From Muribaculum gordoncarteri (lineage in GTDB: Bacteria; Bacteroidota; Bacteroidia; Bacteroidales; Muribaculaceae), in NCBI RefSeq assembly GCF_004803695.1, contig NZ_CP039393.1, positions 620,001-684,000 on the forward strand: a stretch of 64,000 nucleotides of DNA. Direction: 5' to 3'. Under the pieces are notes generated by a model. It worked only from the letters and a program-made list of their open reading frames with translations. It made no database searches and was not told the origin of the DNA. The number at the start of each line of letters is the position of its first letter. The first letter of the stretch is position 1. Below, piece by piece: positions 1 to 64,000 of this stretch. The position numbers and the translations under genes were made by a program.

Positions 1-2
1 AT

Positions 3-197
3 GATTTTGTAATATATAAAGAGGCCACCGATTACATGTGGAATTCACTGAAGCTTGAACATTGCAGCGGAGTGTCGAGTTATATAGTCAAAGCGGATGA
101 AGAGGGAATCTCAAAGGCCGACAATTATGGCTATTTTGATTTGGAATGGAGTGACGATGTTGTCATCCCGGCTTTCTCGGCACACTCGCTGATGTAA
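3..197 (+). CDS. C-terminal end of an unrecognised protein (partial)
   Basis: An open frame enters from the left edge and ends at a TAA at 195-197, giving 64 residues. The last residues are VVIPAFSAHSLM. A C-terminal beta-strand followed by such a tail is seen in some glycoside hydrolases, but I do not recognise the family. No start lies in the window. It runs in the same direction as the MscS gene, which begins 24 bases later, so the two could be co-transcribed. Confidence 0.5.
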   Translation, partial: DFVIYKEATDYMWNSLKLEHCSGVSSYIVKADEEGISKADNYGYFDLEWSDDVVIPAFSAHSLM

Positions 198-221
198 CAT
201 TGTTGAACGCAAAGTGACTGT

Positions 222-1370
222 ATGATCGTAAATGTTGAAGATATGATGGCCGGCGGAATGGTTGCCGGCGGGGGAGTCACGCCTGCTCCTACCGATTCGA
301 TTTCCGGATTTGACAAAGGCATGAAGACGCTTGAAAGCATGTCGCTTGATGATTTAATCAATCGGCTTGTGAGCGGATTGGTCGATTTTGCCATACACCT
401 GGCTATCGCCATACTCGTATTCTATGTAGGAAAGTTTATAATCACCAAGATTTATAACATAACATCGTCGGTGTTTATAAGGCGGCGGATTGACCGTTCG
501 CTCGCCACGTTTGTCCTGAGCCTCATACGCATAGTGCTCTATTTCATTCTTGTGGTGACGGTGGTCGGCATCCTCGGCATCGAAACGAGCTCGTTCCTCG
601 CGCTGTTTGCATCGGCCGGTGTTGCCGTGGGTTTGGCGTTAAGCGGAACATTGCAGAATTTTGCCGGAGGAGTGCTGATATTGCTCCTCAAGCCCTATAA
701 AATCGGTGATTACATCGAGGCGCAGGGCTATTCGGGAATCGTCAAGGAGATTCAGATATTCAGCACCATAATCAACACGCCCGACAATAAGCAGATAATC
801 ATACCTAACGGCGGATTGTCGACAAGCTCAATCAACAACTACTCCAAGGAGGAGTATCGTCGTGTCGATTGGTCGGTGTCGATAGCTTACGGCGATGATG
901 TGGATGTCGCAAAGGCTGCGATTCTCGATATGCTCAGGAGCGATGATCGCATTGTGGTTAAGTATGTCGAGGACGACCGCAAGATGCGTGCCGACCGTAA
1001 GGAGATCGAAGAAACATCCGACAATGGTGACGCGGAATCGGAGGCAGCTGTCGAGCCTGTTGAGAAGAAGAGCTGGATTAAGCGGGTTTTCAGCAGCCGT
1101 AAGAAAGTGACCGTCATCTCCGACAGGATCGATGCCGAGCATGCCAAGACTCTTGAGATGCTGCCCAAGGCCGACCGCTCGCCGTTTGTCGCACTTGGCG
1201 TATTGAACTCAAGCAGCATCGACATAACGGTGCGCGCCTGGACACGCTCCGAATTCTATTGGGGAGTCTTCTATGAGATGAATGAGCGCTTCTACAAGGA
1301 ACTTCCTGAAAAGGGCCTCCACTTCCCATTCCCTCAAATGGATGTGCATCTCAACCATATCAATAGTTAG
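222..1370 (+). CDS. MscS-family mechanosensitive ion channel
   Basis: A 382-residue inner-membrane channel that would release solutes on hypo-osmotic shock. Three hydrophobic segments lie near residues 53-75, 97-118 and 124-160. The third is the Gly/Ala-rich pore helix, with SAGVAVGLALSGTLQNFAGG around 131-150. The beta domain follows (PYKIGDYIEA, then IIIPNG near 193-197). The cytoplasmic alpha/beta domain resumes at SPFVALGVLNSSSIDITVRAW. Between them, at about 246-318, is a strongly charged Glu/Lys/Arg insertion that simple MscS proteins lack. The class is secure; the role of the insertion is unknown. Confidence 0.93.
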   Translation: MIVNVEDMMAGGMVAGGGVTPAPTDSISGFDKGMKTLESMSLDDLINRLVSGLVDFAIHLAIAILVFYVGKFIITKIYNITSSVFIRRRIDRSLATFVLSLIRIVLYFILVVTVVGILGIETSSFLALFASAGVAVGLALSGTLQNFAGGVLILLLKPYKIGDYIEAQGYSGIVKEIQIFSTIINTPDNKQIIIPNGGLSTSSINNYSKEEYRRVDWSVSIAYGDDVDVAKAAILDMLRSDDRIVVKYVEDDRKMRADRKEIEETSDNGDAESEAAVEPVEKKSWIKRVFSSRKKVTVISDRIDAEHAKTLEMLPKADRSPFVALGVLNSSSIDITVRAWTRSEFYWGVFYEMNERFYKELPEKGLHFPFPQMDVHLNHINS

Positions 1371-1406
1371 AATTTGAAAATATAAATTAATATAAAACAA
1401 TGTCGA

Positions 1407-1437
1407 TATAGCCATTTTTTAAAAAGAAATGGCTATA
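1407..1437 (+). terminator. Hairpin after the MscS gene, overlapping a promoter
   Basis: A perfect 11-bp inverted repeat (1407-1417 with 1427-1437) surrounds a 9-base AT-rich loop. It lies 37 bases after the MscS stop. There is no long T-run after the stem on the plus strand, so termination is only likely. The right arm runs into the -7 box described next. Confidence 0.55.
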
Positions 1438-1441
1438 TTTG
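1434..1441 (+). promoter_or_regulatory. Bacteroidetes -7 box upstream of recJ
   Basis: TATATTTG matches TAnnTTTG exactly and lies 138 bases before the recJ start. The right arm of the preceding hairpin overlaps its first four bases. No clear -33 TTG is visible at the usual spacing, so the call rests on the -7 box and its position. Confidence 0.45.
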
Positions 1442-1477
1442 CGTTATATCCCCAAGTCGGTTTTCGTGCCTCTCCTC

Positions 1478-1570
1478 ATGCTCACGATGAACGGCCGGCT
1501 TCATTATATTATGCTCTCTCTTCTTGCAGCCGTTGTTTACAGCGGCCTCTTCTACGCCAAAAATAAATAA
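1478..1570 (+). CDS. Possible 30-residue membrane peptide
   Basis: A short frame after the promoter and 8 bases before recJ encodes MLTMNGRLHYIMLSLLAAVV followed by YSGLFYAKNK. It has one hydrophobic segment and a basic tail, as in many small membrane proteins. A second in-frame ATG lies at 1487. It could be chance, since nothing but position and composition supports it. Confidence 0.25.
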   Translation: MLTMNGRLHYIMLSLLAAVVYSGLFYAKNK

Positions 1571-1578
1571 CAACATAA

Positions 1579-3309
1579 ATGATAAGTAAATGGAATTACT
1601 TACCCCTTACTACAGAAGAACAAAAATTAGAGACGGAATTGGCGTCGCGTTACGCCAACTGTCCTCCTATTAGCGAGCTTTTGGTTCAGCGTGGCATATC
1701 GTCGGTGGAAGAGGCTGAGCGTTTCTTTCATCCGTCGTTGAAAAATATGCACGATCCGTTCCTTATGCCCGATATGGATAAAGCTGTAAACAGGCTTAAC
1801 AGAGCCATGGGGTCAAAGGAGAAGATTCTGGTGTTTGGCGACTATGATGTCGATGGCACAACATCGGTGGCATTGGTCTATAAATACCTTCAGAATTTTT
1901 ACTCCAACATTGAGTATTACATACCCACTCGTTACGATGAAGGGTATGGAATTTCAATCAGGACTATTGACGAGGCCGCCGCTTCGGGGGTCAAGCTCAT
2001 CATAATCCTCGATTGTGGAATAAAGGCGATAGAAGAGATCAAGTATGCGCGTGAACTCGGTATCGATTTCATAATATGCGACCATCACGTGCCCGACGAG
2101 GAACTGCCTCCTGCTGTGGCCATACTGAATCCCAAGCTTGAGGGGAGTACCTATCCGTGTCCCCATCTGTCGGGTTGCGGTGTGGGCTACAAGTTCATGC
2201 AGGCGTTTTCGATGAGCAACGGCATCAAGTCCAATGAACTTGAGGGCATGCTCGACCTTGTCGCAGTAAGTATTGCCGCCGACATAGTGCCCATGGTGGG
2301 CGAGAATCGCATAATGGCCTATTGGGGATTGAAGCGCCTCAGCTCAAATCCTAATGTGGGATTGCGTGCGATAATAAAGATATGTCAGCTCAACAACCGT
2401 GAAATCACCATCAGCGATGTAATCTTCAAGATAGGGCCGCGCATCAATGCCTCGGGTCGTATGCAGAGCGGTCGCGAGGCCGTGGAACTGCTTGTGTCGC
2501 GTGACTTCGCCGAGGCCTATCAGAAGGCCAAGAACATCGACCAGTATAATAAAGACCGTAAGGAACTTGACAAGCGCATAACCGAGGAGGCCAATGCCAT
2601 AATCGAGAGTCACGACAAATTGCTGAATGACAAAAAATCGATAGTCATCTACAATAAGGACTGGCATAAGGGCATAATAGGCATCGTTGCGTCGCGACTT
2701 ACCGAGCTTTACTATAAGCCATCGGTTGTGTTGACGCTCTCCAACGGTCTTGCCACCGGTTCTTCGCGTTCGGTTCAGGGATTTGATGTGTACAGCGCCA
2801 TCGAAGCGTCACGTGACCTTCTTGAGAACTTCGGCGGACACACTTATGCCGTGGGACTGTCGATGAAGGAGGAGAACATCCCGGAATTCCGACGCCGTTT
2901 CGAGGAGTATGTCGCACAGAACATACTGCCTTCGCAGTTGACGCCTCAACTCGACATCGACGCTTACCTCACGTTTGCCGAGATAACGCCCGAATTCCTG
3001 GGACTGCTGCGTAAGTTCAATCCCTTCGGTCCCGGCAATCAGAAACCGGTGTTCTGCTCTCGCGGTGTACTCGATTTCGGAACAAGCAAGCTTGTAGGAA
3101 AGCACCTTGAGCACATCAAGCTTGAGCTTGTCGACAACACATCGGGAAAGGTCATGAACGGTATCGCGTTCAATATGGGCAAGTACTTTGAACATATCCA
3201 TGCACGCAAGCCGTTTGACATCTGCTATACGATAGAGGAGAACAAGCATCAGAATTCCTCTAACTCGATTCAGCTTCAAGTAAAGGAGATAAGGGTAGTC
3301 ACCGAGTGA
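1579..3309 (+). CDS. recJ: Single-stranded-DNA-specific exonuclease RecJ
   Basis: A 5'-3' single-strand DNA exonuclease (576 residues) acting in recombination and mismatch or base-excision repair. The DHH-family metal sites are visible: FGDYDVDG at about 86-93, LDCG near 144-147 and CDHH at 167-170. The DHHA1 domain carries the GGHTYAVGLS motif, and an OB-like C-terminal domain follows. Length is normal for bacterial RecJ. The stop overlaps the GTG start of recQ, which implies translational coupling of the two repair enzymes. Confidence 0.97.
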   Translation: MISKWNYLPLTTEEQKLETELASRYANCPPISELLVQRGISSVEEAERFFHPSLKNMHDPFLMPDMDKAVNRLNRAMGSKEKILVFGDYDVDGTTSVALVYKYLQNFYSNIEYYIPTRYDEGYGISIRTIDEAAASGVKLIIILDCGIKAIEEIKYARELGIDFIICDHHVPDEELPPAVAILNPKLEGSTYPCPHLSGCGVGYKFMQAFSMSNGIKSNELEGMLDLVAVSIAADIVPMVGENRIMAYWGLKRLSSNPNVGLRAIIKICQLNNREITISDVIFKIGPRINASGRMQSGREAVELLVSRDFAEAYQKAKNIDQYNKDRKELDKRITEEANAIIESHDKLLNDKKSIVIYNKDWHKGIIGIVASRLTELYYKPSVVLTLSNGLATGSSRSVQGFDVYSAIEASRDLLENFGGHTYAVGLSMKEENIPEFRRRFEEYVAQNILPSQLTPQLDIDAYLTFAEITPEFLGLLRKFNPFGPGNQKPVFCSRGVLDFGTSKLVGKHLEHIKLELVDNTSGKVMNGIAFNMGKYFEHIHARKPFDICYTIEENKHQNSSNSIQLQVKEIRVVTE

Positions 3310-5216
3310 AGCGGGCTCTCATCCATGACATCCTCAAGCGATATTGGGGTTACGACTCTTTCCGTCCAAGGCAGGAGGAGATAATCATGTCGGTCCTTGA
3401 CGGGCGTGACACTCTCGGACTGCTGCCTACCGGAGGGGGAAAGTCGCTCACTTTTCAGGTGCCGGCAATGGTATTCGAGGGAATAACCGTTGTCGTCACC
3501 CCCCTTATATCGTTAATGAAGGATCAGGTCGACAACCTCAGGGCAGCGGGCATCCGAGCCGTGTGTCTACACTCGGGACTGTCACGTGCCGAGCACCGGC
3601 TGGCTCTTGACCGATGCCGTCTTGGCAAGGCCAAATTGATGTATGTGTCACCTGAGAAGCTGCAGTCGGCTACATTCATCGACCAGTTGCGTTCGATGGA
3701 TGTAAGTTTCCTTGTTGTCGACGAGGCCCACTGTATATCGCAATGGGGCTATGATTTCCGTCCATCCTATCTGAAGATAAGTCTTATACGTGAGCTGTTC
3801 CCCGACATACCGGTTCTTGCGCTCACGGCGTCGGCTACACCTGTAGTGGTCGATGACATAATGGACAAACTCGGCTTCAAGGAGCGCAATGTCTACGCCC
3901 GCAGTTTTTCGCGTGACAATCTATCCTATATTGTGCGCAATGACTTTGACAAGGAGCGACGGCTGATCAATGTGCTTACCAATACATCGGGGAGTGCTAT
4001 TGTATATGTGAGGTCACGCCGTCGCACAAGGGAGATTGCCGATATGCTTGTGCGTAACGGCATATCGGCCGACTACTACCATGCCGGACTTGACGCAACC
4101 GAAAAGAATGAAAAGCAGAACAATTGGAAGACCGACGGCGTGCGCGTTATGGTCGCCACAAATGCTTTCGGAATGGGCATCGACAAGCCCGATGTAAGAA
4201 CCGTGGTTCATTACGACATACCATCGTCACTTGAGGAGTACTATCAGGAGGCTGGCCGAGCCGGGCGTGACGGCAAAGAGGCTTTTGCTGTTCTGCTTGT
4301 GTCACGTGCCGACAAAGGCAGGCTTACAAGGATGCTTTCCGAAATGTTTCCTCCGAAGGATTTCATACGCAGAGTGTATGAACTGGCGGGAAATTTCGTC
4401 AATGTAGCGGTTGGCGACGGTTATAATTCGGTGTACGAGTTCAATTTCGCACTGTTCCTGAAAACCTACGATTTGCCCCCGCTTACCACACGAAGTGCCA
4501 TGCGCTTGCTCACCCAGGCCCAGTACTTTGAATTTGTCGAGGAGGTGACGATGCAGTCGCGCGTTATGATAACGGCCAATAAAAGCGAATTGTACTCCGT
4601 TAAGCTTGATGAAGCGGGCGAGCGCGTCTTTAATATGCTGTTGCGGAGTTACACGGGCTTGTTTGCCGACTTTGTCTACATAAATGAATCGGTTATCGCC
4701 CGTCGTGCTGATGTCGACGAACAGAAAGTGTATGAAACGATGCTTCAGCTTTCGCGCATGCACATATTGCAGTATGTGCCTCGCAAGAGCACTCCTTATT
4801 TATATTATACTACATCACGCGAGTTGCCAAAATATATCGATATGCCCCGAAGTGTCTATGAGGATCAGTACAAGCGCCTTAAGGAGCGCATTGAAGCGAT
4901 GAAGCGGTTCTCGTTTGGTGACGATGACTGTCGAGTCAACGTTATGTTGCGTTACTTCGGCGAGAAACCCGAGGCACCCTGCGGAAAGTGTGATGTGTGC
5001 CGTTCCCGTAATCGTAACCGTTTGACAAAGGGTGACAAGCAGTCGATTAAGGATTCCATCATCTATATGGTAGGTAACGCTCCTCGTTCTCTCGACTATA
5101 TCGTAGCCGAGTCGCGATATGCTGAAGATGATGTAATCGAAGCCGTTAGAGCGTTGTTGTCATCGCACATTCTGTCGATTGATGACAGTGATATGATTTC
5201 ATTGACCCGCAAATAG
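3306..5216 (+). CDS. recQ: RecQ-family ATP-dependent DNA helicase
   Basis: A 3'-5' superfamily 2 helicase of 636 residues starting with GTG inside the recJ stop (GTGA overlap). Walker A is TGGGKS at about 42-47. The DEAH box with the RecQ aromatic-rich loop (DEAHCISQWGYDFRPSY) begins at 139. Motif VI is QEAGRAGRDG. Unlike E. coli RecQ, about 190 residues with a winged-helix look separate the helicase core from the zinc cysteines (DDDC then CGKCDVC, near 540-562), and only about 75 residues follow, with no obvious HRDC domain. With RecJ it would process stalled forks and broken ends. Confidence 0.95.
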   Translation: MKRALIHDILKRYWGYDSFRPRQEEIIMSVLDGRDTLGLLPTGGGKSLTFQVPAMVFEGITVVVTPLISLMKDQVDNLRAAGIRAVCLHSGLSRAEHRLALDRCRLGKAKLMYVSPEKLQSATFIDQLRSMDVSFLVVDEAHCISQWGYDFRPSYLKISLIRELFPDIPVLALTASATPVVVDDIMDKLGFKERNVYARSFSRDNLSYIVRNDFDKERRLINVLTNTSGSAIVYVRSRRRTREIADMLVRNGISADYYHAGLDATEKNEKQNNWKTDGVRVMVATNAFGMGIDKPDVRTVVHYDIPSSLEEYYQEAGRAGRDGKEAFAVLLVSRADKGRLTRMLSEMFPPKDFIRRVYELAGNFVNVAVGDGYNSVYEFNFALFLKTYDLPPLTTRSAMRLLTQAQYFEFVEEVTMQSRVMITANKSELYSVKLDEAGERVFNMLLRSYTGLFADFVYINESVIARRADVDEQKVYETMLQLSRMHILQYVPRKSTPYLYYTTSRELPKYIDMPRSVYEDQYKRLKERIEAMKRFSFGDDDCRVNVMLRYFGEKPEAPCGKCDVCRSRNRNRLTKGDKQSIKDSIIYMVGNAPRSLDYIVAESRYAEDDVIEAVRALLSSHILSIDDSDMISLTRK

Positions 5217-5242
5217 GCGTAAGTGCGATTGCCCTATACGCC
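5216..5242. terminator. Weak hairpin between convergent recQ and the AraC gene
   Basis: GGCGTA at 5216-5221 pairs with TACGCC at 5237-5242 in the 33-base space between the two stop codons. The stem is short and lacks a strong T-run, so a shared bidirectional terminator is only a possibility. Confidence 0.3.
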
Positions 5243-5249
5243 TCTTAAA

Positions 5250-6149
5250 TCAATTAGCGGATATTTCCCTGTATTCTTTCGGAGTCCGGCCTGTGCGCCG
5301 TTTGAAAAAACGTACAAAGTGTTGTGGATACTCGAATCCGAGCCTGTCGCCGATTTGCGTGACGGAGAGCGTGAGGTCATTGAGCAGCTCTCTCGCCGCA
5401 CCCGCAAGACGCTCCGCAATCATGTCCTTGGCGGTGTTCCCTGTACTTGTCTTAACCAGTTCGCCGAAATAGCCCGGCGACAGATTGAGTTTGTCGGCGA
5501 AATAAGCAACCGTGGGCAATCCATGCTCTTGTATGTCATCGGCAATATAGCTGTCAAGCATAGCGCTGAATTTTTCTATGACTGAATTGTTTATGATCTC
5601 GCGCGTATAGAACTGCCGCTCGTAGAAGCGCAGACAATAGTCAAGGAAAACCTCTATATGCGATATGATGATGGAGCGGGTGTGACGATCGATGCTGTGT
5701 TTCATCTCTCTTTCAATCAGCGAGAGAACGGTTCCCAATAGCTCCACCTCTTCCTTGGAGAGATGCAAAGCCTCGTTGCTACTGTATGAGAAAAATCCGT
5801 AAGACGACATTTTCCGACCCAACGGTGTGCGGGCTAAAAAGTCGGGATGGAAAGCCAGTACGCTCCAGCGGGGCTGTATCATGCCCTCTTCCATGATTGA
5901 TGTGACCTTCTGGCCGGGGGCGAATGAGGTCACCGACATTTCGTCGAAATCATACTTCGTGAGGCCGTAATTTAGCTTGCAGCCTTTAGTTTCCTTGATA
6001 TATATTGCATACACCCCAAATTCGTAAGTCGTGACACCCGGTTCCAGGACTCCTTTATAGTGCCCTACGGTGATCATGGGATTCAGATGCTCAAACTCAT
6101 AGTATTCATTGAGGCGCTTTATTGAGTCAATCTTTATCTCGTTTGTCAT
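5250..6149 (-). CDS. AraC-family transcriptional regulator
   Basis: A 299-residue regulator with an N-terminal sensory region (about 1-180) and a C-terminal AraC DNA-binding domain with two helix-turn-helix units, near 213-235 (ADKLNLSPGYFGELVKTSTG) and 262-284, ending FFKRRTGRTPKEYR. It is divergent from the hydrolase/CMD-cupin/flavodoxin genes across 167 bases, the usual layout for a regulator and its target operon. The inducer is unknown. Confidence 0.9.
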   Translation of the reverse strand: MTNEIKIDSIKRLNEYYEFEHLNPMITVGHYKGVLEPGVTTYEFGVYAIYIKETKGCKLNYGLTKYDFDEMSVTSFAPGQKVTSIMEEGMIQPRWSVLAFHPDFLARTPLGRKMSSYGFFSYSSNEALHLSKEEVELLGTVLSLIEREMKHSIDRHTRSIIISHIEVFLDYCLRFYERQFYTREIINNSVIEKFSAMLDSYIADDIQEHGLPTVAYFADKLNLSPGYFGELVKTSTGNTAKDMIAERLAGAARELLNDLTLSVTQIGDRLGFEYPQHFVRFFKRRTGRTPKEYREISAN

Positions 6150-6169
6150 AATGCTTTAATTTACAAGTG

Positions 6170-6177
6170 CAAAATTA
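6170..6177 (-). promoter_or_regulatory. -7 box for the AraC-family gene
   Basis: CAAAATTA on the plus strand is TAATTTTG on the minus strand, 21 bases upstream of the ATG. It is an exact TAnnTTTG match. The -33 region is poor, which would suit a regulated promoter. Confidence 0.45.
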
Positions 6178-6253
6178 CTAATAAACACCGTCTTATAAAA
6201 ATCTGCTTTCGGGGTAAAGTAACCAATTTTTCGGAATTGTCGCAGAACCGGAA

Positions 6254-6290
6254 AAATGGTCATAAAACCCATAATTATGGTTTTCATTAC
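6254..6290. promoter_or_regulatory. Candidate AraC operator in the divergent region
   Basis: AAAACC (6264-6269) and GGTTTT (6279-6284) form an imperfect palindrome around an ATAATTAT core. The region also holds two ATGGT...CAT copies in the same orientation, and AraC proteins usually bind direct repeats. It lies just upstream of the plus-strand -7 box at 6305. Assignment to the neighbouring regulator is inferred from position. Confidence 0.35.
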
Positions 6291-6304
6291 AGTTTCAACG
6301 GGGC

Positions 6305-6312
6305 TAATTTTG
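6305..6312 (+). promoter_or_regulatory. -7 box for the hydrolase operon
   Basis: TAATTTTG matches TAnnTTTG and lies only 4 bases before the ATG at 6317, so the transcript leader would be extremely short. No TTG is seen at the proper -33 spacing, so activation by the AraC protein is plausible. Confidence 0.4.
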
Positions 6313-6316
6313 CATC

Positions 6317-7375
6317 ATGAAAATAAGACTCACAATTATTGCTGTCATATTATTGTCGCTGTGTGGCACTGTGACAGCAAAAGAAATCGAAAATAACGAT
6401 ATGGATAATCTGAAACTTACGCAAGTATGGGACAAGAAGTTCCCGAAGATAGACAAGGTCAATCATCGTAAAGTCACATTCACCAACCGTTTCGGCATAG
6501 AACTGGCTGCCGACCTTTATGAACCTGAGGACATGAGTGGCAAGCTGTCGGCGTTGGCTGTTGCCGGTCCTTTTGGCGCGGTCAAGGAACAGGTGTCGGG
6601 ACGATATGCGCAGGCTATGGCTGAGCGCGGTTTTGTGACTATGGCCTTCGACCCTTCGTTTACGGGAGAGAGCGGCGGCGAGCCCCGCAACACGGCTTCG
6701 CCCGACATAAACACCGAGGATTTTTCGGCCGCTATAGATTATCTCGCGACATTGCCGGAGGTTGATGCCGATAGGATTGGTGTAATCGGTATTTGCGGAT
6801 GGGGAGGCATGGCTCTAAATGCGGCCGCTATCGACACCCGCATCAAGGCCACCGTGACATCGACAATGTATAATATGAGTGAGCAGATGCACAATGGTTA
6901 TCAGTTTGCCCCCATGTCTGCCGCCGATCTGCACAAGACCAAGGTTGCTATTAACGCGCAGCGTACAGCCGATGCCATCGCCGGAAAGCCGGAATATGTA
7001 GGCGGTTTCCCAAAAGAGTGTCCTGTCGATGTACCGCAGTTTATGCTTGATTACTGGGACTTTTACATGTCACCCGAAAGAGGATATATCGACCGTGCTC
7101 CGGCTTGTTCCACAGGATGGACTAAGACAACGCCGCTGTCATTTATCAACACGCCCCTCGATACATTCATCGGAGATATCATCACACCGGTGCTGCTTAT
7201 TCACGGCGAGAAAGCTCATTCCCGTTACTTCAGCGAGGAGGCATTCGTAAGACTTAAAGGCGACAACAAGCATCTTATGATTATCCCCGGTGCTAATCAC
7301 ACCGACCTCTATGACAACCTCGATGTCATACCTTACGACGATATAGAGCAGTTTTTCAAGAGTAATCTGAAATAA
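6317..7375 (+). CDS. Secreted alpha/beta hydrolase
   Basis: A 352-residue protein with an N-terminal signal peptide (about 1-21) and an alpha/beta hydrolase fold. The nucleophile elbow reads GICGWGG with Cys near 160, the dienelactone-hydrolase type rather than the usual serine. A His in PGANHTDLYD near the C-terminus would complete the site, and LLIHGEKAHSR holds an acidic candidate. It is first of three plus-strand genes facing an AraC regulator. The substrate is unknown. Confidence 0.85.
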   Translation: MKIRLTIIAVILLSLCGTVTAKEIENNDMDNLKLTQVWDKKFPKIDKVNHRKVTFTNRFGIELAADLYEPEDMSGKLSALAVAGPFGAVKEQVSGRYAQAMAERGFVTMAFDPSFTGESGGEPRNTASPDINTEDFSAAIDYLATLPEVDADRIGVIGICGWGGMALNAAAIDTRIKATVTSTMYNMSEQMHNGYQFAPMSAADLHKTKVAINAQRTADAIAGKPEYVGGFPKECPVDVPQFMLDYWDFYMSPERGYIDRAPACSTGWTKTTPLSFINTPLDTFIGDIITPVLLIHGEKAHSRYFSEEAFVRLKGDNKHLMIIPGANHTDLYDNLDVIPYDDIEQFFKSNLK

Positions 7376-7408
7376 TTGATAGTGCGATTAAAACCCGGTT
7401 TAGATGAT

Positions 7409-7416
7409 TAACTTTG
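7409..7416 (+). promoter_or_regulatory. Possible internal -7 box before the CMD-cupin gene
   Basis: TAACTTTG lies 10 bases before the ATG at 7427, in the 51-base gap after the hydrolase. It matches TAnnTTTG, but there is no TTG at the expected distance. It may give separate expression of the last two genes. Confidence 0.3.
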
Positions 7417-7426
7417 TAACCCGACA

Positions 7427-8284
7427 ATGAATAATCGTATATTTTTTACAATCGTTTCTATATTAATGACATTAACATCCGTTATGGCACAACAGAAAAT
7501 AGTTCAACCCTCAGCTCGCGGCACGAAGGTGACGCAAACGGCAGGTCACCAGCAGCTTGGTGACTTCGCCCCGGAGTTCGCCCACCTCAACGACGACATC
7601 CTTTTCGGCGAAGTGTGGAGCCGCAACGACCTCCTTTCGCTGCGCGACCGCAGCCTCGTGACAATAACCTCGCTCATATCGATGGGCATAACCGACAATT
7701 CACTCAAATATCACCTGACGACAGCGAAACAGAACGGCATAACCCGCACCGAGATTGCTGAAATCATCACTCACATAGCCTTTTACGCCGGTTGGCCTAA
7801 GGCGTGGGCGGCGTTCAACCTCGCCAAGGAGGTATGGAACGATGACATTAAGGGCGAAGATGCCAAAACCGCCTTTGCCCGCACAATGATATTTCCTATT
7901 GGCGAACCTAACACCGCATACGCCAAATATTTCACAGGCAACAGCTATCTTGCTCCCATATCCACTGAACAGATTCCGTTTTTCAATGTCACTTTTGAGC
8001 CGGGGTGCCGCAACAACTGGCATATACACAAAGCAGAGAAGGGCGGAGGCCAGATGCTTGTTGGTGTTGCCGGTCGCGGCTGGTATCAGGAGGAAGGCAA
8101 ACCCGCAGTGGAGATACTCCCCGGCACCGTAGTCCACATTCCCGCCAACGTGAAGCACTGGCACGGAGCAGCAAAAGACTCATGGTTTGCTCATCTTGCT
8201 TTTGAAATACCCGGCGAAAAGACTGAAAACGTATGGCTTGAACCGGTCAACGACGAAGAATACAACAAACTTGAATCACGATGA
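7427..8284 (+). CDS. Exported carboxymuconolactone decarboxylase-like/cupin fusion
   Basis: A 285-residue protein with a signal peptide (about 1-21), a CMD-like helical domain (about 47-140; LGDFAPEFAHLNDDILFGEVW, then AEIITHIAFYAGWPKAWAA) and a cupin domain (about 175-270). Cupin metal ligands look intact: NNWHIHKAEKGGGQ with H199 and H201, then KHWHG near 243-247. The AhpD-type CxxC pair is absent, so a peroxidase role is unlikely. The stop overlaps the next ATG, linking it to the flavodoxin. A role in quinone or electrophile handling is inferred from family and neighbours. Confidence 0.85.
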   Translation: MNNRIFFTIVSILMTLTSVMAQQKIVQPSARGTKVTQTAGHQQLGDFAPEFAHLNDDILFGEVWSRNDLLSLRDRSLVTITSLISMGITDNSLKYHLTTAKQNGITRTEIAEIITHIAFYAGWPKAWAAFNLAKEVWNDDIKGEDAKTAFARTMIFPIGEPNTAYAKYFTGNSYLAPISTEQIPFFNVTFEPGCRNNWHIHKAEKGGGQMLVGVAGRGWYQEEGKPAVEILPGTVVHIPANVKHWHGAAKDSWFAHLAFEIPGEKTENVWLEPVNDEEYNKLESR

Positions 8285-8850
8285 ACCGACTTATTTGCGC
8301 GTTACTGATGATTGGATCAATATTTCTCAGCTCATGCGCCCAAAACAACAATATATCTGATATGGATAAGGAAAATACTAAAGCCTTGATAGTTTATTAC
8401 TCTGAAACGGGTACTACCGAGGCTATTGCAAAAAAGATATCGCAGGCCACCGGCGCCGACCTATATCGTATAGAGCCGGAACAACCCTATACCTCGGCCG
8501 ACCTTGACTGGCAGGACAATAATTCCCGCTCTTCCAAAGAGATGAATGACCGATCAGCGCGTCCGGCAATTAAGGACGGCAAGGTAAATCTTGACAATGT
8601 TGCCACTGTTTACCTCGGCTATCCGATATGGTGGGATCAGGCTCCTCACGTCGTCAATACATTCATTGAATCCAACGACCTCTCAGGCAAGAAAATCATA
8701 ACTTTCTGCACTTCAGGCGAAACCTCTATTGACGGAAGCGTGCGACAACTCAAATCGGCATATCCTGCACTCGACTTCGTTAAAGGCAGACGCCTTAACG
8801 GAGCATCTGTCAACGAAATCGAAAAATGGATTTCATCATTGAAAAAATAG
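8281..8850 (+). CDS. Flavodoxin-family lipoprotein
   Basis: A 189-residue FMN-binding flavodoxin-like protein. It has a lipoprotein signal with a lipobox Cys near 19 (FLSSCAQ), so it should be membrane-anchored outside the cytoplasm. The phosphate-binding loop YYSETGTTEAIAKKI starts near residue 39, and YLGYPIWWDQAP provides the flavin-contacting Trp residues. It would carry electrons in a reduction step linked to the two preceding enzymes. The ATG overlaps the stop of the CMD-cupin gene. Confidence 0.9.
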   Translation: MNRLICALLMIGSIFLSSCAQNNNISDMDKENTKALIVYYSETGTTEAIAKKISQATGADLYRIEPEQPYTSADLDWQDNNSRSSKEMNDRSARPAIKDGKVNLDNVATVYLGYPIWWDQAPHVVNTFIESNDLSGKKIITFCTSGETSIDGSVRQLKSAYPALDFVKGRRLNGASVNEIEKWISSLKK

Positions 8851-8877
8851 TAGAAGCACGACATACCTTTTGCAAAG

Positions 8878-8917
8878 AATCAGCCGACCATTACGGGAAC
8901 ACCGAGGCCGGCTGATT
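8878..8917 (+). terminator. Terminator hairpin after the flavodoxin gene
   Basis: AATCAGCCG (8878-8886) pairs with CGGCTGATT (8909-8917), a 9-bp perfect stem with a 22-base loop, 27 bases after the flavodoxin stop. Only a weak T-rich run follows. Confidence 0.5.
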
Positions 8918-8961
8918 TAAGTATTTACCGAGTGCAACAATATTTACAGTTTCCAGTAAAC

Positions 8962-8990
8962 AAGGAAATTACGCTATCCGGAATTTCCTT
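8962..8990 (-). terminator. Second hairpin before the AT-rich island
   Basis: AAGGAAATT (8962-8970) pairs with AATTTCCTT (8982-8990). It is followed by AGCTC...GAGCT and another GGGAATTTTCC, so several alternative stems exist between two convergent genes. It probably ends the minus-strand island transcript. Confidence 0.4.
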
Positions 8991-9059
8991 AGCTCATTAG
9001 GGAATTTTCCGAGCTGCATTTTCAAGTCAATGCTGAAAGTATCTCTAATGATTCAAAGG

Positions 9060-10199
9060 TCAACCTTTGGAATATGGTAAATACGGTTTACTTACACAAT
9101 ACTTAAAATCCTTAAAATGGTTAAGGATTTGTGTTATAAACTGTGCATTGTATGTAAAATTCCTGCAATTATTAGCTTGATGAGTTGTGTTAAACTGATT
9201 ATCGTTTAATTGTGAAATAGGAACATTTATAAAAAACCGCTTTTTTGTCCGTACATCAATTTTATTTGTTGGTAATTTTATTACACAAGAATTATAATTA
9301 CGACATATTCTGCAGTTTTGGATATTTATACCTTCTTTAATGGCAAAAGAAATGCCAAAATACCAAATATGATATTTATACCTTTTCGTAAGATTTGAAT
9401 CATCAAATTGAATCTCAAATAGCGAGGCTTTATTATATTGCCCAATTACAGTGTTACATAAGCCAATGCATTTCTCTATTCCACCCCGAATGTAATCGTT
9501 GCTGTCTTTGTAGATTATAAAACGAGAAAGTTGTTTACATGGATAAATAATCCTATCGAAATTATAAAACTTGATTTTTTCTTCAATATACTGTGGGTTA
9601 GACAAAGTTATATGTTGATGTAATAGAGGTTCGGTCGTTTTCTGCTCTATTAAAGGGTGTAATACATCTCGTTCATTCGTAACCGAGATTTCGACTATAG
9701 GCACTCCCGATGATATTTTTTCAGGGGAACATTTATGAGTAACTGCAACTTCTATAAACAGTGGAGTTGCTTCGGGTTTATCTGAATTTGATAATTTAAT
9801 ATCGGCTCTAAAGCCACTATAAGCCCCTTCTATTTCGCAAATATTATAGCAATCCTTAAGGTTGATTATATGTAATTCTTTAATATTGGTATTGCAGTTT
9901 GAATCTCTTAAGCAGCAGTCTGTATTAGGACAGTTTTGGGTTACATAATAAGCAATTTCAAACTTATAATTATTGTCAAACCGCCATTTAAGTAGCAATT
10001 TACTAATCTTATGAAGATAACTTTCATAACTACACGAATCCCCCTTATGTCTAAAATGGTGTTCTCGCTTATTCCCAAGAACCGCACTCATTTCTATGCC
10101 GCATGACGGGCAATAGTATCTTTCCCTATTTTCATGTGTGACATTAGAGATGTCGACTAATGAGCCATTTATATTATTAGCATATAAATATTGAACCAT
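9060..10199 (-). CDS. CoiA-like putative nuclease
   Basis: A 379-residue protein resembling the competence CoiA family. Visible are an N-terminal cysteine pair (YYCPSCG, 28-34), an HHFRH motif (47-51), ESYLH (59-63) and a probable PD-(D/E)xK core: FRADIKLSN with D133, then PLFIEVAVTHK with E150. Many further cysteines (90-101, and a cluster near QNCRICRNYNSC) suggest metal binding. Its coding is far more AT-rich than flanking housekeeping genes, so it is probably acquired. Its actual role (DNA uptake, defence or other) is unknown. Confidence 0.6.
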   Translation of the reverse strand: MVQYLYANNINGSLVDISNVTHENRERYYCPSCGIEMSAVLGNKREHHFRHKGDSCSYESYLHKISKLLLKWRFDNNYKFEIAYYVTQNCPNTDCCLRDSNCNTNIKELHIINLKDCYNICEIEGAYSGFRADIKLSNSDKPEATPLFIEVAVTHKCSPEKISSGVPIVEISVTNERDVLHPLIEQKTTEPLLHQHITLSNPQYIEEKIKFYNFDRIIYPCKQLSRFIIYKDSNDYIRGGIEKCIGLCNTVIGQYNKASLFEIQFDDSNLTKRYKYHIWYFGISFAIKEGINIQNCRICRNYNSCVIKLPTNKIDVRTKKRFFINVPISQLNDNQFNTTHQANNCRNFTYNAQFITQILNHFKDFKYCVSKPYLPYSKG

Positions 10200-10209
10200 T
10201 TGGTATGTG

Positions 10210-10932
10210 TTATTTCTTCTTTTTTTCTATATCCCATAGATATGAGAATGTATTATCTCCAATATTCAATGCTATAAGCAATCTTTTCCCTTTCTTATGC
10301 TTTATATTCATGTATCCAACAATTGCATCTCCTGGATGAACAGTATTAAGTTTTAAGTATCCTTGTTCCTTTACTGCTCTATCGTTGTCCATCATCTTTC
10401 CCAATGTCAGTATTTGCATATCCGCTGCTATATTTGCGTGGTATGCGGCTTTTGCGTCATATGTACGATTGATGGATGTATATGCGTATCCATTAGGAGA
10501 ATATGAGGTGGTATAAGTTGTTGAATAACCAGCCGAGGCTGCATTTATCCCTGCTGAAAGCCCATACAATACCATTGCCCATGTTTGATCCTTTTTTATT
10601 TTCTTCTGAAATTTCTCATTGGTATATACTTCCAAACAGATTGTATCTCCTTTATTTGACAACAAATTTGCGAAAACTTCTTCTGGATTAAAAGTCAAAG
10701 TTGAATCTCGGTTATTGCTTATGAAAAAGTAGACCTGATAATATTTCCCATAATCATCTTTAAATTCTTCATTAGCCATTCCCACAGTAAGCCCATCAAT
10801 AATTCGATAAACCCATTGTTTGCCATCATTATACTCAACAAATGCTGTAGTATCATTTTCAGATATAAATGTCTGTGCCCATATAACATATGGACTTACA
10901 AGGAATGATATTATCAAAAATAATCGGTTCAT
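10210..10932 (-). CDS. Secreted protein of unknown function
   Basis: A 240-residue protein with an N-terminal signal peptide (MNRLFLIISFLVSPYVIWAQ). The middle is rich in Tyr, Ser and Thr (AGYSTTYTTSYSPNGYAYTS), and the C-terminus is lysine-rich. No catalytic motif is recognised. Like the CoiA-like gene 10 bases downstream, it is AT-rich, so the two look like one acquired unit. Confidence 0.6.
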   Translation of the reverse strand: MNRLFLIISFLVSPYVIWAQTFISENDTTAFVEYNDGKQWVYRIIDGLTVGMANEEFKDDYGKYYQVYFFISNNRDSTLTFNPEEVFANLLSNKGDTICLEVYTNEKFQKKIKKDQTWAMVLYGLSAGINAASAGYSTTYTTSYSPNGYAYTSINRTYDAKAAYHANIAADMQILTLGKMMDNDRAVKEQGYLKLNTVHPGDAIVGYMNIKHKKGKRLLIALNIGDNTFSYLWDIEKKKK

Positions 10933-11157
10933 AACTATTATATAATTAAAAACGTGGGCAACTATACTACATCAAAATTGAAGATTGTAGGAAATTAATT
11001 GATGCAGATGTAACAATAGTAACCAACGTGATATGTGTGAGAGCCATTGTGCTATCTCTTGCATCCTTTTGAAAAGTCCTACGTTTTTCAGTTTACAATA
11101 AGAGCATAACGCTTCTTTTCTTCAGAATGTCGTGATGTAACTTCTTTCAATCAATTG

Positions 11158-11188
11158 CAAATATACATTTTTTTAGGGCTTATGTCAA
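11158..11188 (-). promoter_or_regulatory. Strong Bacteroidetes promoter, minus strand, without a nearby gene
   Basis: On the minus strand a TTG is followed after 20 bases by TATATTTG (11158-11165), an ideal -33/-7 pair. The nearest minus-strand start codon is at 10932, about 220 bases away. It may give a long leader for the secreted unknown or a small RNA. Confidence 0.5.
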
Positions 11189-11419
11189 TATGTAATATGA
11201 AAACGGTTTGGTTCAGCCTTAGATATATACATCTAAACTGGTCCCAACCAATAATATAGGCCTGACTTCTATTTATCTTCTATCTCAATCTCATTGTCGA
11301 CCACTGAAAAAAGAAAATAAACGCAAAAGAATATAACCATGAATAATTAACGCCTGCAACTTAAATGGCTGTTTTATGGTACTTAAACTATCTATTTGTT
11401 ATATTGTCAGTACAATTAT

Positions 11420-11548
11420 ATGTCGGGCTTGCTTGTCGAGCACAGCTATGAGCCGATTGCGGTTGATAAAATGGAGGCTGTAAAAGACGAGGTGGAGAAC
11501 CTGCCACCGGGAATTAACCGGCGGCACCGCGCAGTGGAAGTTCCTTGA
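11420..11548 (+). pseudogene. Possible gene fragment, 42 codons
   Basis: An open frame beginning MSGLLVEHSYEPIAVDKMEA and ending HRAVEVP lies in a locally GC-rich patch next to AT-rich DNA. I do not recognise it. Its composition resembles coding DNA of the core genome, so it may be the remnant of a gene broken when the island was gained. It could be non-coding. Confidence 0.25.
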
Positions 11549-11676
11549 GCAGTGGTACTAAAAATGAACCGGTAGAGGGGTGCGGACAACAAGTAGCCTG
11601 TCATTGCCGGAGCGGGCAACGATGCAGAAGGGGCGGAGGTGCCGTCAATATGGGTAGGGGGCGGAGCTGTAGGGTA

Positions 11677-12183
11677 TTACTGCATATTCGCTTTGCGGGC
11701 GAGTTCAAACAGCTCGGGATGGATGTGACAATATCCGTTGGGGTTCTTGTCGAGATAGTCCTGATGATACTCTTCGGCAGGATAGAAGTTCTTGAGCTGC
11801 ATTATCTCCACGACTACCGGGCGGTCGTAATCCTTGGCAAGACGGTTTACCGTGTCGATTATGATGTGTTGCTGCTCGGCGTTAGTGTAGTATATGCCGG
11901 TGCGGTACTGTGTGCCTTTGTCGCCGCCCTGGCGGTTGAGCGATGTAGGATCAATCGACTTGAAGTATAGCTCGATTAGGAATTCGAGGCTCACGACGGC
12001 AGGATCGTATTGAACTTCTACACCTTCGACGGCCATGGTCATGCCCGTGCACACTTCGTGATAGGTGGGATGGGGGATAGTGCTGTTGGCATATCCTACG
12101 CAGGTGTTGACAACTCCTTTTATCTGTTTGAAATAGTGCTGGGTGCCCCAAAAGCATCCTCCGGCAAAGTATACGGTAAGCAT
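11677..12183 (-). CDS. msrA: Peptide methionine sulfoxide reductase MsrA
   Basis: A thiol enzyme that reduces methionine-S-sulfoxide in proteins and free methionine. The catalytic motif GGCFWG is at residues 8-13 (Cys10). The 168-residue length and GYANSTIPHPTYHEVCTG, then DKGTQYRTGIYY, are family features. It is last in the minus-strand operon starting with rny, 11 bases after cca. There is no fused MsrB domain. Confidence 0.96.
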   Translation of the reverse strand: MLTVYFAGGCFWGTQHYFKQIKGVVNTCVGYANSTIPHPTYHEVCTGMTMAVEGVEVQYDPAVVSLEFLIELYFKSIDPTSLNRQGGDKGTQYRTGIYYTNAEQQHIIIDTVNRLAKDYDRPVVVEIMQLKNFYPAEEYHQDYLDKNPNGYCHIHPELFELARKANMQ

Positions 12184-12194
12184 TTGTTTATATA

Positions 12195-13613
12195 TTAAGG
12201 GTTGAGGGGATGCAGATTCATTTTTGCGGCTACTTGGTGCATATATTCAAGGGCCGCGTCACGCTCGTTGGGGATTACTCCGTCGAGTATGGCATTTTTG
12301 ATGCTCTCTTTTATTTGTCCTACTTCGCGTGAAGGCGACAGGCCGTATATCTCCATGATCTCCTCGCCCGATACCGGCGGCTGGAAATTGCGGATGCGGT
12401 CTTTTTCCTCCAACTCCACCATCTTGCGCCTTACGAGTGCGAAATTGTCGAGAAACTGTCGCACCTTGACCTGATTTTTGGAGGTTATGTCGGCTTCGCA
12501 CAGAGTCATGAGCTCGTCGATGTCATCGCCTGCATCAAAGAGCAATCGCCTTACGGCCGAATCGGTTACTTCGTCTTCGACCAATGCAATGGGACGCATG
12601 TGCAGCTCTACGAGTTTCTGCACATATTTCATCTTCTCGTTGAGCGGAAGTCGCAGATTCCTGAATATGCGCGGAACCATCTTGGCTCCGATGAAGTTGT
12701 GGTTGTGGAAAGTCCATCCCGATTTTCCGTCCCAGCGCTTTGTCACGGGTTTGGCGATGTCATGCAACAGGGCACCCCAACGGAGCCATACATTGTCGCT
12801 CTTGCGTGCCACGTTGTCGAGTACGGTAAGAGTGTGGTAGAAGTTGTCCTTGTGTCCGCGGCCGTTGACCGTTTCAACTCCCTTCATCGCTTCAAGTTCG
12901 GGCAGAATGTAGGAGAGAAGTCCGCAGTTCATAAGTAGCGTCCAGCCTATCGAGGGGACAGGCGACGACATTATCTTCATAAGCTCGTCGGCGATGCGCT
13001 CGTGGGATATAATCTTGATGCGTGACGCATTGCGGCTTATCGCCTCGAATGTTTCATCGTAGATAGTGAATCCAAGCTGAGTGGCGAAGCGTATAGCGCG
13101 CATCATGCGCAGAGGGTCGTCGCTGAAGGTTATGTCGGGGTCAAGGGGCGTGCGTATCAGCTGACGGTCGAGGTCGCCGACTCCGTCATAGGGGTCGATA
13201 AGCTCACCGAAGTTGTCACGATTTACGCTCATGGCCATGGCGTTTATAGTGAAGTCACGCCTTGACAGGTCGTCGTCGAGAGTACCGTCCTCAACTACGG
13301 GTTTACGGCTGTCGTGACTGTAGGACTCGCGACGCGCTCCAACAAATTCAAGCTCCGTGTCCCTGAATTTCACTTGCGCCGTTCCGAAATTCTTGAACAC
13401 GTTACATCGCGCTCCCCGTCCGAGATGCTTGGCTACAGCCTCGGCCACCTCGATTCCGCTGCCTACGGTCACAAAGTCGATGTCCTTGGAGTGTCGACAT
13501 AGGAACAGGTCGCGTACATAGCCGCCGACGACATAGCATTGGCGGTTCATGGAATCGGCAATAGAGCCTACTGAGTGAAAGAGAGGTGTATCTATCTTCT
13601 GTGACGGGGTCAT
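12195..13613 (-). CDS. cca: CCA tRNA nucleotidyltransferase with HD domain
   Basis: A class II nucleotidyltransferase (472 residues) that adds or repairs the 3' CCA of tRNA. The head domain has GGYVRD (30-35) and the catalytic DID (44-46), then RRDFTINAMA, then RFATQLGFTI. A C-terminal HD domain (LLHDIAKP) probably gives phosphohydrolase activity. A polyA-polymerase role cannot be excluded from sequence, but CCA addition is the usual function in Bacteroidetes. Confidence 0.93.
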   Translation of the reverse strand: MTPSQKIDTPLFHSVGSIADSMNRQCYVVGGYVRDLFLCRHSKDIDFVTVGSGIEVAEAVAKHLGRGARCNVFKNFGTAQVKFRDTELEFVGARRESYSHDSRKPVVEDGTLDDDLSRRDFTINAMAMSVNRDNFGELIDPYDGVGDLDRQLIRTPLDPDITFSDDPLRMMRAIRFATQLGFTIYDETFEAISRNASRIKIISHERIADELMKIMSSPVPSIGWTLLMNCGLLSYILPELEAMKGVETVNGRGHKDNFYHTLTVLDNVARKSDNVWLRWGALLHDIAKPVTKRWDGKSGWTFHNHNFIGAKMVPRIFRNLRLPLNEKMKYVQKLVELHMRPIALVEDEVTDSAVRRLLFDAGDDIDELMTLCEADITSKNQVKVRQFLDNFALVRRKMVELEEKDRIRNFQPPVSGEEIMEIYGLSPSREVGQIKESIKNAILDGVIPNERDAALEYMHQVAAKMNLHPLNP

Positions 13614-13629
13614 TTACTGAATGGTGATG

Positions 13630-14811
13630 TTAGTCAAGACTTATTATGTGCTCGGGAGCATTGGTTATGCGCTCAAGCCCGTTTGCGGTGACGATGTAGG
13701 TGTTCTCGATGCCTACGGCTCCAATCTGCGGGATTACAAACTTTGGCTCAAGGGCAATCACGTTGTTGAGCTGCAGGATGTCCTTGGAGCGTGGAGCTAT
13801 TACCGGGAGCTCGTTTATCTCGATGCCTACGCCGTGACCTATGAATCCTGCTTTCTGGGCATGGCCCATGAAGTAGTGTTCAAGGCCGTGTTGTGTCACA
13901 ATCTCGATTGCGCGTTCATACAGTTGTGATGCCGGAGTGCCGGGAGTGCCGAGCTTTTCAAGTTCGCGACATATCTTTATCGAGCATTCATGGGCCTCGT
14001 ATGCGAGAGGCTCTACATTGCCGAGCGAGAACACGCGGGTCATGTCGGTCATGTAGCCGGTGAAGTTACCGTTGGCATCGACCATGACGGTCATGCCGGG
14101 CTTTATTATCGTGCCGTTGGCACCTACGGGCAGTGACGGGTCAAGACCTCCGCCTCCCATTGCAAAGTCATAGGGGGTGGGGGTGTCGGCATTCTCACCG
14201 GTGAGGATGTTGCACATGAAAAGCTCCATCGACCCACCGCTTATGCGGAATTGTCCGAGGCATCCTTCAAGACGCGATGCTCGCTCAATCTCTATCTGCA
14301 GCTCTATGTCGCTCATGCCGTCCTGATAGAGGTTGGGGATGTGCCTGTAGACCATGGCGTGTTTCACGCCCGAACGGCGCAGCATTTCCAGCTCGAAGGG
14401 TGTCTTGACGGCCCGTGACACACGCAAAACCTGCGACGCATTGCTTATGGTCGAGGAGGGAAACAGCTTCGACAGCCTCTCGACGGTCATGTAGTCGGTC
14501 ACGCTCAGCTCGAGGCCGAGGTTGCGCGGCTGCTCGATGCCTTTAGCCTCAAGGTATTCGGCGATTTGCTCGGGCTTGCGGATGTAGTGGATGTTGTCGC
14601 CTTTCAGCTCAAGCGGGCGTCGGATAAAATATGTGACATCACCGTCGGCCGGCAGGTAGACATAGCCGTTTATCACGCGGCCTGTCACATAGTATATGTT
14701 GGCATTGTCGGATATGAGAATGGCGTCAAGATTCTGCTGAATCATGGCGCTGCGTATCTTGGCAATGCGAAGGTTGATTTCGTCAATCGGGGTCAATGCA
14801 TGTAATTCCAT
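13630..14811 (-). CDS. M24-family (Xaa-Pro) aminopeptidase
   Basis: A 393-residue cytoplasmic metallopeptidase with a creatinase-like N-terminal domain and a pita-bread catalytic domain. All five metal ligands are seen: Asp in VDANGNF, Asp in TDMTRVF, His in GHGVGIEINE, Glu in ALEPKF and Glu in GIENTY. It would remove N-terminal residues preceding proline. It lies between gldH and cca in the rny operon. Confidence 0.92.
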   Translation of the reverse strand: MELHALTPIDEINLRIAKIRSAMIQQNLDAILISDNANIYYVTGRVINGYVYLPADGDVTYFIRRPLELKGDNIHYIRKPEQIAEYLEAKGIEQPRNLGLELSVTDYMTVERLSKLFPSSTISNASQVLRVSRAVKTPFELEMLRRSGVKHAMVYRHIPNLYQDGMSDIELQIEIERASRLEGCLGQFRISGGSMELFMCNILTGENADTPTPYDFAMGGGGLDPSLPVGANGTIIKPGMTVMVDANGNFTGYMTDMTRVFSLGNVEPLAYEAHECSIKICRELEKLGTPGTPASQLYERAIEIVTQHGLEHYFMGHAQKAGFIGHGVGIEINELPVIAPRSKDILQLNNVIALEPKFVIPQIGAVGIENTYIVTANGLERITNAPEHIISLD

Positions 14812-14851
14812 AATTGAATTTTGGGTTTTGGCCCTCGGGGAGCCGTGGTTG

Positions 14852-15325
14852 TCATTTCTTAGGAGAAACGAATGTGATACCTATTTGTTCAATGTCGCAT
14901 AGTGTGTCGACACGCATTATGTGTCGAACCATTAGCGGAGAGCCGTTTATTATCGAAGCGGGATATTCCACCGTGTCGCTGTACTGGTAGCTTGCGCCGA
15001 AACCGTTGCCGTGCCAACGCCCGTAAATGTCGGATAGCTCAAGATTTACGGTGTCACGCCGCAGGACGCCTCCGGGGGTGTTGCGCGTAATCTCCAACCA
15101 CAGGTTGCTGAACTCATATTCATTGTTGTGGCGTATTGCTACGGTGAGCAGTCCGGTTGCTGTCGAGTCCTCGATCGACGGGACGAATTTGACTGTGTCG
15201 CCGTAAAGCCAACCTTCGGCAGGCAGATTCCTGAATTCACTAAAATCATTGTGCCCGGGAACGCATGCTCCCAGACACAATGTCATTATTGCTATTATGG
15301 AAAGTAGTTTAGGCAGGTGTGTCAT
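14852..15325 (-). CDS. gldH: Gliding-motility-type lipoprotein GldH
   Basis: A 157-residue lipoprotein with lipobox LGAC (Cys21), matching GldH of the Bacteroidetes gliding machinery (NNEYEFSNLWLEI..., DIYGRWHGNGFG). The true start is the ATG at 15323-15325. It overlaps the end of ricT by 17 bases. The longer open frame upstream is the antisense-like alternate reading of the ricT low-complexity tail. In non-gliding Bacteroidales, GldH is kept without a known role. Confidence 0.85.
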   Translation of the reverse strand: MTHLPKLLSIIAIMTLCLGACVPGHNDFSEFRNLPAEGWLYGDTVKFVPSIEDSTATGLLTVAIRHNNEYEFSNLWLEITRNTPGGVLRRDTVNLELSDIYGRWHGNGFGASYQYSDTVEYPASIINGSPLMVRHIMRVDTLCDIEQIGITFVSPKK

Positions 15326-16721
15326 TGCTCGGTTGAGTTGACGGTTTGTTGCCGTTGTCGCGACGGTTGTTGTTGCCGTCACGTTGCGGCTGGCGATTGT
15401 CATTGCGCTTGTTGTCACGCTTGGGCTGCTGGCGTTGACCGTTATTGTCGGGCCTTGGCTGACGGTTGCCGCCTCCATCCTTGCTGGAATTGCCGTTGGG
15501 CTTCGGCGGGCGTGGCGGTCGCTGTTGCTGCTGTTTGGGCTCGCCGCCCTCCTGCTTGTTGCGCTCCTTGGGCTGATTGGGCTGTGGTGCGTTATTGCCG
15601 TTTTTGCGCTTCTTTTTCTTCGCTTTGTCAAATCGAGTCACGCTGTCCTGGCCAACAAGCTCGACAAACTCCTTGGGCGGCTTGGGCTTCTCGTTGTCCT
15701 CCAATGCCAGCTTTTCGGGCTTCTCGCCGCGCTTGTTCATTGTGATCACCTCAAATGCCCGGTCGGCGCTTATAGTCACCAGATTGGCCGGCATCGACTT
15801 GTCGGTCGAGTAGGTTATCTCGCGCTTGAATATATCGGTCTTGAAGTGATAGTAGGTGCTGTCGAGGGTTTCGAGGGCGATTTCACGCGAAGGCATGCGC
15901 TTTACGCTTTCGACATAAGTGTCGACCTCGAAGTTGAGGCAACATTTCAGCTTGGCACACTGTCCGGCAAGTTTCTGCGGGTTGAGCGATATGTCCTGAT
16001 AGCGTGCCGCGCTTGTAGCCACCGACACAAAGTTGGTCATCCAGCTCGAGCAGCACAGCGGTCGTCCGCACGGGCCTATACCGCCGATGTGACCAGCTTC
16101 CTGGCGTGCGCCAATCTGCTTCATCTCGATTCTCACCTTAAATGTTTCGGCAAGAACCTTGATGAGCTGTCGGAAGTCGACACGCTCGTCGGCGATGTAG
16201 TAGAATATCGCCTTGTTGCCGTCGCCCTGATACTCGACATCGCCGATTTTCATGTTCAGCTTGAGGCTTTCGGCGATTTTGCGCGAACGTATCATCGTGT
16301 CGTTCTCCTTGGCTTTGGCCTCTTCATACTTTTCGAGGTCGTTGGCCTTTGCCTTGCGGAATATTCGGCGTATTTCGGCATCGGGACGCACATTGGCTTT
16401 CTTCATCTGGATAGCCACAAGGCGTCCGGTGAGCGTCACCATGCCTATGTCGTGACCCGGTGAAGCCTCTACGGCAACCATGTCGCCGATGGAGAGCTGC
16501 AGGTTGGACGAGTTTTTGTAAAACCCTTTTCGGGTGTTCTTGAATTGGACCTCGACCATGTCGAAGTCGGCATATCCGCCGGGAATGTCATCGAGCCAGT
16601 TGTAACAATGCAACTTGCCTCGCGGAGCGCATTTGCTGCTGCAATTGCCTTCCGTGCACTTGGAGCATCGGTCGCATTCCGACAACTCGCGACGGCATTT
16701 GTCGTCAAATTCTTTTGCCAT
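15309..16721 (-). CDS. ricT: RicT/YaaT-like PSP1-domain protein with low-complexity tail
   Basis: A 470-residue protein with a PSP1 domain (about 105-195). Conserved cysteines include RPLCCSSW and CAKLKCCLNFE, which in the Firmicutes Ric proteins belong to an iron-sulfur complex that promotes RNA maturation by RNase Y. An extra N-terminal cysteine cluster (C9, C16, C19, C22, C27, C31, C39) is present. From about residue 365 the chain becomes a disordered Asn/Gln/Arg/Pro-rich tail. It begins 20 bases after rny, which supports a functional link to RNase Y. Confidence 0.85.
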   Translation of the reverse strand: MAKEFDDKCRRELSECDRCSKCTEGNCSSKCAPRGKLHCYNWLDDIPGGYADFDMVEVQFKNTRKGFYKNSSNLQLSIGDMVAVEASPGHDIGMVTLTGRLVAIQMKKANVRPDAEIRRIFRKAKANDLEKYEEAKAKENDTMIRSRKIAESLKLNMKIGDVEYQGDGNKAIFYYIADERVDFRQLIKVLAETFKVRIEMKQIGARQEAGHIGGIGPCGRPLCCSSWMTNFVSVATSAARYQDISLNPQKLAGQCAKLKCCLNFEVDTYVESVKRMPSREIALETLDSTYYHFKTDIFKREITYSTDKSMPANLVTISADRAFEVITMNKRGEKPEKLALEDNEKPKPPKEFVELVGQDSVTRFDKAKKKKRKNGNNAPQPNQPKERNKQEGGEPKQQQQRPPRPPKPNGNSSKDGGGNRQPRPDNNGQRQQPKRDNKRNDNRQPQRDGNNNRRDNGNKPSTQPSNDTPA

Positions 16722-16741
16722 AGTACTCTCTTAATGAAAGA

Positions 16742-18286
16742 TTACTTGGCGAAGCTTACCGAACGAGTTTCGCGGATTACAGTTATCTTTACTTGGCCCG
16801 GATAGGTCATTTCGTCCTGAATGCGCTTAGCGATTTCAGCCGACAGCTTTTCGGTTTCGACATCGTCTATCTTGTCGGCTCCTACGATTACGCGGAGCTC
16901 GCGTCCGGCCTGTATAGCATAGGTCTTTATTACTCCGGGGTAGGAGAGTGCGAGCTGCTCAAGGTCGTTGAGGCGCTTGATGTAGGCTTCCACGATTTCG
17001 CGGCGAGCGCCGGGACGGGCGCCTGATATGGCGTCGCACACCTGTACGATGGGTGCAAGCAGTGTTGTCTGCTCGATTTCGTCATGATGGGCGCCTATGG
17101 CGTTGCATATTTCGGGCTTTTCCTTGTATTTCTCGGCGAGCTTCATACCCAGCAGTGCGTGGGGCAGTTCGGGCTCCTCGTCGGGCACTTTGCCTATGTC
17201 GTGCAACAGTCCGGCGCGACGGGCCTTCTTGGGGTTGAGGCCGAGTTCCGAAGCCATGATTGCACATAGGTTGGCTGTTTCGCGTGAGTGCTGGAGCAGG
17301 TTCTGTCCGTAGCTTGAGCGATATTTCATCTTTCCAACGAGGCGAATCAGGTCGGGGTGCAATCCGTGGATACCGAGGTCGATGGCGGTTCGCTTGCCGG
17401 TTTCCACGATTTCTTCTTCGATCTGCTTGCGCACCTTGGCCACCACTTCCTCGATGCGGGCGGGGTGGATGCGGCCGTCGGCCACGAGCTGATGCAGGGC
17501 GAGGCGGGCGATTTCGCGGCGCACGGGGTCAAATCCTGAAAGTACGATGGCCTCGGGGGTGTCGTCGACTATGATTTCAATGCCGGTAGCGGCTTCAAGT
17601 GCGCGTATGTTGCGGCCTTCGCGACCGATGATGCGACCTTTGATTTCGTCGGAGTCGATGTGGAACACGGTGACCGAGTTTTCGATAGCCGTTTCAGTGG
17701 CTACGCGCTGTATCGACTGCACTACGATGCGCTTGGCCTCCTTGTTGGCGGTGAGCTTGGCTTCATCCATGATGTCGTTGATGTAGCTGGCCGCTGCTGT
17801 CTTGGCTTCGTCACGCAGTGATTCGATTAATTTTTCCTTTGCTTCGTCGGCCGACAGTCCCGATATGTGTTCCAGGGTGTCCTGAGCGGTGCGGGTGAGC
17901 TTGTCGAGCTCGGTCTTCTGGCTTTCAAGCACTTGTGACTGTGCGTCAAGGTTTGCCTTTATTGCTTCGTTTTCGTTGCGACGGCGGGCTATGTCGCCTT
18001 GCTGCTGATTAAGCTGCAGTTCGCGCTGCTTGATTCGGGCTTCGGCCGCTTGTATCTTAGTCAAGCGCTGGTTGGCTTGCTTTTCGGCTTCGGCTTTTAT
18101 CTGTAGTTCTTCTTCGCGTGCTTCGAGCAGTTTCTTTTGCTTAATCATCTCCGATTCCTGTTGAGCCTCTTCGATTATTGTCTTGGCTTGGCTGCGTGCC
18201 GATGACTTCTGGATGGCCACTCCTATGGCCAGACCTATGACGGCCGCCGCTATGCCCACTAAGACGTATATTAATAATGATGTCAT
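16742..18286 (-). CDS. rny: Ribonuclease Y
   Basis: A membrane-anchored endoribonuclease for mRNA decay (514 residues). It has one N-terminal membrane helix, a long coiled coil (about 30-160), a KH domain ([15 protein letters not shown]) and a metal-dependent HD domain with [12 protein letters not shown]. It starts a minus-strand run of six tightly spaced genes ending with msrA. Confidence 0.96.
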
Positions 18287-18310
18287 AAAATGGTATATAA
18301 TAAATGGTTA

Positions 18311-18371
18311 AAAAAATTGCACCCTCAATTGTCGACATCCCCGATGGAATGCGGTGACAATTGTAAGTGCA
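18311..18371 (-). terminator. Long hairpin downstream of zapA, possible structured RNA
   Basis: On the minus strand, 18356-18371 pairs with 18318-18333 (13 of 16 positions). A smaller CATC/GATG hairpin sits in the loop, and a T-run of seven follows. This is at least a rho-independent terminator for the zapA pair. The gene neighbourhood (zapA) and the long bulged stem recall 6S RNA, but I cannot establish that. Confidence 0.5.
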
Positions 18372-18416
18372 GGTTAATACGCTCTAATACTGTGGGATAG
18401 AGCTGAGATAACTATA

Positions 18417-18710
18417 TCATTCGACCTTCAGAAGCATTTGGTCGAGTTCGTCCTCAAATTGTGTCAAAACCTCTTGGGTGGCCTGTGACTGTTGGCGTTG
18501 CTCAAGATACATTTTGGCAAACTGATAGGCCACCATGGCCAGAACTTCCTTTGAAGTCTTGTTTTTCTTGTAGGCTTCCATCCATTTGCTCCAGACGAGA
18601 TTCACGTTATACTCGGCTGAACGAACGATTTCTTCCTCCTGAAGCTTCACCGACATGGCCATCGGGTCGAGGTCGGCAAGGCGTATAGTTATATTCAGTT
18701 TATCTTTCAT
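18417..18710 (-). CDS. zapA: Cell division protein ZapA
   Basis: A 97-residue FtsZ-ring-associated protein. The beta-start (KLNITIRLADLDPMAMSV), the glutamate-rich linker (EEEIVRSAEYNVN) and the C-terminal coiled coil (AKMYLEQRQQSQATQEVLTQ) are as in ZapA. It starts 4 bases after the stop of a coiled-coil protein gene, so the two are co-translated. Confidence 0.9.
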   Translation of the reverse strand: MKDKLNITIRLADLDPMAMSVKLQEEEIVRSAEYNVNLVWSKWMEAYKKNKTSKEVLAMVAYQFAKMYLEQRQQSQATQEVLTQFEDELDQMLLKVE

Positions 18711-18714
18711 TGCA

Positions 18715-19017
18715 TCATTCGCTTAGTTCGGAGATGCATCTGTCGATTTCCCGCACTAACTCGGAAAGCCTGGCACGGCTCAGCTCAATGTCCTTGCGCG
18801 ATGGAATCGCGGTAGTGACAATGGTCAGATATTCGACTCTGCGGTTTAGCTCTTCTATCTCCTTGCGCATGTCGTAAACAGTCGTTTCCAACTCTTCTAT
18901 CCGTGCCTGTGCCTCATCTCTCTCTTTGAGAACTATAGAGTAGCGTTCTGTGAGCAATCGGGCTTTACGGCTTATGCGGTCAAGTGTTTGCTGCAGGTCG
19001 CTTGCCATTATTTCCAA
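18715..19017 (-). CDS. Small coiled-coil protein upstream of zapA
   Basis: A 100-residue protein, almost entirely heptad-like (ERDEAQARIEELETTVYDMR, IEELNRRVEYL). Given its place just before zapA, it may be a ZapB-like division factor, but this is inference; sequence alone shows only a coiled coil. Confidence 0.75.
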   Translation of the reverse strand: MEIMASDLQQTLDRISRKARLLTERYSIVLKERDEAQARIEELETTVYDMRKEIEELNRRVEYLTIVTTAIPSRKDIELSRARLSELVREIDRCISELSE

Positions 19018-19024
19018 GTTTTTA

Positions 19025-19056
19025 CAAAAGTACTAAAAAATATTGTTGTTCCACAA
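19025..19056 (-). promoter_or_regulatory. Promoter of the coiled-coil/zapA operon
   Basis: Minus-strand TTG (19054-19056) is followed after 21 bases by TACTTTTG (19025-19032). The start codon is 8 bases downstream of the -7 box. Confidence 0.55.
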
Positions 19057-19140
19057 TTTTGCTGAAAAAAATTGCGTAAAAAAGTTATCCCACGTTAACA
19101 AGTATTGGGGAGCGGGGTTAAATGTGACAATATGACCGTG

Positions 19141-20559
19141 CTAAAGTACGGGGCTTAACAGCCTTACGAGCGACTCCTTGACTTTTTGTGTAGCGGGGCG
19201 TTTGCGCCACTGGTTGGAACTTACCCTCATGCACTTCTTCTGGTCCTCCAGAAATATTTCGCGCATGCGGCTGTTGACGGCGTGGGAGTATATGAACACG
19301 TTGCTCTCGAAGTTGTATTCAAAGCTTCGGAAGTCAAAGTTGGTGGAGCCTACCGACACAAACTCGTCGTCGACGATCACCGTCTTGGCGTGCATCATGC
19401 TTGGCTCGTAGAGATAGACCTTTATGCCCGAGCGCAGGCACTCCTGGATGTAGGAGAATGAGGCGTAAGTGAGTATCGATGAGTCACTTCGGGCGGGGAT
19501 CATGAGCCGCACATCGACTTTTGACAAGGCCACTGTCTGCAATGTGCGCAGCAGGCTCTCGGTGGGCAGGAAGTAGGGCGTTTGGATGTAGACACACTGC
19601 TTCGCTCCCGCTATGGCTTTGTGAAACATCATTGCGATGTTGCTCCAATGGCTTGTGGGACCGCTCGTGAGCATCTGTATGCCCGATGTGAATCCCGGTG
19701 CATCGGGAATGTTGGTATCGGTGGTTTCTTCAAGCAGCGGCTGACCCATGAAGCTCCAGTCGACGGCAAATGAGTATTGGAGTGCGCCTACAGCCGGACC
19801 GGTTATGCGCAGATGTGTGTCGCGCCACGGCCCTTCGCCGGTGCCGTAGATGTAACGGTCGGCGATGTTCATGCCGCCTATGTAGCCTATGGTGCCGTCG
19901 ATTATCACTATCTTGCGGTGGTTGCGCCAGTTTATGCGTGTGGCGAAGTGGGGGAATGTCACGCGGAAAAACGGATAGACCATTACGCCCGCCTCGCGAA
20001 GCTGCTTGAAAAACTTGTTTTTGGTCTTTATGGAGCCTATGTGGTCATATATTATCCTCACCTTGACCCCTTCGCGCGCCTTGCGCATGAGCAGCTCGCC
20101 TATCCGGGTGCCTATGCGGTCGTCGTCGAAGATGTAGTACTGCAGGTGTATGTATTGCCGTGCGTTTTCGATGTCGGCCATGAGCGAGTCAAATTTCGCT
20201 TGGCCCGAGGTGAATATCTCCACTTTGTTACCTGGATAGTAAATGGCTCCCGACAGGGTCTGCGCCAGCTTGACCTGCTGTATGCTCTCGTCGCTGAAGG
20301 GTATAGTGTTGATGTCGATGCTGCGAAATGACTCGCGCTTGCGCAGTCGCCTGCGGTTGCGGCGTGTGATCATGCGCGTGTTCTTCAGGCTTCGGCCGAA
20401 AAATATGTAGAAGATGACGCCGAGCACCGGCACCATCAGCAGCACCGTTATCCACGCGAGCGACTTTACCGGATTGCGATTTTCCGATAGCACGACGGCT
20501 ACGAGGCTTATTATGGTGCCAACGTAGGCGGCGATTAGCAGTGCGTAATACCAGGCCAT
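19141..20559 (-). CDS. cls: Cardiolipin synthase
   Basis: A 472-residue phospholipase-D-superfamily membrane enzyme making cardiolipin from phosphatidylglycerol. Two N-terminal membrane helices precede two HKD motifs: NHRKIVIIDGTIGYIGGMN and MHAKTVIVDDEFVSVGSTN, each with H-x-K-x4-D. Domain order and length are normal for bacterial Cls. It stands alone on the minus strand. Confidence 0.94.
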   Translation of the reverse strand: MAWYYALLIAAYVGTIISLVAVVLSENRNPVKSLAWITVLLMVPVLGVIFYIFFGRSLKNTRMITRRNRRRLRKRESFRSIDINTIPFSDESIQQVKLAQTLSGAIYYPGNKVEIFTSGQAKFDSLMADIENARQYIHLQYYIFDDDRIGTRIGELLMRKAREGVKVRIIYDHIGSIKTKNKFFKQLREAGVMVYPFFRVTFPHFATRINWRNHRKIVIIDGTIGYIGGMNIADRYIYGTGEGPWRDTHLRITGPAVGALQYSFAVDWSFMGQPLLEETTDTNIPDAPGFTSGIQMLTSGPTSHWSNIAMMFHKAIAGAKQCVYIQTPYFLPTESLLRTLQTVALSKVDVRLMIPARSDSSILTYASFSYIQECLRSGIKVYLYEPSMMHAKTVIVDDEFVSVGSTNFDFRSFEYNFESNVFIYSHAVNSRMREIFLEDQKKCMRVSSNQWRKRPATQKVKESLVRLLSPVL

Positions 20560-20629
20560 TGATTTATTATGTGCATTAAATCATCCGCTAAGATAGTAAA
20601 AACTTGCTTAGATTGTTCAGCAGGGCGGT

Positions 20630-20670
20630 AAAAAAAATAGCGGAGATTGCAACATTGTGCAATCTCCGCT
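20630..20670 (-). terminator. Rho-independent terminator after rplI
   Basis: A perfect 13-bp stem (20639-20651 with 20658-20670) with a 6-base loop, followed on the minus strand by eight T residues (20630-20637). It ends the rpsF-rpsR-rplI operon. Confidence 0.9.
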
Positions 20671-20694
20671 GATGAGCGTTATGTCAAATTCCGA

Positions 20695-21138
20695 TTATTC
20701 GGCTACTACTTCAAAGGGAATCTCAACTGAAACTTCCTTGTGAAGCTTGATGGTAGCGTTGTATTTGCCAACTTCCTTTACATTCTCCTTGAGAACGATG
20801 AGCTTGCGGTCGATGTTGTGACCGAGCTTCTCTAGAGCCTCGGCGATCTGGAGAGCGTTGACTGAACCGAATATTGTGCCGGTTGCGCTTGTCTTTGCTC
20901 CGATGGTGAGGGCTACTCCTTCAAGTGAAGCTGCAACTGCCTCGGCGTCGGCCTTGATCTTGGCGAGCTTGTGGGCGCGCTGGCGCTGATCCTCGGCAAG
21001 AACCTTGAGGGCTGCGGGGGTTGCGATGACTGCCTTTCCCTGGGGGATAAGGTAGTTGCGGCCGTAACCGCTCTTTACTTCAACGACATCGTCCTTGTAT
21101 CCAAGGTTGTTAATGTCTTCTTTAAGTATAATTTTCAT
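20695..21138 (-). CDS. rplI: 50S ribosomal protein L9
   Basis: A 147-residue L9 with the diagnostic N-terminus MKIILKEDINNLGYKDDVVE and YLIPQGKAVIAT, a long connecting helix and the C-terminal rRNA-binding domain. It is last in the S6-S18-L9 operon. Confidence 0.98.
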   Translation of the reverse strand: MKIILKEDINNLGYKDDVVEVKSGYGRNYLIPQGKAVIATPAALKVLAEDQRQRAHKLAKIKADAEAVAASLEGVALTIGAKTSATGTIFGSVNALQIAEALEKLGHNIDRKLIVLKENVKEVGKYNATIKLHKEVSVEIPFEVVAE

Positions 21139-21166
21139 AATGTATTGTCTCCTTTAACGTTAAAGA

Positions 21167-21436
21167 TTATTTCATCAAGTCGGTTACATAGGGAAGCAAT
21201 GCCAAGTGACGGGCGCGCTTTACGGCCTGAGCCACGCGACGCTGAAACTTGAGCGAAGTGCCTGTGATGCGACGGGGAAGGAGCTTTCCTTGCTCGTTGA
21301 GGAACTTCTTGAGGAATTCGGGATCCTTGTAGTCGATATACTTGATGCCACTTCTCTTAAAGCGACAATATTTTTTCTTCTTAACGTCAACCGACAGAGG
21401 GGTGAGATAACGGATTTCTGATTGAGCTTGTGCCAT
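21167..21436 (-). CDS. rpsR: 30S ribosomal protein S18
   Basis: An 89-residue S18 with the typical core [20 protein letters not shown] and [13 protein letters not shown]. It is the partner of S6 on the 30S platform. It starts 3 bases after the rpsF stop. Confidence 0.97.
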
Positions 21437-21439
21437 GTC

Positions 21440-21805
21440 TTAGTTCTCCTTTACTTCTTGTGATGCATTATTTTTTGCTGCTCTCAGGCTGCGACGCTTG
21501 ATGGCGTACTCTTCAGCGTACTTGTCAAGACGGAATGTGAGGAAACGCAGAACGCGCTCGTCGCGACGGAATTGAGTTTCGAGCTTCTTGATTACTTCGG
21601 GATTTGCGTCAAATTCCAAAAGTGTGTAGAAGCCGGTCGACTTCTTCTGGATGGGATAGGCAAGCTTGCGCAGTCCCCAGTTCTCTTCGTTGACAATAGC
21701 TCCGGCGTTGTCGGTGATGACTGCCTTGAACTTGTCTACCGCTTCCTTCATCTGAGCATCAGACAAAACGGGAGTTAAAATGAAAACGGTTTCGTAATGG
21801 TTCAT
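21440..21805 (-). CDS. rpsF: 30S ribosomal protein S6
   Basis: A 121-residue S6 starting [18 protein letters not shown]. The ATG at 21803-21805 is chosen because the upstream extension is not S6-like and lies inside the leader after the promoter. It is first in the S6-S18-L9 operon. Confidence 0.97.
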
Positions 21806-21846
21806 GTTAAACGTTAATTTAAAATGTTTTGTTAAAAAATCGAGTG

Positions 21847-21877
21847 CAAAGGTATTGATTTTTTTTGGATTGCGCAA
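21847..21877 (-). promoter_or_regulatory. Promoter of the rpsF operon
   Basis: Minus-strand TTG (21875-21877), 20 bases, then TACCTTTG (21847-21854): a textbook Bacteroidetes promoter. The leader to the ATG at 21805 is about 35 bases. Confidence 0.75.
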
Positions 21878-21911
21878 GTGAAGGGCTGATTTTTAAGCTA
21901 TAAAAATCAAG

Positions 21912-21943
21912 AAGGCCGTCGCTGTTGTTGATGCGACGGCCTT
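21912..21943 (-). terminator. Rho-independent terminator after rpsO
   Basis: An 11-bp perfect GC-rich stem (21912-21922 with 21933-21943), with a T-rich run on its minus-strand 3' side, 30 bases after the rpsO stop. Confidence 0.85.
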
Positions 21944-21973
21944 GCAATGTAATCTTTAAGTAGAGCGCAGGGC

Positions 21974-22249
21974 TTACTTGCGGATACCAAGCTCCTTCTG
22001 GGCGATGATTGCACGGTAGCGGTTGATGTCCTTTCTGATCAGGTAGTCGAGAAGACGACGACGCTTACCTACAAGTGCCTTAAGAGCGCGCGCAGTGGTA
22101 TAATCTTTGTGATTTGACTTAAGATGTTCAGTCAAATGAGCAATACGAACCGAGAATAATGCTATCTGAGCTTCAGGTGAGCCAGTATCAGTCTTGCCCT
22201 TACCGTATTTCTCAAAGATTTCTACTTTTTCTTCAGAATTTAAATGCAT
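21974..22249 (-). CDS. rpsO: 30S ribosomal protein S15
   Basis: A 91-residue S15 with the family motif GSPEAQIALFSVRIAHLTEH and GKRRRLLDYL. It binds 16S rRNA helices 20-22. A monocistronic unit with its own promoter and terminator. Confidence 0.97.
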   Translation of the reverse strand: MHLNSEEKVEIFEKYGKGKTDTGSPEAQIALFSVRIAHLTEHLKSNHKDYTTARALKALVGKRRRLLDYLIRKDINRYRAIIAQKELGIRK

Positions 22250-22301
22250 TCTTAAAGGAATTAATAGTTAATAATTATGATAGTGCTCGCAAATGAGCGC
22301 A

Positions 22302-22333
22302 CAAAGGTAGTGATTTATCCCGTTATGGCCAAA
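22302..22333 (-). promoter_or_regulatory. Promoter of rpsO
   Basis: Minus-strand TTTG (22330-22333), 20 bases, then TACCTTTG (22302-22309). It sits in the gap just after the rpoZ stop. Confidence 0.75.
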
Positions 22334-22336
22334 TCC

Positions 22337-22669
22337 TTAGTCGAGATTTTTGCCTTTTGCGGGGTTGCGATAATGAATTTTGCCTTCAAGATACTCCTGA
22401 GTGGCAATCAGTGTGGGCTTCGGGAGCTTCTCGTAGTAGCGTGAAATCTCGATTTGCTCACGGTTTTCCGAAATTTCTTCGAGGTTGTCGTTGAGCGATG
22501 CAAACTCCTGCAGCTTCTTTTCAAGGTCGTGCTTCATCTCGCCGGCAATCTGGTTGGCGCGTTTGGCGATGATGCACACGGTTTCGTAAATGTTACCGGT
22601 GTCCTCCGACATCTTAATAAGGTCACGAGTCGTGGTCGTGAGGGGTGCATTGGATTTCTTGTAGTCCAT
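22337..22669 (-). CDS. rpoZ: RNA polymerase omega subunit, Bacteroidetes type
   Basis: A 110-residue protein with NIYETVCIIAKRANQIAGEM, the conserved omega core in its Bacteroidetes form. It assists folding of the beta-prime subunit. It follows bamD by 25 bases and probably shares its transcript. Confidence 0.88.
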   Translation of the reverse strand: MDYKKSNAPLTTTTRDLIKMSEDTGNIYETVCIIAKRANQIAGEMKHDLEKKLQEFASLNDNLEEISENREQIEISRYYEKLPKPTLIATQEYLEGKIHYRNPAKGKNLD

Positions 22670-22694
22670 TATTAATAATGTATAGTTGTGAGAT

Positions 22695-23501
22695 TTATTC
22701 GTTTACGTATTTGCTGGCAATCTTCATTATATTGTCGGCCTCCTTGCGGTTTTCCGAGTCGGGATAGTTGTTGATGAACGAGTAGTATTCATCGACTACA
22801 TCGCGGAATCGGTCGGCTTTCTTCTCCTCGATACTTTGTGACGCTTCCTGATAGCGTGCTTTCAGTATGAGCATCTCAAGCTCCTCCTTGTACTTGGAGT
22901 AGGGATAGTTCTTTATGGCGTTGCGGGCCACAATCACGGCCGACTCGTAGTTGTTGCCGCCGTAATTGCCGAGATTGTAGTAGAGCTGTGCATTCTGCAG
23001 CTCCTTGAGGGTGAGCTTGTCCTGAAGCTCGAATATCGCGTTTTGTGCCACGGGCACTTTGTCGCTGCGCGGGTAGTAGTCGAGAAACGCCTGAAGCTCC
23101 TCGATGCCTTTTATGGTTTCGCTCTGGTCGAGCTGAGGTTCGGGCGAGTCGAGGTAGTAACCGTAGCCCGAGTAGAAGCGTGCAAGCTCGGCATATTTGC
23201 CTTTGGGGTAGCGGCTGTAGTAGGTGTGGAAATAGAGTCCCGAGTTGTAGTAGTCCTTGTTCTCGTAGTAGCTGAGGGCAAGTAGATAGAGCGATTCCTC
23301 GGCGTTTTTGGTGCCTTTGAGCTGCGTTACGATGTCGGTCAGCACGGTTGTCGCCTGGGTGTAACGCTTCTGCTCGAATGCACGGCGCGCGAAGTCGAGC
23401 TTCTCGTCGGGATTGGTGCTTTTTAATATTCGCTGGTACTCGCCGCATGATGTGAGGGCGAGCATTAGAACGGATAATGTTATATAAATGTATTTACGCA
23501 T
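22695..23501 (-). CDS. bamD: Outer-membrane assembly lipoprotein BamD
   Basis: A 268-residue TPR lipoprotein of the BAM complex. The signal sequence ends in the lipobox LTSC (Cys19), followed by EYQRILKS. TPR-like repeats follow (RRAFEQKRYTQATTVLTDIV; YPYSKYKEELEMLILKARY). The ATG at 23499-23501 is chosen because it opens directly with the signal peptide. Its upstream promoter region is the left partner of the IS target duplication. Confidence 0.93.
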   Translation of the reverse strand: MRKYIYITLSVLMLALTSCGEYQRILKSTNPDEKLDFARRAFEQKRYTQATTVLTDIVTQLKGTKNAEESLYLLALSYYENKDYYNSGLYFHTYYSRYPKGKYAELARFYSGYGYYLDSPEPQLDQSETIKGIEELQAFLDYYPRSDKVPVAQNAIFELQDKLTLKELQNAQLYYNLGNYGGNNYESAVIVARNAIKNYPYSKYKEELEMLILKARYQEASQSIEEKKADRFRDVVDEYYSFINNYPDSENRKEADNIMKIASKYVNE

Positions 23502-23525
23502 ATATGCAATCAAATATTCAAGCTG

Positions 23526-23533
23526 CAAAGTTA
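23526..23533 (-). promoter_or_regulatory. -7 box of bamD at the very edge of the IS target repeat
   Basis: TAACTTTG on the minus strand is immediately adjacent to the left end of the direct repeat (23534). The upstream part of this promoter, including any -33 element, therefore lies within the repeat copy. Confidence 0.55.
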
Positions 23534-23662
23534 AAAATAAATCGCGACAGGAGCAGAAAAATGTGCGCTTTTTTTGATGAAAAACGCTATTTGAGCTTTT
23601 TTAAGCTACAAAATTAATATAAATAGCCTCCCGTTTCGGCTTTTTTAGTTAAGTTTGCACTC
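23534..23662. repeat. 129-bp target-site duplication, left copy
   Basis: Identical base for base to 25687-25815. It begins AAAATAAATCGCGACAGG and ends GTTTGCACTC. It contains most of the original bamD/PASTA intergenic region, with a plus-strand TAAGTTTG -7 box at 23650-23657 that now points into the element. IS1634 is known for long, variable target duplications. Confidence 0.95.
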
Positions 23663-23708
23663 GGTAGTTTGACAGTTGCATTTTCATGAATCTTTTTTGC
23701 TGGCACGC

Positions 23709-23739
23709 TTGCACGTGTCAAATTTTATTACTATCTTTG
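23709..23739 (+). promoter_or_regulatory. Transposase promoter inside the IS
   Basis: TTG (23709-23711), 20 bases, then TATCTTTG (23732-23739). It is a host-type promoter, and its -7 box overlaps the inner inverted repeat, so transposase binding could repress it. Confidence 0.6.
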
Positions 23740-23776
23740 TAGCACCGTGTAGCAATCAACGGCAGGGCGGCATAAT

Positions 23777-25582
23777 ATGAAGCTGAAAATAACCAAGACA
23801 AAAAAGACTTCCATCCTTTATGTACAGAAGGCATACAGGGACAAGAACGGCAAAAGTACCTCAAGAATCCATGAGCGCCTTGGAACGCTTGAGGAAGTTC
23901 GTCAGAGATGCGGAGACAGAGATCCTGTTGAATGGGCCAGGGGATATATCGCCAGGCTTACGGCACAGGAGAAGGAGGGCCGGCAGGTGATAATATCACG
24001 TCTGTCGCCCACAAAGCTTATTGAAAAAGGCGAGGCTCAGAGTTGCGAGAGCGGATATCTGTTTCTTAAACGGCTGTACCATAAGGTCGGGATGGACAGG
24101 ATATGCGAGGCAATCTCACGTAAACATAAGTTCGACTTCGATTTCAACAAAGTTCTGGAGCTGATGGTCTACGAACGGCTTTTGAGACCGGCTTCAAAAC
24201 TAGGTAATTATCGCAGGAGCGGAAGCTATATCGAGCCTTTTGATATAGAAAAACAGCATATCTACAGGAGTCTGGATATCCTGGACAGACACGGTGAATA
24301 CATCCAGAAGAGACTTTTCCTTAATTCGTCAAAGGTTGTCGAACGGGATACGACCGTCATGTACTATGACTGCACCAACTATTTTTTCGAGAGAGAATCT
24401 GCCGATCCGGACTATGTGACAGACAAAAAAGGGAACGTTCATGAACGTATACGCAAGTACGGAGTCTCCAAGGAACATCGACCGAACCCCATCGTACAGA
24501 TGGGTATGTTCATCGACAACTCCGGCATGCCGGTTGCGATGTGCATCAATCCCGGCAATGCCAACGAACAGACTACCTTGATTCCAACTGAAAAGATTAT
24601 AGTTGAGAAGATGGGGGTCAGCAAGATTGTAGTCTGTACAGACGGAGGTCTCTCTTCTGAAGGCAACCGGTCATATAACTCCACAGCAGAAAGATCATTC
24701 ATAACGGTGCAGTCAATAAAGAAACTGGAGGATAATCTCAGGGACTGGTGTCTGGAACCGACAGGATGGAAACTTGTAAAGTCCGACACGGTACAAAAAG
24801 ACAAGCGGTACCGGGATGCAGACGAGGATGAACTGGAGTTTGACCTGACTGATGCCGATACTGCCCGTTATTACGGAGACCGCACTTTTTATCGCGAGCG
24901 TTGGATTGTCAATGAAAAGACAAAGTTCTCTCAAAGATTGATTGTGACATTTTCATACAAATACCGCGACTACCTCCGATTCCTGCGTCAACGCGAGATT
25001 GACAAGGCTGACAGCAATGCACGTGGAAACAGGACATTGACCAAATCTTATAAGAGCCCTGACAGGTTCCTTTCCGAGACCTACGCCACAGAAGACGGCG
25101 AGGTTGCGGTATTCAGAACCGTCTCCCTGAATCTTGACGCCATATCAGAAGAAGAAAAATATGACGGCTTCTATGCGATATGTACGGATCTGTCTGACAA
25201 TGTGACGAAAATCATCGAACTGAACCATAACCGCTGGGAGTCGGAGGATGCCTTCAGGGTCATCAAGACTGACTTCAAGGGTCGACCCGTCTTCGTCTGG
25301 ACGGCGGAACACATAAGGGCCCACTTCATTGTCTGCTTTATCACACTACTGCTCTTCAGAATAATGGAAAAGGAACTGAACTATAAATACACATCCTCCG
25401 CTATAATTGAGAAACTACGGTCAATGACTATGAACATAGTCAAGGGAGAAGGCTACAAGCCTAACTTCACACGGGATGATCTTACCGATGACCTACATGC
25501 CAAAGCCGGCTTCAGACTCGACACCGAGATTGTTACTCGTCAGAAAATCAAACAGATTATTGCTAATATTAAAAAAGGTTAA
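23777..25582 (+). CDS. IS1634-family transposase
   Basis: A 601-residue DDE transposase of the IS4 superfamily. Acidic residues: D198 in YYDCTNYFFE, D289 in VVCTDGGLSSEGN, and E490 in the NHNRWESEDAFRVIK block, followed by the FVWTAEHIRAHFIVCFITLL segment typical of IS1634 and IS1549-like enzymes. Full length, no frameshift, so probably active. Confidence 0.95.
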   Translation: MKLKITKTKKTSILYVQKAYRDKNGKSTSRIHERLGTLEEVRQRCGDRDPVEWARGYIARLTAQEKEGRQVIISRLSPTKLIEKGEAQSCESGYLFLKRLYHKVGMDRICEAISRKHKFDFDFNKVLELMVYERLLRPASKLGNYRRSGSYIEPFDIEKQHIYRSLDILDRHGEYIQKRLFLNSSKVVERDTTVMYYDCTNYFFERESADPDYVTDKKGNVHERIRKYGVSKEHRPNPIVQMGMFIDNSGMPVAMCINPGNANEQTTLIPTEKIIVEKMGVSKIVVCTDGGLSSEGNRSYNSTAERSFITVQSIKKLEDNLRDWCLEPTGWKLVKSDTVQKDKRYRDADEDELEFDLTDADTARYYGDRTFYRERWIVNEKTKFSQRLIVTFSYKYRDYLRFLRQREIDKADSNARGNRTLTKSYKSPDRFLSETYATEDGEVAVFRTVSLNLDAISEEEKYDGFYAICTDLSDNVTKIIELNHNRWESEDAFRVIKTDFKGRPVFVWTAEHIRAHFIVCFITLLLFRIMEKELNYKYTSSAIIEKLRSMTMNIVKGEGYKPNFTRDDLTDDLHAKAGFRLDTEIVTRQKIKQIIANIKKG

Positions 25583-25617
25583 ATATAGATAACCCCATTC
25601 CAGTGCTACATATATAG

Positions 25618-25657
25618 ACCCTTTTGCACATGGCTTCACGCCAATGTACAAAAGGGT
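25618..25657 (+). terminator. Terminator hairpin at the right end of the IS
   Basis: ACCCTTTTG (25618-25626) pairs with CAAAAGGGT (25649-25657), with a further ACAT/ATGT pairing inside after one mismatch. It follows the transposase stop and would insulate the PASTA gene from transposase read-through. Confidence 0.65.
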
Positions 25658-25686
25658 TTGCTCGTTTTTGGACTGTAAAAGATGGG

Positions 25687-25815
25687 AAAATAAATCGCGA
25701 CAGGAGCAGAAAAATGTGCGCTTTTTTTGATGAAAAACGCTATTTGAGCTTTTTTAAGCTACAAAATTAATATAAATAGCCTCCCGTTTCGGCTTTTTTA
25801 GTTAAGTTTGCACTC
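25687..25815. repeat. 129-bp target-site duplication, right copy
   Basis: Identical to 23534-23662. It ends five bases after the TAAGTTTG -7 box of the PASTA gene (25803-25810), so the downstream gene keeps its complete promoter. Confidence 0.95.
25803..25810 (+). promoter_or_regulatory. -7 box of the PASTA-rluD unit
   Basis: TAAGTTTG, the same box as in the left repeat. Upstream TTTTTAG sequence resembles the promoter at 38832. It drives the PASTA gene, whose likely start is about 90 bases downstream. Confidence 0.55.
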
Positions 25816-25900
25816 TAAACTGACATTCTTGTCGGCCGCTCTTGCATTAATCGCCGGGTCGGTTGACACAACTGGGATTGTCGATAAATTGATTTTACGC

Positions 25901-26548
25901 GTGGAAGACAAAACTGACAAAAAGACTAATAAGCCGGTCGACTTCATAAAAAAGCATCCGATACTCTTCAACCTGTTTTTGATAGTGCTTGTCGGGTGTG
26001 GCATCATCTGGCTTACACTTGTGGCATTGGATGTGTGGACAGGTCACGGCGAATATCGCGTGGTTCCCGACATGAAGGGACTGAGCTACGAGCAGGCCGT
26101 GAAGGCGCTCGACGAAGCCGGGCTTCGTGCCGAGCTTTCCGATTCTATCTATGACTCGTCGACCCGCCCCGGCACGGTGCTTGAGCAGTCGCCCAAGGTC
26201 AATGCCAAGGTAAAGCCCAACCGCACCGTCTATCTCACCATAAATGCCTTTTCACCGAGAATGATTTCGGTGCCGAGCCTCACCGACATGTCGTTGCGGC
26301 AGGCACGTTCAACCCTTGAGGGACTTGGATTTGAGAAGATAAGGGAGCTTTATGTTCCGAGCGAGTACAAGGATTTGGTGCTCGGTGTCAGGTTCAACGG
26401 TATCGAGCTGGATCCGGGAGCACGTGTTCCCGCCTCGGCTTCGCTGACCATTGTTGTGGGGCAGGGTATAACCGAGGAGTCGTCCGACACGATTGTTGAC
26501 ATGGCTGTCGCCGATGATGCTGAGGCCGAAGTGCTCGACCTTGATTGA
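25901..26548 (+). CDS. PASTA-domain membrane protein
   Basis: A protein of about 215 residues: a charged N-terminus, one membrane helix (HPILFNLFLIVLVGCGIIWL), then two extracytoplasmic PASTA domains (YRVVPDMKGLSYEQAVKAL and ISVPSLTDMSLRQARSTL). It resembles PASTA regions of penicillin-binding proteins and kinases but has no kinase. No ATG occurs in the frame upstream of the helix; the GTG at 25901 is the best start, and a longer TTG-started form (25889) is possible. It precedes rluD by 28 bases. Confidence 0.85.
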   Translation: MEDKTDKKTNKPVDFIKKHPILFNLFLIVLVGCGIIWLTLVALDVWTGHGEYRVVPDMKGLSYEQAVKALDEAGLRAELSDSIYDSSTRPGTVLEQSPKVNAKVKPNRTVYLTINAFSPRMISVPSLTDMSLRQARSTLEGLGFEKIRELYVPSEYKDLVLGVRFNGIELDPGARVPASASLTIVVGQGITEESSDTIVDMAVADDAEAEVLDLD

Positions 26549-26576
26549 TGAAAAACCGAGAATCGTTTCATTTATT

Positions 26577-27671
26577 ATGCAAGACTCAGCCCCGCAGTGT
26601 AAGCCGATGACCGATGATGACGACGAACTCGATGCCTTGGAAGGCGTCGACGGTGTCGAGGGTGATGACGGCGGCGGACTATATGAGCATTTCCGTTTTG
26701 TAGCCGATAAGGGACAGCAGTTGCTGCGTGTCGACAAGTTTCTTGTGGCGCGCATCGAGAAGTCGTCGCGTAACCGCATACAGCAGGCCGCCGATGCCGG
26801 ATGCATTCTCGTCAACGGCAAGCCGGTGAAATCCAACTATCGTGTAAAGCCCCTCGATGTAGTGAGCGTAGTCATGGACCGTCCGCGTTACGAGCTTGAG
26901 ATAATAGCCGAGGACATTCCTCTCGACATTGTGTATGAGGACGAGCATCTGCTCGTGGTTAACAAGCCTGCCGGGCTTGTGGTGCATCCCGGTCACGGCA
27001 ACTATCACGGAACCCTCGTAAACGCGCTTGCATTTCATTTCCGTGACAATCCCGATTATGATGTCAACGACCCGAGAATGGGACTTGTGCATCGAATCGA
27101 CAAGGATACTTCGGGACTGCTCGTTGTGGCCAAGACGCCTGATGCCAAGACTCATCTCGGTAAGCAGTTCTTCAACAAGACCACCAAGCGTGAATATGTG
27201 GCCGTTGTGTGGGGACAGCCTCGCCCTGCTTCGGGACGCATCGAGGGTAACATCGGACGCAGCCTGAAGGACCGGCTGCAGATGGCGGTGTTCCCCGAGG
27301 GCGATTATGGCAAGCATGCCGTGACACATTACGACACGGTGGAGCCGCTCGGCTATGTGAGCGTGGTGAAGTGTGTGCTCGAAACGGGCCGCACCCATCA
27401 GATAAGGGTTCACATGAAGCACATCGGACATTCCCTTTTCAATGACGCGCGTTACGGCGGCGACCAGATACTTCGAGGCACCCCCGGAGGGAAGTACAAG
27501 CAATTTGTGGCAAACTGCTTTGCCGTGTGTCCGCGGCAGGCGCTCCATGCCCGTACATTGGGCTTCGTGCATCCCGAAACAGGTGAGGAAATGTTTTTTT
27601 CGGCACCTGTGCCACCCGACATGACGGAGCTCATTGAAAAGTGGCGAAACTACAATCAGGGCTCCGAGTGA
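26577..27671 (+). CDS. rluD: Ribosomal large-subunit pseudouridine synthase, RluD family
   Basis: A 364-residue enzyme that isomerises uridines in 23S rRNA. It has an S4 RNA-binding domain (LRVDKFLVARIEKSSRNRIQ) and a catalytic domain with the RluA-class motif HRIDKDTSGLLV containing the active Asp. The acidic stretch TDDDDELDALEGVDGVEGDD near the N-terminus is unusual. The ATG at 26577 is chosen; one at 26607 is also possible. Confidence 0.93.
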   Translation: MQDSAPQCKPMTDDDDELDALEGVDGVEGDDGGGLYEHFRFVADKGQQLLRVDKFLVARIEKSSRNRIQQAADAGCILVNGKPVKSNYRVKPLDVVSVVMDRPRYELEIIAEDIPLDIVYEDEHLLVVNKPAGLVVHPGHGNYHGTLVNALAFHFRDNPDYDVNDPRMGLVHRIDKDTSGLLVVAKTPDAKTHLGKQFFNKTTKREYVAVVWGQPRPASGRIEGNIGRSLKDRLQMAVFPEGDYGKHAVTHYDTVEPLGYVSVVKCVLETGRTHQIRVHMKHIGHSLFNDARYGGDQILRGTPGGKYKQFVANCFAVCPRQALHARTLGFVHPETGEEMFFSAPVPPDMTELIEKWRNYNQGSE

Positions 27672-27725
27672 TTAAGATTTCGTAAAGAAATTGCCGTGCT
27701 TCATGATTTTCTAATGTAAAATTGT

Positions 27726-27733
27726 TATCTTTG
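27726..27733 (+). promoter_or_regulatory. -7 box upstream of the acyltransferase gene
   Basis: TATCTTTG lies 41 bases before the ATG at 27775. The -33 region is not clear. Confidence 0.4.
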
Positions 27734-27774
27734 AGGAAATTGGATATTTCCATATATATTATAGAAATACAGAC

Positions 27775-28953
27775 ATGAATAAGGAAGAACAACTTTTTAA
27801 TGATATCTGTCCCTATCCCGACAGTATGTTCCACGAAAAAATGGAGCACCTTGTAAAGGAACCGGGTTTTGAACATGCCGTAAAATGGGTTCTGCCGCAG
27901 GTCGATTTTCAGGAGTTCTGTAAGGAGCTGCTGCAGGTACAAGATAAAGAAACTTTCCAGCGAAAGATAATGTGGCCCTTCTTGGAGATGCTGGCTGCAA
28001 AAACCACTTCGGGCGTAACTATGGACGGCGTGGAGAATATAGATTGCTCAAAAGCCTATACTTTCATCACCAATCATCGTGACATAGTGCTCGACACATC
28101 ATTCCTTAACTTGTGCTTCCTGCGTGCGGGACTTCCCACCACTGAGGTTGCCATAGGAAGCAATCTGTTGATCTACGAGTGGATAAGCGACCTCGTGCGC
28201 CTCAACAAGAGTTTTATCGTAAAGCGTAATCTGCCTCGTGCAAAGGCTCTGGAGGCAGCAAGCGAGCTGTCGGCCTACATTCACTATGCCGTAAGCGACC
28301 GCCGTCAGTCGGTGTGGATTGCCGAGCGCGAGGGCCGAAGCAAAGATTCAAGCGACCTTGCCCAGGACAGCTTGATAAAGATGCTCGGATTGGCCGGCGG
28401 ACATGATTTCCACGACAACCTGATGGAAATTAATCTTATGCCCGTGTCGATTTCCTATGAGTATGACCCCAACGACTACCTGAAGGCTCGTGAGTTCCTG
28501 CTGAAACGCCGCAATCCCGATTTCAAGAAGTCGCAGCGCGACGACCTCTTCAGCATGGAAACCGGACTGCTTCAGCCCAAGGGTCGAGTACACTATACTG
28601 TAGGCAACACGTTGACCGATGAACTTAAGGAGCTGCCCAACGATCTTGACAAGACTTCGATAGCGCGTGATGTGTGCCAGTTGGTTGACTGCCAGATACA
28701 TTCGGGTTTCAAGATATTCCCCATCAACTACATTGCCTACGACAAGCTGCACGACACCGATGAGTTTGCCCGTCATTACAATGACGACGATGTGGCCGGC
28801 TTCGAGCGATACATCGACGAGCAGTTGGCTAAAGTGGAGGATGTTCCCGACTTGACCGCCGACGATATGGCCTATATGCAGAAGATGATGCTCACCATGT
28901 ATGCCAATCCATTGAAAAACAAGATGTCGGCAAGCCGTTATTGCCGAAAGTAG
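27775..28953 (+). CDS. 1-acylglycerol-3-phosphate acyltransferase-like protein
   Basis: A 392-residue member of the glycerolipid acyltransferase superfamily. The catalytic motif reads NHRDIVLD (H-x4-D), later followed by EREGRSKD. It has long N- and C-terminal additions compared with PlsC. A membrane-lipid role is likely, but the exact acceptor is uncertain. It is followed 28 bases later by a membrane phosphoesterase. Confidence 0.8.
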   Translation: MNKEEQLFNDICPYPDSMFHEKMEHLVKEPGFEHAVKWVLPQVDFQEFCKELLQVQDKETFQRKIMWPFLEMLAAKTTSGVTMDGVENIDCSKAYTFITNHRDIVLDTSFLNLCFLRAGLPTTEVAIGSNLLIYEWISDLVRLNKSFIVKRNLPRAKALEAASELSAYIHYAVSDRRQSVWIAEREGRSKDSSDLAQDSLIKMLGLAGGHDFHDNLMEINLMPVSISYEYDPNDYLKAREFLLKRRNPDFKKSQRDDLFSMETGLLQPKGRVHYTVGNTLTDELKELPNDLDKTSIARDVCQLVDCQIHSGFKIFPINYIAYDKLHDTDEFARHYNDDDVAGFERYIDEQLAKVEDVPDLTADDMAYMQKMMLTMYANPLKNKMSASRYCRK

Positions 28954-28981
28954 TTGAACCGGTAATCATAGCGAAAACGAT

Positions 28982-30172
28982 ATGCGTCTGCCTATTTTAA
29001 CAATGATAATCCTGATAGTTGTCAATGTTTTTGTCGACATCTATATATGGCGATGCATCGTGAATAAAGAGCGCAAGCGTTGGCCCGGTGTGACCTATGC
29101 CTGGAGCTCGTTGTTCTTCATCATCTTCATCATCGTCACCGTAGCGTTGCCTCGGCGAAGCGGCAGCGATGCAGTGTTGCTTGCCGTGATGTGGATGCTC
29201 TATACCTACCTCTCGGTCTATCTCTCCAAATACGTTTTCTGTATAATAAGTTTCATCGGCCTCATTCCGCGACTGTGGCGCGGAAAGCGTTGGAAGGCCA
29301 TGAACATTATAGGATCGGTGGCCGCGGTAGCTGTATTTTTGACTATGTGGTGGGGTGCGTTGATTAATCGCACCCGCTACCAGATAAAGGAGGTGGAGAT
29401 TGAATTTGCCGACCTGCCCGACGCTTTCGACGGGTATCGCGTGCTTCAGTTCTCCGATTTCCATGTGGGCACTTATGGCTCCGACACAACTTTTGTCAGC
29501 GAAATCGTTGATGTAATCAACAATCAACGCGCCGACCTGGTGCTGTTTACCGGCGACATAGTGAACCGTCGCACCGATGAACTGTTGCCTCAGGTCAAGC
29601 CTCTGTCACGGCTCAAGGCTGCCGACGAAGTATATTCGATTCTTGGCAACCATGACTACGGTGACTATAAGAAATGGCCGTCGGCCGAAATGAAGAGCGA
29701 AAACATGAACATGATGTATCGCCTGCAACGTGACATGGGATGGAATCTTATGAACAACCGGTCGGAGTACATAAGACGAGGAAATGATTCTATCGCGCTT
29801 ATCGGTGTTGAGAACTGGGGCGACCCGCCTTTCACCGTGTATGGCGACCTCGACAAGGCTTATCCCATGCAGTCCGACAGCACATTCAAGATTCTGATGA
29901 CTCACAATCCCGCCCATTGGAGTGAAAAGATAGCCGACAACGATACAGTCAACATTGCCCTGTCGCTGTCGGGTCACACCCATGCCATGCAATGCCAGAT
30001 AGGCTCATGGTCGCCCGCCGAGTGGCGATATGACAATTGGGGCGGATTATACGACGATTTATCTTCACGACATAAACTTTATGTAAACATCGGGCTCGGT
30101 ACGGTGGCCTTGCCGGCACGTATCGGTGCGACTCCCGAAATAACTGTATTAACACTACGAAAAGCTCATTGA
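28982..30172 (+). CDS. Membrane metallophosphoesterase
   Basis: A 396-residue protein with about four N-terminal membrane helices and a calcineurin-like domain. Metal-binding motifs are complete: SDFHVG, TGDIVN, GNHDYG and SGHTHAMQ. It resembles YkuE/YaeI-type phosphodiesterases. The substrate is unknown. The stop overlaps the region just before tex. Confidence 0.87.
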   Translation: MRLPILTMIILIVVNVFVDIYIWRCIVNKERKRWPGVTYAWSSLFFIIFIIVTVALPRRSGSDAVLLAVMWMLYTYLSVYLSKYVFCIISFIGLIPRLWRGKRWKAMNIIGSVAAVAVFLTMWWGALINRTRYQIKEVEIEFADLPDAFDGYRVLQFSDFHVGTYGSDTTFVSEIVDVINNQRADLVLFTGDIVNRRTDELLPQVKPLSRLKAADEVYSILGNHDYGDYKKWPSAEMKSENMNMMYRLQRDMGWNLMNNRSEYIRRGNDSIALIGVENWGDPPFTVYGDLDKAYPMQSDSTFKILMTHNPAHWSEKIADNDTVNIALSLSGHTHAMQCQIGSWSPAEWRYDNWGGLYDDLSSRHKLYVNIGLGTVALPARIGATPEITVLTLRKAH

Positions 30173-30180
30173 TTATATCC

Positions 30181-32322
30181 ATGACTAATGACTATTCCTC
30201 TATTATTGCACAAGAACTGAACATCCCGCGCAAGTCGGTCGCGGCAACTATAAAACTCCTTGACGACGGTGCGACAATACCGTTTATAAGCCGTTACCGC
30301 AAGGAGGCTACCGGAGCCCTTGACGAAGTCGGGGTGCACAACGTGCAGCTGCGTTATGAAGCTTTGAAGGCGTTGACCAAGCGCAAGGAAACTATTATCG
30401 ACACCATAAAGGAGCAAGGTAAGCTCACTGCCGACCTTAAACGCCGCATAGAGGAAACTCTCGATTCGGCAACACTCGAGGATTTATATATGCCTTTCCG
30501 CCCTCGCAGGCGCACACGTGCCCAGATGGCCGCCGAGAAGGGGCTTGAGCCGCTTGCACGCATGATAATGGCACAGAATCTCGACGATGCAGCAAGTGCC
30601 GCCAAGCGATTCAAGAACGACGATGTACCCGATGTCGACAGCGCCATAGACGGTGCATGTGACATAATAGCCGAGTGGATGAGCGAAAGTGAAAAAGCAC
30701 GTTCAATCGTAAGGTCGCGTTACATGCGCAATGCCGTGATATCGTCCAAAGTGGTGAAGGGCAAGGAGGAGGAAGGTCGAAATTACGAAAACTACTACGA
30801 TTTCTCTTCGCCGTTGCGCACCTGCACATCCCATCGCCTCCTGGCCATACTGCGCGGTGCCGATGAGGGATTTCTCAAGGTCACGGTGACAATCGACGAT
30901 GACGAGATGGTCGACCGACTGTCACGCCTGTTTGTAAAGGCCGGTACATCCGATAAGATAGCCTCGCTTATGCGACTCACCGTGAAGGACAGCTACAAGC
31001 GTCTTATAAAGCCGTCGATTGAGAGTGAAGCGTTGGCCGCCGCCAAGGTGCGTGCCGACGATGCCGCGATAGCCATGTTTGCCGAGAATGTGCGTCAGCT
31101 TCTTCTCGCGCCTCCGTTGGGACGCAAGAGAGTGCTTGCCATCGATCCGGGTTTCCGCACCGGTTGCAAGATTGTATGCCTTGACGAGCAGGGCAATCTG
31201 ATGCACACCGAGGTGATATATCCCAATCCGCCTCAGAACGATTTCCACGGAGCCGCCTTTAAGCTGAGCCGTCTTGTGGAGTCCTACCGCATCGATGCCA
31301 TAGCCGTAGGTAACGGCACGGCAAGCCGCGAAACCGAGAAGTTCCTTGAGTCGCTGCGTTATCCCCGCAAGATTCAGATATTTGTCGTGAGCGAGAACGG
31401 CGCTTCCATATACTCGGCTTCCAAGGTTGCGCGTGACGAGTTCCCCGATTACGATGTCACGGTGCGTGGAGCCGTGTCGATTGGCCGCAGATTGATTGAC
31501 CCTCTTGCCGAATTGGTGAAGATTGACCCCAAGTCGATAGGGGTGGGGCAGTATCAGCACGATGTCGACCAGAATAAGTTGAAGGAGGCCCTGAACTATA
31601 CGGTGGAAAGCTGTGTCAATATGGTTGGCGTCAATGTCAACACTGCGTCACGTGAGCTGCTCTCCTATGTATCGGGTATCGGGCCGGCACTCGCTTCCAA
31701 TATTGTGGCTTATCGAGCTGAAAACGGTGACTTCCGCAGCCGCCGGGAGCTGCTAAGCGTTCCGCGCATGGGTGAAAAGGCATTTCAGCAGTGTGCCGGA
31801 TTCCTGCGTATTCCCGGTGCCGACAATGTGCTCGACAACACGGCCGTGCACCCCGAGCGTTACGAACTGATCGAGCAGATAGCGGCCGACAACGGCGGCG
31901 ATGTCGAGAAGCTGGTAAAGGACGCTTCGATGCGACGCAGTGTCGACTTGTCGCGTTACATCACCAAGCAGGTGGGATTGCCTACGTTGTCCGACATATT
32001 CCTTGAACTGGAGAAGCCCGGACGCGACCCGCGTGCAACGGTCGAGGTGATGGAGTTTGACGACCGCATCAAGGATATACATGACCTGCAGCCCGGACTT
32101 GAGCTGAACGGCATCGTCAACAACATAACGGCATTTGGCTGCTTTGTCGATTTGGGAATAAAGGAGAACGGACTTGTCCACATCTCGCAGTTGTGCGACA
32201 GGTTCATCTCGTCGCCTGCCGAAGTGGTGAGCGTGCATCAGCACGTGACGGTGAGGGTGCTCGATGTCGACTACGAGCGTGGTCGCATAGCATTGACTAT
32301 GAAAGGGGTGCCGCAGCGATGA
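30181..32322 (+). CDS. tex: Tex-family RNA-binding transcription accessory protein
   Basis: A 713-residue protein with an N-terminal Tex domain, a YqgF/RNase-H-like domain (VLAIDPGFRTGCKIV), helix-hairpin-helix motifs (LLSYVSGIGPALASNIVAYR) and a C-terminal S1 domain (GIVNNITAFGCFVDLGIKEN). It acts on nucleic acids during transcription. The ATG at 30181 is preferred over the TTG at 30169. The stop overlaps folK by 4 bases. Confidence 0.95.
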   Translation: MTNDYSSIIAQELNIPRKSVAATIKLLDDGATIPFISRYRKEATGALDEVGVHNVQLRYEALKALTKRKETIIDTIKEQGKLTADLKRRIEETLDSATLEDLYMPFRPRRRTRAQMAAEKGLEPLARMIMAQNLDDAASAAKRFKNDDVPDVDSAIDGACDIIAEWMSESEKARSIVRSRYMRNAVISSKVVKGKEEEGRNYENYYDFSSPLRTCTSHRLLAILRGADEGFLKVTVTIDDDEMVDRLSRLFVKAGTSDKIASLMRLTVKDSYKRLIKPSIESEALAAAKVRADDAAIAMFAENVRQLLLAPPLGRKRVLAIDPGFRTGCKIVCLDEQGNLMHTEVIYPNPPQNDFHGAAFKLSRLVESYRIDAIAVGNGTASRETEKFLESLRYPRKIQIFVVSENGASIYSASKVARDEFPDYDVTVRGAVSIGRRLIDPLAELVKIDPKSIGVGQYQHDVDQNKLKEALNYTVESCVNMVGVNVNTASRELLSYVSGIGPALASNIVAYRAENGDFRSRRELLSVPRMGEKAFQQCAGFLRIPGADNVLDNTAVHPERYELIEQIAADNGGDVEKLVKDASMRRSVDLSRYITKQVGLPTLSDIFLELEKPGRDPRATVEVMEFDDRIKDIHDLQPGLELNGIVNNITAFGCFVDLGIKENGLVHISQLCDRFISSPAEVVSVHQHVTVRVLDVDYERGRIALTMKGVPQR

Positions 32323-32690
32323 ACGCCTTTGTCGTAAGCATCGGAAGCAATGTCATCGAGCGTGAAGCGATGATGTCACGCACTGTCAAGTGGCTTGAAG
32401 AGCAATTTGACGATGTAAGGGTGTCCGAGATTTACGAAACCCCTGAGTACAGCAGGCGTTACGATCCCTATTTTAATTGTGTGGCTTCGGCATCGACCCG
32501 CATGTCGCTGGACGATGCTGTAAAGCTGATGAAGGAGTGGGAGATGAAGTGCGGGCGCACACCTCAGTCCAAGATTACCGGAAAAGTGGTGATTGACCTC
32601 GACATAGTAATTTGGAATGACTCGGTCGTGAGGCCCAAGGAGTTGTCACGCGACTATTTCTTGCGCGGCTATCGCATGATGTTTCAGTAA
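32319..32690 (+). CDS. folK: HPPK-like folate enzyme (FolK), short form
   Basis: A 123-residue protein resembling 2-amino-4-hydroxy-6-hydroxymethyldihydropteridine diphosphokinase: AFVVSIGSN at the start, YETPEYSRRYDPYFNCVA in the middle, and GRTPQSKITGKVVIDLDIVI, the HPPK signature with the metal-binding D-x-D. It lacks about 40 C-terminal residues found in E. coli FolK. The ATGA overlap with tex implies coupling. Confidence 0.75.
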   Translation: MNAFVVSIGSNVIEREAMMSRTVKWLEEQFDDVRVSEIYETPEYSRRYDPYFNCVASASTRMSLDDAVKLMKEWEMKCGRTPQSKITGKVVIDLDIVIWNDSVVRPKELSRDYFLRGYRMMFQ

Positions 32691-32714
32691 GAGCCGGTTC
32701 GACAATAAACGTTA
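32690..32714 (+). repeat. 25-bp inverted repeat, left copy
   Basis: Perfect reverse complement of 39284-39308. It covers the last base of the folK stop, the 21-base gap and the whole stop codon of the DUF4249 gene. A perfect 25-bp match over 6.6 kb is far beyond chance. Confidence 0.9.
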
Positions 32715-33653
32715 TTCAGTTTCAAGCACTATGCTTTTGGAGCATCCGGCCGCCGAGGCCATGATGCCTACACCGCCGTTGATGTTGGTGTAGACCTTCA
32801 CCGGGTTGGCAAGTCCGAGGTTGCCGAGGATGCTGTTTATGCCCGAGTGAGAGCGGTGTACCGACATCAGATAGGTGTAGTAGTCCTTGCTTATGTGGTG
32901 TAGCGTCACCTTTTCCTCGATTTTGTCTATAGTGTCGGATGTACGCAGATTGTGGATGAAACTCAGGTGTATCGTTTCTCCGTCCGACGATATGTCACGA
33001 AACAATGGTATTCTGTTGCCCGCCGAGAATGATTCATCGAGAATCGACTCGTTGGATGAGAATATGTCGTCAATTGACAGGTCGAAGTCCTCGTCGGCCC
33101 CACCCGTGGTTCCGTTTAGGGCGAGATAGTAGTAGTCGTCGCTTCCCTCGGGGTCGTTGAAACTCAATGTGTAGTAGATTCGGTAGAGGTAGCCGTACCT
33201 CGTTTGGTTGTCGGGATCGATTATTATGTGATTGGTGTCGATAAGTTTCTGTACGCGGCCTTCCATTGACTCAATTTCCACTTTCTTGGGAATTTCCGAA
33301 GTGCCCGATACCGAAGGGTAGTCGGAGTGTGACGCCGTGATTGTTATTATGTCACCTTCATGAGCCGTTACGGGTGAGGTGTATAGCTTCGACTCGGCAT
33401 CAAATGTCATCAGCGATGAAATCTGTCCGTTTAAGCTCAATATCACTACCGCGTCATCCTGCGTTACATCGGGGCGGTTCTCGCTGTGGTTCCATGTGCG
33501 CGTTATGCTTGCCGATATTGTTGCGTCGGGGGTGACGAGCGAGTTAAGCACAAGCACCTGTGAGCCGTTTTCATCGATGTCGATAGTCGATGTGCATGCC
33601 GTGACGAGTGCAGTGGTTACGATGAGTTGTATGATGAGTCTTATTCGTGACAT
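32712..33653 (-). CDS. DUF4249 lipoprotein
   Basis: A 313-residue lipoprotein with lipobox VTAC (Cys20). The sequence has beta-rich Ig-like features (VLVLNSLVTPDATISASITR, then GDIITITASHSDYPSVSGTS). DUF4249 proteins in Bacteroidetes are typically encoded after a TonB-dependent receptor, as here, and may help capture its ligand. The true start is at 33653; upstream in-frame sequence overlaps the receptor gene. Last gene of the operon; its stop codon lies inside the inverted repeat. Confidence 0.85.
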   Translation of the reverse strand: MSRIRLIIQLIVTTALVTACTSTIDIDENGSQVLVLNSLVTPDATISASITRTWNHSENRPDVTQDDAVVILSLNGQISSLMTFDAESKLYTSPVTAHEGDIITITASHSDYPSVSGTSEIPKKVEIESMEGRVQKLIDTNHIIIDPDNQTRYGYLYRIYYTLSFNDPEGSDDYYYLALNGTTGGADEDFDLSIDDIFSSNESILDESFSAGNRIPLFRDISSDGETIHLSFIHNLRTSDTIDKIEEKVTLHHISKDYYTYLMSVHRSHSGINSILGNLGLANPVKVYTNINGGVGIMASAAGCSKSIVLETE

Positions 33654-33658
33654 GGCGG

Positions 33659-36292
33659 TTAAAATTTCAGGGTGTAGGACACCGAAGGAATCAGTGGAAT
33701 CATGCGCAGCTTCTCGTAAACGGCACCTTTGCCTGGAGCATGCATGCGCTTCCTTATCGCGATAACGTTCATGTTGCAGTAGGCGTTGTAGAGGCTGAAA
33801 TTCCACACACCCTCTTTGCCGTTGACACCTTTTACGTGCAGGTTGGCGCCTATGTCGAGTCGGTGATAGGCGGGTAGTCGGTAGTTGTTGATCGATGTGA
33901 TGTAGTCTATTGTTTCGTTCTCCCAGCTGCCTGTTATTTCGTTGGTTCCGGGAAGCGGATTATAGCTCTTGGTGGGCAGCGTTATGCGGTTGCCGCTCAT
34001 TATCGTCCATCCGGCGTTTATTTCCCAACGGTCGTTTATGCGCCAGTTGGCCACGATGTTGGCCTTGTGACGGTTGTCGTAGGCCGATGGAAATTTTTGT
34101 CCGTTGTTCTTCTTTTCAAACCGTCGCTCGTTCCATAGCATACTGTAGCTGATGTGTCCCGTTATGTTGCCGAAGGTCTTGCGCACCGACATGTCGATGC
34201 CTCTCACCTTGCCGTCGCCTACGGTCAGCTTTTCATAGATTATGGTGTTGGAGGGGTAGTAATAGTAGTCGTCGCGATAGTCGATGAGGTTGTACATTCG
34301 CTTGTAGTAGGCTTCCATCGACAGCATGTAACGGTTGTTGATGTTGTAATAGGCTCCGATCGATGCCTTGCGGCTCTTCTGCGGCTTGAAGTCGCCGGCA
34401 ATCGGAATCCACATGTCGGTAGGAAGACTCAAGGCTGTTTCACGCAGCTGATGGTTGTACTGCGACAGCTGTGTGAACGAAGCCTTCACACACAATGAAG
34501 GTATCGGACGATACATCGCCGATACCCTCGGATTAAGTTTGAGGTAGTCTTTGTTGCCAGGATTGATCCATGAACTGAGCGACACGCCCGCCAATATGGC
34601 CCAATGCCGGTTAATGTGCCACTCGTCGTCGATGTATAGGTTCATCTCATGGGGGTGAGAGCTGTACTGAAGTGTCGTGGAGGTGTTGGTGTTGTGGTTG
34701 ACTTTCCTGATGAACTCGGTGAGGTAGGGGATGAATACGTGATATGTGTAGTTGACGCCGAAGTTCAGATGGTGGCTGTGAGTCAGTTGCCAGTCGTAGT
34801 TTACTCGCAGCGAATAGTCGTCGATGAGATTATGGATTTTGGATGTCGTCGATGAGATGAGGTCGTTGAGAAATGTGTTTTTGTACTTCATCTTACGCTT
34901 CAGCATCGAGTTGTAACGTGAAAATGACATCGATATCTCGCCAAACAGCTGTGGAGTGTAGACATGATTCCAGTTGGCCGACACGATGAAGCTGCCCCAG
35001 TCGAGGGTGCTTATGTCGCTCGACTCCTCAAGATCCTTGTCGTGACGGTGCTTTCGTTTGGTGCCGCCTTTAAAGAAGTCGTTGCCGTAGTAGACCATCA
35101 GGTGCAGGCGGCTGCGGTCGTTGAAGTGATAGGTGGTTTTGGCGTTGAAGTCGGTGAATGCGTAACGTGACACAATCTTGCTCTTGTTTTCATTGATGGC
35201 CGCGTTATATATGGCTATGCCGGGTATCGACAGCAGGTCAAACCACGATCGGCGCACCGAAATCGTATAGGTCATGCGATTCTTTATTATGGGGCCTTCG
35301 ATGTTGAAGCTTCCCGATGTCAATCCTATTTTCCAGCTGCCTTGACGGCGCGTCAGGTTGCCGTCGCGTGTGCGTATGTCGATTATCGACGAGAGGCGCC
35401 CGTCGTAGCGTGACGGAAACGATGACTTGTAGAAGTCGACATTGTTTATCGCATCGGTGTTGAACGACGACAACATCCCTGCGAGGTGATTTACCTGATA
35501 AAGCGGCACGTTGTCGAGCAGATACATGTTCTGGTCGTCGCTTCCGCCGTGTACCTGCAGCCCGGAAAATCCCTCTACGCCGGGAATCACTCCGGGTTGG
35601 AACTGAAGTGACTTTATGATGTCGCTTTCGCCAAACAGCGTTGGCGTCGATGTGATCGAATAGCGGTTCATGGAGAGGTTGCCGATGACCGGCGACTCAA
35701 ATGTAAGTTCGGAATTCTTGTCGCCCACTATTATTACCTCGTCGAGCTTGCCCGACGGCGTGAGCGTTATGTCGAGTCGATTGTCGAGCTTAAGCGAGTC
35801 GAGGCGTATCGAAATGGGGGTATAGCCGGTGAGCGTGACATTGATGTCAGCTTCGGAAGAGGTTACGGGCAGGCTGTAAAAGCCATTGCTGTTGCTTGTG
35901 GTGAACGCTCCCGAGTTGGCGTCACGCACGATGGCTCCTATGGCAGCCTCTCCCGATTCCTCCTCACGTACAAAACCGCTTATTACCCGTTTGGGGCTTA
36001 ATACCGCTTCGCGTCGCAGTATTATATTGTTGTCCTTTACGCTGTAAGTGACACGCGTGTCCTTTAATATTGCGTCAAGGCACTCTTTCAGTGTTGCGTC
36101 TTCGAGATGCAGGGTTATCTTGCGGTCGGGGATGTCCGATGTTATGTAGATGAGGTTGATGCCCGACTGCGCCTTAACCTCCTTGAGCACCTCTTTTATG
36201 GGTTGTGAGTTGACATTGATTGTGATACGCCCGGCGGCCGAAGCTACGGCTGCCAAGGTCAGTATCAACAACAATGCCAACCTATTGCGCAT
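33659..36292 (-). CDS. TonB-dependent outer-membrane receptor with STN domain
   Basis: An 877-residue receptor: signal peptide (about 1-20), STN (secretin/TonB N-terminal) domain (about 22-95), carboxypeptidase-regulatory-like domain (about 105-190), plug (about 195-310) and beta-barrel ending with an aromatic residue (VSYTLKF). The STN domain marks receptors that signal to a FecR-type anti-sigma factor, which is encoded just upstream with an 11-base overlap. The ligand is unknown. Confidence 0.93.
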   Translation of the reverse strand: MRNRLALLLILTLAAVASAAGRITINVNSQPIKEVLKEVKAQSGINLIYITSDIPDRKITLHLEDATLKECLDAILKDTRVTYSVKDNNIILRREAVLSPKRVISGFVREEESGEAAIGAIVRDANSGAFTTSNSNGFYSLPVTSSEADINVTLTGYTPISIRLDSLKLDNRLDITLTPSGKLDEVIIVGDKNSELTFESPVIGNLSMNRYSITSTPTLFGESDIIKSLQFQPGVIPGVEGFSGLQVHGGSDDQNMYLLDNVPLYQVNHLAGMLSSFNTDAINNVDFYKSSFPSRYDGRLSSIIDIRTRDGNLTRRQGSWKIGLTSGSFNIEGPIIKNRMTYTISVRRSWFDLLSIPGIAIYNAAINENKSKIVSRYAFTDFNAKTTYHFNDRSRLHLMVYYGNDFFKGGTKRKHRHDKDLEESSDISTLDWGSFIVSANWNHVYTPQLFGEISMSFSRYNSMLKRKMKYKNTFLNDLISSTTSKIHNLIDDYSLRVNYDWQLTHSHHLNFGVNYTYHVFIPYLTEFIRKVNHNTNTSTTLQYSSHPHEMNLYIDDEWHINRHWAILAGVSLSSWINPGNKDYLKLNPRVSAMYRPIPSLCVKASFTQLSQYNHQLRETALSLPTDMWIPIAGDFKPQKSRKASIGAYYNINNRYMLSMEAYYKRMYNLIDYRDDYYYYPSNTIIYEKLTVGDGKVRGIDMSVRKTFGNITGHISYSMLWNERRFEKKNNGQKFPSAYDNRHKANIVANWRINDRWEINAGWTIMSGNRITLPTKSYNPLPGTNEITGSWENETIDYITSINNYRLPAYHRLDIGANLHVKGVNGKEGVWNFSLYNAYCNMNVIAIRKRMHAPGKGAVYEKLRMIPLIPSVSYTLKF

Positions 36293-37121
36293 TGTCCGCT
36301 ATTTTTAATTGTGTTCCGAGCAGGGAGTTTATTTCGTTGACGAGTTGTTGAGCATCGCCCTTGAAGTAAAGAGTTAATGAGGGGTCGTTTTTGGGGAGTC
36401 CGGTTACAGTGACTCCGTAAACGCGTTCGATTGTGCCTGCAATCTTGCTCAGAGGCATGTTGTCAAACTCGACATTGCCGTCGACCCATGCAAATGCGTT
36501 TACATCGTCGATTGCCTGAACCTTAAGTGCTCTGTCGGTGGCTATGGCCATTGTGCCGCGCTCGAGTGTCGCGGTTCCGCTGGGGCATGTCACCTCCACT
36601 TTTCCCTCCTGCACCTGCACGATTGTGCTTTGTGACTCATCGTCCACCGCAAATCGTGTTCCGAGCACAGTCACTGTGGCTACATCGGTGTTTACGGTGA
36701 ATGGCGACGACTCGTTGTGCGTTACATCGAAGAATGCACGGCCGTCAAGCGTTATGTCACGCTTTTCGGCAAATGTTGACATGTCGTAGGTCAACTTGGC
36801 TCCGCGTGTCAGCGTGACACGTGAGTCATCGGGAAGCAGATAGGTGGTGTTGGCGTCATTGCAAGCCAGCGTTACGGGATGCGGTTCAGCCAATGATGAT
36901 GACGAATTGATGAGATGTCGAATGACAAATGCCGATCCCACAATCACAATTACGGCAGCCGCTATGGCTATGACGCGACGACGATAGTAGCTGCTCGTAC
37001 ACGGAATGTCGAGCTTGCTCCAGGCCTGTCCGGCATCGAATGCTCCCTGGCGATAATGACGGGCTACAAATTGCAATGAACGTTCGTCGGCCGATGTGAG
37101 ATTTATGTTATTTTCCTGCAT
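36282..37121 (-). CDS. FecR-family anti-sigma factor
   Basis: A 279-residue single-pass membrane regulator. A cytoplasmic N-terminal part (about 1-50) would bind the sigma factor; the helix RRRVIAIAAAVIVIVGSAFV follows; then a periplasmic FecR domain (DSRVTLTRGAKLTYDMSTFA; VTVLGTRFAVDDESQSTIVQ) and a small C-terminal domain. It links the receptor STN domain to the ECF sigma factor encoded next. Confidence 0.92.
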   Translation of the reverse strand: MQENNINLTSADERSLQFVARHYRQGAFDAGQAWSKLDIPCTSSYYRRRVIAIAAAVIVIVGSAFVIRHLINSSSSLAEPHPVTLACNDANTTYLLPDDSRVTLTRGAKLTYDMSTFAEKRDITLDGRAFFDVTHNESSPFTVNTDVATVTVLGTRFAVDDESQSTIVQVQEGKVEVTCPSGTATLERGTMAIATDRALKVQAIDDVNAFAWVDGNVEFDNMPLSKIAGTIERVYGVTVTGLPKNDPSLTLYFKGDAQQLVNEINSLLGTQLKIADNAQ

Positions 37122-37199
37122 AGAATAAACTTAATTGTTGTGTTTTACTATACATGATGCACATTTGTCGAAATACCCCTATCGTAAATTGAAAAATTT

Positions 37200-37709
37200 T
37201 CAACAAAAAATCCAAAAATATATGCGCAGAGCTGCTCCCTTGACCGCATCACGCAGTCGTTCAAGGGCTTTGCTTATGTGATGCTCAACAGTGCGCACTG
37301 ATAGATTCAGCTCTTCGGCTATCTGGGCATAGGTCATTCCGTCGCGCTTCGACATGAGGAACACGTTACGGCACTGATCGGGCAGCTTGTCGATGACGCC
37401 CCACAGCCGCGAGTCACGCTCCGAGGTGTCAATGGCCTCTTCAAGCGGCAGGTCGGAGTAGGATTCGTCGAAACTCACCTTGTTGATGCTGCCGCGCATG
37501 GCCATCAATGCGTTGTTGCGCACGGCGGTGTACATGTATCGGCGCAGGTCGGATATTTCGGTGCCTCGGTTGAGGCTTTCCCACACCTGGGCGAAACTTT
37601 CCTGAACTACATCCTCGGCACTATCTATGTCGCCTGTTATTCGCAGGGCATACATGCCGAGCGGGCGATATAGAGTGCGGTACTGAAGTTCAAATGCCCG
37701 GACTTCCAT
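37200..37709 (-). CDS. ECF sigma-70 factor paired with FecR
   Basis: A 169-residue ECF sigma factor with region 2 (SAEDVVQESFAQVWESLNRG) and region 4 (MTYAQIAEELNLSVRTVEHH). It should direct RNA polymerase to the receptor genes when released by FecR. Its ATG is 2 bases after the bioB stop, so it is transcribed with bioB at least in part. Confidence 0.93.
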   Translation of the reverse strand: MEVRAFELQYRTLYRPLGMYALRITGDIDSAEDVVQESFAQVWESLNRGTEISDLRRYMYTAVRNNALMAMRGSINKVSFDESYSDLPLEEAIDTSERDSRLWGVIDKLPDQCRNVFLMSKRDGMTYAQIAEELNLSVRTVEHHISKALERLRDAVKGAALRIYFWIFC

Positions 37710-37711
37710 GA

Positions 37712-38671
37712 CTATTGTTCCTTAAAGCCGGTTTCACTGAAGAGTTGCTTGTCGTCGGCCACGCTGTTGCCTATTGTGGTGAGCATGTCACCCATGAGCG
37801 CACCGTTCATTCCGCCGCGCATTATGCGTCGCATCGATTCGGGCGACAGCCTCATGCGTCCTCCGGCAAAGCGCAGGGTTGCCTTGGGCGCGATGAAGCG
37901 GAACAGTGCTACGGTGCGTATTATCTCTTCCTCCGACAATAGCGGAGTGTCCTCAAGCTTGGTACCCTTTATGGGGTTGAGGATGTTGATCGGGATGGAT
38001 ACCGCACCGGCATTTCGGGCCTCTTCGGCAAGTTCAAGGCGCTGGCGCATCGATTCGCCCATGCCTATTATGCCTCCGCAGCACACATCAAGTCCTATTT
38101 CACGTGCAAGAGCTATTGTCTTCAGTTTGTCGGCTTGGGTGTGGGTGGAGCAAAGCGAGGGGAAGTAGCTTGCCGAGGTTTCCAGATTGCAGTGATAACG
38201 CTTTACTCCGGCCTCCTTGAGCTGCATCAGTTCGTCGCGGTTGAGCAATCCCATGGATGCACACAAGTACAGCCCCGTCGACTCGCCCAACTTGCGGTAG
38301 AGGTCGCAGAAGCGTGACATGTCACGCGGAGCTACTTTGCGTCCGCTCGTCACGAGTGAGTATCGTTTTATTCCGTGGGTTTCGTTAAGCATTGCGGCGC
38401 GCATGGCTTCATTTTCGGGCACGAAGTCATACTCCTCGATGCCGGTATTGTGGAAGCGTGACTGCGCGCACCATTTGCAGTCCTCGCTGCATCGTCCCGA
38501 GCGGGCGTTGACTATCGAGCAGGTGTCGATGACATCGCCGCACCATCGGATGCGTATTTCGTCGGCTGCGTCAGCGAGCATGTCGGCAGAATAGGATTCG
38601 TTCAGCTTCAGAGCATCGTCCACAGTTGCCGGATTGCCGTTGAGAGCCTCTTTTTTCAATCGTTCAAGCAT
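37712..38671 (-). CDS. bioB: Biotin synthase BioB
   Basis: A radical-SAM enzyme (319 residues) that inserts sulfur into dethiobiotin. The SAM-cluster motif GRCSEDCKWCAQS gives C61, C65 and C68. Later motifs include YHCNLETS and CCGGIIGMGE, with RFAGGRM near the C-terminus. The ATG at 38671 is chosen; the upstream extension covers the promoter. No other biotin-pathway gene is nearby; instead it heads an operon with an ECF sigma/FecR/TonB receptor set. Confidence 0.95.
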   Translation of the reverse strand: MLERLKKEALNGNPATVDDALKLNESYSADMLADAADEIRIRWCGDVIDTCSIVNARSGRCSEDCKWCAQSRFHNTGIEEYDFVPENEAMRAAMLNETHGIKRYSLVTSGRKVAPRDMSRFCDLYRKLGESTGLYLCASMGLLNRDELMQLKEAGVKRYHCNLETSASYFPSLCSTHTQADKLKTIALAREIGLDVCCGGIIGMGESMRQRLELAEEARNAGAVSIPINILNPIKGTKLEDTPLLSEEEIIRTVALFRFIAPKATLRFAGGRMRLSPESMRRIMRGGMNGALMGDMLTTIGNSVADDKQLFSETGFKEQ

Positions 38672-38693
38672 GATGAAGATAATGTTGGTTAAA

Positions 38694-38717
38694 CAAAGAT
38701 ACGAATAAGTCGAGAAC
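38694..38717 (-). repeat. 24-bp direct repeat, copy 1, carrying the bioB -7 box
   Basis: Identical to 38769-38792. On the minus strand it ends with TATCTTTG (38694-38701), 22 bases before the bioB ATG. Confidence 0.7.
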
Positions 38718-38768
38718 AAAAGAAAATTTATTTTGCTTTTGTCGAGCGAGAGTATCTAAGACATTAGC

Positions 38769-38792
38769 CAAAGATACGAATAAGTCGAGAAC
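38769..38792 (-). repeat. 24-bp direct repeat, copy 2
   Basis: Second copy, 75 bases from the first, with the same minus-strand TATCTTTG (38769-38776). It may be a second bioB promoter or the trace of a local duplication. Confidence 0.7.
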
Positions 38793-38831
38793 TAATGCCC
38801 GGCCGATGCCGATTAATTAATATTTTTTAGC

Positions 38832-38839
38832 TAAGTTTG
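38832..38839 (+). promoter_or_regulatory. -7 box for the DUF3592-like gene
   Basis: TAAGTTTG lies 21 bases before the ATG at 38861, with the same TTTTTAG-type lead as the PASTA promoter. Confidence 0.5.
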
Positions 38840-38860
38840 CGCTCAAAATTCCCAACTGCT

Positions 38861-39271
38861 ATGTCAACAAAAGTCAAGCGCATTATAATTGCAAGCGTAA
38901 TCGCGGCGGTGGTAATCGTGATTGCGTCAATAGCCGTGAGGGCCTGTCGTGAAAATCGGCTACTTGAAGAGGGGTCGGTTGATGTCAAGGCTGTGATAGA
39001 GAAGGTCGAGCGCCGTCACCATGAGGAGCGCTATCAGCGAATAAGGCATCGTGTTCACCGTCAGCCCGCCTATACCTCCTATACGATATATTTCGCCTAC
39101 ACTGTCGACGGTGTGGAGTATCACGATGACTTTACCACGCGAAAGGGAATGTTGCGTTCGCTCTACAAGGGCGACTCCATCATCATAACCTATGCCATAA
39201 AGGATCCTGCCGTGACAAGGGTCGACACCAAGCGCATAAAAAGGCGCGGCCTGCCGGTGTTTACCGACTGA
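38861..39271 (+). CDS. DUF3592-like small membrane protein
   Basis: A 136-residue protein with one N-terminal membrane helix (IIIASVIAAVVIVIASIAV) and a beta-rich domain (YTIYFAYTVDGVEYHDDFTT; GDSIIITYAIKDPAVTRV) resembling DUF3592. The middle is rich in His and Arg (RRHHEERYQRIRHRVHRQ). Start at 38861 chosen from the promoter and signal anchor. Function unknown. Confidence 0.65.
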   Translation: MSTKVKRIIIASVIAAVVIVIASIAVRACRENRLLEEGSVDVKAVIEKVERRHHEERYQRIRHRVHRQPAYTSYTIYFAYTVDGVEYHDDFTTRKGMLRSLYKGDSIIITYAIKDPAVTRVDTKRIKRRGLPVFTD

Positions 39272-39283
39272 CCGCGCTACCGT

Positions 39284-39308
39284 TAACGTTTATTGTCGAA
39301 CCGGCTCT
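39284..39308 (-). repeat. 25-bp inverted repeat, right copy
   Basis: Perfect reverse complement of 32690-32714. It lies between the convergent DUF3592-like gene and the ABC permease operon and touches no coding sequence. Confidence 0.9.
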
Positions 39309-39337
39309 AAGACCACGTTCCGACACAGCCCCGGGGG

Positions 39338-41653
39338 TTATTCATTCTTAAGCCTTATTACAGGATTCTCGTTCACGATTTTTCGTGTCATGACATAGAC
39401 GCAAAGCACTATGGCGACAAGCACGGCAATCGATGCGAGAATGTAGTATCCGGCGAGGAAGTTGACTTCAATGGTGAACTGCTCCAGCCATATTTTGCCT
39501 GTAAACCAAGCCGCAACGGCACCTGCGATTATCGACGGAACGGCAATCGACACGATGTCACGTATGAGCAGGCTGAACAGGTGGTGTGACTCGGCTCCGT
39601 TCACCTTGCGGATGGCTATCTCCTTGCCTCGGCGCTGCACTTCGTTGCGTATGTAACCGATGAATCCCATGAGAGTTATGAAGAGGATTACCACGCAGGC
39701 CATGACGGTGGCGTTGCGGAACTGCCGCACGTTTTCGTAAGTGTCGGATATCTCCTTCTCCATCAGTGAGAATTCAATGTCGTAGGCCGGAAACAGCTCC
39801 TTCATCGACTCTTCGAGCTGCAGGAAGTTTTGCTTGAACGGCTCCTTTACGCGCAGATACATCGTCGGGTAGAAGTATCGGTTGTAGAACATCAGGTAGG
39901 GCATGGGTTCTTCAAAGAATCCGCCTATGTTGAAGTCACGCAACAGTCCCGTTACTGTCACGGGATGCTTGGCGATTTTGCTGCTTTCGGGCACGATGCG
40001 TCCCACGATGTCATCGCCCCAGTTCATGAGCCGCGCAAACTCCTCGTTGACCGCTATTTCGTTATCGTCCCTCGGCTCGCGACCTTTAATCAAGGTCATG
40101 CCCATGAAGTCGATGTAACCGTTGATGCAGTCATCGTAACGTGACGAGAAAAGATCGTTGCCGCTATTGTCCGACACCATCATTCCGCTGTAGCCCCACA
40201 CCGGGTTGTAGTAGGACGCGCTCAGGCCTTCAATCACGGGCAGGTCACGCAGGGCATTGTAGGCCGCATCCACCTCCTTTGCGGTTTGTCCCGGCACCTC
40301 GGCTATGACAACACGCTCGGGATTGTAGCCGAGGTCGTGATTCATCACCTCATGATATTGCAAAGCGGCTACGGTCATCATGCACACAATGAATGTGACG
40401 CCGGCAAACTCGACGCAGAGCAGCGTGCGCGTCCACGGATTGCGGCGCGAGCTGAAGCGACGGAATATGTTGCTGACAGGGATGCGGCTGAATATGCGTC
40501 CCGGTATGATTCCGCCAATGAGCACGAATATGAGCATTATGCTTATCGGTACCCACAACCGTGACGGCTCAAGCATCTGCTTCGGCGTGATGTTGATAGT
40601 GTCCTTTATCATGTCGCCAAACACCAGTGTGAGGATGACCATGAGCACAAGCGCGCAGCCGAGCACCATGAGAGTTTCGATGATGAACATGCTGAATATG
40701 GTGGGGCTTCCGGCACCGTTGCATTTGTGGATGCCTATCGACTTGGCCCTCTTTGACAGTGACGCTATTGTGATGAGCACGTAGTTCAGCGTCGTGATGA
40801 AGAGCAGGGCCAGGCTGAGCACGAGCATTATGCGGTCCATGCGCCTCACCTCGTCGTTGCTCATGTAGGTGTCGGTGAGCGGTGCTGCATCGATTACGAG
40901 CTGCAGCGACTCGGTGTCGGGCAGATTTTTCTGCAACATCTCATTAATGCGGCGGTTGAGTTCCACGGGATCGACACCGTCGGCTACCCTGATGAATTCG
41001 GGCCAGCTGTCGCCTCCGTTCCATGAGTAGTTGCCCCTTTCACGGCTCCAAAGCGTGGGCATGGATATAACGGCTTTATGCGGGGCCGTTACGTTGTCGG
41101 GCAGGTCACGGTATATGCCTTTTACGGTGAGTTCCCACTCGTTGTTGTACTTAAGCACCTCTCCTATGGGGTCGTCGCCGCCGAATATCATCAGTGCGTA
41201 ACTTTCGCTCAGGTACACGACATCCTTTTGGGCGAGGTCGGTCACCGGGTCGCCTTTCAACACCTCGATGCCCATTGTCTTGAAAAACAGTGAGTCGGCG
41301 GCTATCGCTTTCTCGGAAAACTTTGTGTCACCCCGAAAAAGACCTTGCCCCATGTTGCGGTTGGTAGTCGTGGCGGCGACAACCATTTCGGGCAGTTCCT
41401 CGTAGATGGCTCCCGCAAGTTTTCCCAGACATTGCTGCTGCCGGTCGAGAGTATTGCCGTTGATGGTGTACTGCATCCACAGCTGATAGAGCTGCCGGTG
41501 ATTGTCGTAGCAGGTGTCGAAACTATGGTTCAATGCCATGCGCGACATGAGCAGGATTGTCATGAGCAGTCCCAGTGCCACCGATATTATCTTGATGGCG
41601 TTGGAGTTTCCGGGACCCGACATGGCCCGCCACGAATAATATAGCTGTTTCAT
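39338..41653 (-). CDS. FtsX/MacB-type ABC permease A
   Basis: A 771-residue permease: N-terminal membrane helix, large periplasmic core (MacB_PCD-like), a block of membrane helices with the coupling motif SIGIHKCNGAG, a second periplasmic part and a final helix block with RGKEIAIRKVNGAES. It is last in an operon of four similar permeases and one ATPase. All four start MK-(Q/L)-x-YY and end near ENP...L+.E, so they arose by tandem duplication. The substrate is unknown. Confidence 0.88.
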   Translation of the reverse strand: MKQLYYSWRAMSGPGNSNAIKIISVALGLLMTILLMSRMALNHSFDTCYDNHRQLYQLWMQYTINGNTLDRQQQCLGKLAGAIYEELPEMVVAATTTNRNMGQGLFRGDTKFSEKAIAADSLFFKTMGIEVLKGDPVTDLAQKDVVYLSESYALMIFGGDDPIGEVLKYNNEWELTVKGIYRDLPDNVTAPHKAVISMPTLWSRERGNYSWNGGDSWPEFIRVADGVDPVELNRRINEMLQKNLPDTESLQLVIDAAPLTDTYMSNDEVRRMDRIMLVLSLALLFITTLNYVLITIASLSKRAKSIGIHKCNGAGSPTIFSMFIIETLMVLGCALVLMVILTLVFGDMIKDTINITPKQMLEPSRLWVPISIMLIFVLIGGIIPGRIFSRIPVSNIFRRFSSRRNPWTRTLLCVEFAGVTFIVCMMTVAALQYHEVMNHDLGYNPERVVIAEVPGQTAKEVDAAYNALRDLPVIEGLSASYYNPVWGYSGMMVSDNSGNDLFSSRYDDCINGYIDFMGMTLIKGREPRDDNEIAVNEEFARLMNWGDDIVGRIVPESSKIAKHPVTVTGLLRDFNIGGFFEEPMPYLMFYNRYFYPTMYLRVKEPFKQNFLQLEESMKELFPAYDIEFSLMEKEISDTYENVRQFRNATVMACVVILFITLMGFIGYIRNEVQRRGKEIAIRKVNGAESHHLFSLLIRDIVSIAVPSIIAGAVAAWFTGKIWLEQFTIEVNFLAGYYILASIAVLVAIVLCVYVMTRKIVNENPVIRLKNE

Positions 41654-41668
41654 GTAGCTGGTCGACTG

Positions 41669-42354
41669 TTAGAGTTGGTTGTCGTTTGACACGTTGGCGA
41701 CGATGTTTCCGTCGAAGAGATGGATGATGCGGTGGGCATATCCCGCGTCGTGCTTTGAGTGCGTCACCATGACGATTGTCGTGCCCTGACGGTTGAGCTC
41801 GGTGAGCAGTTCCATCACTTCGGCACCGTTCTTCGAGTCGAGGTTACCGGTGGGCTCATCGGCGAGTATCAGCTTGGGATCGGTGATGACGGCGCGCGCT
41901 ATTGCCACACGTTGCTGCTGACCTCCCGAGAGCTGCTGGGGAAGTGCTTGGCGCGGTGGCTGATGTTCATGCGCTTCAGCATTTCGTTCACGCGTTTTTT
42001 GCGCTCCGAGGCGCTGAGTCCCATGTAGGTGAGCGGCAGTTCCACGTTCTCAAATACGTTAAGCTCGTCGATGAGGTTGAACGACTGGAACACGAATCCT
42101 ATCTCGCCTTTGCGCAGGCGTGTGCGCTCCTTTTCCTTAAGATTGGCCACTTCGGTGTCATTGAGCTTGTAACTTCCGCCGGTGGGGTTGTCGAGCAGTC
42201 CGAGGATGTTGAGCAGCGTTGACTTGCCGCATCCCGAGGGGCCCATTACGGCTACAAACTCGCCTTTGTCGACATTGATGTTTACCTTGTCGAGCGCTAC
42301 GGTTTCAACTTCCGATGTACGGAACACTTTGCTGAGATTTTCAATCTTAATCAT
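41669..42354 (-). pseudogene. ABC transporter ATPase with a 1-bp frameshift
   Basis: Two frames together give a MacB/LolD-type ATPase of about 228 residues. The first part (41899-42354) has Walker A GPSGCGKST and the Q-loop (VFQSFNLIDE). The second (stop at 41669) has [20 protein letters not shown] (Walker B) and the switch His in VMVTHSKHD. They are joined across the C-run at 41938-41941 (four G on the plus strand); one more base would restore [17 protein letters not shown]. The signature motif is therefore lost from the first frame. Real mutation, translational slippage or assembly error are all possible. Confidence 0.85.
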
Positions 42355-42379
42355 GATAGTTGTTTTTTAGTGTTATATT

Positions 42380-44713
42380 TTATTCTGATTTTAAATTCGA
42401 TGAGGGATTTTCACATGCCTTATGCCTGGTCATGGCCACGGCACACACCACTATGAGCGTCAGCACCACAATGGCCGAGATCACATAGTACAGCGTCAGG
42501 TAAGGAACTGTCACGGAGAAACTGTCAAGCCACATGTCGCTTATCAGGAATGCGGCCACAGTGCCGAGAACTACCGCCGGGACGGCTATCCAAAGCATTC
42601 CCGATGTAATCATCTTTACTATCAGGAGTGATGAAGCTCCGCTTATCTTGCGTATGGCTATCTCCTTGGAGCGGCGTTGCATCTCATCGCGCAGGAAGCC
42701 CGTAAGTCCCACAAACGCTATCAATGCGATTATGACGGCAACCGACAGGAATATGCGTTGTATGATTTTGGTATTCGAGTTTTGCTCGTCGGCTATGCTC
42801 TTGTAGCTTACAAGGTTGTATTCGCTTTCAGGATAATGATTTTTAATCTCGGCTTCAAGCTTGGTGAAGTTTGCGTTAAAAGGCTCCTTGAGCTTTATGG
42901 ATATGTAAGGCACAATTTCGGGATTGTAATACATTATCAACGGCTTGATTTCTTCATTGAATGACTGCTGATAGTCCTTTATTATGCCTACGATGCGTTG
43001 TCGGTTGTGACGGTCGGTGCCTACCGTCAGATTGGGATTTTTGTCGAGCAGATTTTCCTCACGTAGGTTCATTTTCTTTATGAAAGTCTGGTTGACCACC
43101 GCTTCGCCTACATTTTTCGGAGCACGGCCCTGGAGGAGCGTCATTCCCATTACATCGATGTAGTTTTCCGAAATTTCGTCATAGGGTGAATAGAACATTG
43201 CATTGCCCTCGTCATTGTATATATTTTCACCTACGTGTCCCCACACGGGTGTGAATGCCGAGTAGGCCGTTTCTTCGATATATGGCATGTTTCGGGTCAA
43301 GTTTATGATGCCGTCCACTTTTCCGGGTTCATACCGGCTGAACATGAACAGGGCTTTGTCGTGGATATTCCATCCGCGATCCTTGTTGGAGATGTAGATG
43401 TACTGGGCGGTAATCATCACAAGCCAAGCCATAACGAAGGCCACGCCTGCAAATTCAATGAAAAGCAATATGCGTTTCCACAGTGAATTGCGTTCCCTGA
43501 AGCGGCGGAACACATTGGCCACCGGAATTTTGGAGAATATATGTGCAGGAATCACACCGCCCACTATTATAGTGACGGCCATCACCACCAAGGCGATGAT
43601 TATTTTATCAGGCAACGGTGTCTTTCCGAATGAATCGTTGTATAATTCGGCTATCATGGGCTTGAATAACGCTGCGGTGGCAACCATTACGACAAGCGAC
43701 ATGAGCACTATCAATGTGGTTTCGGCAATGAACATGGAGAATATCGTGCCTTTGCCGGCTCCGTTGCACTTGTGCACACCGATCATCTTGGCGCGTTTTG
43801 AGAGCGACGACACTGACAGCAGCGCGTAGTTCAGAATCGCGATAAACAGCACGATCAGTGCGGTTGAAAGTAGTATCACGATCATGTTACGGGTGTACTC
43901 ATATTCAAATACTCCGTAATTGATGGGGCGTGCCATTGCTTCGTATGAAAGGCCGTCGGCCTCGGGGCGATTTTTCTGAAGTATATTGTTAAGCTTCTTG
44001 TTGAGCACCTCGATGTCGGTGCCTTTTTTCACGCGCAGTAAGGTTTGCCAGGCCAATTGGTCGTTCCATCCGTGGCCTATGTAATTGTTGCCGAGTTTAT
44101 AAACGGTAGGCATCGACAACACTATGTCAGGTCGGGTCGAAGTGTTTGGCGGTAATGATTTGTAGACTCCCACAATTTCGACATCTTCCGAGTCAAAAAA
44201 GAATCTCATGTGTTTCCCTATCGGGTCGCCTCCGGGAAAATTTTCTTTCACGAAATTGGTGCTGACAAATGCTGTTCCGGGCCGCGCCAGCTCGACCGAG
44301 GGATTGCCTTTAAGCACCTCGATGCCCATTGTAGTGAAGAAAAGCGAGTCGGCGGCGACGCCCGTTGAATTTACTTCCTGACCGTCCATCTTGAAGTAGC
44401 CTCCTCCGCTGTAAAAATTGGTCAGAACCGTCGATGACTCTACAAGATCGCTCAGCTCTTCGTTGATGTGTTGGCTGAACGGGCCGAACGTCATTGGCGA
44501 AGGATTTCGGCTTTCATTTTCCATCTTGGGCTGGGTCCATACCATATAGAGTTTCCGGTAGTCGCGATAGCCCGTGTCCATACCGGTGTAGTAGGAGATA
44601 ATGGTGAGCAGCACAATGGCTACCATGAGCCCGGCTCCGAGCGACAACACCTTGATGAATGTTGTCGATCGGGCATTCACTATTGTACGCCATGCGTAGT
44701 ATACCTGTTTCAT
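42380..44713 (-). CDS. FtsX/MacB-type ABC permease B
   Basis: A 777-residue permease with the same two-block layout. Coupling motifs are MIGVHKCNGAGK and RSKEIAIRKISGASS. Periplasmic cores contain VEVLKGNPSVEL-like segments shared with the paralogues (GIEVLKGNP, GMTLLQGRAP). It lies directly upstream of the ATPase gene (25-base gap) and so is the most likely original partner. Confidence 0.88.
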   Translation of the reverse strand: MKQVYYAWRTIVNARSTTFIKVLSLGAGLMVAIVLLTIISYYTGMDTGYRDYRKLYMVWTQPKMENESRNPSPMTFGPFSQHINEELSDLVESSTVLTNFYSGGGYFKMDGQEVNSTGVAADSLFFTTMGIEVLKGNPSVELARPGTAFVSTNFVKENFPGGDPIGKHMRFFFDSEDVEIVGVYKSLPPNTSTRPDIVLSMPTVYKLGNNYIGHGWNDQLAWQTLLRVKKGTDIEVLNKKLNNILQKNRPEADGLSYEAMARPINYGVFEYEYTRNMIVILLSTALIVLFIAILNYALLSVSSLSKRAKMIGVHKCNGAGKGTIFSMFIAETTLIVLMSLVVMVATAALFKPMIAELYNDSFGKTPLPDKIIIALVVMAVTIIVGGVIPAHIFSKIPVANVFRRFRERNSLWKRILLFIEFAGVAFVMAWLVMITAQYIYISNKDRGWNIHDKALFMFSRYEPGKVDGIINLTRNMPYIEETAYSAFTPVWGHVGENIYNDEGNAMFYSPYDEISENYIDVMGMTLLQGRAPKNVGEAVVNQTFIKKMNLREENLLDKNPNLTVGTDRHNRQRIVGIIKDYQQSFNEEIKPLIMYYNPEIVPYISIKLKEPFNANFTKLEAEIKNHYPESEYNLVSYKSIADEQNSNTKIIQRIFLSVAVIIALIAFVGLTGFLRDEMQRRSKEIAIRKISGASSLLIVKMITSGMLWIAVPAVVLGTVAAFLISDMWLDSFSVTVPYLTLYYVISAIVVLTLIVVCAVAMTRHKACENPSSNLKSE

Positions 44714-44731
44714 TTTGTTTTATTGGGATAT

Positions 44732-47047
44732 TTATTCGTTTCGCAGTGATGTTACGGGATTTTCTTTAGCTATGCGCTGTGTCATTAGTGCTACCACAGC
44801 AATTACGACTATGATGAGGAGGAGCGCGATTGCTACGTACCACAATCCGATTCCGCTTACGACTGTGGAGTATTGGCTGAACCATGCCCGTTGAAAGAAC
44901 CATGCCGCCAATGTGCCTATAGCTACTGCGGGAACGGCGGTTTTCAGCATGTTGGAACACAGCAGCTCGACGACTTCACGGGCTGTCGCACCGTTTATCT
45001 TGCGTATGGCAATCTCCTTGCTCTTTCGTTGGATTTCATCGTTTATGAATCCTATCATTCCCATCGAGGTTATAATCACGATTATGATTATAGCAAGAGA
45101 GAAGATGAATATCATGATTTTTATCGATGAGTATCCGTTGGCGCCTAATTCGCTCACTTGAAGTATCCAGAAACCGTCATTGCCCATGTAGTCGCTGAGC
45201 GATTCGTTAAGGAGCTTGATGCTCTCATTTACGGGTCGTTTAAGGCGCACCGTGAAAGGTGACGCCGGGTTGCCGATATAATGCATTATGATGGGTTCCT
45301 GCTCATCGTAGAATCCGCCTATGTTGAAGTCCTTTACAATTCCGGTGATGCGTACTCGTCCACGTTCGGCATTGGTAAACAGGCCCTCGCCGGCTGTAGG
45401 CGATGTGTTTTCGGGAAGTCCCGACTTTCGCAGAAACTCTTGGTTGACAATTGCTTCGCCTTCCTGCTGAGGAGCGCGTCCGGCCAGCAGGGTCATGCCC
45501 ATGACCTCGACATAGTTGGGCGAGCAATCGTCGGTGCGGCTTGAGAAGATTATGTTTCCGTTGTCGTCGCGTATATATTCACCCGAGTAACCGAATGCCG
45601 GGCACGAGTAGGATGATGCTATTCCCTCCACCGCCTGATGGCTTCGGATGAAGTTATAGGCTGCTTCGGGCGATATGTCCATGGTCATGTTTTCGACCTG
45701 AACCAATAGATCGGAATCGTAACCCTTGTCGGCCGTGCGCAAGTGCCGGTATTGTAGCGATGTCGCGCACAGCCATGCAAATACGAATGACACACCCACC
45801 AGCTCTATAAACAGGAGCACGCGCTTCCACCCGTTATTGCGCTCGGAAAAGCGACGGAACACCTGCGACACCGGAACGCGGGCAAACAGTCGGCCGGGAA
45901 TAACCGCTCCCACGGCTACCATCATCAGTGCCACGGCTACTATCACCCATGCACGGTCGGCGTTAAGCATTTCGGTCAGCGGGTTGCCTGTCAATTCACT
46001 TATCGTGTCATTGAACAGCCACCACATTATTCCCATCAGCAACAGAGCAATCAGGGTGATGGTGACGGTTTCCAATACAAACATTCCGAATATTTTATTG
46101 CTGTCGGCTCCGCAACACTTGTGGACTCCGATAGCCTTTGCCCTCTTGCTCAATGTGGATATTGACATTAGGGCGTAGTTTAACGCCGTAATCAGGAACA
46201 GTGCCAGAGCCAAAGCTCCGAGTATCATGAGCTGGCGTCGTAAGTCGCTGTTTTTAAGGATGGAGTCACGAATTGATATGGCAAATGTTTCGCAGCTGTT
46301 GTCGTCGGCCGGCGGTGCGTGACGCTCGGTGACTTGATTTATGAGTGCATGGAGCCGCTCGGGATCGATGTCCTTGTCCTTAAGTCGCACGAATTCGGTC
46401 CATCCCGAACCTCCGTCCCAGCCAAAATAGCCTATGCCTCGATTAAGTAACGACGGGAGCGACAGCACGATGTCGCATGTGATGTCGCAATTGGCGGGCA
46501 ACGCTTCGAATACACCCTTTATCGTAGCCTTGTCGTTGCCTCTTATCAGTTGGGTTCCCACGGGATTTTCGCCATGGAAAACTTCGTCGACCATGCGGGT
46601 GCTTACATATATCACATCATTCTGTTGAAGATCCAGGCGCGGATTTCCGCTTATCACATTGATACCCATTGTTTCAAAGAATAGCGAGTCGGCTGCGGTG
46701 GTGAAATAGGGCAGATTCCGGCCGTCGGCCATGTCAAAGCAGTTGCCTAAGTCGCGCATTGCCACCGCCGATTCAATCACGTCGGGCAGCTCCTCGTAGA
46801 GGCTTCCTGCGAGCTTTCCGTAGCATTGCCGTGTTATATCCGATTTTTTTCCTGCCGTTTCAAACTGCATCATCAGCTGGTAAATGCTGTCATAGTCGCG
46901 AAGGCATTTGTTGTAGCTTAGAGTGTAGGCAATGCCTGCAAACAATATTATACTCATGCCGAGTCCAAGCGTCAGCGACAGGACTTTGATTGTCGTTGCC
47001 GCCTTGTTTTGTGACAATGACCGAAGTGTATAGTATATCTGTTTCAT
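44732..47047 (-). CDS. FtsX/MacB-type ABC permease C
   Basis: A 771-residue paralogue. Coupling motifs are AIGVHKCCGADS and KSKEIAIRKINGATA. Periplasmic segments GINVISGNPRLDL and GMTLLAGRAP match the other copies. It is 12 bases after permease D and 18 before permease B. Confidence 0.88.
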   Translation of the reverse strand: MKQIYYTLRSLSQNKAATTIKVLSLTLGLGMSIILFAGIAYTLSYNKCLRDYDSIYQLMMQFETAGKKSDITRQCYGKLAGSLYEELPDVIESAVAMRDLGNCFDMADGRNLPYFTTAADSLFFETMGINVISGNPRLDLQQNDVIYVSTRMVDEVFHGENPVGTQLIRGNDKATIKGVFEALPANCDITCDIVLSLPSLLNRGIGYFGWDGGSGWTEFVRLKDKDIDPERLHALINQVTERHAPPADDNSCETFAISIRDSILKNSDLRRQLMILGALALALFLITALNYALMSISTLSKRAKAIGVHKCCGADSNKIFGMFVLETVTITLIALLLMGIMWWLFNDTISELTGNPLTEMLNADRAWVIVAVALMMVAVGAVIPGRLFARVPVSQVFRRFSERNNGWKRVLLFIELVGVSFVFAWLCATSLQYRHLRTADKGYDSDLLVQVENMTMDISPEAAYNFIRSHQAVEGIASSYSCPAFGYSGEYIRDDNGNIIFSSRTDDCSPNYVEVMGMTLLAGRAPQQEGEAIVNQEFLRKSGLPENTSPTAGEGLFTNAERGRVRITGIVKDFNIGGFYDEQEPIIMHYIGNPASPFTVRLKRPVNESIKLLNESLSDYMGNDGFWILQVSELGANGYSSIKIMIFIFSLAIIIIVIITSMGMIGFINDEIQRKSKEIAIRKINGATAREVVELLCSNMLKTAVPAVAIGTLAAWFFQRAWFSQYSTVVSGIGLWYVAIALLLIIVVIAVVALMTQRIAKENPVTSLRNE

Positions 47048-47059
47048 TTTGGGTGATAT

Positions 47060-49405
47060 TTATTCGCTTTTTAAAGATACTACGGGGTTTTCAAGCGCGA
47101 CACGGCGTGTGAGCAGTGTTGCCGTGACGGTTACGGCCAGCAACACCGTGACAGCCGACACCGGGTACCACACTCCGATGTGCGGTGCCACGATGGTGTA
47201 TTGCATGAACCACTCGCGCAGGGATAACCATGCCACGACTGTGCCGATGAGTGTGGCGGGAACTGCCGTCATCATTAAATCGCGGCACAACAGCTCGATA
47301 ATCTGCCGTGACGACGCTCCGTTGATTTTCCGCACTGCAATCTCCTTGCTTCGACGGTATATGTCGTCGCCTATGAATCCCACCAGCCCTATGACGGTTA
47401 TGATGATGCACACAGCGAGCGCGATGCAATATATGGTTATTATGTTTCTGACAGGTGCGTTTTTTGCATCCTCCAGCTCTTTGACCGAGGAGGTAAACCA
47501 TCCGTCATTTCCGAGTGATTCAGCGAGATTTTTGTTCAATGCGTTGAAATTTTTGCGGAAGGGCTCTTTCAGTTTTATGAGGAACCAAGCCGGTGACTCA
47601 TTGGTGTAGGTCATGATGATGGGCTCGCTGATTCCATGGATGCGGTTGCCGCCGATGTCGAAGTCCTTGACTATGCCCGTCACGTTGACCGGTGAGTTCT
47701 GGAGGAAGACGGTGAATCGGCCCGACATGGCTTCGGGTGAATCATCGCGGAGTCCGTATTGCCTCACAAATTCCTCGTTGACGAGGGCTTCGCCGTCACG
47801 TTGCGGCAGGGAGCCTGATTTCAACTGCATCTCGGCCAGCTCCACGATGTTGGGAGAGCACATGTCGTAGCGGCTTGAAAATATGGGATTGCGGCTGTCG
47901 TCCATAACCGTTCGTGACGGATATTGCGCAATGGGTGAGCCGAATGATATAGCGGTTCCTTCAACGTAGGGCAGATTGTTGAGATGACTCATCATCCCTT
48001 CGGGTTGGTTGGTCTGCATCATCACCAATCGGTCAGGATTGTAGCCCTTGTCGATGTTGCAGATGTGGATGTATTGCACCGTAGTGACGCACAGCCATGC
48101 GAAAATAAGTGCCACAGCGGCTATTTCGACAAAGAGCAGTGCGCGTTTCCATCCCGGGTTGTTGCGGGAGAAGCGTCGGAATATGCTTGTCACGGGTATT
48201 CGCGTGAATATGGGCACCGGAATCATGACGCCTATCGCGGTTATCACTGCAACCACGGCGACTATGATCCATGCCCTGCCTGCGCTGAACAGGTCGTTGA
48301 GCGTGATGCCTATTTTGCTTTCGAGGGGTTCGCTTGCGATGAATAGGATGGCCCACATCAGCAACAGGGCAATTATGATGGTGACAAAGGTTTCAATGAA
48401 GAACATCGAGCCGATGGCCGCGTCGCCGGCTCCGCAGCATTTGTGGACGCCTATGCCTTTGGTGCGCTTGCTGAGCGACGATATCGACATGAGCACATAG
48501 TTGAGTGCCGTTATCAGCATTATAGCCAGCGCTATGGCTCCCATGACGAAGACGAGTCGGCGCACATTGGGGTCGTCAAGCGTTATTTTGCGAATAGGGA
48601 TGGCAAATATCTCGGCGCTGCTATCGTCGGTGGGCGGTGCGTGATTCACCAGTACTTGGTTTATCAGCCGGTGGAGCAGCTTGGGGTCGATGTCGTTGTC
48701 CTTCAGGCGTATGTAACTGTGCCAGCCGTTGTTCTCTATCTCCATGCGGCGGTTCTGATTGTCCCACCTGTCATATCCCCAGATGCCGAGGCGCGTCTGC
48801 GGCAGAGTGAAGAGTATGTCGGGACTGTTGAGCGAATTGTTGGATGGCAGCGACTTGAATATGCCTTTTATAGTGCCTTCCTGCTCTCCGTCGAAAAATG
48901 AGAGTTTGCGGCCAACGGGATTTTCTCCGTGCATGAAATCATTCACAAATTGCGAACTCACGTATATGGCGCCGGGCTGCTGCATGTCGAGTGATGGATT
49001 GCCTGACAATACTTCGATGCCCATCGTGGCGAAGAACATCGAGTCGACGGCGAGGCTTTGACCGTAAATGCGTTCACCGTCGAGAGTCGAGAACGAATCT
49101 TCGCCTAAATCCCTGACGGTAGTGGCCGACTCTACTATATCGGGCAACTCCTCGAGCAAAGCGCCCGCAAGTCCGCCGTAGCACTCTGCGATTTGTCCCG
49201 ATTCATTGCCTGCGGTTTTATAGTCGGTTTTCAGTTGATAGAGGTTCTCGTAACCGTTCAGACAGGTGTCGTAACTCAAATCATAGGCTATTCGTGTGAA
49301 CAATATAATACATATACCCAGCCCTAAGGCAAATGATACAACCTTGATGGCTGTAGTCGCCTTGTTGTGCCAAAGAGTGGTCAATGAATAGTATATTAGT
49401 TTCAT
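47060..49405 (-). CDS. FtsX/MacB-type ABC permease D (first in the operon)
   Basis: A 781-residue paralogue, closest to permease C. Coupling motifs are GIGVHKCCGAGD and RSKEIAVRKINGASS. It is the promoter-proximal gene, starting about 42 bases after a sigma54-type promoter. Confidence 0.88.
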   Translation of the reverse strand: MKLIYYSLTTLWHNKATTAIKVVSFALGLGICIILFTRIAYDLSYDTCLNGYENLYQLKTDYKTAGNESGQIAECYGGLAGALLEELPDIVESATTVRDLGEDSFSTLDGERIYGQSLAVDSMFFATMGIEVLSGNPSLDMQQPGAIYVSSQFVNDFMHGENPVGRKLSFFDGEQEGTIKGIFKSLPSNNSLNSPDILFTLPQTRLGIWGYDRWDNQNRRMEIENNGWHSYIRLKDNDIDPKLLHRLINQVLVNHAPPTDDSSAEIFAIPIRKITLDDPNVRRLVFVMGAIALAIMLITALNYVLMSISSLSKRTKGIGVHKCCGAGDAAIGSMFFIETFVTIIIALLLMWAILFIASEPLESKIGITLNDLFSAGRAWIIVAVVAVITAIGVMIPVPIFTRIPVTSIFRRFSRNNPGWKRALLFVEIAAVALIFAWLCVTTVQYIHICNIDKGYNPDRLVMMQTNQPEGMMSHLNNLPYVEGTAISFGSPIAQYPSRTVMDDSRNPIFSSRYDMCSPNIVELAEMQLKSGSLPQRDGEALVNEEFVRQYGLRDDSPEAMSGRFTVFLQNSPVNVTGIVKDFDIGGNRIHGISEPIIMTYTNESPAWFLIKLKEPFRKNFNALNKNLAESLGNDGWFTSSVKELEDAKNAPVRNIITIYCIALAVCIIITVIGLVGFIGDDIYRRSKEIAVRKINGASSRQIIELLCRDLMMTAVPATLIGTVVAWLSLREWFMQYTIVAPHIGVWYPVSAVTVLLAVTVTATLLTRRVALENPVVSLKSE

Positions 49406-49447
49406 CTTGGATTATTTGATAAAAATGATCGGTTTACTTAAAATAGT

Positions 49448-49463
49448 TGTAAATATCGTGCCA
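49448..49463 (-). promoter_or_regulatory. Sigma54 (-24/-12) promoter of the permease operon
   Basis: The minus strand reads TGGCACG-ATAT-TTACA; the consensus is TGGCACG-N4-TTGCA, so only one position differs. It points at permease D. The neighbouring gene encodes a sigma54-dependent activator. Confidence 0.75.
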
Positions 49464-49476
49464 AACTTGCAATCGA

Positions 49477-49557
49477 TTGACAGTCAACGGTTTGTTTTCC
49501 ATGCTGTTTCCGCAAGTGTAAAATTTTTAGACACAAGCGTATGATTTGTTGACAGTA
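49477..49557. promoter_or_regulatory. Candidate upstream activator sites for the response regulator
   Basis: Three elements lie 14-100 bases upstream of the sigma54 promoter: the palindrome TTGACAGTCAA (49477-49487), GTGT-N11-ACAC (49516-49534) inside a longer imperfect inverted repeat (49511-49539), and a second TTGACAGT (49549-49556). NtrC-type activators bind such dyads. Which ones are used cannot be told from sequence. Confidence 0.4.
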
Positions 49558-49575
49558 TGGCGGCTCTAAAAATGA

Positions 49576-49607
49576 TTGTTTATTTACAAAGTTATACAAT
49601 AATTTTG
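49576..49607 (+). promoter_or_regulatory. Housekeeping promoter of the response regulator
   Basis: TTG (49576-49578), 21 bases, then TAATTTTG (49600-49607), 14 bases before the ATG. Confidence 0.55.
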
Positions 49608-49621
49608 TAGATTTGTCCATT

Positions 49622-50951
49622 ATGAGTAAACGCAATAAAATAGTTGTAGTCGACGATAATCGGGGTGTGCTTGCTGCGGTTAGCCTTCTGTTGCGTCCCT
49701 ATTTCAATCAGGTGATTACGCTTCAGTCGCCTGTAAGGCTTGAAGAGGTGCTGCGTGACGGTGTTCCCGACTGCCTGTTGCTTGACATGAATTTCAGTGC
49801 GGGAATCAACACCGGCAATGAAGGCATATATTGGCTGAACCGTGTGAAGCGTCTTTATCCCGACCTGCCTGTAGTGCTGTTTACTGCTTACGGTGACATA
49901 GACCTCGCCGTGAGAGGAATGAAGGAGGGCGCGGTCGATTTCATCATAAAGCCGTGGGACAATGCAAGGCTTGTCGACACGCTGCTGAAGGCTTCAGGCG
50001 GCCGGAAGTCGAGAAATGCGGCTGCCGATGACGATAACTCCATGTATTGGGGCGAGAGCAAGGCCATGCTTGCGCTTAAGTCGCTTGTTGAGCGAATAGC
50101 TCCTACCGATGCAAATGTGCTTATTACGGGAGAGAACGGTACCGGCAAGGAGGTGCTTGCACGTGCGGTGCATCGTCGCTCGGCGCGTCACTCGCGTCCC
50201 ATGCTCAGCGTCGACATGGGGTCGGTGACCGAAACCCTGTTTGAGAGCGAGTTGTTTGGCCACGTTAAGGGTGCATTTACCAATGCGTCGGCCGACAGGG
50301 CGGGAAAGTTTGAAGCTGCCGACGGCAGCACTCTCTTCATGGACGAAATAGGCAATCTGCCTCCCTACCTGCAGTCCAAGCTGTTAACCGTCATCCAGAA
50401 CCGCAAGATCGTGAGGGTGGGGAGCAACAAGCCGGTCGATGTAGACATAAGACTTATATGCGCCACCAACTGCGACCTGCAGGCCATGGTTGCCGACGGA
50501 CGCTTCCGTCAGGATTTGCTCTATCGCATCAACACCATACACCTTGAAATACCTCCGTTGCGTCAGCGAAAGGATGACATAGTGCCTCTTGCCGAAATGT
50601 TCATGAAGCGTTTCAGCGAGAAGTACAAGCGAGAGGCGTCGGAGCTCGACGGCTCGGCGCGTGACAAACTCATGTCACACTATTGGCCCGGCAACATTCG
50701 CGAGCTTGAGCATGCGGTCGAGAAAGCCGTGATAATAAGCGACGGCCCTGTGTTGAGGGCTTCGCACTTCGAGCTTCCTAAGGTTGAGGCTTCCGTTCCG
50801 GGCGATGTGGCCGGAGCCACTCTTGAAGATATGGAACGACAGATGATAACCGCAGCCGTCAACGACTGTCACGGGAACTTGAGCGCGGTTGCGTCACGCC
50901 TTGGCATAACGCGCCAGACACTCTACAACAAGATGAAAAAATTCGGATTAT
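49622..50951 (+). CDS. Sigma54-dependent NtrC-type response regulator
   Basis: A 443-residue activator (stop at 50951-50953 shared with the kinase start). Receiver domain with phospho-acceptor D55 (LLLDMNF); AAA+ domain with Walker A GENGTGKE and Walker B TLFMDEIGNL; Fis-type HTH (LSAVASRLGITRQTLYNKMK). The sigma54-contact loop reads GAFTNA rather than GAFTGA. Start at the ATG 49622. It should activate the divergent permease operon. Confidence 0.93.
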
Positions 50952-52239
50952 GAAAGGCTTTTTGTTGCGTATAGCGGTTGTAGTCGTTTTGTGTGCCGTA
51001 ATCGGCGGGCTGTGCCTTTCACGCGACTGGATTGTCGCGTCATTTTGTGGGATTGGGCTCATTTTCCTCATCGTGGAGTTGTGCAGCTACTACAAGCGCA
51101 GCGACCGCAAGATAAAACTGCTTCTTTCAGCCTTGGAGAACGGCGACAGCAGTGTGCGCTTCTCGACCCGCAGGCTGCACTCGGTCAATTCCGAGGTCAA
51201 CACGATGCTCAACAGCATAGCGCAGATACTTAATGAGGTGCGCACCGATGCGGCCCGGCGTGACAAGTACTACGAGGTGATACTCGATTTTGTCGATACG
51301 GGAATAATCGTGCTTAACTCGGCCGGTGCCGTGTATCAGAAAAACAGGGCGGCGCTGCAGATGCTGGGCCTGGAGGTGTTCACCCACCTTAGGCAGCTTA
51401 AGGGGCATCCCGAACTCATGGAGGCTTTGGCTCAATGCGGGTCGGGCGACAAGCTGCAGGTCGACATGACCTTGCCGCGCGGCAAGGTGACGCTGTCGTT
51501 GAGGGTGTCGGGGATGATGCTGAGAGGCGAACTGATGCGTATCGTTGCGTTGAGCGACATCAACCGTGCGCTTGACGAGCGTGAAATAACCACATGGATG
51601 AAGCTTACGCGCGTCATGACTCATGAAATTATGAACTCGCTCACCCCCATAACATCGCTTAGCGAAACGTTGATGACGATGCCCGATGACAATATCGACG
51701 AGATAAGGCAGGGCATGTCGACAATCTATTCCACAAGCCGTGACCTGATAGGTTTTGTGGCCTCCTACCGCAAGCTGACGCACATTCCCACACCTTGTCC
51801 GCGATTGTTCAACGTGAAGCCGTTTCTTGAGCGCATGATTGAACTTGCCAGGTATCAGGTGGAGGCGTCCAATGTGAGGATGACAGTTACGGAGTGTGCC
51901 GACGACCTTATCGTCTATGCCGATGAAAACCTGGTAGCCCAGGTGGTCACCAACCTGCTGAAGAATGCCGTTGAGGCTATGAACCACAAGGGTGAAGTGA
52001 CCATGAAAGCCTGCAGCGACAGTAACGAGAGCGTCAACATCGAGATAGCCAACGACGGGCCGCGCATCGACGATGAAGTGGCACAGCAGATATTCGTGCC
52101 TTTCTTCACCACCAAGCCAAGCGGATCGGGCATAGGCCTGAGTCTGAGCAAGCAGATAATGCACCTCAACGGCGGCACGCTCACGCTGAGGCCCTATTCG
52201 TCATGCAGCAACACGACATTTGTCCTCACATTCTCCTGA
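50950..52239 (+). CDS. Sensor histidine kinase
   Basis: A 429-residue kinase with two closely spaced N-terminal membrane helices (about 5-42), HAMP-like and PAS-like regions (about 60-200), HisKA with H225 in MTHEIMNSLTPI, and HATPase (NLLKNAVEAM; GSGIGLSLSKQIM). With almost no periplasmic part, it probably senses the membrane or cytoplasm. Its ATG overlaps the regulator stop. Confidence 0.93.
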   Translation: MKGFLLRIAVVVVLCAVIGGLCLSRDWIVASFCGIGLIFLIVELCSYYKRSDRKIKLLLSALENGDSSVRFSTRRLHSVNSEVNTMLNSIAQILNEVRTDAARRDKYYEVILDFVDTGIIVLNSAGAVYQKNRAALQMLGLEVFTHLRQLKGHPELMEALAQCGSGDKLQVDMTLPRGKVTLSLRVSGMMLRGELMRIVALSDINRALDEREITTWMKLTRVMTHEIMNSLTPITSLSETLMTMPDDNIDEIRQGMSTIYSTSRDLIGFVASYRKLTHIPTPCPRLFNVKPFLERMIELARYQVEASNVRMTVTECADDLIVYADENLVAQVVTNLLKNAVEAMNHKGEVTMKACSDSNESVNIEIANDGPRIDDEVAQQIFVPFFTTKPSGSGIGLSLSKQIMHLNGGTLTLRPYSSCSNTTFVLTFS

Positions 52240-52241
52240 CG

Positions 52242-53522
52242 CTATCTCTCGCCCCAGCGCGAACGTAACGGATAGCGGCTCGGGTGCAGCAACAGTCTTA
52301 GCGAAGTGGGGTAGGAGAAGTAGGCCCATATCCAGTTGATGAGCACGGTGAACTTGTTGCGCATACCGAGTATTGAAATCAGATGCACAAACATCCAGCA
52401 GAACCATGCCGGGAAGCCCGAAAGTTGCACGTGATTCAGGTCGGCTACGGCGCGATTGCGTCCCACGGTGGCCATCGACCCTTTGTCCTTGTATCGGAAC
52501 GGAGTCTTGAATTCCCCGTCATTGAGATTTTTTGCAAGTGTGCGCGCCTGCTGTATTGCCACTTGTGCCAGTTGCGGGCATCCGTGAGGATATGCGTCGT
52601 CGGCGTGATACGATATGTCGCCTATAATGAATAGATCGTCGATTCCCTGTGCGCGATTGAACTCATCGACCACAAACCGATGCCCCGGACCCATTTCAGG
52701 TGACGCTCCCTTGAACTCGAATGTCACGCCCGTGACTCCCGCCGTCCATATCACCATTTCGGAGTAGATTTTCGTGCCGTCGGAGAAGGTCAATACATTG
52801 TCTTCATAGGACTGCATGCGCCGTTGCAGGTGCACATCCACCATGAGGCTTTTTAGATATTCAAGCGCGTGACGCGAAGCCGAGGGACTCATGACCTGAA
52901 GCAGCCTGTCGGAACCTTCGACAAGGATTATCTGCACCTCATCGGGATTGATTCGCGGATATTCGCGATGGATTATGTAACGCTTCATCTCGCCTATGGC
53001 TCCGGCCACCTCAACTCCGGTAGGGCCGCCTCCGATGACAACGAAGCTTAGCAGCTTGCGACGCTCTTCAAGGTCGGTGGTGATGCTTGCGCGTTCGAGG
53101 CGGTCGAGAATCTCGTTGCGGCATCGCAGCGCCTCGCTCGTGCTCTTCAGCGTGTACACATATTTATATAGGTCGGTCATGTTGAAGTAGTTGTTGATCG
53201 TGCCGGCCGCAATGACGAGTTTGTCGTAGTGTATGGTTTCAAATTGTGTAGTCAGTTTCTTCTCGACGACATCGATTGTCTTCACCTCGCCCATGTTGTA
53301 GATGGGGCGCGGCTTCATTTTGCGCATTTCGCGCCTGAATGGAAACGAGATGCTGGCGGGGTCGAGGCCCGATGATGCGATTTGATAAAATAACGGCGGA
53401 AAGCTGTGATAGTTGTTACGGTCGATGAGCAGCACGTCATACTTGTTTCGGTCAATGCGCTTTATGAAATTTATTCCGGCAAATCCTCCGCCCACCACTA
53501 CTATTTTTTCTTTGGAATCCAT
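52242..53522 (-). CDS. Type II NADH dehydrogenase (NDH-2)
   Basis: A 426-residue FAD-dependent oxidoreductase. FAD motif VVVGGGFAGINFI at about 9; NAD motif VVIGGGPTGVEVAGAIGEM; FIIGDISYH near the flavin. The C-terminus has an amphipathic/hydrophobic membrane-attachment segment (FCWMFVHLISILGMRNKFTV). It passes electrons from NADH to quinone without proton pumping. Two bases separate its stop from that of the kinase. Confidence 0.92.
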   Translation of the reverse strand: MDSKEKIVVVGGGFAGINFIKRIDRNKYDVLLIDRNNYHSFPPLFYQIASSGLDPASISFPFRREMRKMKPRPIYNMGEVKTIDVVEKKLTTQFETIHYDKLVIAAGTINNYFNMTDLYKYVYTLKSTSEALRCRNEILDRLERASITTDLEERRKLLSFVVIGGGPTGVEVAGAIGEMKRYIIHREYPRINPDEVQIILVEGSDRLLQVMSPSASRHALEYLKSLMVDVHLQRRMQSYEDNVLTFSDGTKIYSEMVIWTAGVTGVTFEFKGASPEMGPGHRFVVDEFNRAQGIDDLFIIGDISYHADDAYPHGCPQLAQVAIQQARTLAKNLNDGEFKTPFRYKDKGSMATVGRNRAVADLNHVQLSGFPAWFCWMFVHLISILGMRNKFTVLINWIWAYFSYPTSLRLLLHPSRYPLRSRWGER

Positions 53523-53594
53523 GTAGATATGTTATTTTTTCAAAATTCGTAAAATAATCAATATTAATGGCGTATCTTTACACGATATTTTGCA

Positions 53595-55640
53595 ATGGAT
53601 GCTATAAATCGATATTCAATGATATACCTAAGATATATACTCGTTTTTGTCATATTATGTTCATCGTGGACATCATCTATTTTTGCGCAGATTAATGCCG
53701 AGCAGGTTCTGAGGGTAGGACGCAACACACTCTATCTCGAGGACTACGTGTTGTCGATTCAATATTTCAATCAGGTGATAGCCGCAAAGCCCACCCTTGC
53801 GCAGCCCTATTTCTACCGTGCCATAGCCAAGATAAGTCTTGACGACTATCAGGGAGCCGAGAAGGACGCCTCTACTGCAATTAAATATAATCCGTTCATA
53901 ACCAACGCCTACGAGGTGAGAGGAGTTGCCCGCCAGAATCTCGGCAAGCTGAAGGAGGCCATTGAGGATTACACTACGGCACTCGAGCAGTTGCCCGAAA
54001 ACAAGGGAATCCTGTTTAACAAGGCTATGGCCGAGGAGGAGCTTAAGGATTACGATGCCGCCGAGACCACCTATGCGACTTTGCTCGGCGCTTATCCCAA
54101 CTACGACAACGGTTATGTGGGGCGTGCCAAGCTGCGTCTTGCCAAGGGTGACACTATCAGCGCCGTGGCCGACCTTGACAAGGCATTGAAATTGAATAAA
54201 AACGCGACCAACGCCTATGTGTTGCGCGCTGATATAGCAATCCAGTCGTCGCGTGACTTCAAAACGGCCCTTGACGACATGAACGAGGCCATAAAGCTTC
54301 AGCCACAGTATGCGGGCTTCTATATCAACCGAGCTTTCCTGCGTTACAACCTCGATGACTATTTCGGCGCTATGGCCGACTATGACTACGCTATCCAGCT
54401 TGACCCGTTGAATACCGCCGCGCTTTTCAACCGAGGACTGCTTCGCGCCGAGGTGCACGACAACAACAAGGCAATCGACGACTTCAGCAAGGTGCTCGAC
54501 CTTGAGAGCGACAACTATAAAGCGCTTTATAACCGAGCCATACTTTACAAGGAGATTGCCGACTACAAGAGTTCGGTAGCCGACCTCAATCGCGTAATCG
54601 AGGCGTTTCCCTCGTTTTCGGGTGCCTATTTCGCCCGTTCCGAAAATCTGCGTATGATGGGTGACATGGCTTCGGCCGAGCGTGACTACAAGCGTTCGAT
54701 GGCTCTTGCCAAGCAGCCTGTGAGCGATGACGGCAATAGGGATGAGAACAGCAGCAGTGCCGATGTTGTGAATGAGTCGCAGGAGGCCGTGGCTAAGCGC
54801 TTCACTTCGTTGTTGACAATCGACAATAATGTCGGCGCACGCGAGGAGTATAACACCGCCGGAATAAAGGGTCGTGTCCAGGATCGTAACGTGGCGATAG
54901 AGGTTGAGCCTATGTTCACACTCAGCTACTATGTCACCACCAACGAGATAAAGGAGATGCCTTACTACATCAAGGAGATCGACGACCTTAACTCAACCCG
55001 AATGCTGCGTTTCATAGTCATGGTGACCAATCATGAGCCCCAGCTTTCCGATGAAGAGGCCATAGCAAGGCACTTTGCGTCGATTGAATATTATAACTCC
55101 TACATAGCGACTCACCAGCCCCGAGCCATCGACTACTTCGGACGGGCTATGGATTTCTTCACGTTGCGCAACTATCAGGCTGCGTTGACCGACCTTGACC
55201 GTGCCATAGAGCTTACACCCGACTTCACGCTTGCCTATATGCTGCGTGCTGTTGTCAAGCTGAGAAATGCCGAAACCGAGCGATTGTCGGGAGAGTCGAA
55301 GACCGAGCCCGGATTGCGTGACTTTGGTGCGCAAGGTGCCAAGATGCTGGCCTCGACCGTTATGGCCGACATTGACAAGGTGATAGAGCTGTCGCCGCGC
55401 ATGGCCTTCGCCCACTACAACAAGGGCAACGTGCTTGTGTCGCTCGGCGATTATACTTCGGCCATAAGCGCCTACACCAAGGCTATCGAGCTTAAGGCCG
55501 ACCTTGGGGAGGCCTATTACAACCGCGGCTATCTCTACCTGATGCTCGGCAATAAGGATGCCGGCATAGCCGATCTTAGCAAGGCCGGTGAGCTTGGAAT
55601 CGTTCCCAGTTACAACCTGTTGAAGCGAATGACTCGCTGA
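53595..55640 (+). CDS. Exported TPR-repeat protein
   Basis: A 681-residue protein with an N-terminal signal (cleavage near IFAQ) and about nine TPR units at 30-360, then about three more at 490-650 (AIDYFGRAMDFFTLRNYQAA; YNKGNVLVSLGDYTSAISAY). The middle (about 365-480) lacks repeats. It is likely periplasmic scaffolding; partner unknown. An inner ATG (MIYLRYIL) is a possible alternative start. Confidence 0.88.
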   Translation: MDAINRYSMIYLRYILVFVILCSSWTSSIFAQINAEQVLRVGRNTLYLEDYVLSIQYFNQVIAAKPTLAQPYFYRAIAKISLDDYQGAEKDASTAIKYNPFITNAYEVRGVARQNLGKLKEAIEDYTTALEQLPENKGILFNKAMAEEELKDYDAAETTYATLLGAYPNYDNGYVGRAKLRLAKGDTISAVADLDKALKLNKNATNAYVLRADIAIQSSRDFKTALDDMNEAIKLQPQYAGFYINRAFLRYNLDDYFGAMADYDYAIQLDPLNTAALFNRGLLRAEVHDNNKAIDDFSKVLDLESDNYKALYNRAILYKEIADYKSSVADLNRVIEAFPSFSGAYFARSENLRMMGDMASAERDYKRSMALAKQPVSDDGNRDENSSSADVVNESQEAVAKRFTSLLTIDNNVGAREEYNTAGIKGRVQDRNVAIEVEPMFTLSYYVTTNEIKEMPYYIKEIDDLNSTRMLRFIVMVTNHEPQLSDEEAIARHFASIEYYNSYIATHQPRAIDYFGRAMDFFTLRNYQAALTDLDRAIELTPDFTLAYMLRAVVKLRNAETERLSGESKTEPGLRDFGAQGAKMLASTVMADIDKVIELSPRMAFAHYNKGNVLVSLGDYTSAISAYTKAIELKADLGEAYYNRGYLYLMLGNKDAGIADLSKAGELGIVPSYNLLKRMTR

Positions 55641-55736
55641 TGCGGAAATTTTGTGGATGATTCTGTGGCGTGATTGCGGAATTTTGACTATTTTTGACAT
55701 TATACTTTATACTATCATAAAATACCTATTTTTCTT

Positions 55737-57257
55737 ATGTTACCTGAAGATCTAAAGACACTTGAGCAGAAGGGCATCAGCCCTGAAGCTTTCAATGCCC
55801 AGATTAAGAGATTTGAAACCGGATTTCCTTACCTGCGCATCCTTGATTCGGCACGCGTGGGTTGTGGAATAATCAGTCTTGACGATGCCGGCCGTGAAAA
55901 GGCTGTTGCACGTTGGGATGAATATTTGTCACATGGCGGACAGGTTTTCAAGTTCGTTCCTGCATCGGGTGCCGCATCACGTATGTTTAAAGCGCTTTTT
56001 GAATTCCTTGATGCCGAGGCCAACGAGCCGGCCGAGGGAAGTGCTATGGCCGACTTCTTCAAGCGCCTGCCTGACTTCGCTTTCTATGCCGAGCTTGACG
56101 CAGTGTGCCAGACCCTTTACGGAAAGGATATACCCGCATTGCTCGACGGAGGCGAATACAAGAAGATTGTAGCCGCTCTGCTTGGCAAGGAGGGAATGAA
56201 TTATGGAAGCCTGCCCAAGGGACTGCTTAAATTCCATCTCTATGCCGATGGTGCGCGCACTCCTCTTGAAGAGCATCTTGTTGAGGGCGCACAGACCGCT
56301 ACCGACAGCCAAGGTGTGGTTAACCTTCACTTCACTGTTTCGCCCGAGCACCGCACGTTGTTTGAGGCAAAGATTGCCGAAGCGGTTCCCGCACTGGAGA
56401 AGAAGCTTGGCGTGAAGTACAACATAAGCCTTTCGGAGCAGAAGAAGTCGACCGACACGGTTGCCGTGAATCCCGACAACACTCCCTTCCGCGAGGACGG
56501 CAAGCTGTTGTTCCGTCCCGGAGGTCACGGTGCCTTGATCGAGAATCTCAACGACATCGACTCGGCTGTCGTGTTTATCAAGAATATCGACAACGTGGTT
56601 CCCGACTCGCAGCGTGGCGTAACCTTGGAGTATAAGAAAGTGATTGCAGGATACCTGATTGAGGTACACGACAAGATTGAAGAGTATATGCGCAAAATCA
56701 ATGCAGGCGACTACACAATGGACGATGTGCGCGAAATGATATCGTTCATGCACGACACTCTCAATCTGCGTGACGATGCGATGAAGAACCTTGAGGATGT
56801 CGACCTTGTGCTCTACATCAAGAATAAGCTCAATCGCCCCATAAGAGTGTGCGGAATGGTGCGTAACGAAGGCGAACCCGGCGGTGGCCCGTATATCGCT
56901 TACAATCCCGACGGCTCTACCTCGCCTCAGATTCTCGAAAGCACTCAGATTGATCCTGCCAACAGCCAGTACAAGGAGATGGTGGCCCGCGCCACTCACT
57001 TCAATCCGGTTGACCTCGTGTGCTTCCTGAAGGATGTCGACGGTAACAAGTTTGACCTTCCCCGTTATGTCGACCCCGACACCGGCTTCATCTCGTCGAA
57101 GTCACGCAACGGAAAGGAGCTTCGCGCACTTGAACTTCCCGGATTGTGGAACGGTGCCATGAGCGACTGGAACACGGTGTTCATCGAGGTGCCCATCGGT
57201 ACGTTCAACCCTGTCAAGACCGTCAACGACCTGCTCCGTCCCGCTCATCAAGGTTAA
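55737..57257 (+). CDS. DUF4301 protein
   Basis: A 506-residue cytoplasmic protein typical of Bacteroidetes (starts LPEDLKTLEQKGISPEAF). It has FVPASGAASRMFKALFEFLD near 65 and FRPGGHGALIENLNDID near 255, which recall nucleotidyltransferase-like phosphate-binding loops. No function is established. Confidence 0.88.
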   Translation: MLPEDLKTLEQKGISPEAFNAQIKRFETGFPYLRILDSARVGCGIISLDDAGREKAVARWDEYLSHGGQVFKFVPASGAASRMFKALFEFLDAEANEPAEGSAMADFFKRLPDFAFYAELDAVCQTLYGKDIPALLDGGEYKKIVAALLGKEGMNYGSLPKGLLKFHLYADGARTPLEEHLVEGAQTATDSQGVVNLHFTVSPEHRTLFEAKIAEAVPALEKKLGVKYNISLSEQKKSTDTVAVNPDNTPFREDGKLLFRPGGHGALIENLNDIDSAVVFIKNIDNVVPDSQRGVTLEYKKVIAGYLIEVHDKIEEYMRKINAGDYTMDDVREMISFMHDTLNLRDDAMKNLEDVDLVLYIKNKLNRPIRVCGMVRNEGEPGGGPYIAYNPDGSTSPQILESTQIDPANSQYKEMVARATHFNPVDLVCFLKDVDGNKFDLPRYVDPDTGFISSKSRNGKELRALELPGLWNGAMSDWNTVFIEVPIGTFNPVKTVNDLLRPAHQG

Positions 57258-57307
57258 TGCCGTCGAGGCACAAACATTAAGTTCGCGTCAGGCGTTATAA
57301 CAGTGTC

Positions 57308-58363
57308 ATGAATAAGAAGGATGCTGTAAAAAAGATTTGGCGTGAAAGCTTTGATGATTCAGAGCAGTATGTCGACATGTTTTTCTCCCGGATTTACCGC
57401 GACGACGACGCTATGTTGCTCGTCGATAACGGAATCCCGTCGAGCTCATTGCTGTTACAACGTTACGCCATGAACTTTCATGGCGTAACTGTTTCTATAG
57501 GTTACGTGTGCGGGGCGGCCACTATCAAGGATGCCCGTTGTCACGGACTGATGCACCGGCTCATGAGCGATGCGCTGCGGGAGTCCTATCGCCGTGGCGA
57601 TGTGCTGTGCTCGCTCATTCCCGCCAATGAATGGCTGTTCCACTACTACGGCCATCAGGGATTCTCGCCGGTGTTCTATGTCGATGTCGAGCGTTACACA
57701 TCGATGCACACGTTCCGTCACTCGGGTAAGTATTTCCGGTTTGAAGATGTCGACTCGGACGATGCCTACGATTTCTTCAACACCATGATGAGGCAGCGCC
57801 CGTGCTGTGTTCAACATTCGCGTGAGCAGTATGACTGGATATTGATGGACAATTCGATCGACTCGGGCACGGTGCTCGGCATTGTCGACGGAATGGACAA
57901 CATCGCCGCTCTCGCATTTGTAGTGTCACACGACGGCATCGCGCTGGTCAAGGATGTGCTTGCCGTGGACAATGATGCACGTGACGCCATCCTGGAGGAG
58001 ATACACAATCTTTACGCCGACATGCCTGTAACGGTGCTCGGATACTACACTCCGGGACGCGAGGAGCTTGTGGCGCGCGGCATGGCGAGGATTGTCAATG
58101 CCTTCCGCTGCCTTGAGATAATAGCATCGGTCTATCCTCGGCTGAAGCTTGTGATGAGGCTGTGTGACTCAATCGTGCCTGAAAACAGCCATGTCTACAG
58201 GATTCACGATGGATTGTGTGAGATAGATGACGACTACGAGGGGCAGTGTGACTTCGATATTGACATAGAGGTTCTGACCTCGATAATATTCGGTAACGAT
58301 GTCACGCGCCGGTTGCTCGATTTCCCGGCAACGCGCCCCTTCATAAGCCTTATGCTCGATTAA
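57308..58363 (+). CDS. GNAT-family N-acetyltransferase
   Basis: A 351-residue protein whose first half has the GNAT acetyl-CoA region (GYVCGAATIKDARCHGLMHR) and YYGHQGFSPVFYVDVERY, as in Eis-like GNAT proteins; the second half is a poorly conserved lobe. The acceptor is unknown. It precedes the thioredoxin gene by 14 bases. Confidence 0.82.
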   Translation: MNKKDAVKKIWRESFDDSEQYVDMFFSRIYRDDDAMLLVDNGIPSSSLLLQRYAMNFHGVTVSIGYVCGAATIKDARCHGLMHRLMSDALRESYRRGDVLCSLIPANEWLFHYYGHQGFSPVFYVDVERYTSMHTFRHSGKYFRFEDVDSDDAYDFFNTMMRQRPCCVQHSREQYDWILMDNSIDSGTVLGIVDGMDNIAALAFVVSHDGIALVKDVLAVDNDARDAILEEIHNLYADMPVTVLGYYTPGREELVARGMARIVNAFRCLEIIASVYPRLKLVMRLCDSIVPENSHVYRIHDGLCEIDDDYEGQCDFDIDIEVLTSIIFGNDVTRRLLDFPATRPFISLMLD

Positions 58364-58377
58364 AAAAACAGATTGTT

Positions 58378-58824
58378 ATGATACGTGAACTTATATCTGC
58401 GACAATGCTCGCATTGTCGGTCATTACAGTGTCGGCCGATAACGACGGCAAGGTTGAGAGCATCAACCAAGCCGAATTTTCGGAAAAGATATTTGATTAC
58501 TCGACCCGTGAGAAACCGGTGATAAAGTCGGAGCGTCCGGCTGTCATCGATTTCTGGGCACCGTGGTGCGGTCCGTGCCGACGACTCGCTCCGGTGATGG
58601 ATTCACTCGCCGTGCGCTACAAGGGCAAGGTGGATTTCTACAAAATAAACATTGACAATAACGAAGCTATAGCCAGGCAGTTGCGTGTAAGCTCGATACC
58701 CCTTGTACTATTTGTTCCGGTCGACGGCAACGATGTGCAGGGCATGATGGGAGTATATCCCACCGACGCCTATGTCGATGTCGTGGATGAGTATCTGCTG
58801 GGAATGCCTTCAAAGTCGCGTTAG
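58378..58824 (+). CDS. Exported thioredoxin-like protein
   Basis: A 148-residue thioredoxin-fold protein with an N-terminal signal (about 1-20) and the active site FWAPWCGPCRRLAPV. The cis-proline loop is SSIPLVLF. It would act in the periplasm. Its 3' end overlaps the convergent ECF sigma gene by 4 bases. Confidence 0.92.
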   Translation: MIRELISATMLALSVITVSADNDGKVESINQAEFSEKIFDYSTREKPVIKSERPAVIDFWAPWCGPCRRLAPVMDSLAVRYKGKVDFYKINIDNNEAIARQLRVSSIPLVLFVPVDGNDVQGMMGVYPTDAYVDVVDEYLLGMPSKSR

Positions 58825-59411
58825 GCCGTAAGCTCTATCGACTTCTCCTCGGCAATTCGCCTCATGTTGAGGATGGCGTAACGCATGCGACCGAGTGCGG
58901 TGTTTATGCTCACTCCGGTAGCGTCGGCGATTTCCTTGAAGCTCATGTCGTTGTAGTAACGCATCTTCAGCACTTCGCGCTGAGAGTCGGGGAGTGCTTC
59001 GATGAGGTTGCGCACATCGGCGTGTATCTGGTCGATTACAAGGTGATCCTCGATGTTGTCGTCACACAGGTCACGACGGTTCATCAGGTCGGCGCTGTAT
59101 TCATCGGTCGACACGTTGTTCTCCGACTTTGACTGCCGGTAGTAGTCGATTATGAGGTTGTGGGCTATGCGTGTAAGCCAGGAGCCGAATTTTCCCGTTT
59201 CGGTGTATCGTCCCTGTTTCAAAGTCATTATGATTTTTATAAAGGTGTCTTGAAAGATGTCGTCGGCGACATCTTTGTTCTTTACAATGTGCATTATGTA
59301 GGAAAATACTTTGGATTGATGACGGGTTAAAAGCGTGTCAAAAGCCTCGTTGTTTCCTTCGAGATAGAGCTCTACCAACTGCTGGTCGGTAAGATTGGTC
59401 AAATTTTGCAT
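58821..59411 (-). CDS. ECF sigma-70 factor without a FecR partner
   Basis: A 196-residue sigma factor. Region 2: DVADDIFQDTFIKIIMTLKQ; region 4: YNDMSFKEIADATGVSINTA. The ATG at 59409-59411 (MQNLTNLTDQQLVELYLEGN) is chosen because the longer frame runs through the promoter. No anti-sigma gene is adjacent. This stand-alone type is widespread in Bacteroidales. Confidence 0.93.
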   Translation of the reverse strand: MQNLTNLTDQQLVELYLEGNNEAFDTLLTRHQSKVFSYIMHIVKNKDVADDIFQDTFIKIIMTLKQGRYTETGKFGSWLTRIAHNLIIDYYRQSKSENNVSTDEYSADLMNRRDLCDDNIEDHLVIDQIHADVRNLIEALPDSQREVLKMRYYNDMSFKEIADATGVSINTALGRMRYAILNMRRIAEEKSIELTA

Positions 59412-59491
59412 TATTGTCAGAAAATTGTTGATTGGAGTAGAGGTGTACTTATAGGCGGTAAGGTTAAAATGGTTAATAATGGATGTTTTTA

Positions 59492-59522
59492 CAAATGTAG
59501 TCAAAAACATTGAAATATTCAA
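59492..59522 (-). promoter_or_regulatory. Promoter of the stand-alone ECF sigma gene
   Basis: Minus-strand TTG (59520-59522), 20 bases, then TACATTTG (59492-59499). The leader would be about 75 bases. Confidence 0.65.
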
Positions 59523-59636
59523 TGGTTTAAGATAATAAAATTGTGATTTTTGAGTTGTCGCATCAAATTGCGTTACGTTGATAATAAACAGGGTTGTGAT
59601 GGCGTTGTAAATATGTGTCGTTATTTAAAATTGCCT

Positions 59637-59807
59637 ATGGATAGAAAGTCTACTCAACATAACTCCCCGATAAAAGCCTCAAAGTGCCGTAAGGATGTCG
59701 AGGCTCTACCCGACAAACGCACCATCGAGTTTATAAGGATGTTTGCTCGAGGTTACCATTGCGAGCCGACCCTTGCACGAGGGTTGCAGGATATGGTGCT
59801 TAACTGA
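59637..59807 (+). CDS. Conserved-looking small protein, 56 aa
   Basis: Encodes MDRKSTQHNSPIKASKCRKD, then ALPDKRTIEFIRMFARGYHC and a tail ending LQDMVLN. The helical C-terminal half resembles small unnamed proteins I associate with Bacteroidales. Upstream ATG (59613) and TTG starts exist, but 59637 gives the compact form. It lies divergent from the ECF sigma gene. Function unknown. Confidence 0.6.
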   Translation: MDRKSTQHNSPIKASKCRKDVEALPDKRTIEFIRMFARGYHCEPTLARGLQDMVLN

Positions 59808-59814
59808 TGTGACG

Positions 59815-60792
59815 CTATCGGCGTGACGGATTGTAGCCCGACCCGATGAGTGGCGATGCCGAGTTGTAGAATGTCGAGTCGAGCATTTGCCTGAGCGTGA
59901 CCTCGGGATGGCTTTTCATGTAAGATTCTATTATGCGTAACCCTATGTAGCGTCCGGCGCGTCCTGGCGACTGTGGGTGGAGCAGTGTCGTGTGAGGTGC
60001 CGTCGCCGTGAGTCGTGACGCTATCTCCATGTCGGTGGAGTAGAGCATCTTCCTTTCGATCAAGGCATTCCACGCCGGAGCTTCGTTATCCACGAGCCAT
60101 GTCAGCTGTGACTTGTCGTAGCCTAATGCTGTGGCTATGTCACTTCCGGGGACAAGTTGCATGACGGCTTTCACAAGGGCTCCCTCATAAAGCAATCGGC
60201 TCAGCACGGTGGCATCGTTTGACGGTCGGTAGGGATAGGCCGTGGCGATGATCGATTCGGCTATGTCGTAGGGCAGCCGTGCGGCGGTTTTGGTGGCTCG
60301 GCGGTAACCGTCAAGGTGTTTGTAGCCCTCGTAGTCACATCCCAGATAGTGGTTCAGACCCAACAACATCACCGTGTCGGCGAGAATTATCGACTGATTG
60401 TAGGTGATTACCGCGCTGTAGATTTCGGGCGGCGTTATGTCGGGGAACTCGTCACCCATGCGGCTGTATATGCACCCCGTGACGGCCTCGATTGAGTCGA
60501 GCGACAAGAAGCGTGATTCTATGTCGGGAGTGAAAACTCTCACCCCTCGGCTTTGGGAGTAGGCGGTCAGCGACGAGTCGTTGATGTCGTTACCGAGCAT
60601 GATGCGCAGCGCAACGGCAAATGTGTCACGTAGGGCCTGTCGGTCGGCACTGTCGGCTGAGGCATAGCGGTAGGCCGCTATGTCAAATCGATGTATTTCA
60701 ACAGGTGCGCAATCGTCGACCGGTGCCTTGCCGCAGCCGATGAGCATTGCCGTCGACAGCACGGTCAGGATTGCCTTAAGCTTGTGGTTCAT
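59815..60792 (-). CDS. gldB: GldB-like lipoprotein
   Basis: A 325-residue lipoprotein (lipobox IGC, Cys20) with GldB features: HRFDIAAYR after the Cys, FLSLDSI, GLNHYLGCDYEGY, LPYDIAESI and YEGALVKAVMQLVPG. GldB is needed for gliding in Flavobacteria; in Bacteroidales its role is not known. It is divergent from the amidase gene. Confidence 0.82.
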   Translation of the reverse strand: MNHKLKAILTVLSTAMLIGCGKAPVDDCAPVEIHRFDIAAYRYASADSADRQALRDTFAVALRIMLGNDINDSSLTAYSQSRGVRVFTPDIESRFLSLDSIEAVTGCIYSRMGDEFPDITPPEIYSAVITYNQSIILADTVMLLGLNHYLGCDYEGYKHLDGYRRATKTAARLPYDIAESIIATAYPYRPSNDATVLSRLLYEGALVKAVMQLVPGSDIATALGYDKSQLTWLVDNEAPAWNALIERKMLYSTDMEIASRLTATAPHTTLLHPQSPGRAGRYIGLRIIESYMKSHPEVTLRQMLDSTFYNSASPLIGSGYNPSRR

Positions 60793-60816
60793 TTATTGAT
60801 TGGGTTCTGATTGTCG

Positions 60817-60824
60817 CAAATTTA
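60817..60824 (-). promoter_or_regulatory. -7 box of the gldB-like gene
   Basis: TAAATTTG on the minus strand, 24 bases before the ATG; no clear -33 element. Confidence 0.4.
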
Positions 60825-60930
60825 GCCTATTTTTGTATTTATGGAGCAGATTGTTGTTCAAAAATGCTTCATTTCTATGCTTCACGGACAAAAATGTGCC
60901 GTATGTTGACGAAAATACGAGGCTATTTCT

Positions 60931-60938
60931 TAATTTTG
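60931..60938 (+). promoter_or_regulatory. -7 box of the amidase gene
   Basis: TAATTTTG, 20 bases before the ATG at 60959, with TTGAC (60906-60910) 22 bases upstream. Confidence 0.5.
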
Positions 60939-60958
60939 TAGTGAATTTCAACCAAACT

Positions 60959-62170
60959 ATGCTCCGATTGATTAGACTTATATTGTGCCTCTTCGTCGTG
61001 TCGTTGACTTCGCTGTCGATTATGGCCGGTGACTTCATCGTAGTCCTCGACCCCGGTCATGGAGGTCATGACTACGGAGCTATCGGTGCAAAGGCAAGGG
61101 AGAAGGACATAAACCTCGGCGTGGCCCTCAAGCTCGGCGCGCTATTGAAAAAGGAGAAAGGTGTCAAGGTAGTCTACACCCGCGACGGCGACTACTTCAA
61201 GACGCTGCAGCAGCGTGCCGACATTGCCAACAAGGCTCATGGCGACCTCTTCATCTCGATTCACACCAATTCACTCGACAAGAAAGCACGTAACCGCAAG
61301 ACGATAAGCGGTGCGTCGACCTACACTCTCGGTCTTCACAAGAGTGCCGAGAACCTTGCGGTGGCTAAGCGTGAGAATGCCGTGATGATGCTTGAGGATG
61401 ACTTCTCGACAACCTATTGCGGGTTTGATCCCAACTCAACCGAGTCCTACATCATATTCGAGCTTAGCCAGAACAACCATCTCGACCAGAGTATCGACTT
61501 TGCCGGCAAACTTCAGTCGGAGATGAAGTCGACAGCCGGAAGGGTTGACAGGGGAGTGAGGCAGGCCGGATTCTGGGTCCTCGCAAAGACGAGCATGCCC
61601 GCGGTGCTGATTGAGCTTGATTTTATATGCAATCCCACTGTCGAGCGTTACCTCGCTTCGGAGAGCGGACAGAAAAAGTTTGCCGAGGCGATTCACAACG
61701 CCTTCAAGAGCTATAAGACCGCCTACGACCATCGTCAGGGCGTGGAGCCTGAGCCCGATGTCGATGTCGACGACGATCAGCAGTCGGTTGATGATGACTC
61801 CGACAAGAAAAAGCGCAAGGAGATGAGTGAACGCAAGAAGCGTGCCCGCAACCGTCCCGAGTCGATCGAGGGAAATAAATCGTCGGCCAAGGAGGTTGTC
61901 GTCGATGACGGCGATGTCGCTTCCGAAAGCTCCGAAGAGGGATTGCGTTACAAGATTCAGTTCCTTACAAGCGGAAAGCCTCTTTCCAAGAAGTCGAAGG
62001 AGTTCAAGGGGTTGAAGAATGTCGATTCCTACCGTGACGGAGGTCTTCACAAATACACCGTAGGCAACTACAAGTCGATGGATGACGCCGAGAAGGAGTT
62101 GCGAAAGGTCAGAGCTAAATTCCCCGAGGCTTTCGTGATTACCATGCGCGACGGTAAACGTATAAAATGA
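60959..62170 (+). CDS. N-acetylmuramoyl-L-alanine amidase with SPOR-like C-terminus
   Basis: A 403-residue exported amidase cleaving the peptide from peptidoglycan glycan strands. Signal peptide (about 1-22), Amidase_3 domain with zinc ligands in DPGHGGHDYG, REKDINL and SIHTNS and the catalytic Glu in AVLIELDFICN, a highly acidic then basic linker, and a C-terminal SPOR-like domain (YKIQFLTSG; HKYTVGNYKSMDDAEKELRK) that would bind septal glycan. The long upstream frame is rejected because it crosses the promoter. Confidence 0.93.
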   Translation: MLRLIRLILCLFVVSLTSLSIMAGDFIVVLDPGHGGHDYGAIGAKAREKDINLGVALKLGALLKKEKGVKVVYTRDGDYFKTLQQRADIANKAHGDLFISIHTNSLDKKARNRKTISGASTYTLGLHKSAENLAVAKRENAVMMLEDDFSTTYCGFDPNSTESYIIFELSQNNHLDQSIDFAGKLQSEMKSTAGRVDRGVRQAGFWVLAKTSMPAVLIELDFICNPTVERYLASESGQKKFAEAIHNAFKSYKTAYDHRQGVEPEPDVDVDDDQQSVDDDSDKKKRKEMSERKKRARNRPESIEGNKSSAKEVVVDDGDVASESSEEGLRYKIQFLTSGKPLSKKSKEFKGLKNVDSYRDGGLHKYTVGNYKSMDDAEKELRKVRAKFPEAFVITMRDGKRIK

Positions 62171-62205
62171 TTAGATTGTTTAAATAGTAAACATACACAA
62201 AAAAG

Positions 62206-63105
62206 ATGAAACGCTATTCAAGAGAGTTGATAATAGGAATGTCGGTGCTTGTGGCGCTGCTGGTGCTTTTCTTCGGCATCGATTACCTTAAAGGCATCAA
62301 CGTGTTCAAGGCCGCCAACTATTACTATGTGTCCTATACCAATGTAAACGGACTTACAGTGTCGTCGCCTGTTACCATCAATGGATTCAAGGTGGGTCAG
62401 GTGCGTGACATAAACTATGAATATGACAATCCCGGTCATGTGCTTGTGGAGCTTTCGCTCGACAAGAAACTTAAGGTGCCCTCGGGCAGCAAGGCTATCA
62501 TAAAGAGCGACCTGCTCGGTACGGCTTCGGTAGAGCTGCAGTTTTCCACCTCGGCCGACAGCCACGATGTGGGCGACAAGCTGATAGGTGAGGCTATGCC
62601 TTCGATGCTCGATAATGTTGCGAGCGAGCTGATGCCTACGGTTAGCTCCATATTCCCGAAGGTTGATTCGCTGCTTACCTCGGTCAATAGACTCGTGTCG
62701 GATTCGGCATTGCTTTCATCGGTGAAGCGTCTTGACAAGATTACTGCCAACCTGGAGGCTACCACCGTAAACCTCAACCGCACGCTTGCAACGATGCCCA
62801 AGGTGATGACTACGGTCGACGGCGTGGCGTTGAACCTCGACACCATAACGGCCAATCTCGCCCTCGTGTCGCAGGAGCTGAAGGAGATGCCCATCGAGTC
62901 GACATTGCAGAATGTCCATGACATAACTGCCGACATGAAGGTTCTTACCGGAAAGCTGAATTCGACCGACAATTCACTCGGACTGCTGCTTAACGACCGA
63001 GGCCTCTATGACCACCTTAACGGGGCCGCAGGTGGATTGGATTCGCTCCTGTTTGATGTGAAGAAGAATCCCAAACGATATATTCCGCCGATTAAGGTAT
63101 TTTGA
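62206..63105 (+). CDS. MCE/MlaD-family lipid-transfer protein
   Basis: A 299-residue protein anchored by an N-terminal helix (LIIGMSVLVALLVLFFGIDY), with an MCE domain (about 38-115: VNGLTVSSPVTINGFKVGQV; SDLLGTASVELQF) and a helical C-terminal part. MCE proteins carry phospholipids across the periplasm. The usual MlaE/MlaF partners are not in this window. It follows the amidase by 35 bases. Confidence 0.9.
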   Translation: MKRYSRELIIGMSVLVALLVLFFGIDYLKGINVFKAANYYYVSYTNVNGLTVSSPVTINGFKVGQVRDINYEYDNPGHVLVELSLDKKLKVPSGSKAIIKSDLLGTASVELQFSTSADSHDVGDKLIGEAMPSMLDNVASELMPTVSSIFPKVDSLLTSVNRLVSDSALLSSVKRLDKITANLEATTVNLNRTLATMPKVMTTVDGVALNLDTITANLALVSQELKEMPIESTLQNVHDITADMKVLTGKLNSTDNSLGLLLNDRGLYDHLNGAAGGLDSLLFDVKKNPKRYIPPIKVF

Positions 63106-63193
63106 CGGTAGTTGTCGCTTATTTGGAATCATTCTAAATAGTTGATAACTGTCGGCGGAAAATGTTCCACAATCCACTCCTTAGTGGTAAAGC

Positions 63194-63229
63194 AATGTTC
63201 AGGGAGTTTCACGGAACTCCCTGAACATT
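63194..63229. terminator. Strong terminator between the MCE gene and dnaA
   Basis: A perfect 15-bp stem (63194-63208 with 63215-63229), 6-base loop, followed by TTATTT. The arms are symmetric enough to work in both directions. Confidence 0.85.
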
Positions 63230-63382
63230 TTATTTAACATTTGTGATTGTGCTAAAGTGCTGGCTATTAGTCGAATGATATTCTATAGCTATCGTGGATG
63301 TGATTAAAATGTTAAAGGTTTGATAATGCGCTGACTGACAGATGTGTTGCAAAACCATTATAAAATCCAAATTTTTTCTTCA

Positions 63383-63413
63383 TTGTTTTTGTAAAAAAAA
63401 ACGAAGAAATTTG
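63383..63413 (+). promoter_or_regulatory. Likely dnaA promoter
   Basis: TTG (63383-63385), 20 bases, then GAAATTTG (63406-63413), which differs from TAnnTTTG at the first base. The ATG is 35 bases downstream. Confidence 0.45.
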
Positions 63414-63447
63414 CAATACAAAGATAAGCCCTAAAGAATAACTACAG

Positions 63448-64000
63448 ATGGAAAAGACTCACATTAATTTGTGGGAGGACTGCCTTGAAATATTTAAGGA
63501 CAATCTTCCTACGGAACAATTTGACGCCTGGTTCAAGCCTATAACATCAATAAGCTTTGATGGCCGTACGCTTAAATTGATGGTTCCGACATCCTTTTTC
63601 GTTGAGCAGCTTGAGGAGAAATATATGAAGCTCCTTGCGCCGACTCTTCGTAAAGTTTACGGACCCAAGGTGCAGCTTTTCTATCAGTATGACACAGTGG
63701 CCAAGGACCCCACCTCGTCGGTCACTATCGAAAGCTCGCGTCCGAGTCCCGCCGTGCAGCCCCATTCGGTCAATCCTTTTAAGACCGATGTCGTTGCCGA
63801 CTTTGACTCGCAGCTTAATCCGCGTTACACATTTGAGAACTATTGCGGCAGCATCAGCAACAAGATTGCACGTTCCATCGGAGAGGCTATCGCATCCAAT
63901 CCCAAGTGCAAGACTTTCAACCCTCTGTTTATCTTTGGGCCTACCGGTGTAGGCAAGACTCATCTTATTCAGGCTATAGGCATACGCATCAAGGAGCGCA
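63448..64000 (+). CDS. dnaA: Chromosomal replication initiator DnaA (N-terminal part)
   Basis: The first 184 residues of DnaA, running off the right edge. Domain I: LWEDCLEIFKDNLPTEQFDA and WFKPITSISF. A short variable linker follows (VQPHSVNPFK), then FENYCGSISNKIARSIGEAI and Walker A GPTGVGKTH. It opens the duplex at the origin and regulates initiation. Confidence 0.98.
   Translation, partial: MEKTHINLWEDCLEIFKDNLPTEQFDAWFKPITSISFDGRTLKLMVPTSFFVEQLEEKYMKLLAPTLRKVYGPKVQLFYQYDTVAKDPTSSVTIESSRPSPAVQPHSVNPFKTDVVADFDSQLNPRYTFENYCGSISNKIARSIGEAIASNPKCKTFNPLFIFGPTGVGKTHLIQAIGIRIKER

Follow-up and report, generated by a model that had tools for sequence, protein, structure and literature searches.

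Right ends of a recently active IS1634-family element appear to be directed to host core promoters that its long target duplications preserve

The 64,000-nucleotide stretch of the Muribaculum gordoncarteri chromosome analysed here (the window) contains an insertion sequence between bamD and a gene for a PASTA-domain protein, and the DNA on its two sides (23534-23662 and 25687-25815) is identical across 129 bp. This locus raises the question of how an insertion sequence comes to be flanked by so long a repeat, and what the repeat means for the genes beside it. In the reading that we prefer, to which we assign a probability of roughly 0.8, this is a recently active element that has its right end steered to a core promoter of the host and its left end joined upstream, so that the duplication keeps the promoter of the gene that is struck.

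Although the flanks are identical over 129 bp, as an earlier note on this DNA had described, the true duplication is 128 bp long (left copy, 23534-23661; right copy, 25687-25814), because the 129th base is the terminal C of the element meeting a C in the target. We call the first base of a duplication, which adjoins the right end, T1 and the last base Tn; here, these are positions 23534 and 23661. The bamD -7 box TAACTTTG (23526-23533, minus strand; CAAAGTTA on the forward strand) abuts T1, and the PASTA-side -7 box TAAGTTTG is found on the plus strand of both the left copy (23650-23657), where it points into the element with Tn just after it, and the right copy (25803-25810). The start of bamD (22695-23501, minus strand; TIGR03302, 91.2 bits) was set at an ATG, the open reading frame being listed from a TTG at 23528. 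The listed TTG start of the PASTA-domain gene (25808-26548, plus strand; PF03793) overlaps the -7 box, so translation probably begins further downstream. The -7 boxes of both neighbors are thus retained, as the earlier note had claimed.

To look for the empty site, 12 same-genus loci around the PASTA gene were compared. Seven of these (L175 and L178-L183), all from other strains, carry the bamD-PASTA intergenic region once and without the element, and by eye both -7 boxes, including the one that abuts T1 in the window, are in place in each. The remaining loci have a different upstream neighborhood (L174, L176, L177, and L184) or were not judgeable (L185). The 128-bp sequence itself is poorly conserved across the empty sites, and the transposase was absent from 13 of 13 same-genus genomes at a threshold of 1e-80. 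A duplication older than the insertion, considered as the source of the repeat, is disfavored by these single-copy relatives.

The element occupies 23662-25686 (2025 bp, plus strand), with ends common to 19 full copies; in the alignment of these copies, its first base is C (CGGTAGTTTG...) and it finishes with ...AAGATGGG, all 19 copies having in common this first C and the final GATGGG. The left terminal repeat (CGGTAGTTTGACAG, 23662-23675, plus strand) fits the pattern C-----YT that is given for IS1634-family termini in PMC2266710 (Table 1), and this pattern is present at both termini (CGGTAGTT and CCCATCTT), the right terminal repeat (25673-25686, minus strand; reverse complement CCCATCTTTTACAG) being the promoter-facing end. 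The 601-aa transposase (23777-25582, plus strand) scores 316 bits against the curated IS1634 model NF033559 (cut-off 100) and 25.4 bits against PF01609 (cut-off 23). Residues D198, D289, and E490 are invariant among 17 aligned sequences and, judged by eye, are the predicted DDE catalytic triad. An incomplete YREK motif, described as a trait of the IS1634 family (PMC2266710), is represented by R486, E490, and K497, which are invariant in the same 17 sequences; by eye, the window transposase has N in place of the Y. From the NF033559 score, the DDE residues, and the C-----YT termini, we conclude that the element is a member of the IS1634 family, in agreement with the earlier assignment. A -7-like box borne by the element, TATCTTTG (23732-23739, plus strand), was seen by eye 5' of the transposase gene, and an inverted repeat with a 14-bp stem followed by T-rich DNA (25618-25657, plus strand) is likely the transposase terminator 3' of it. 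Inspection by eye of the C terminus of the window transposase revealed no clear copy of the sliding-clamp motif reported for the IS1634 family, and a search of PDB sequences with this protein returned a single weak match (E 0.13).

The genome (3.43 Mb in 3 contigs) contains 19 full and 2 truncated copies of the element. The 18 insertions that remain when an assembly duplicate is excluded all have perfect duplications, of 58, 90, 106, 124, 128, 199, 204, 219, and 240 bp in the shorter half and 272, 388, 396, 398, 408, 409, 489, 509, and 511 bp in the longer half, and the long variable duplication proposed from the window thus holds for the other copies. The excluded copy, at 12-15 kb of its contig, probably reflects overlapping contig ends: the DNA to its left is identical to that left of the 592-kb copy (at least 4740 bp), and the DNA to its right is identical to that right of the 3.29-Mb copy (at least 4950 bp). 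The opening 15 kb of contig C1 (L021) are probably an unresolved contig-end overlap or a chimera. There are 17 distinct right junctions because two of the 18 insertions have one right-hand target position in common. These two form a tandem pair (L032, C1 2166997-2171555) with a single right-end target base, which survives insertion because the second repeat (509 bp) starts exactly at the right end of the first copy. The repeat lengths gave no consistent signal of a 10-bp helical period (R of 0.46 at 10.0 bp for the 18 in this genome, none for 37 others). Copies on the two strands, looked at for replication direction, are intermingled along the contig. By eye, two further multi-copy DDE elements in this genome have short flanking repeats and junctions without a -7 box.

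The primary sigma factor of Bacteroidetes has been described as reading TAnnTTTG at -7 and TTTG near -33 (PMC7366714). We scored 18 Bacteroidales sites, 17 from the window genome and 1 from another genome of the order (G410), for the reverse complement of the -7 box, CAAANNTA, starting between -12 and +2 of T1. A perfect box was present at 14 of the 18 sites (0.7% of control windows) and a match of at least 5/6 at 16 (7.9% of control windows), while the opposite orientation gave 0/18 perfect matches and 1/18 at the lower threshold. At the 16 sites with a box, TTTG was best at a spacing of exactly 20 bp, about 3 sd over the mean of 52 distances. The junction position is spread from 0 to -11 around the box, and the two sites that lack one at the junction are the 5' end of tRNA-His, where the box begins 13 bp inside the duplication, and the region upstream of the C-terminal processing peptidase gene. 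An extra site, in Muribaculaceae Isolate-036, has a 99.8% identical element, an 80-bp repeat, and CAAATATA at -11; this copy (L162) is interrupted by ∼9.6 kb that includes, by eye, a tyrosine recombinase-like ORF. When genomes of the order were sampled, a threshold of 1e-25 gave matches in 2 of 391 others (G410, where the repeat is long, and G264, where the match is weak and partial); sampling of the phylum gave matches in 0 of 394 other genomes.

At all 17 sites in this genome, inspection shows the left-hand gene to be transcribed away from the element (p 8e-6 at even odds). The automatic caller had found a leftward left ORF at 13 of 16 sites with an ORF within 300 bp; its three misses were a nested copy, a spurious ORF over the methylmalonyl-CoA epimerase gene, and a site with tRNA-His in between. 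Scored against ORFs no shorter than 100 aa with a margin of 30 bp, T1 was intergenic at 17/17 sites here and at 40/42 Firmicutes sites, the other two of which look intergenic on inspection; under a looser ORF rule, one site here lies 25 bp within a 142-aa ORF. Tn was intergenic at 6/17 sites here and 23/42 Firmicutes sites and fell within reading frames at 11/17 here. Since T1 is intergenic whereas Tn is often within ORFs, the right end is mainly the guided end.

These positions bear on the earlier view that a wide cut lets the element fit into tight intergenic gaps, which is too simple: at all 17 sites the right end is intergenic and lies at the start of a gene transcribed away from it, and the left end is intergenic at 6. 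Nor does a wide stagger alone explain the harmlessness of the insertions, which is accounted for by anchoring at the core promoter. Both promoters are copied in the window because its site is a divergent promoter pair, as had been noted; this feature is particular to the site, since a gene on the right side is rightward at 4/17 sites. By the same count, a host promoter that points into the transposase gene, as the left copy of TAAGTTTG does here, is not a general property. The struck genes, named by use of NCBIfam and a tRNA search, are those for bamD, pdxA, the C-terminal processing peptidase, an acyltransferase, L28, an NlpC/P60-like protein, L25, a glycogen-synthase-like protein, a thioredoxin-like protein (by eye), methylmalonyl-CoA epimerase, S16, an RpoD-like sigma factor, SppA, YicC, Rho, thrS, and tRNA-His. 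Several of these genes are generally essential.

A scan of one genome per species yielded 73 related loci, chiefly from Lachnospiraceae and other Firmicutes. Of 72 scored rows (21 from this genome and 51 from others), 65 were kept; the others had a right junction with <60 bp of flank or with a right flank that was repeated. Repeats of at least 13 bp are present in 38 of the 51 rows from other genomes, part of the remainder being at contig edges. The Firmicutes discovery set comprises 39 distinct right junctions and includes one Tenericutes genome (L065); phage, plasmid, Mycoplasmopsis, and Isolate-036 sites are excluded from the Firmicutes and Bacteroidales counts. In this set, T1-T6 matched ATTATA, the complement of TATAAT, at 5/6 or better at 20/39 junctions, compared with 1.7% for offsets used as controls. 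Conservation is highest at positions -7, -11, and -12, as expected of a -10 box. The right junction in Firmicutes thus borders TATAAT on its 3' side, and a -35 signal is present at a spacing of ∼17 bp. The left gene is transcribed away at 28 of the 33 sites where an ORF lies no more than 300 bp to the left. Repeat lengths range from 35 to 807 bp, with one further repeat of 1532 bp in a tandem array.

As an independent test of this signature, the end pattern was fixed beforehand and used to find elements in genomes of the family Lachnospiraceae, 27 of 200 of which matched, one having already been used. In 16 validation junctions, none scored before, ATTATA was exact at 10 and matched at 5/6 or better at 13 (control, 1.5%). 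Among 190 windows, a -35-like match with spacers of 16-18 came second in the discovery set (39 sites) and again in the validation set (13 sites), and an overlapping window with spacers of 17-19 ranked first or tied. Loci with an uncertain right end (L204 and L219), rows with a short flank (such as L188, L194, and L203), and loci in which no ends were found (L192, L205, and L227-L229) stayed out of the validation; one locus that was included (L187) is the same as L047, which had been fetched earlier and was unscored then. Six of the 16 validation copies have long repeats, 5 are at contig edges, and 5 are flanked by 470 bp or more on each side and show no repeat of at least 13 bp, so some copies are rearranged or lie outside the repeat rule.

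The relatives include groups in which the signature differs. In a very distant fourth subtype (25% identity; 7 F1710 junctions, scored apart), ATTATA is shifted one base inward and 4/7 junctions are within one mismatch. The Firmicutes subgroup E1851 (7 sites) mostly departs from the promoter rule: -10 matches are mostly weak, and a leftward left ORF was found at 1 site by the caller and at 2, including mraZ, on inspection. Nine Mycoplasmopsis copies were read, 6 of them with repeats of 43-400 bp; at T1 of these 6, ATTATA was exact at 0 and a 5/6 match at 2 (control, 2.7%), an ambiguous -10 signal.

Several individual loci were recorded alongside these sets. In Lachnoanaerobaculum sp. OBRC5-5 (L154 and L156), the element and a 1532-bp unit are in tandem, and a 3615-bp contig resembles a collapsed unit, which suggests amplification via recombination between long repeats. 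A Ligilactobacillus salivarius plasmid (L165, 13900-15950) has a related element 5' of the erm(C) leader, with a repeat of ∼13 bp and its junction at ATTATA. Two related subtypes are nested in Lachnospiraceae UW_TS_LCO4_1 (L082/L149), where one right-end target is reused, as in the tandem pair described above. Lachnoanaerobaculum gingivalis (G426) contains four divergent IS1634-like subtypes with long repeats, 22 matches in total. Viral contigs gave 9 pattern matches and no relative.

The repeats, ends, promoter signature, strand, and gene orientation described above are features read directly at the junctions, and they suggest an order of events. The right end would be placed at the -10/-7 box or immediately next to it, meeting the template strand of a gene that is read outward from the element, and the left end would be joined 58-511 bp (in Firmicutes, 35-807 bp) further upstream; copying of the DNA between the two joints would then produce the long variable direct repeat. 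Over a distance equal to the repeat, the left copy would restore the DNA that precedes the -10 box of the struck gene, and the right copy would leave the upstream neighbor whole. Because the duplication extends upstream of the promoter and the left end is nearly unspecific, the struck gene would keep its core promoter; the shortest repeats, 58 bp here and 35 bp across the scored sets, leave room for both -35 and -10.

We infer that the transposase acts on promoter DNA that RNA polymerase has opened or is holding. The second joint may be made on unwound upstream DNA, or the freed 3' end may prime synthesis that then jumps to the left end of the element. A more specific proposal, to which we give slightly less than even odds, is that the transposase docks on a promoter already opened by RNA polymerase, in which case the target sequence would be dictated by the host sigma factor instead of by the transposase and would be TAnnTTTG in Bacteroidota and TATAAT in Firmicutes. 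If this polymerase reading is true, each insertion in Firmicutes would give the element an antisense promoter, since the right copy retains the -10 box.

One alternative keeps the promoter rule and changes the second step: the right end would join before the left, and synthesis by the host, starting at the freed 3' end, would jump to the left end without joining by the transposase. This alternative is plausible, at somewhat less than even odds. At 37 of 59 sites (8/17 here, 24/36 in the Firmicutes set, and 5/6 in the validation set; p ∼2e-11 against an assumed 0.22), Tn is followed by a C, which is also the base with which the element begins; this fits a jump, but the C may be a simple target preference. 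Likewise, a composite copy (L033 4741-7755, C1 592240-595254), in which the first 990 bp of the element are directly joined to a complete element and the whole is flanked by one perfect 106-bp repeat, has an internal break that again precedes a C; this structure is also explicable by nested insertion and recombination, however, and the exactness of the left ends speaks against such a jump.

A rather doubtful alternative, although one of some weight, is that the transposase itself recognizes an AT-rich, -10-like hexamer without RNA polymerase, promoters being struck because they contain such hexamers and because insertions elsewhere are purged. It is consistent with the sharp position of the junction hexamer in Firmicutes, with the AT-richness of T1-T3 in both sets, and with several E1851 sites at AT-rich starts that have no leftward gene; in addition, the three Bacteroidota transposases group weakly (93/64), so that a change in intrinsic specificity coinciding with the change of host is possible. 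It does not predict a correctly spaced -35 signal in two sets and a -33 signal in Bacteroidales, and under it the near-uniform orientation of the struck genes is unexpected, given that gaps between convergent genes should be harmless too. In addition, the target sequence differs between phyla in a manner that tracks the host promoter consensus. Random insertion, in which selection retains intergenic copies and long repeats only make them tolerable (a view near that of the earlier note), is consistent with T1 being intergenic throughout this genome and with the essentiality of several struck genes, but it predicts neither the base-level alignment with the -10/-7 box and the strand bias nor the left ends inside reading frames, and we consider it very improbable.

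The directional promoter rule is a testable model with one guided end and one free end. Promoter-anchored insertion may explain the unusually long duplications and how a struck gene, even an essential one, can go on functioning, and it offers a reason for copies to accumulate beside essential genes such as that for the RpoD-like sigma factor. If the proposal is true, a bacterial DDE element lands on core promoters yet leaves them working, in effect a natural promoter tagger; promoter copying would let it sit at essential, active genes without loss, and recombination between the long repeats could later remove it exactly.

Long repeats are known in this family, and their promoter targeting is apparently unreported: we found no report of promoter targeting by IS1634-family elements in the literature searched, most subscription journals being outside its scope. 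Insertion at promoters has a likeness, as an analogy for a possible mechanism, in yeast Ty1, Ty3, and Tf1, for which it is tied to host transcription or DNA-binding proteins, but these use eukaryotic integrases and, in the parts of PMC5371812 consulted, are not described as making a long promoter duplication. In Escherichia coli, IS5 insertion at operon control regions is similarly tied to easily opened, superhelically destabilized DNA; the sections of PMC5493358 that we drew on differ in describing neither alignment with a -10 box nor a long duplication. ISGka5, ISPfe2, and Acidiphilium IS1634-1 have the same transposase family but 6-bp flanking repeats (PMC8024623, PMC3281130, and PMC4549789, the last of which calls the 6-bp words inverted repeats), and an IS1634-family copy on a Rhodoferax plasmid likewise has a 6-bp repeat. 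Target duplications in the family are usually 5-6 bp, with IS1634 and IS1549 as stated exceptions (PMC2266710), so that 5-6 bp is a frequent rather than a defining trait of the family; the window element, with 58-511 bp in 18/18 insertions, does not have it. IS1634 of Mycoplasma mycoides and IS1549 of Mycobacterium smegmatis share their transposase family with the window element and have long variable direct repeats of 8-514 bp, on record since 1998-1999 and without a model as of the 2008 review; promoter anchoring is unmentioned for them in the portions of that review consulted (PMC2266710). With its long variable direct repeats, and with those of its relatives in 38 of 51 rows, the window element fits the long-repeat group formed by IS1634 and IS1549.
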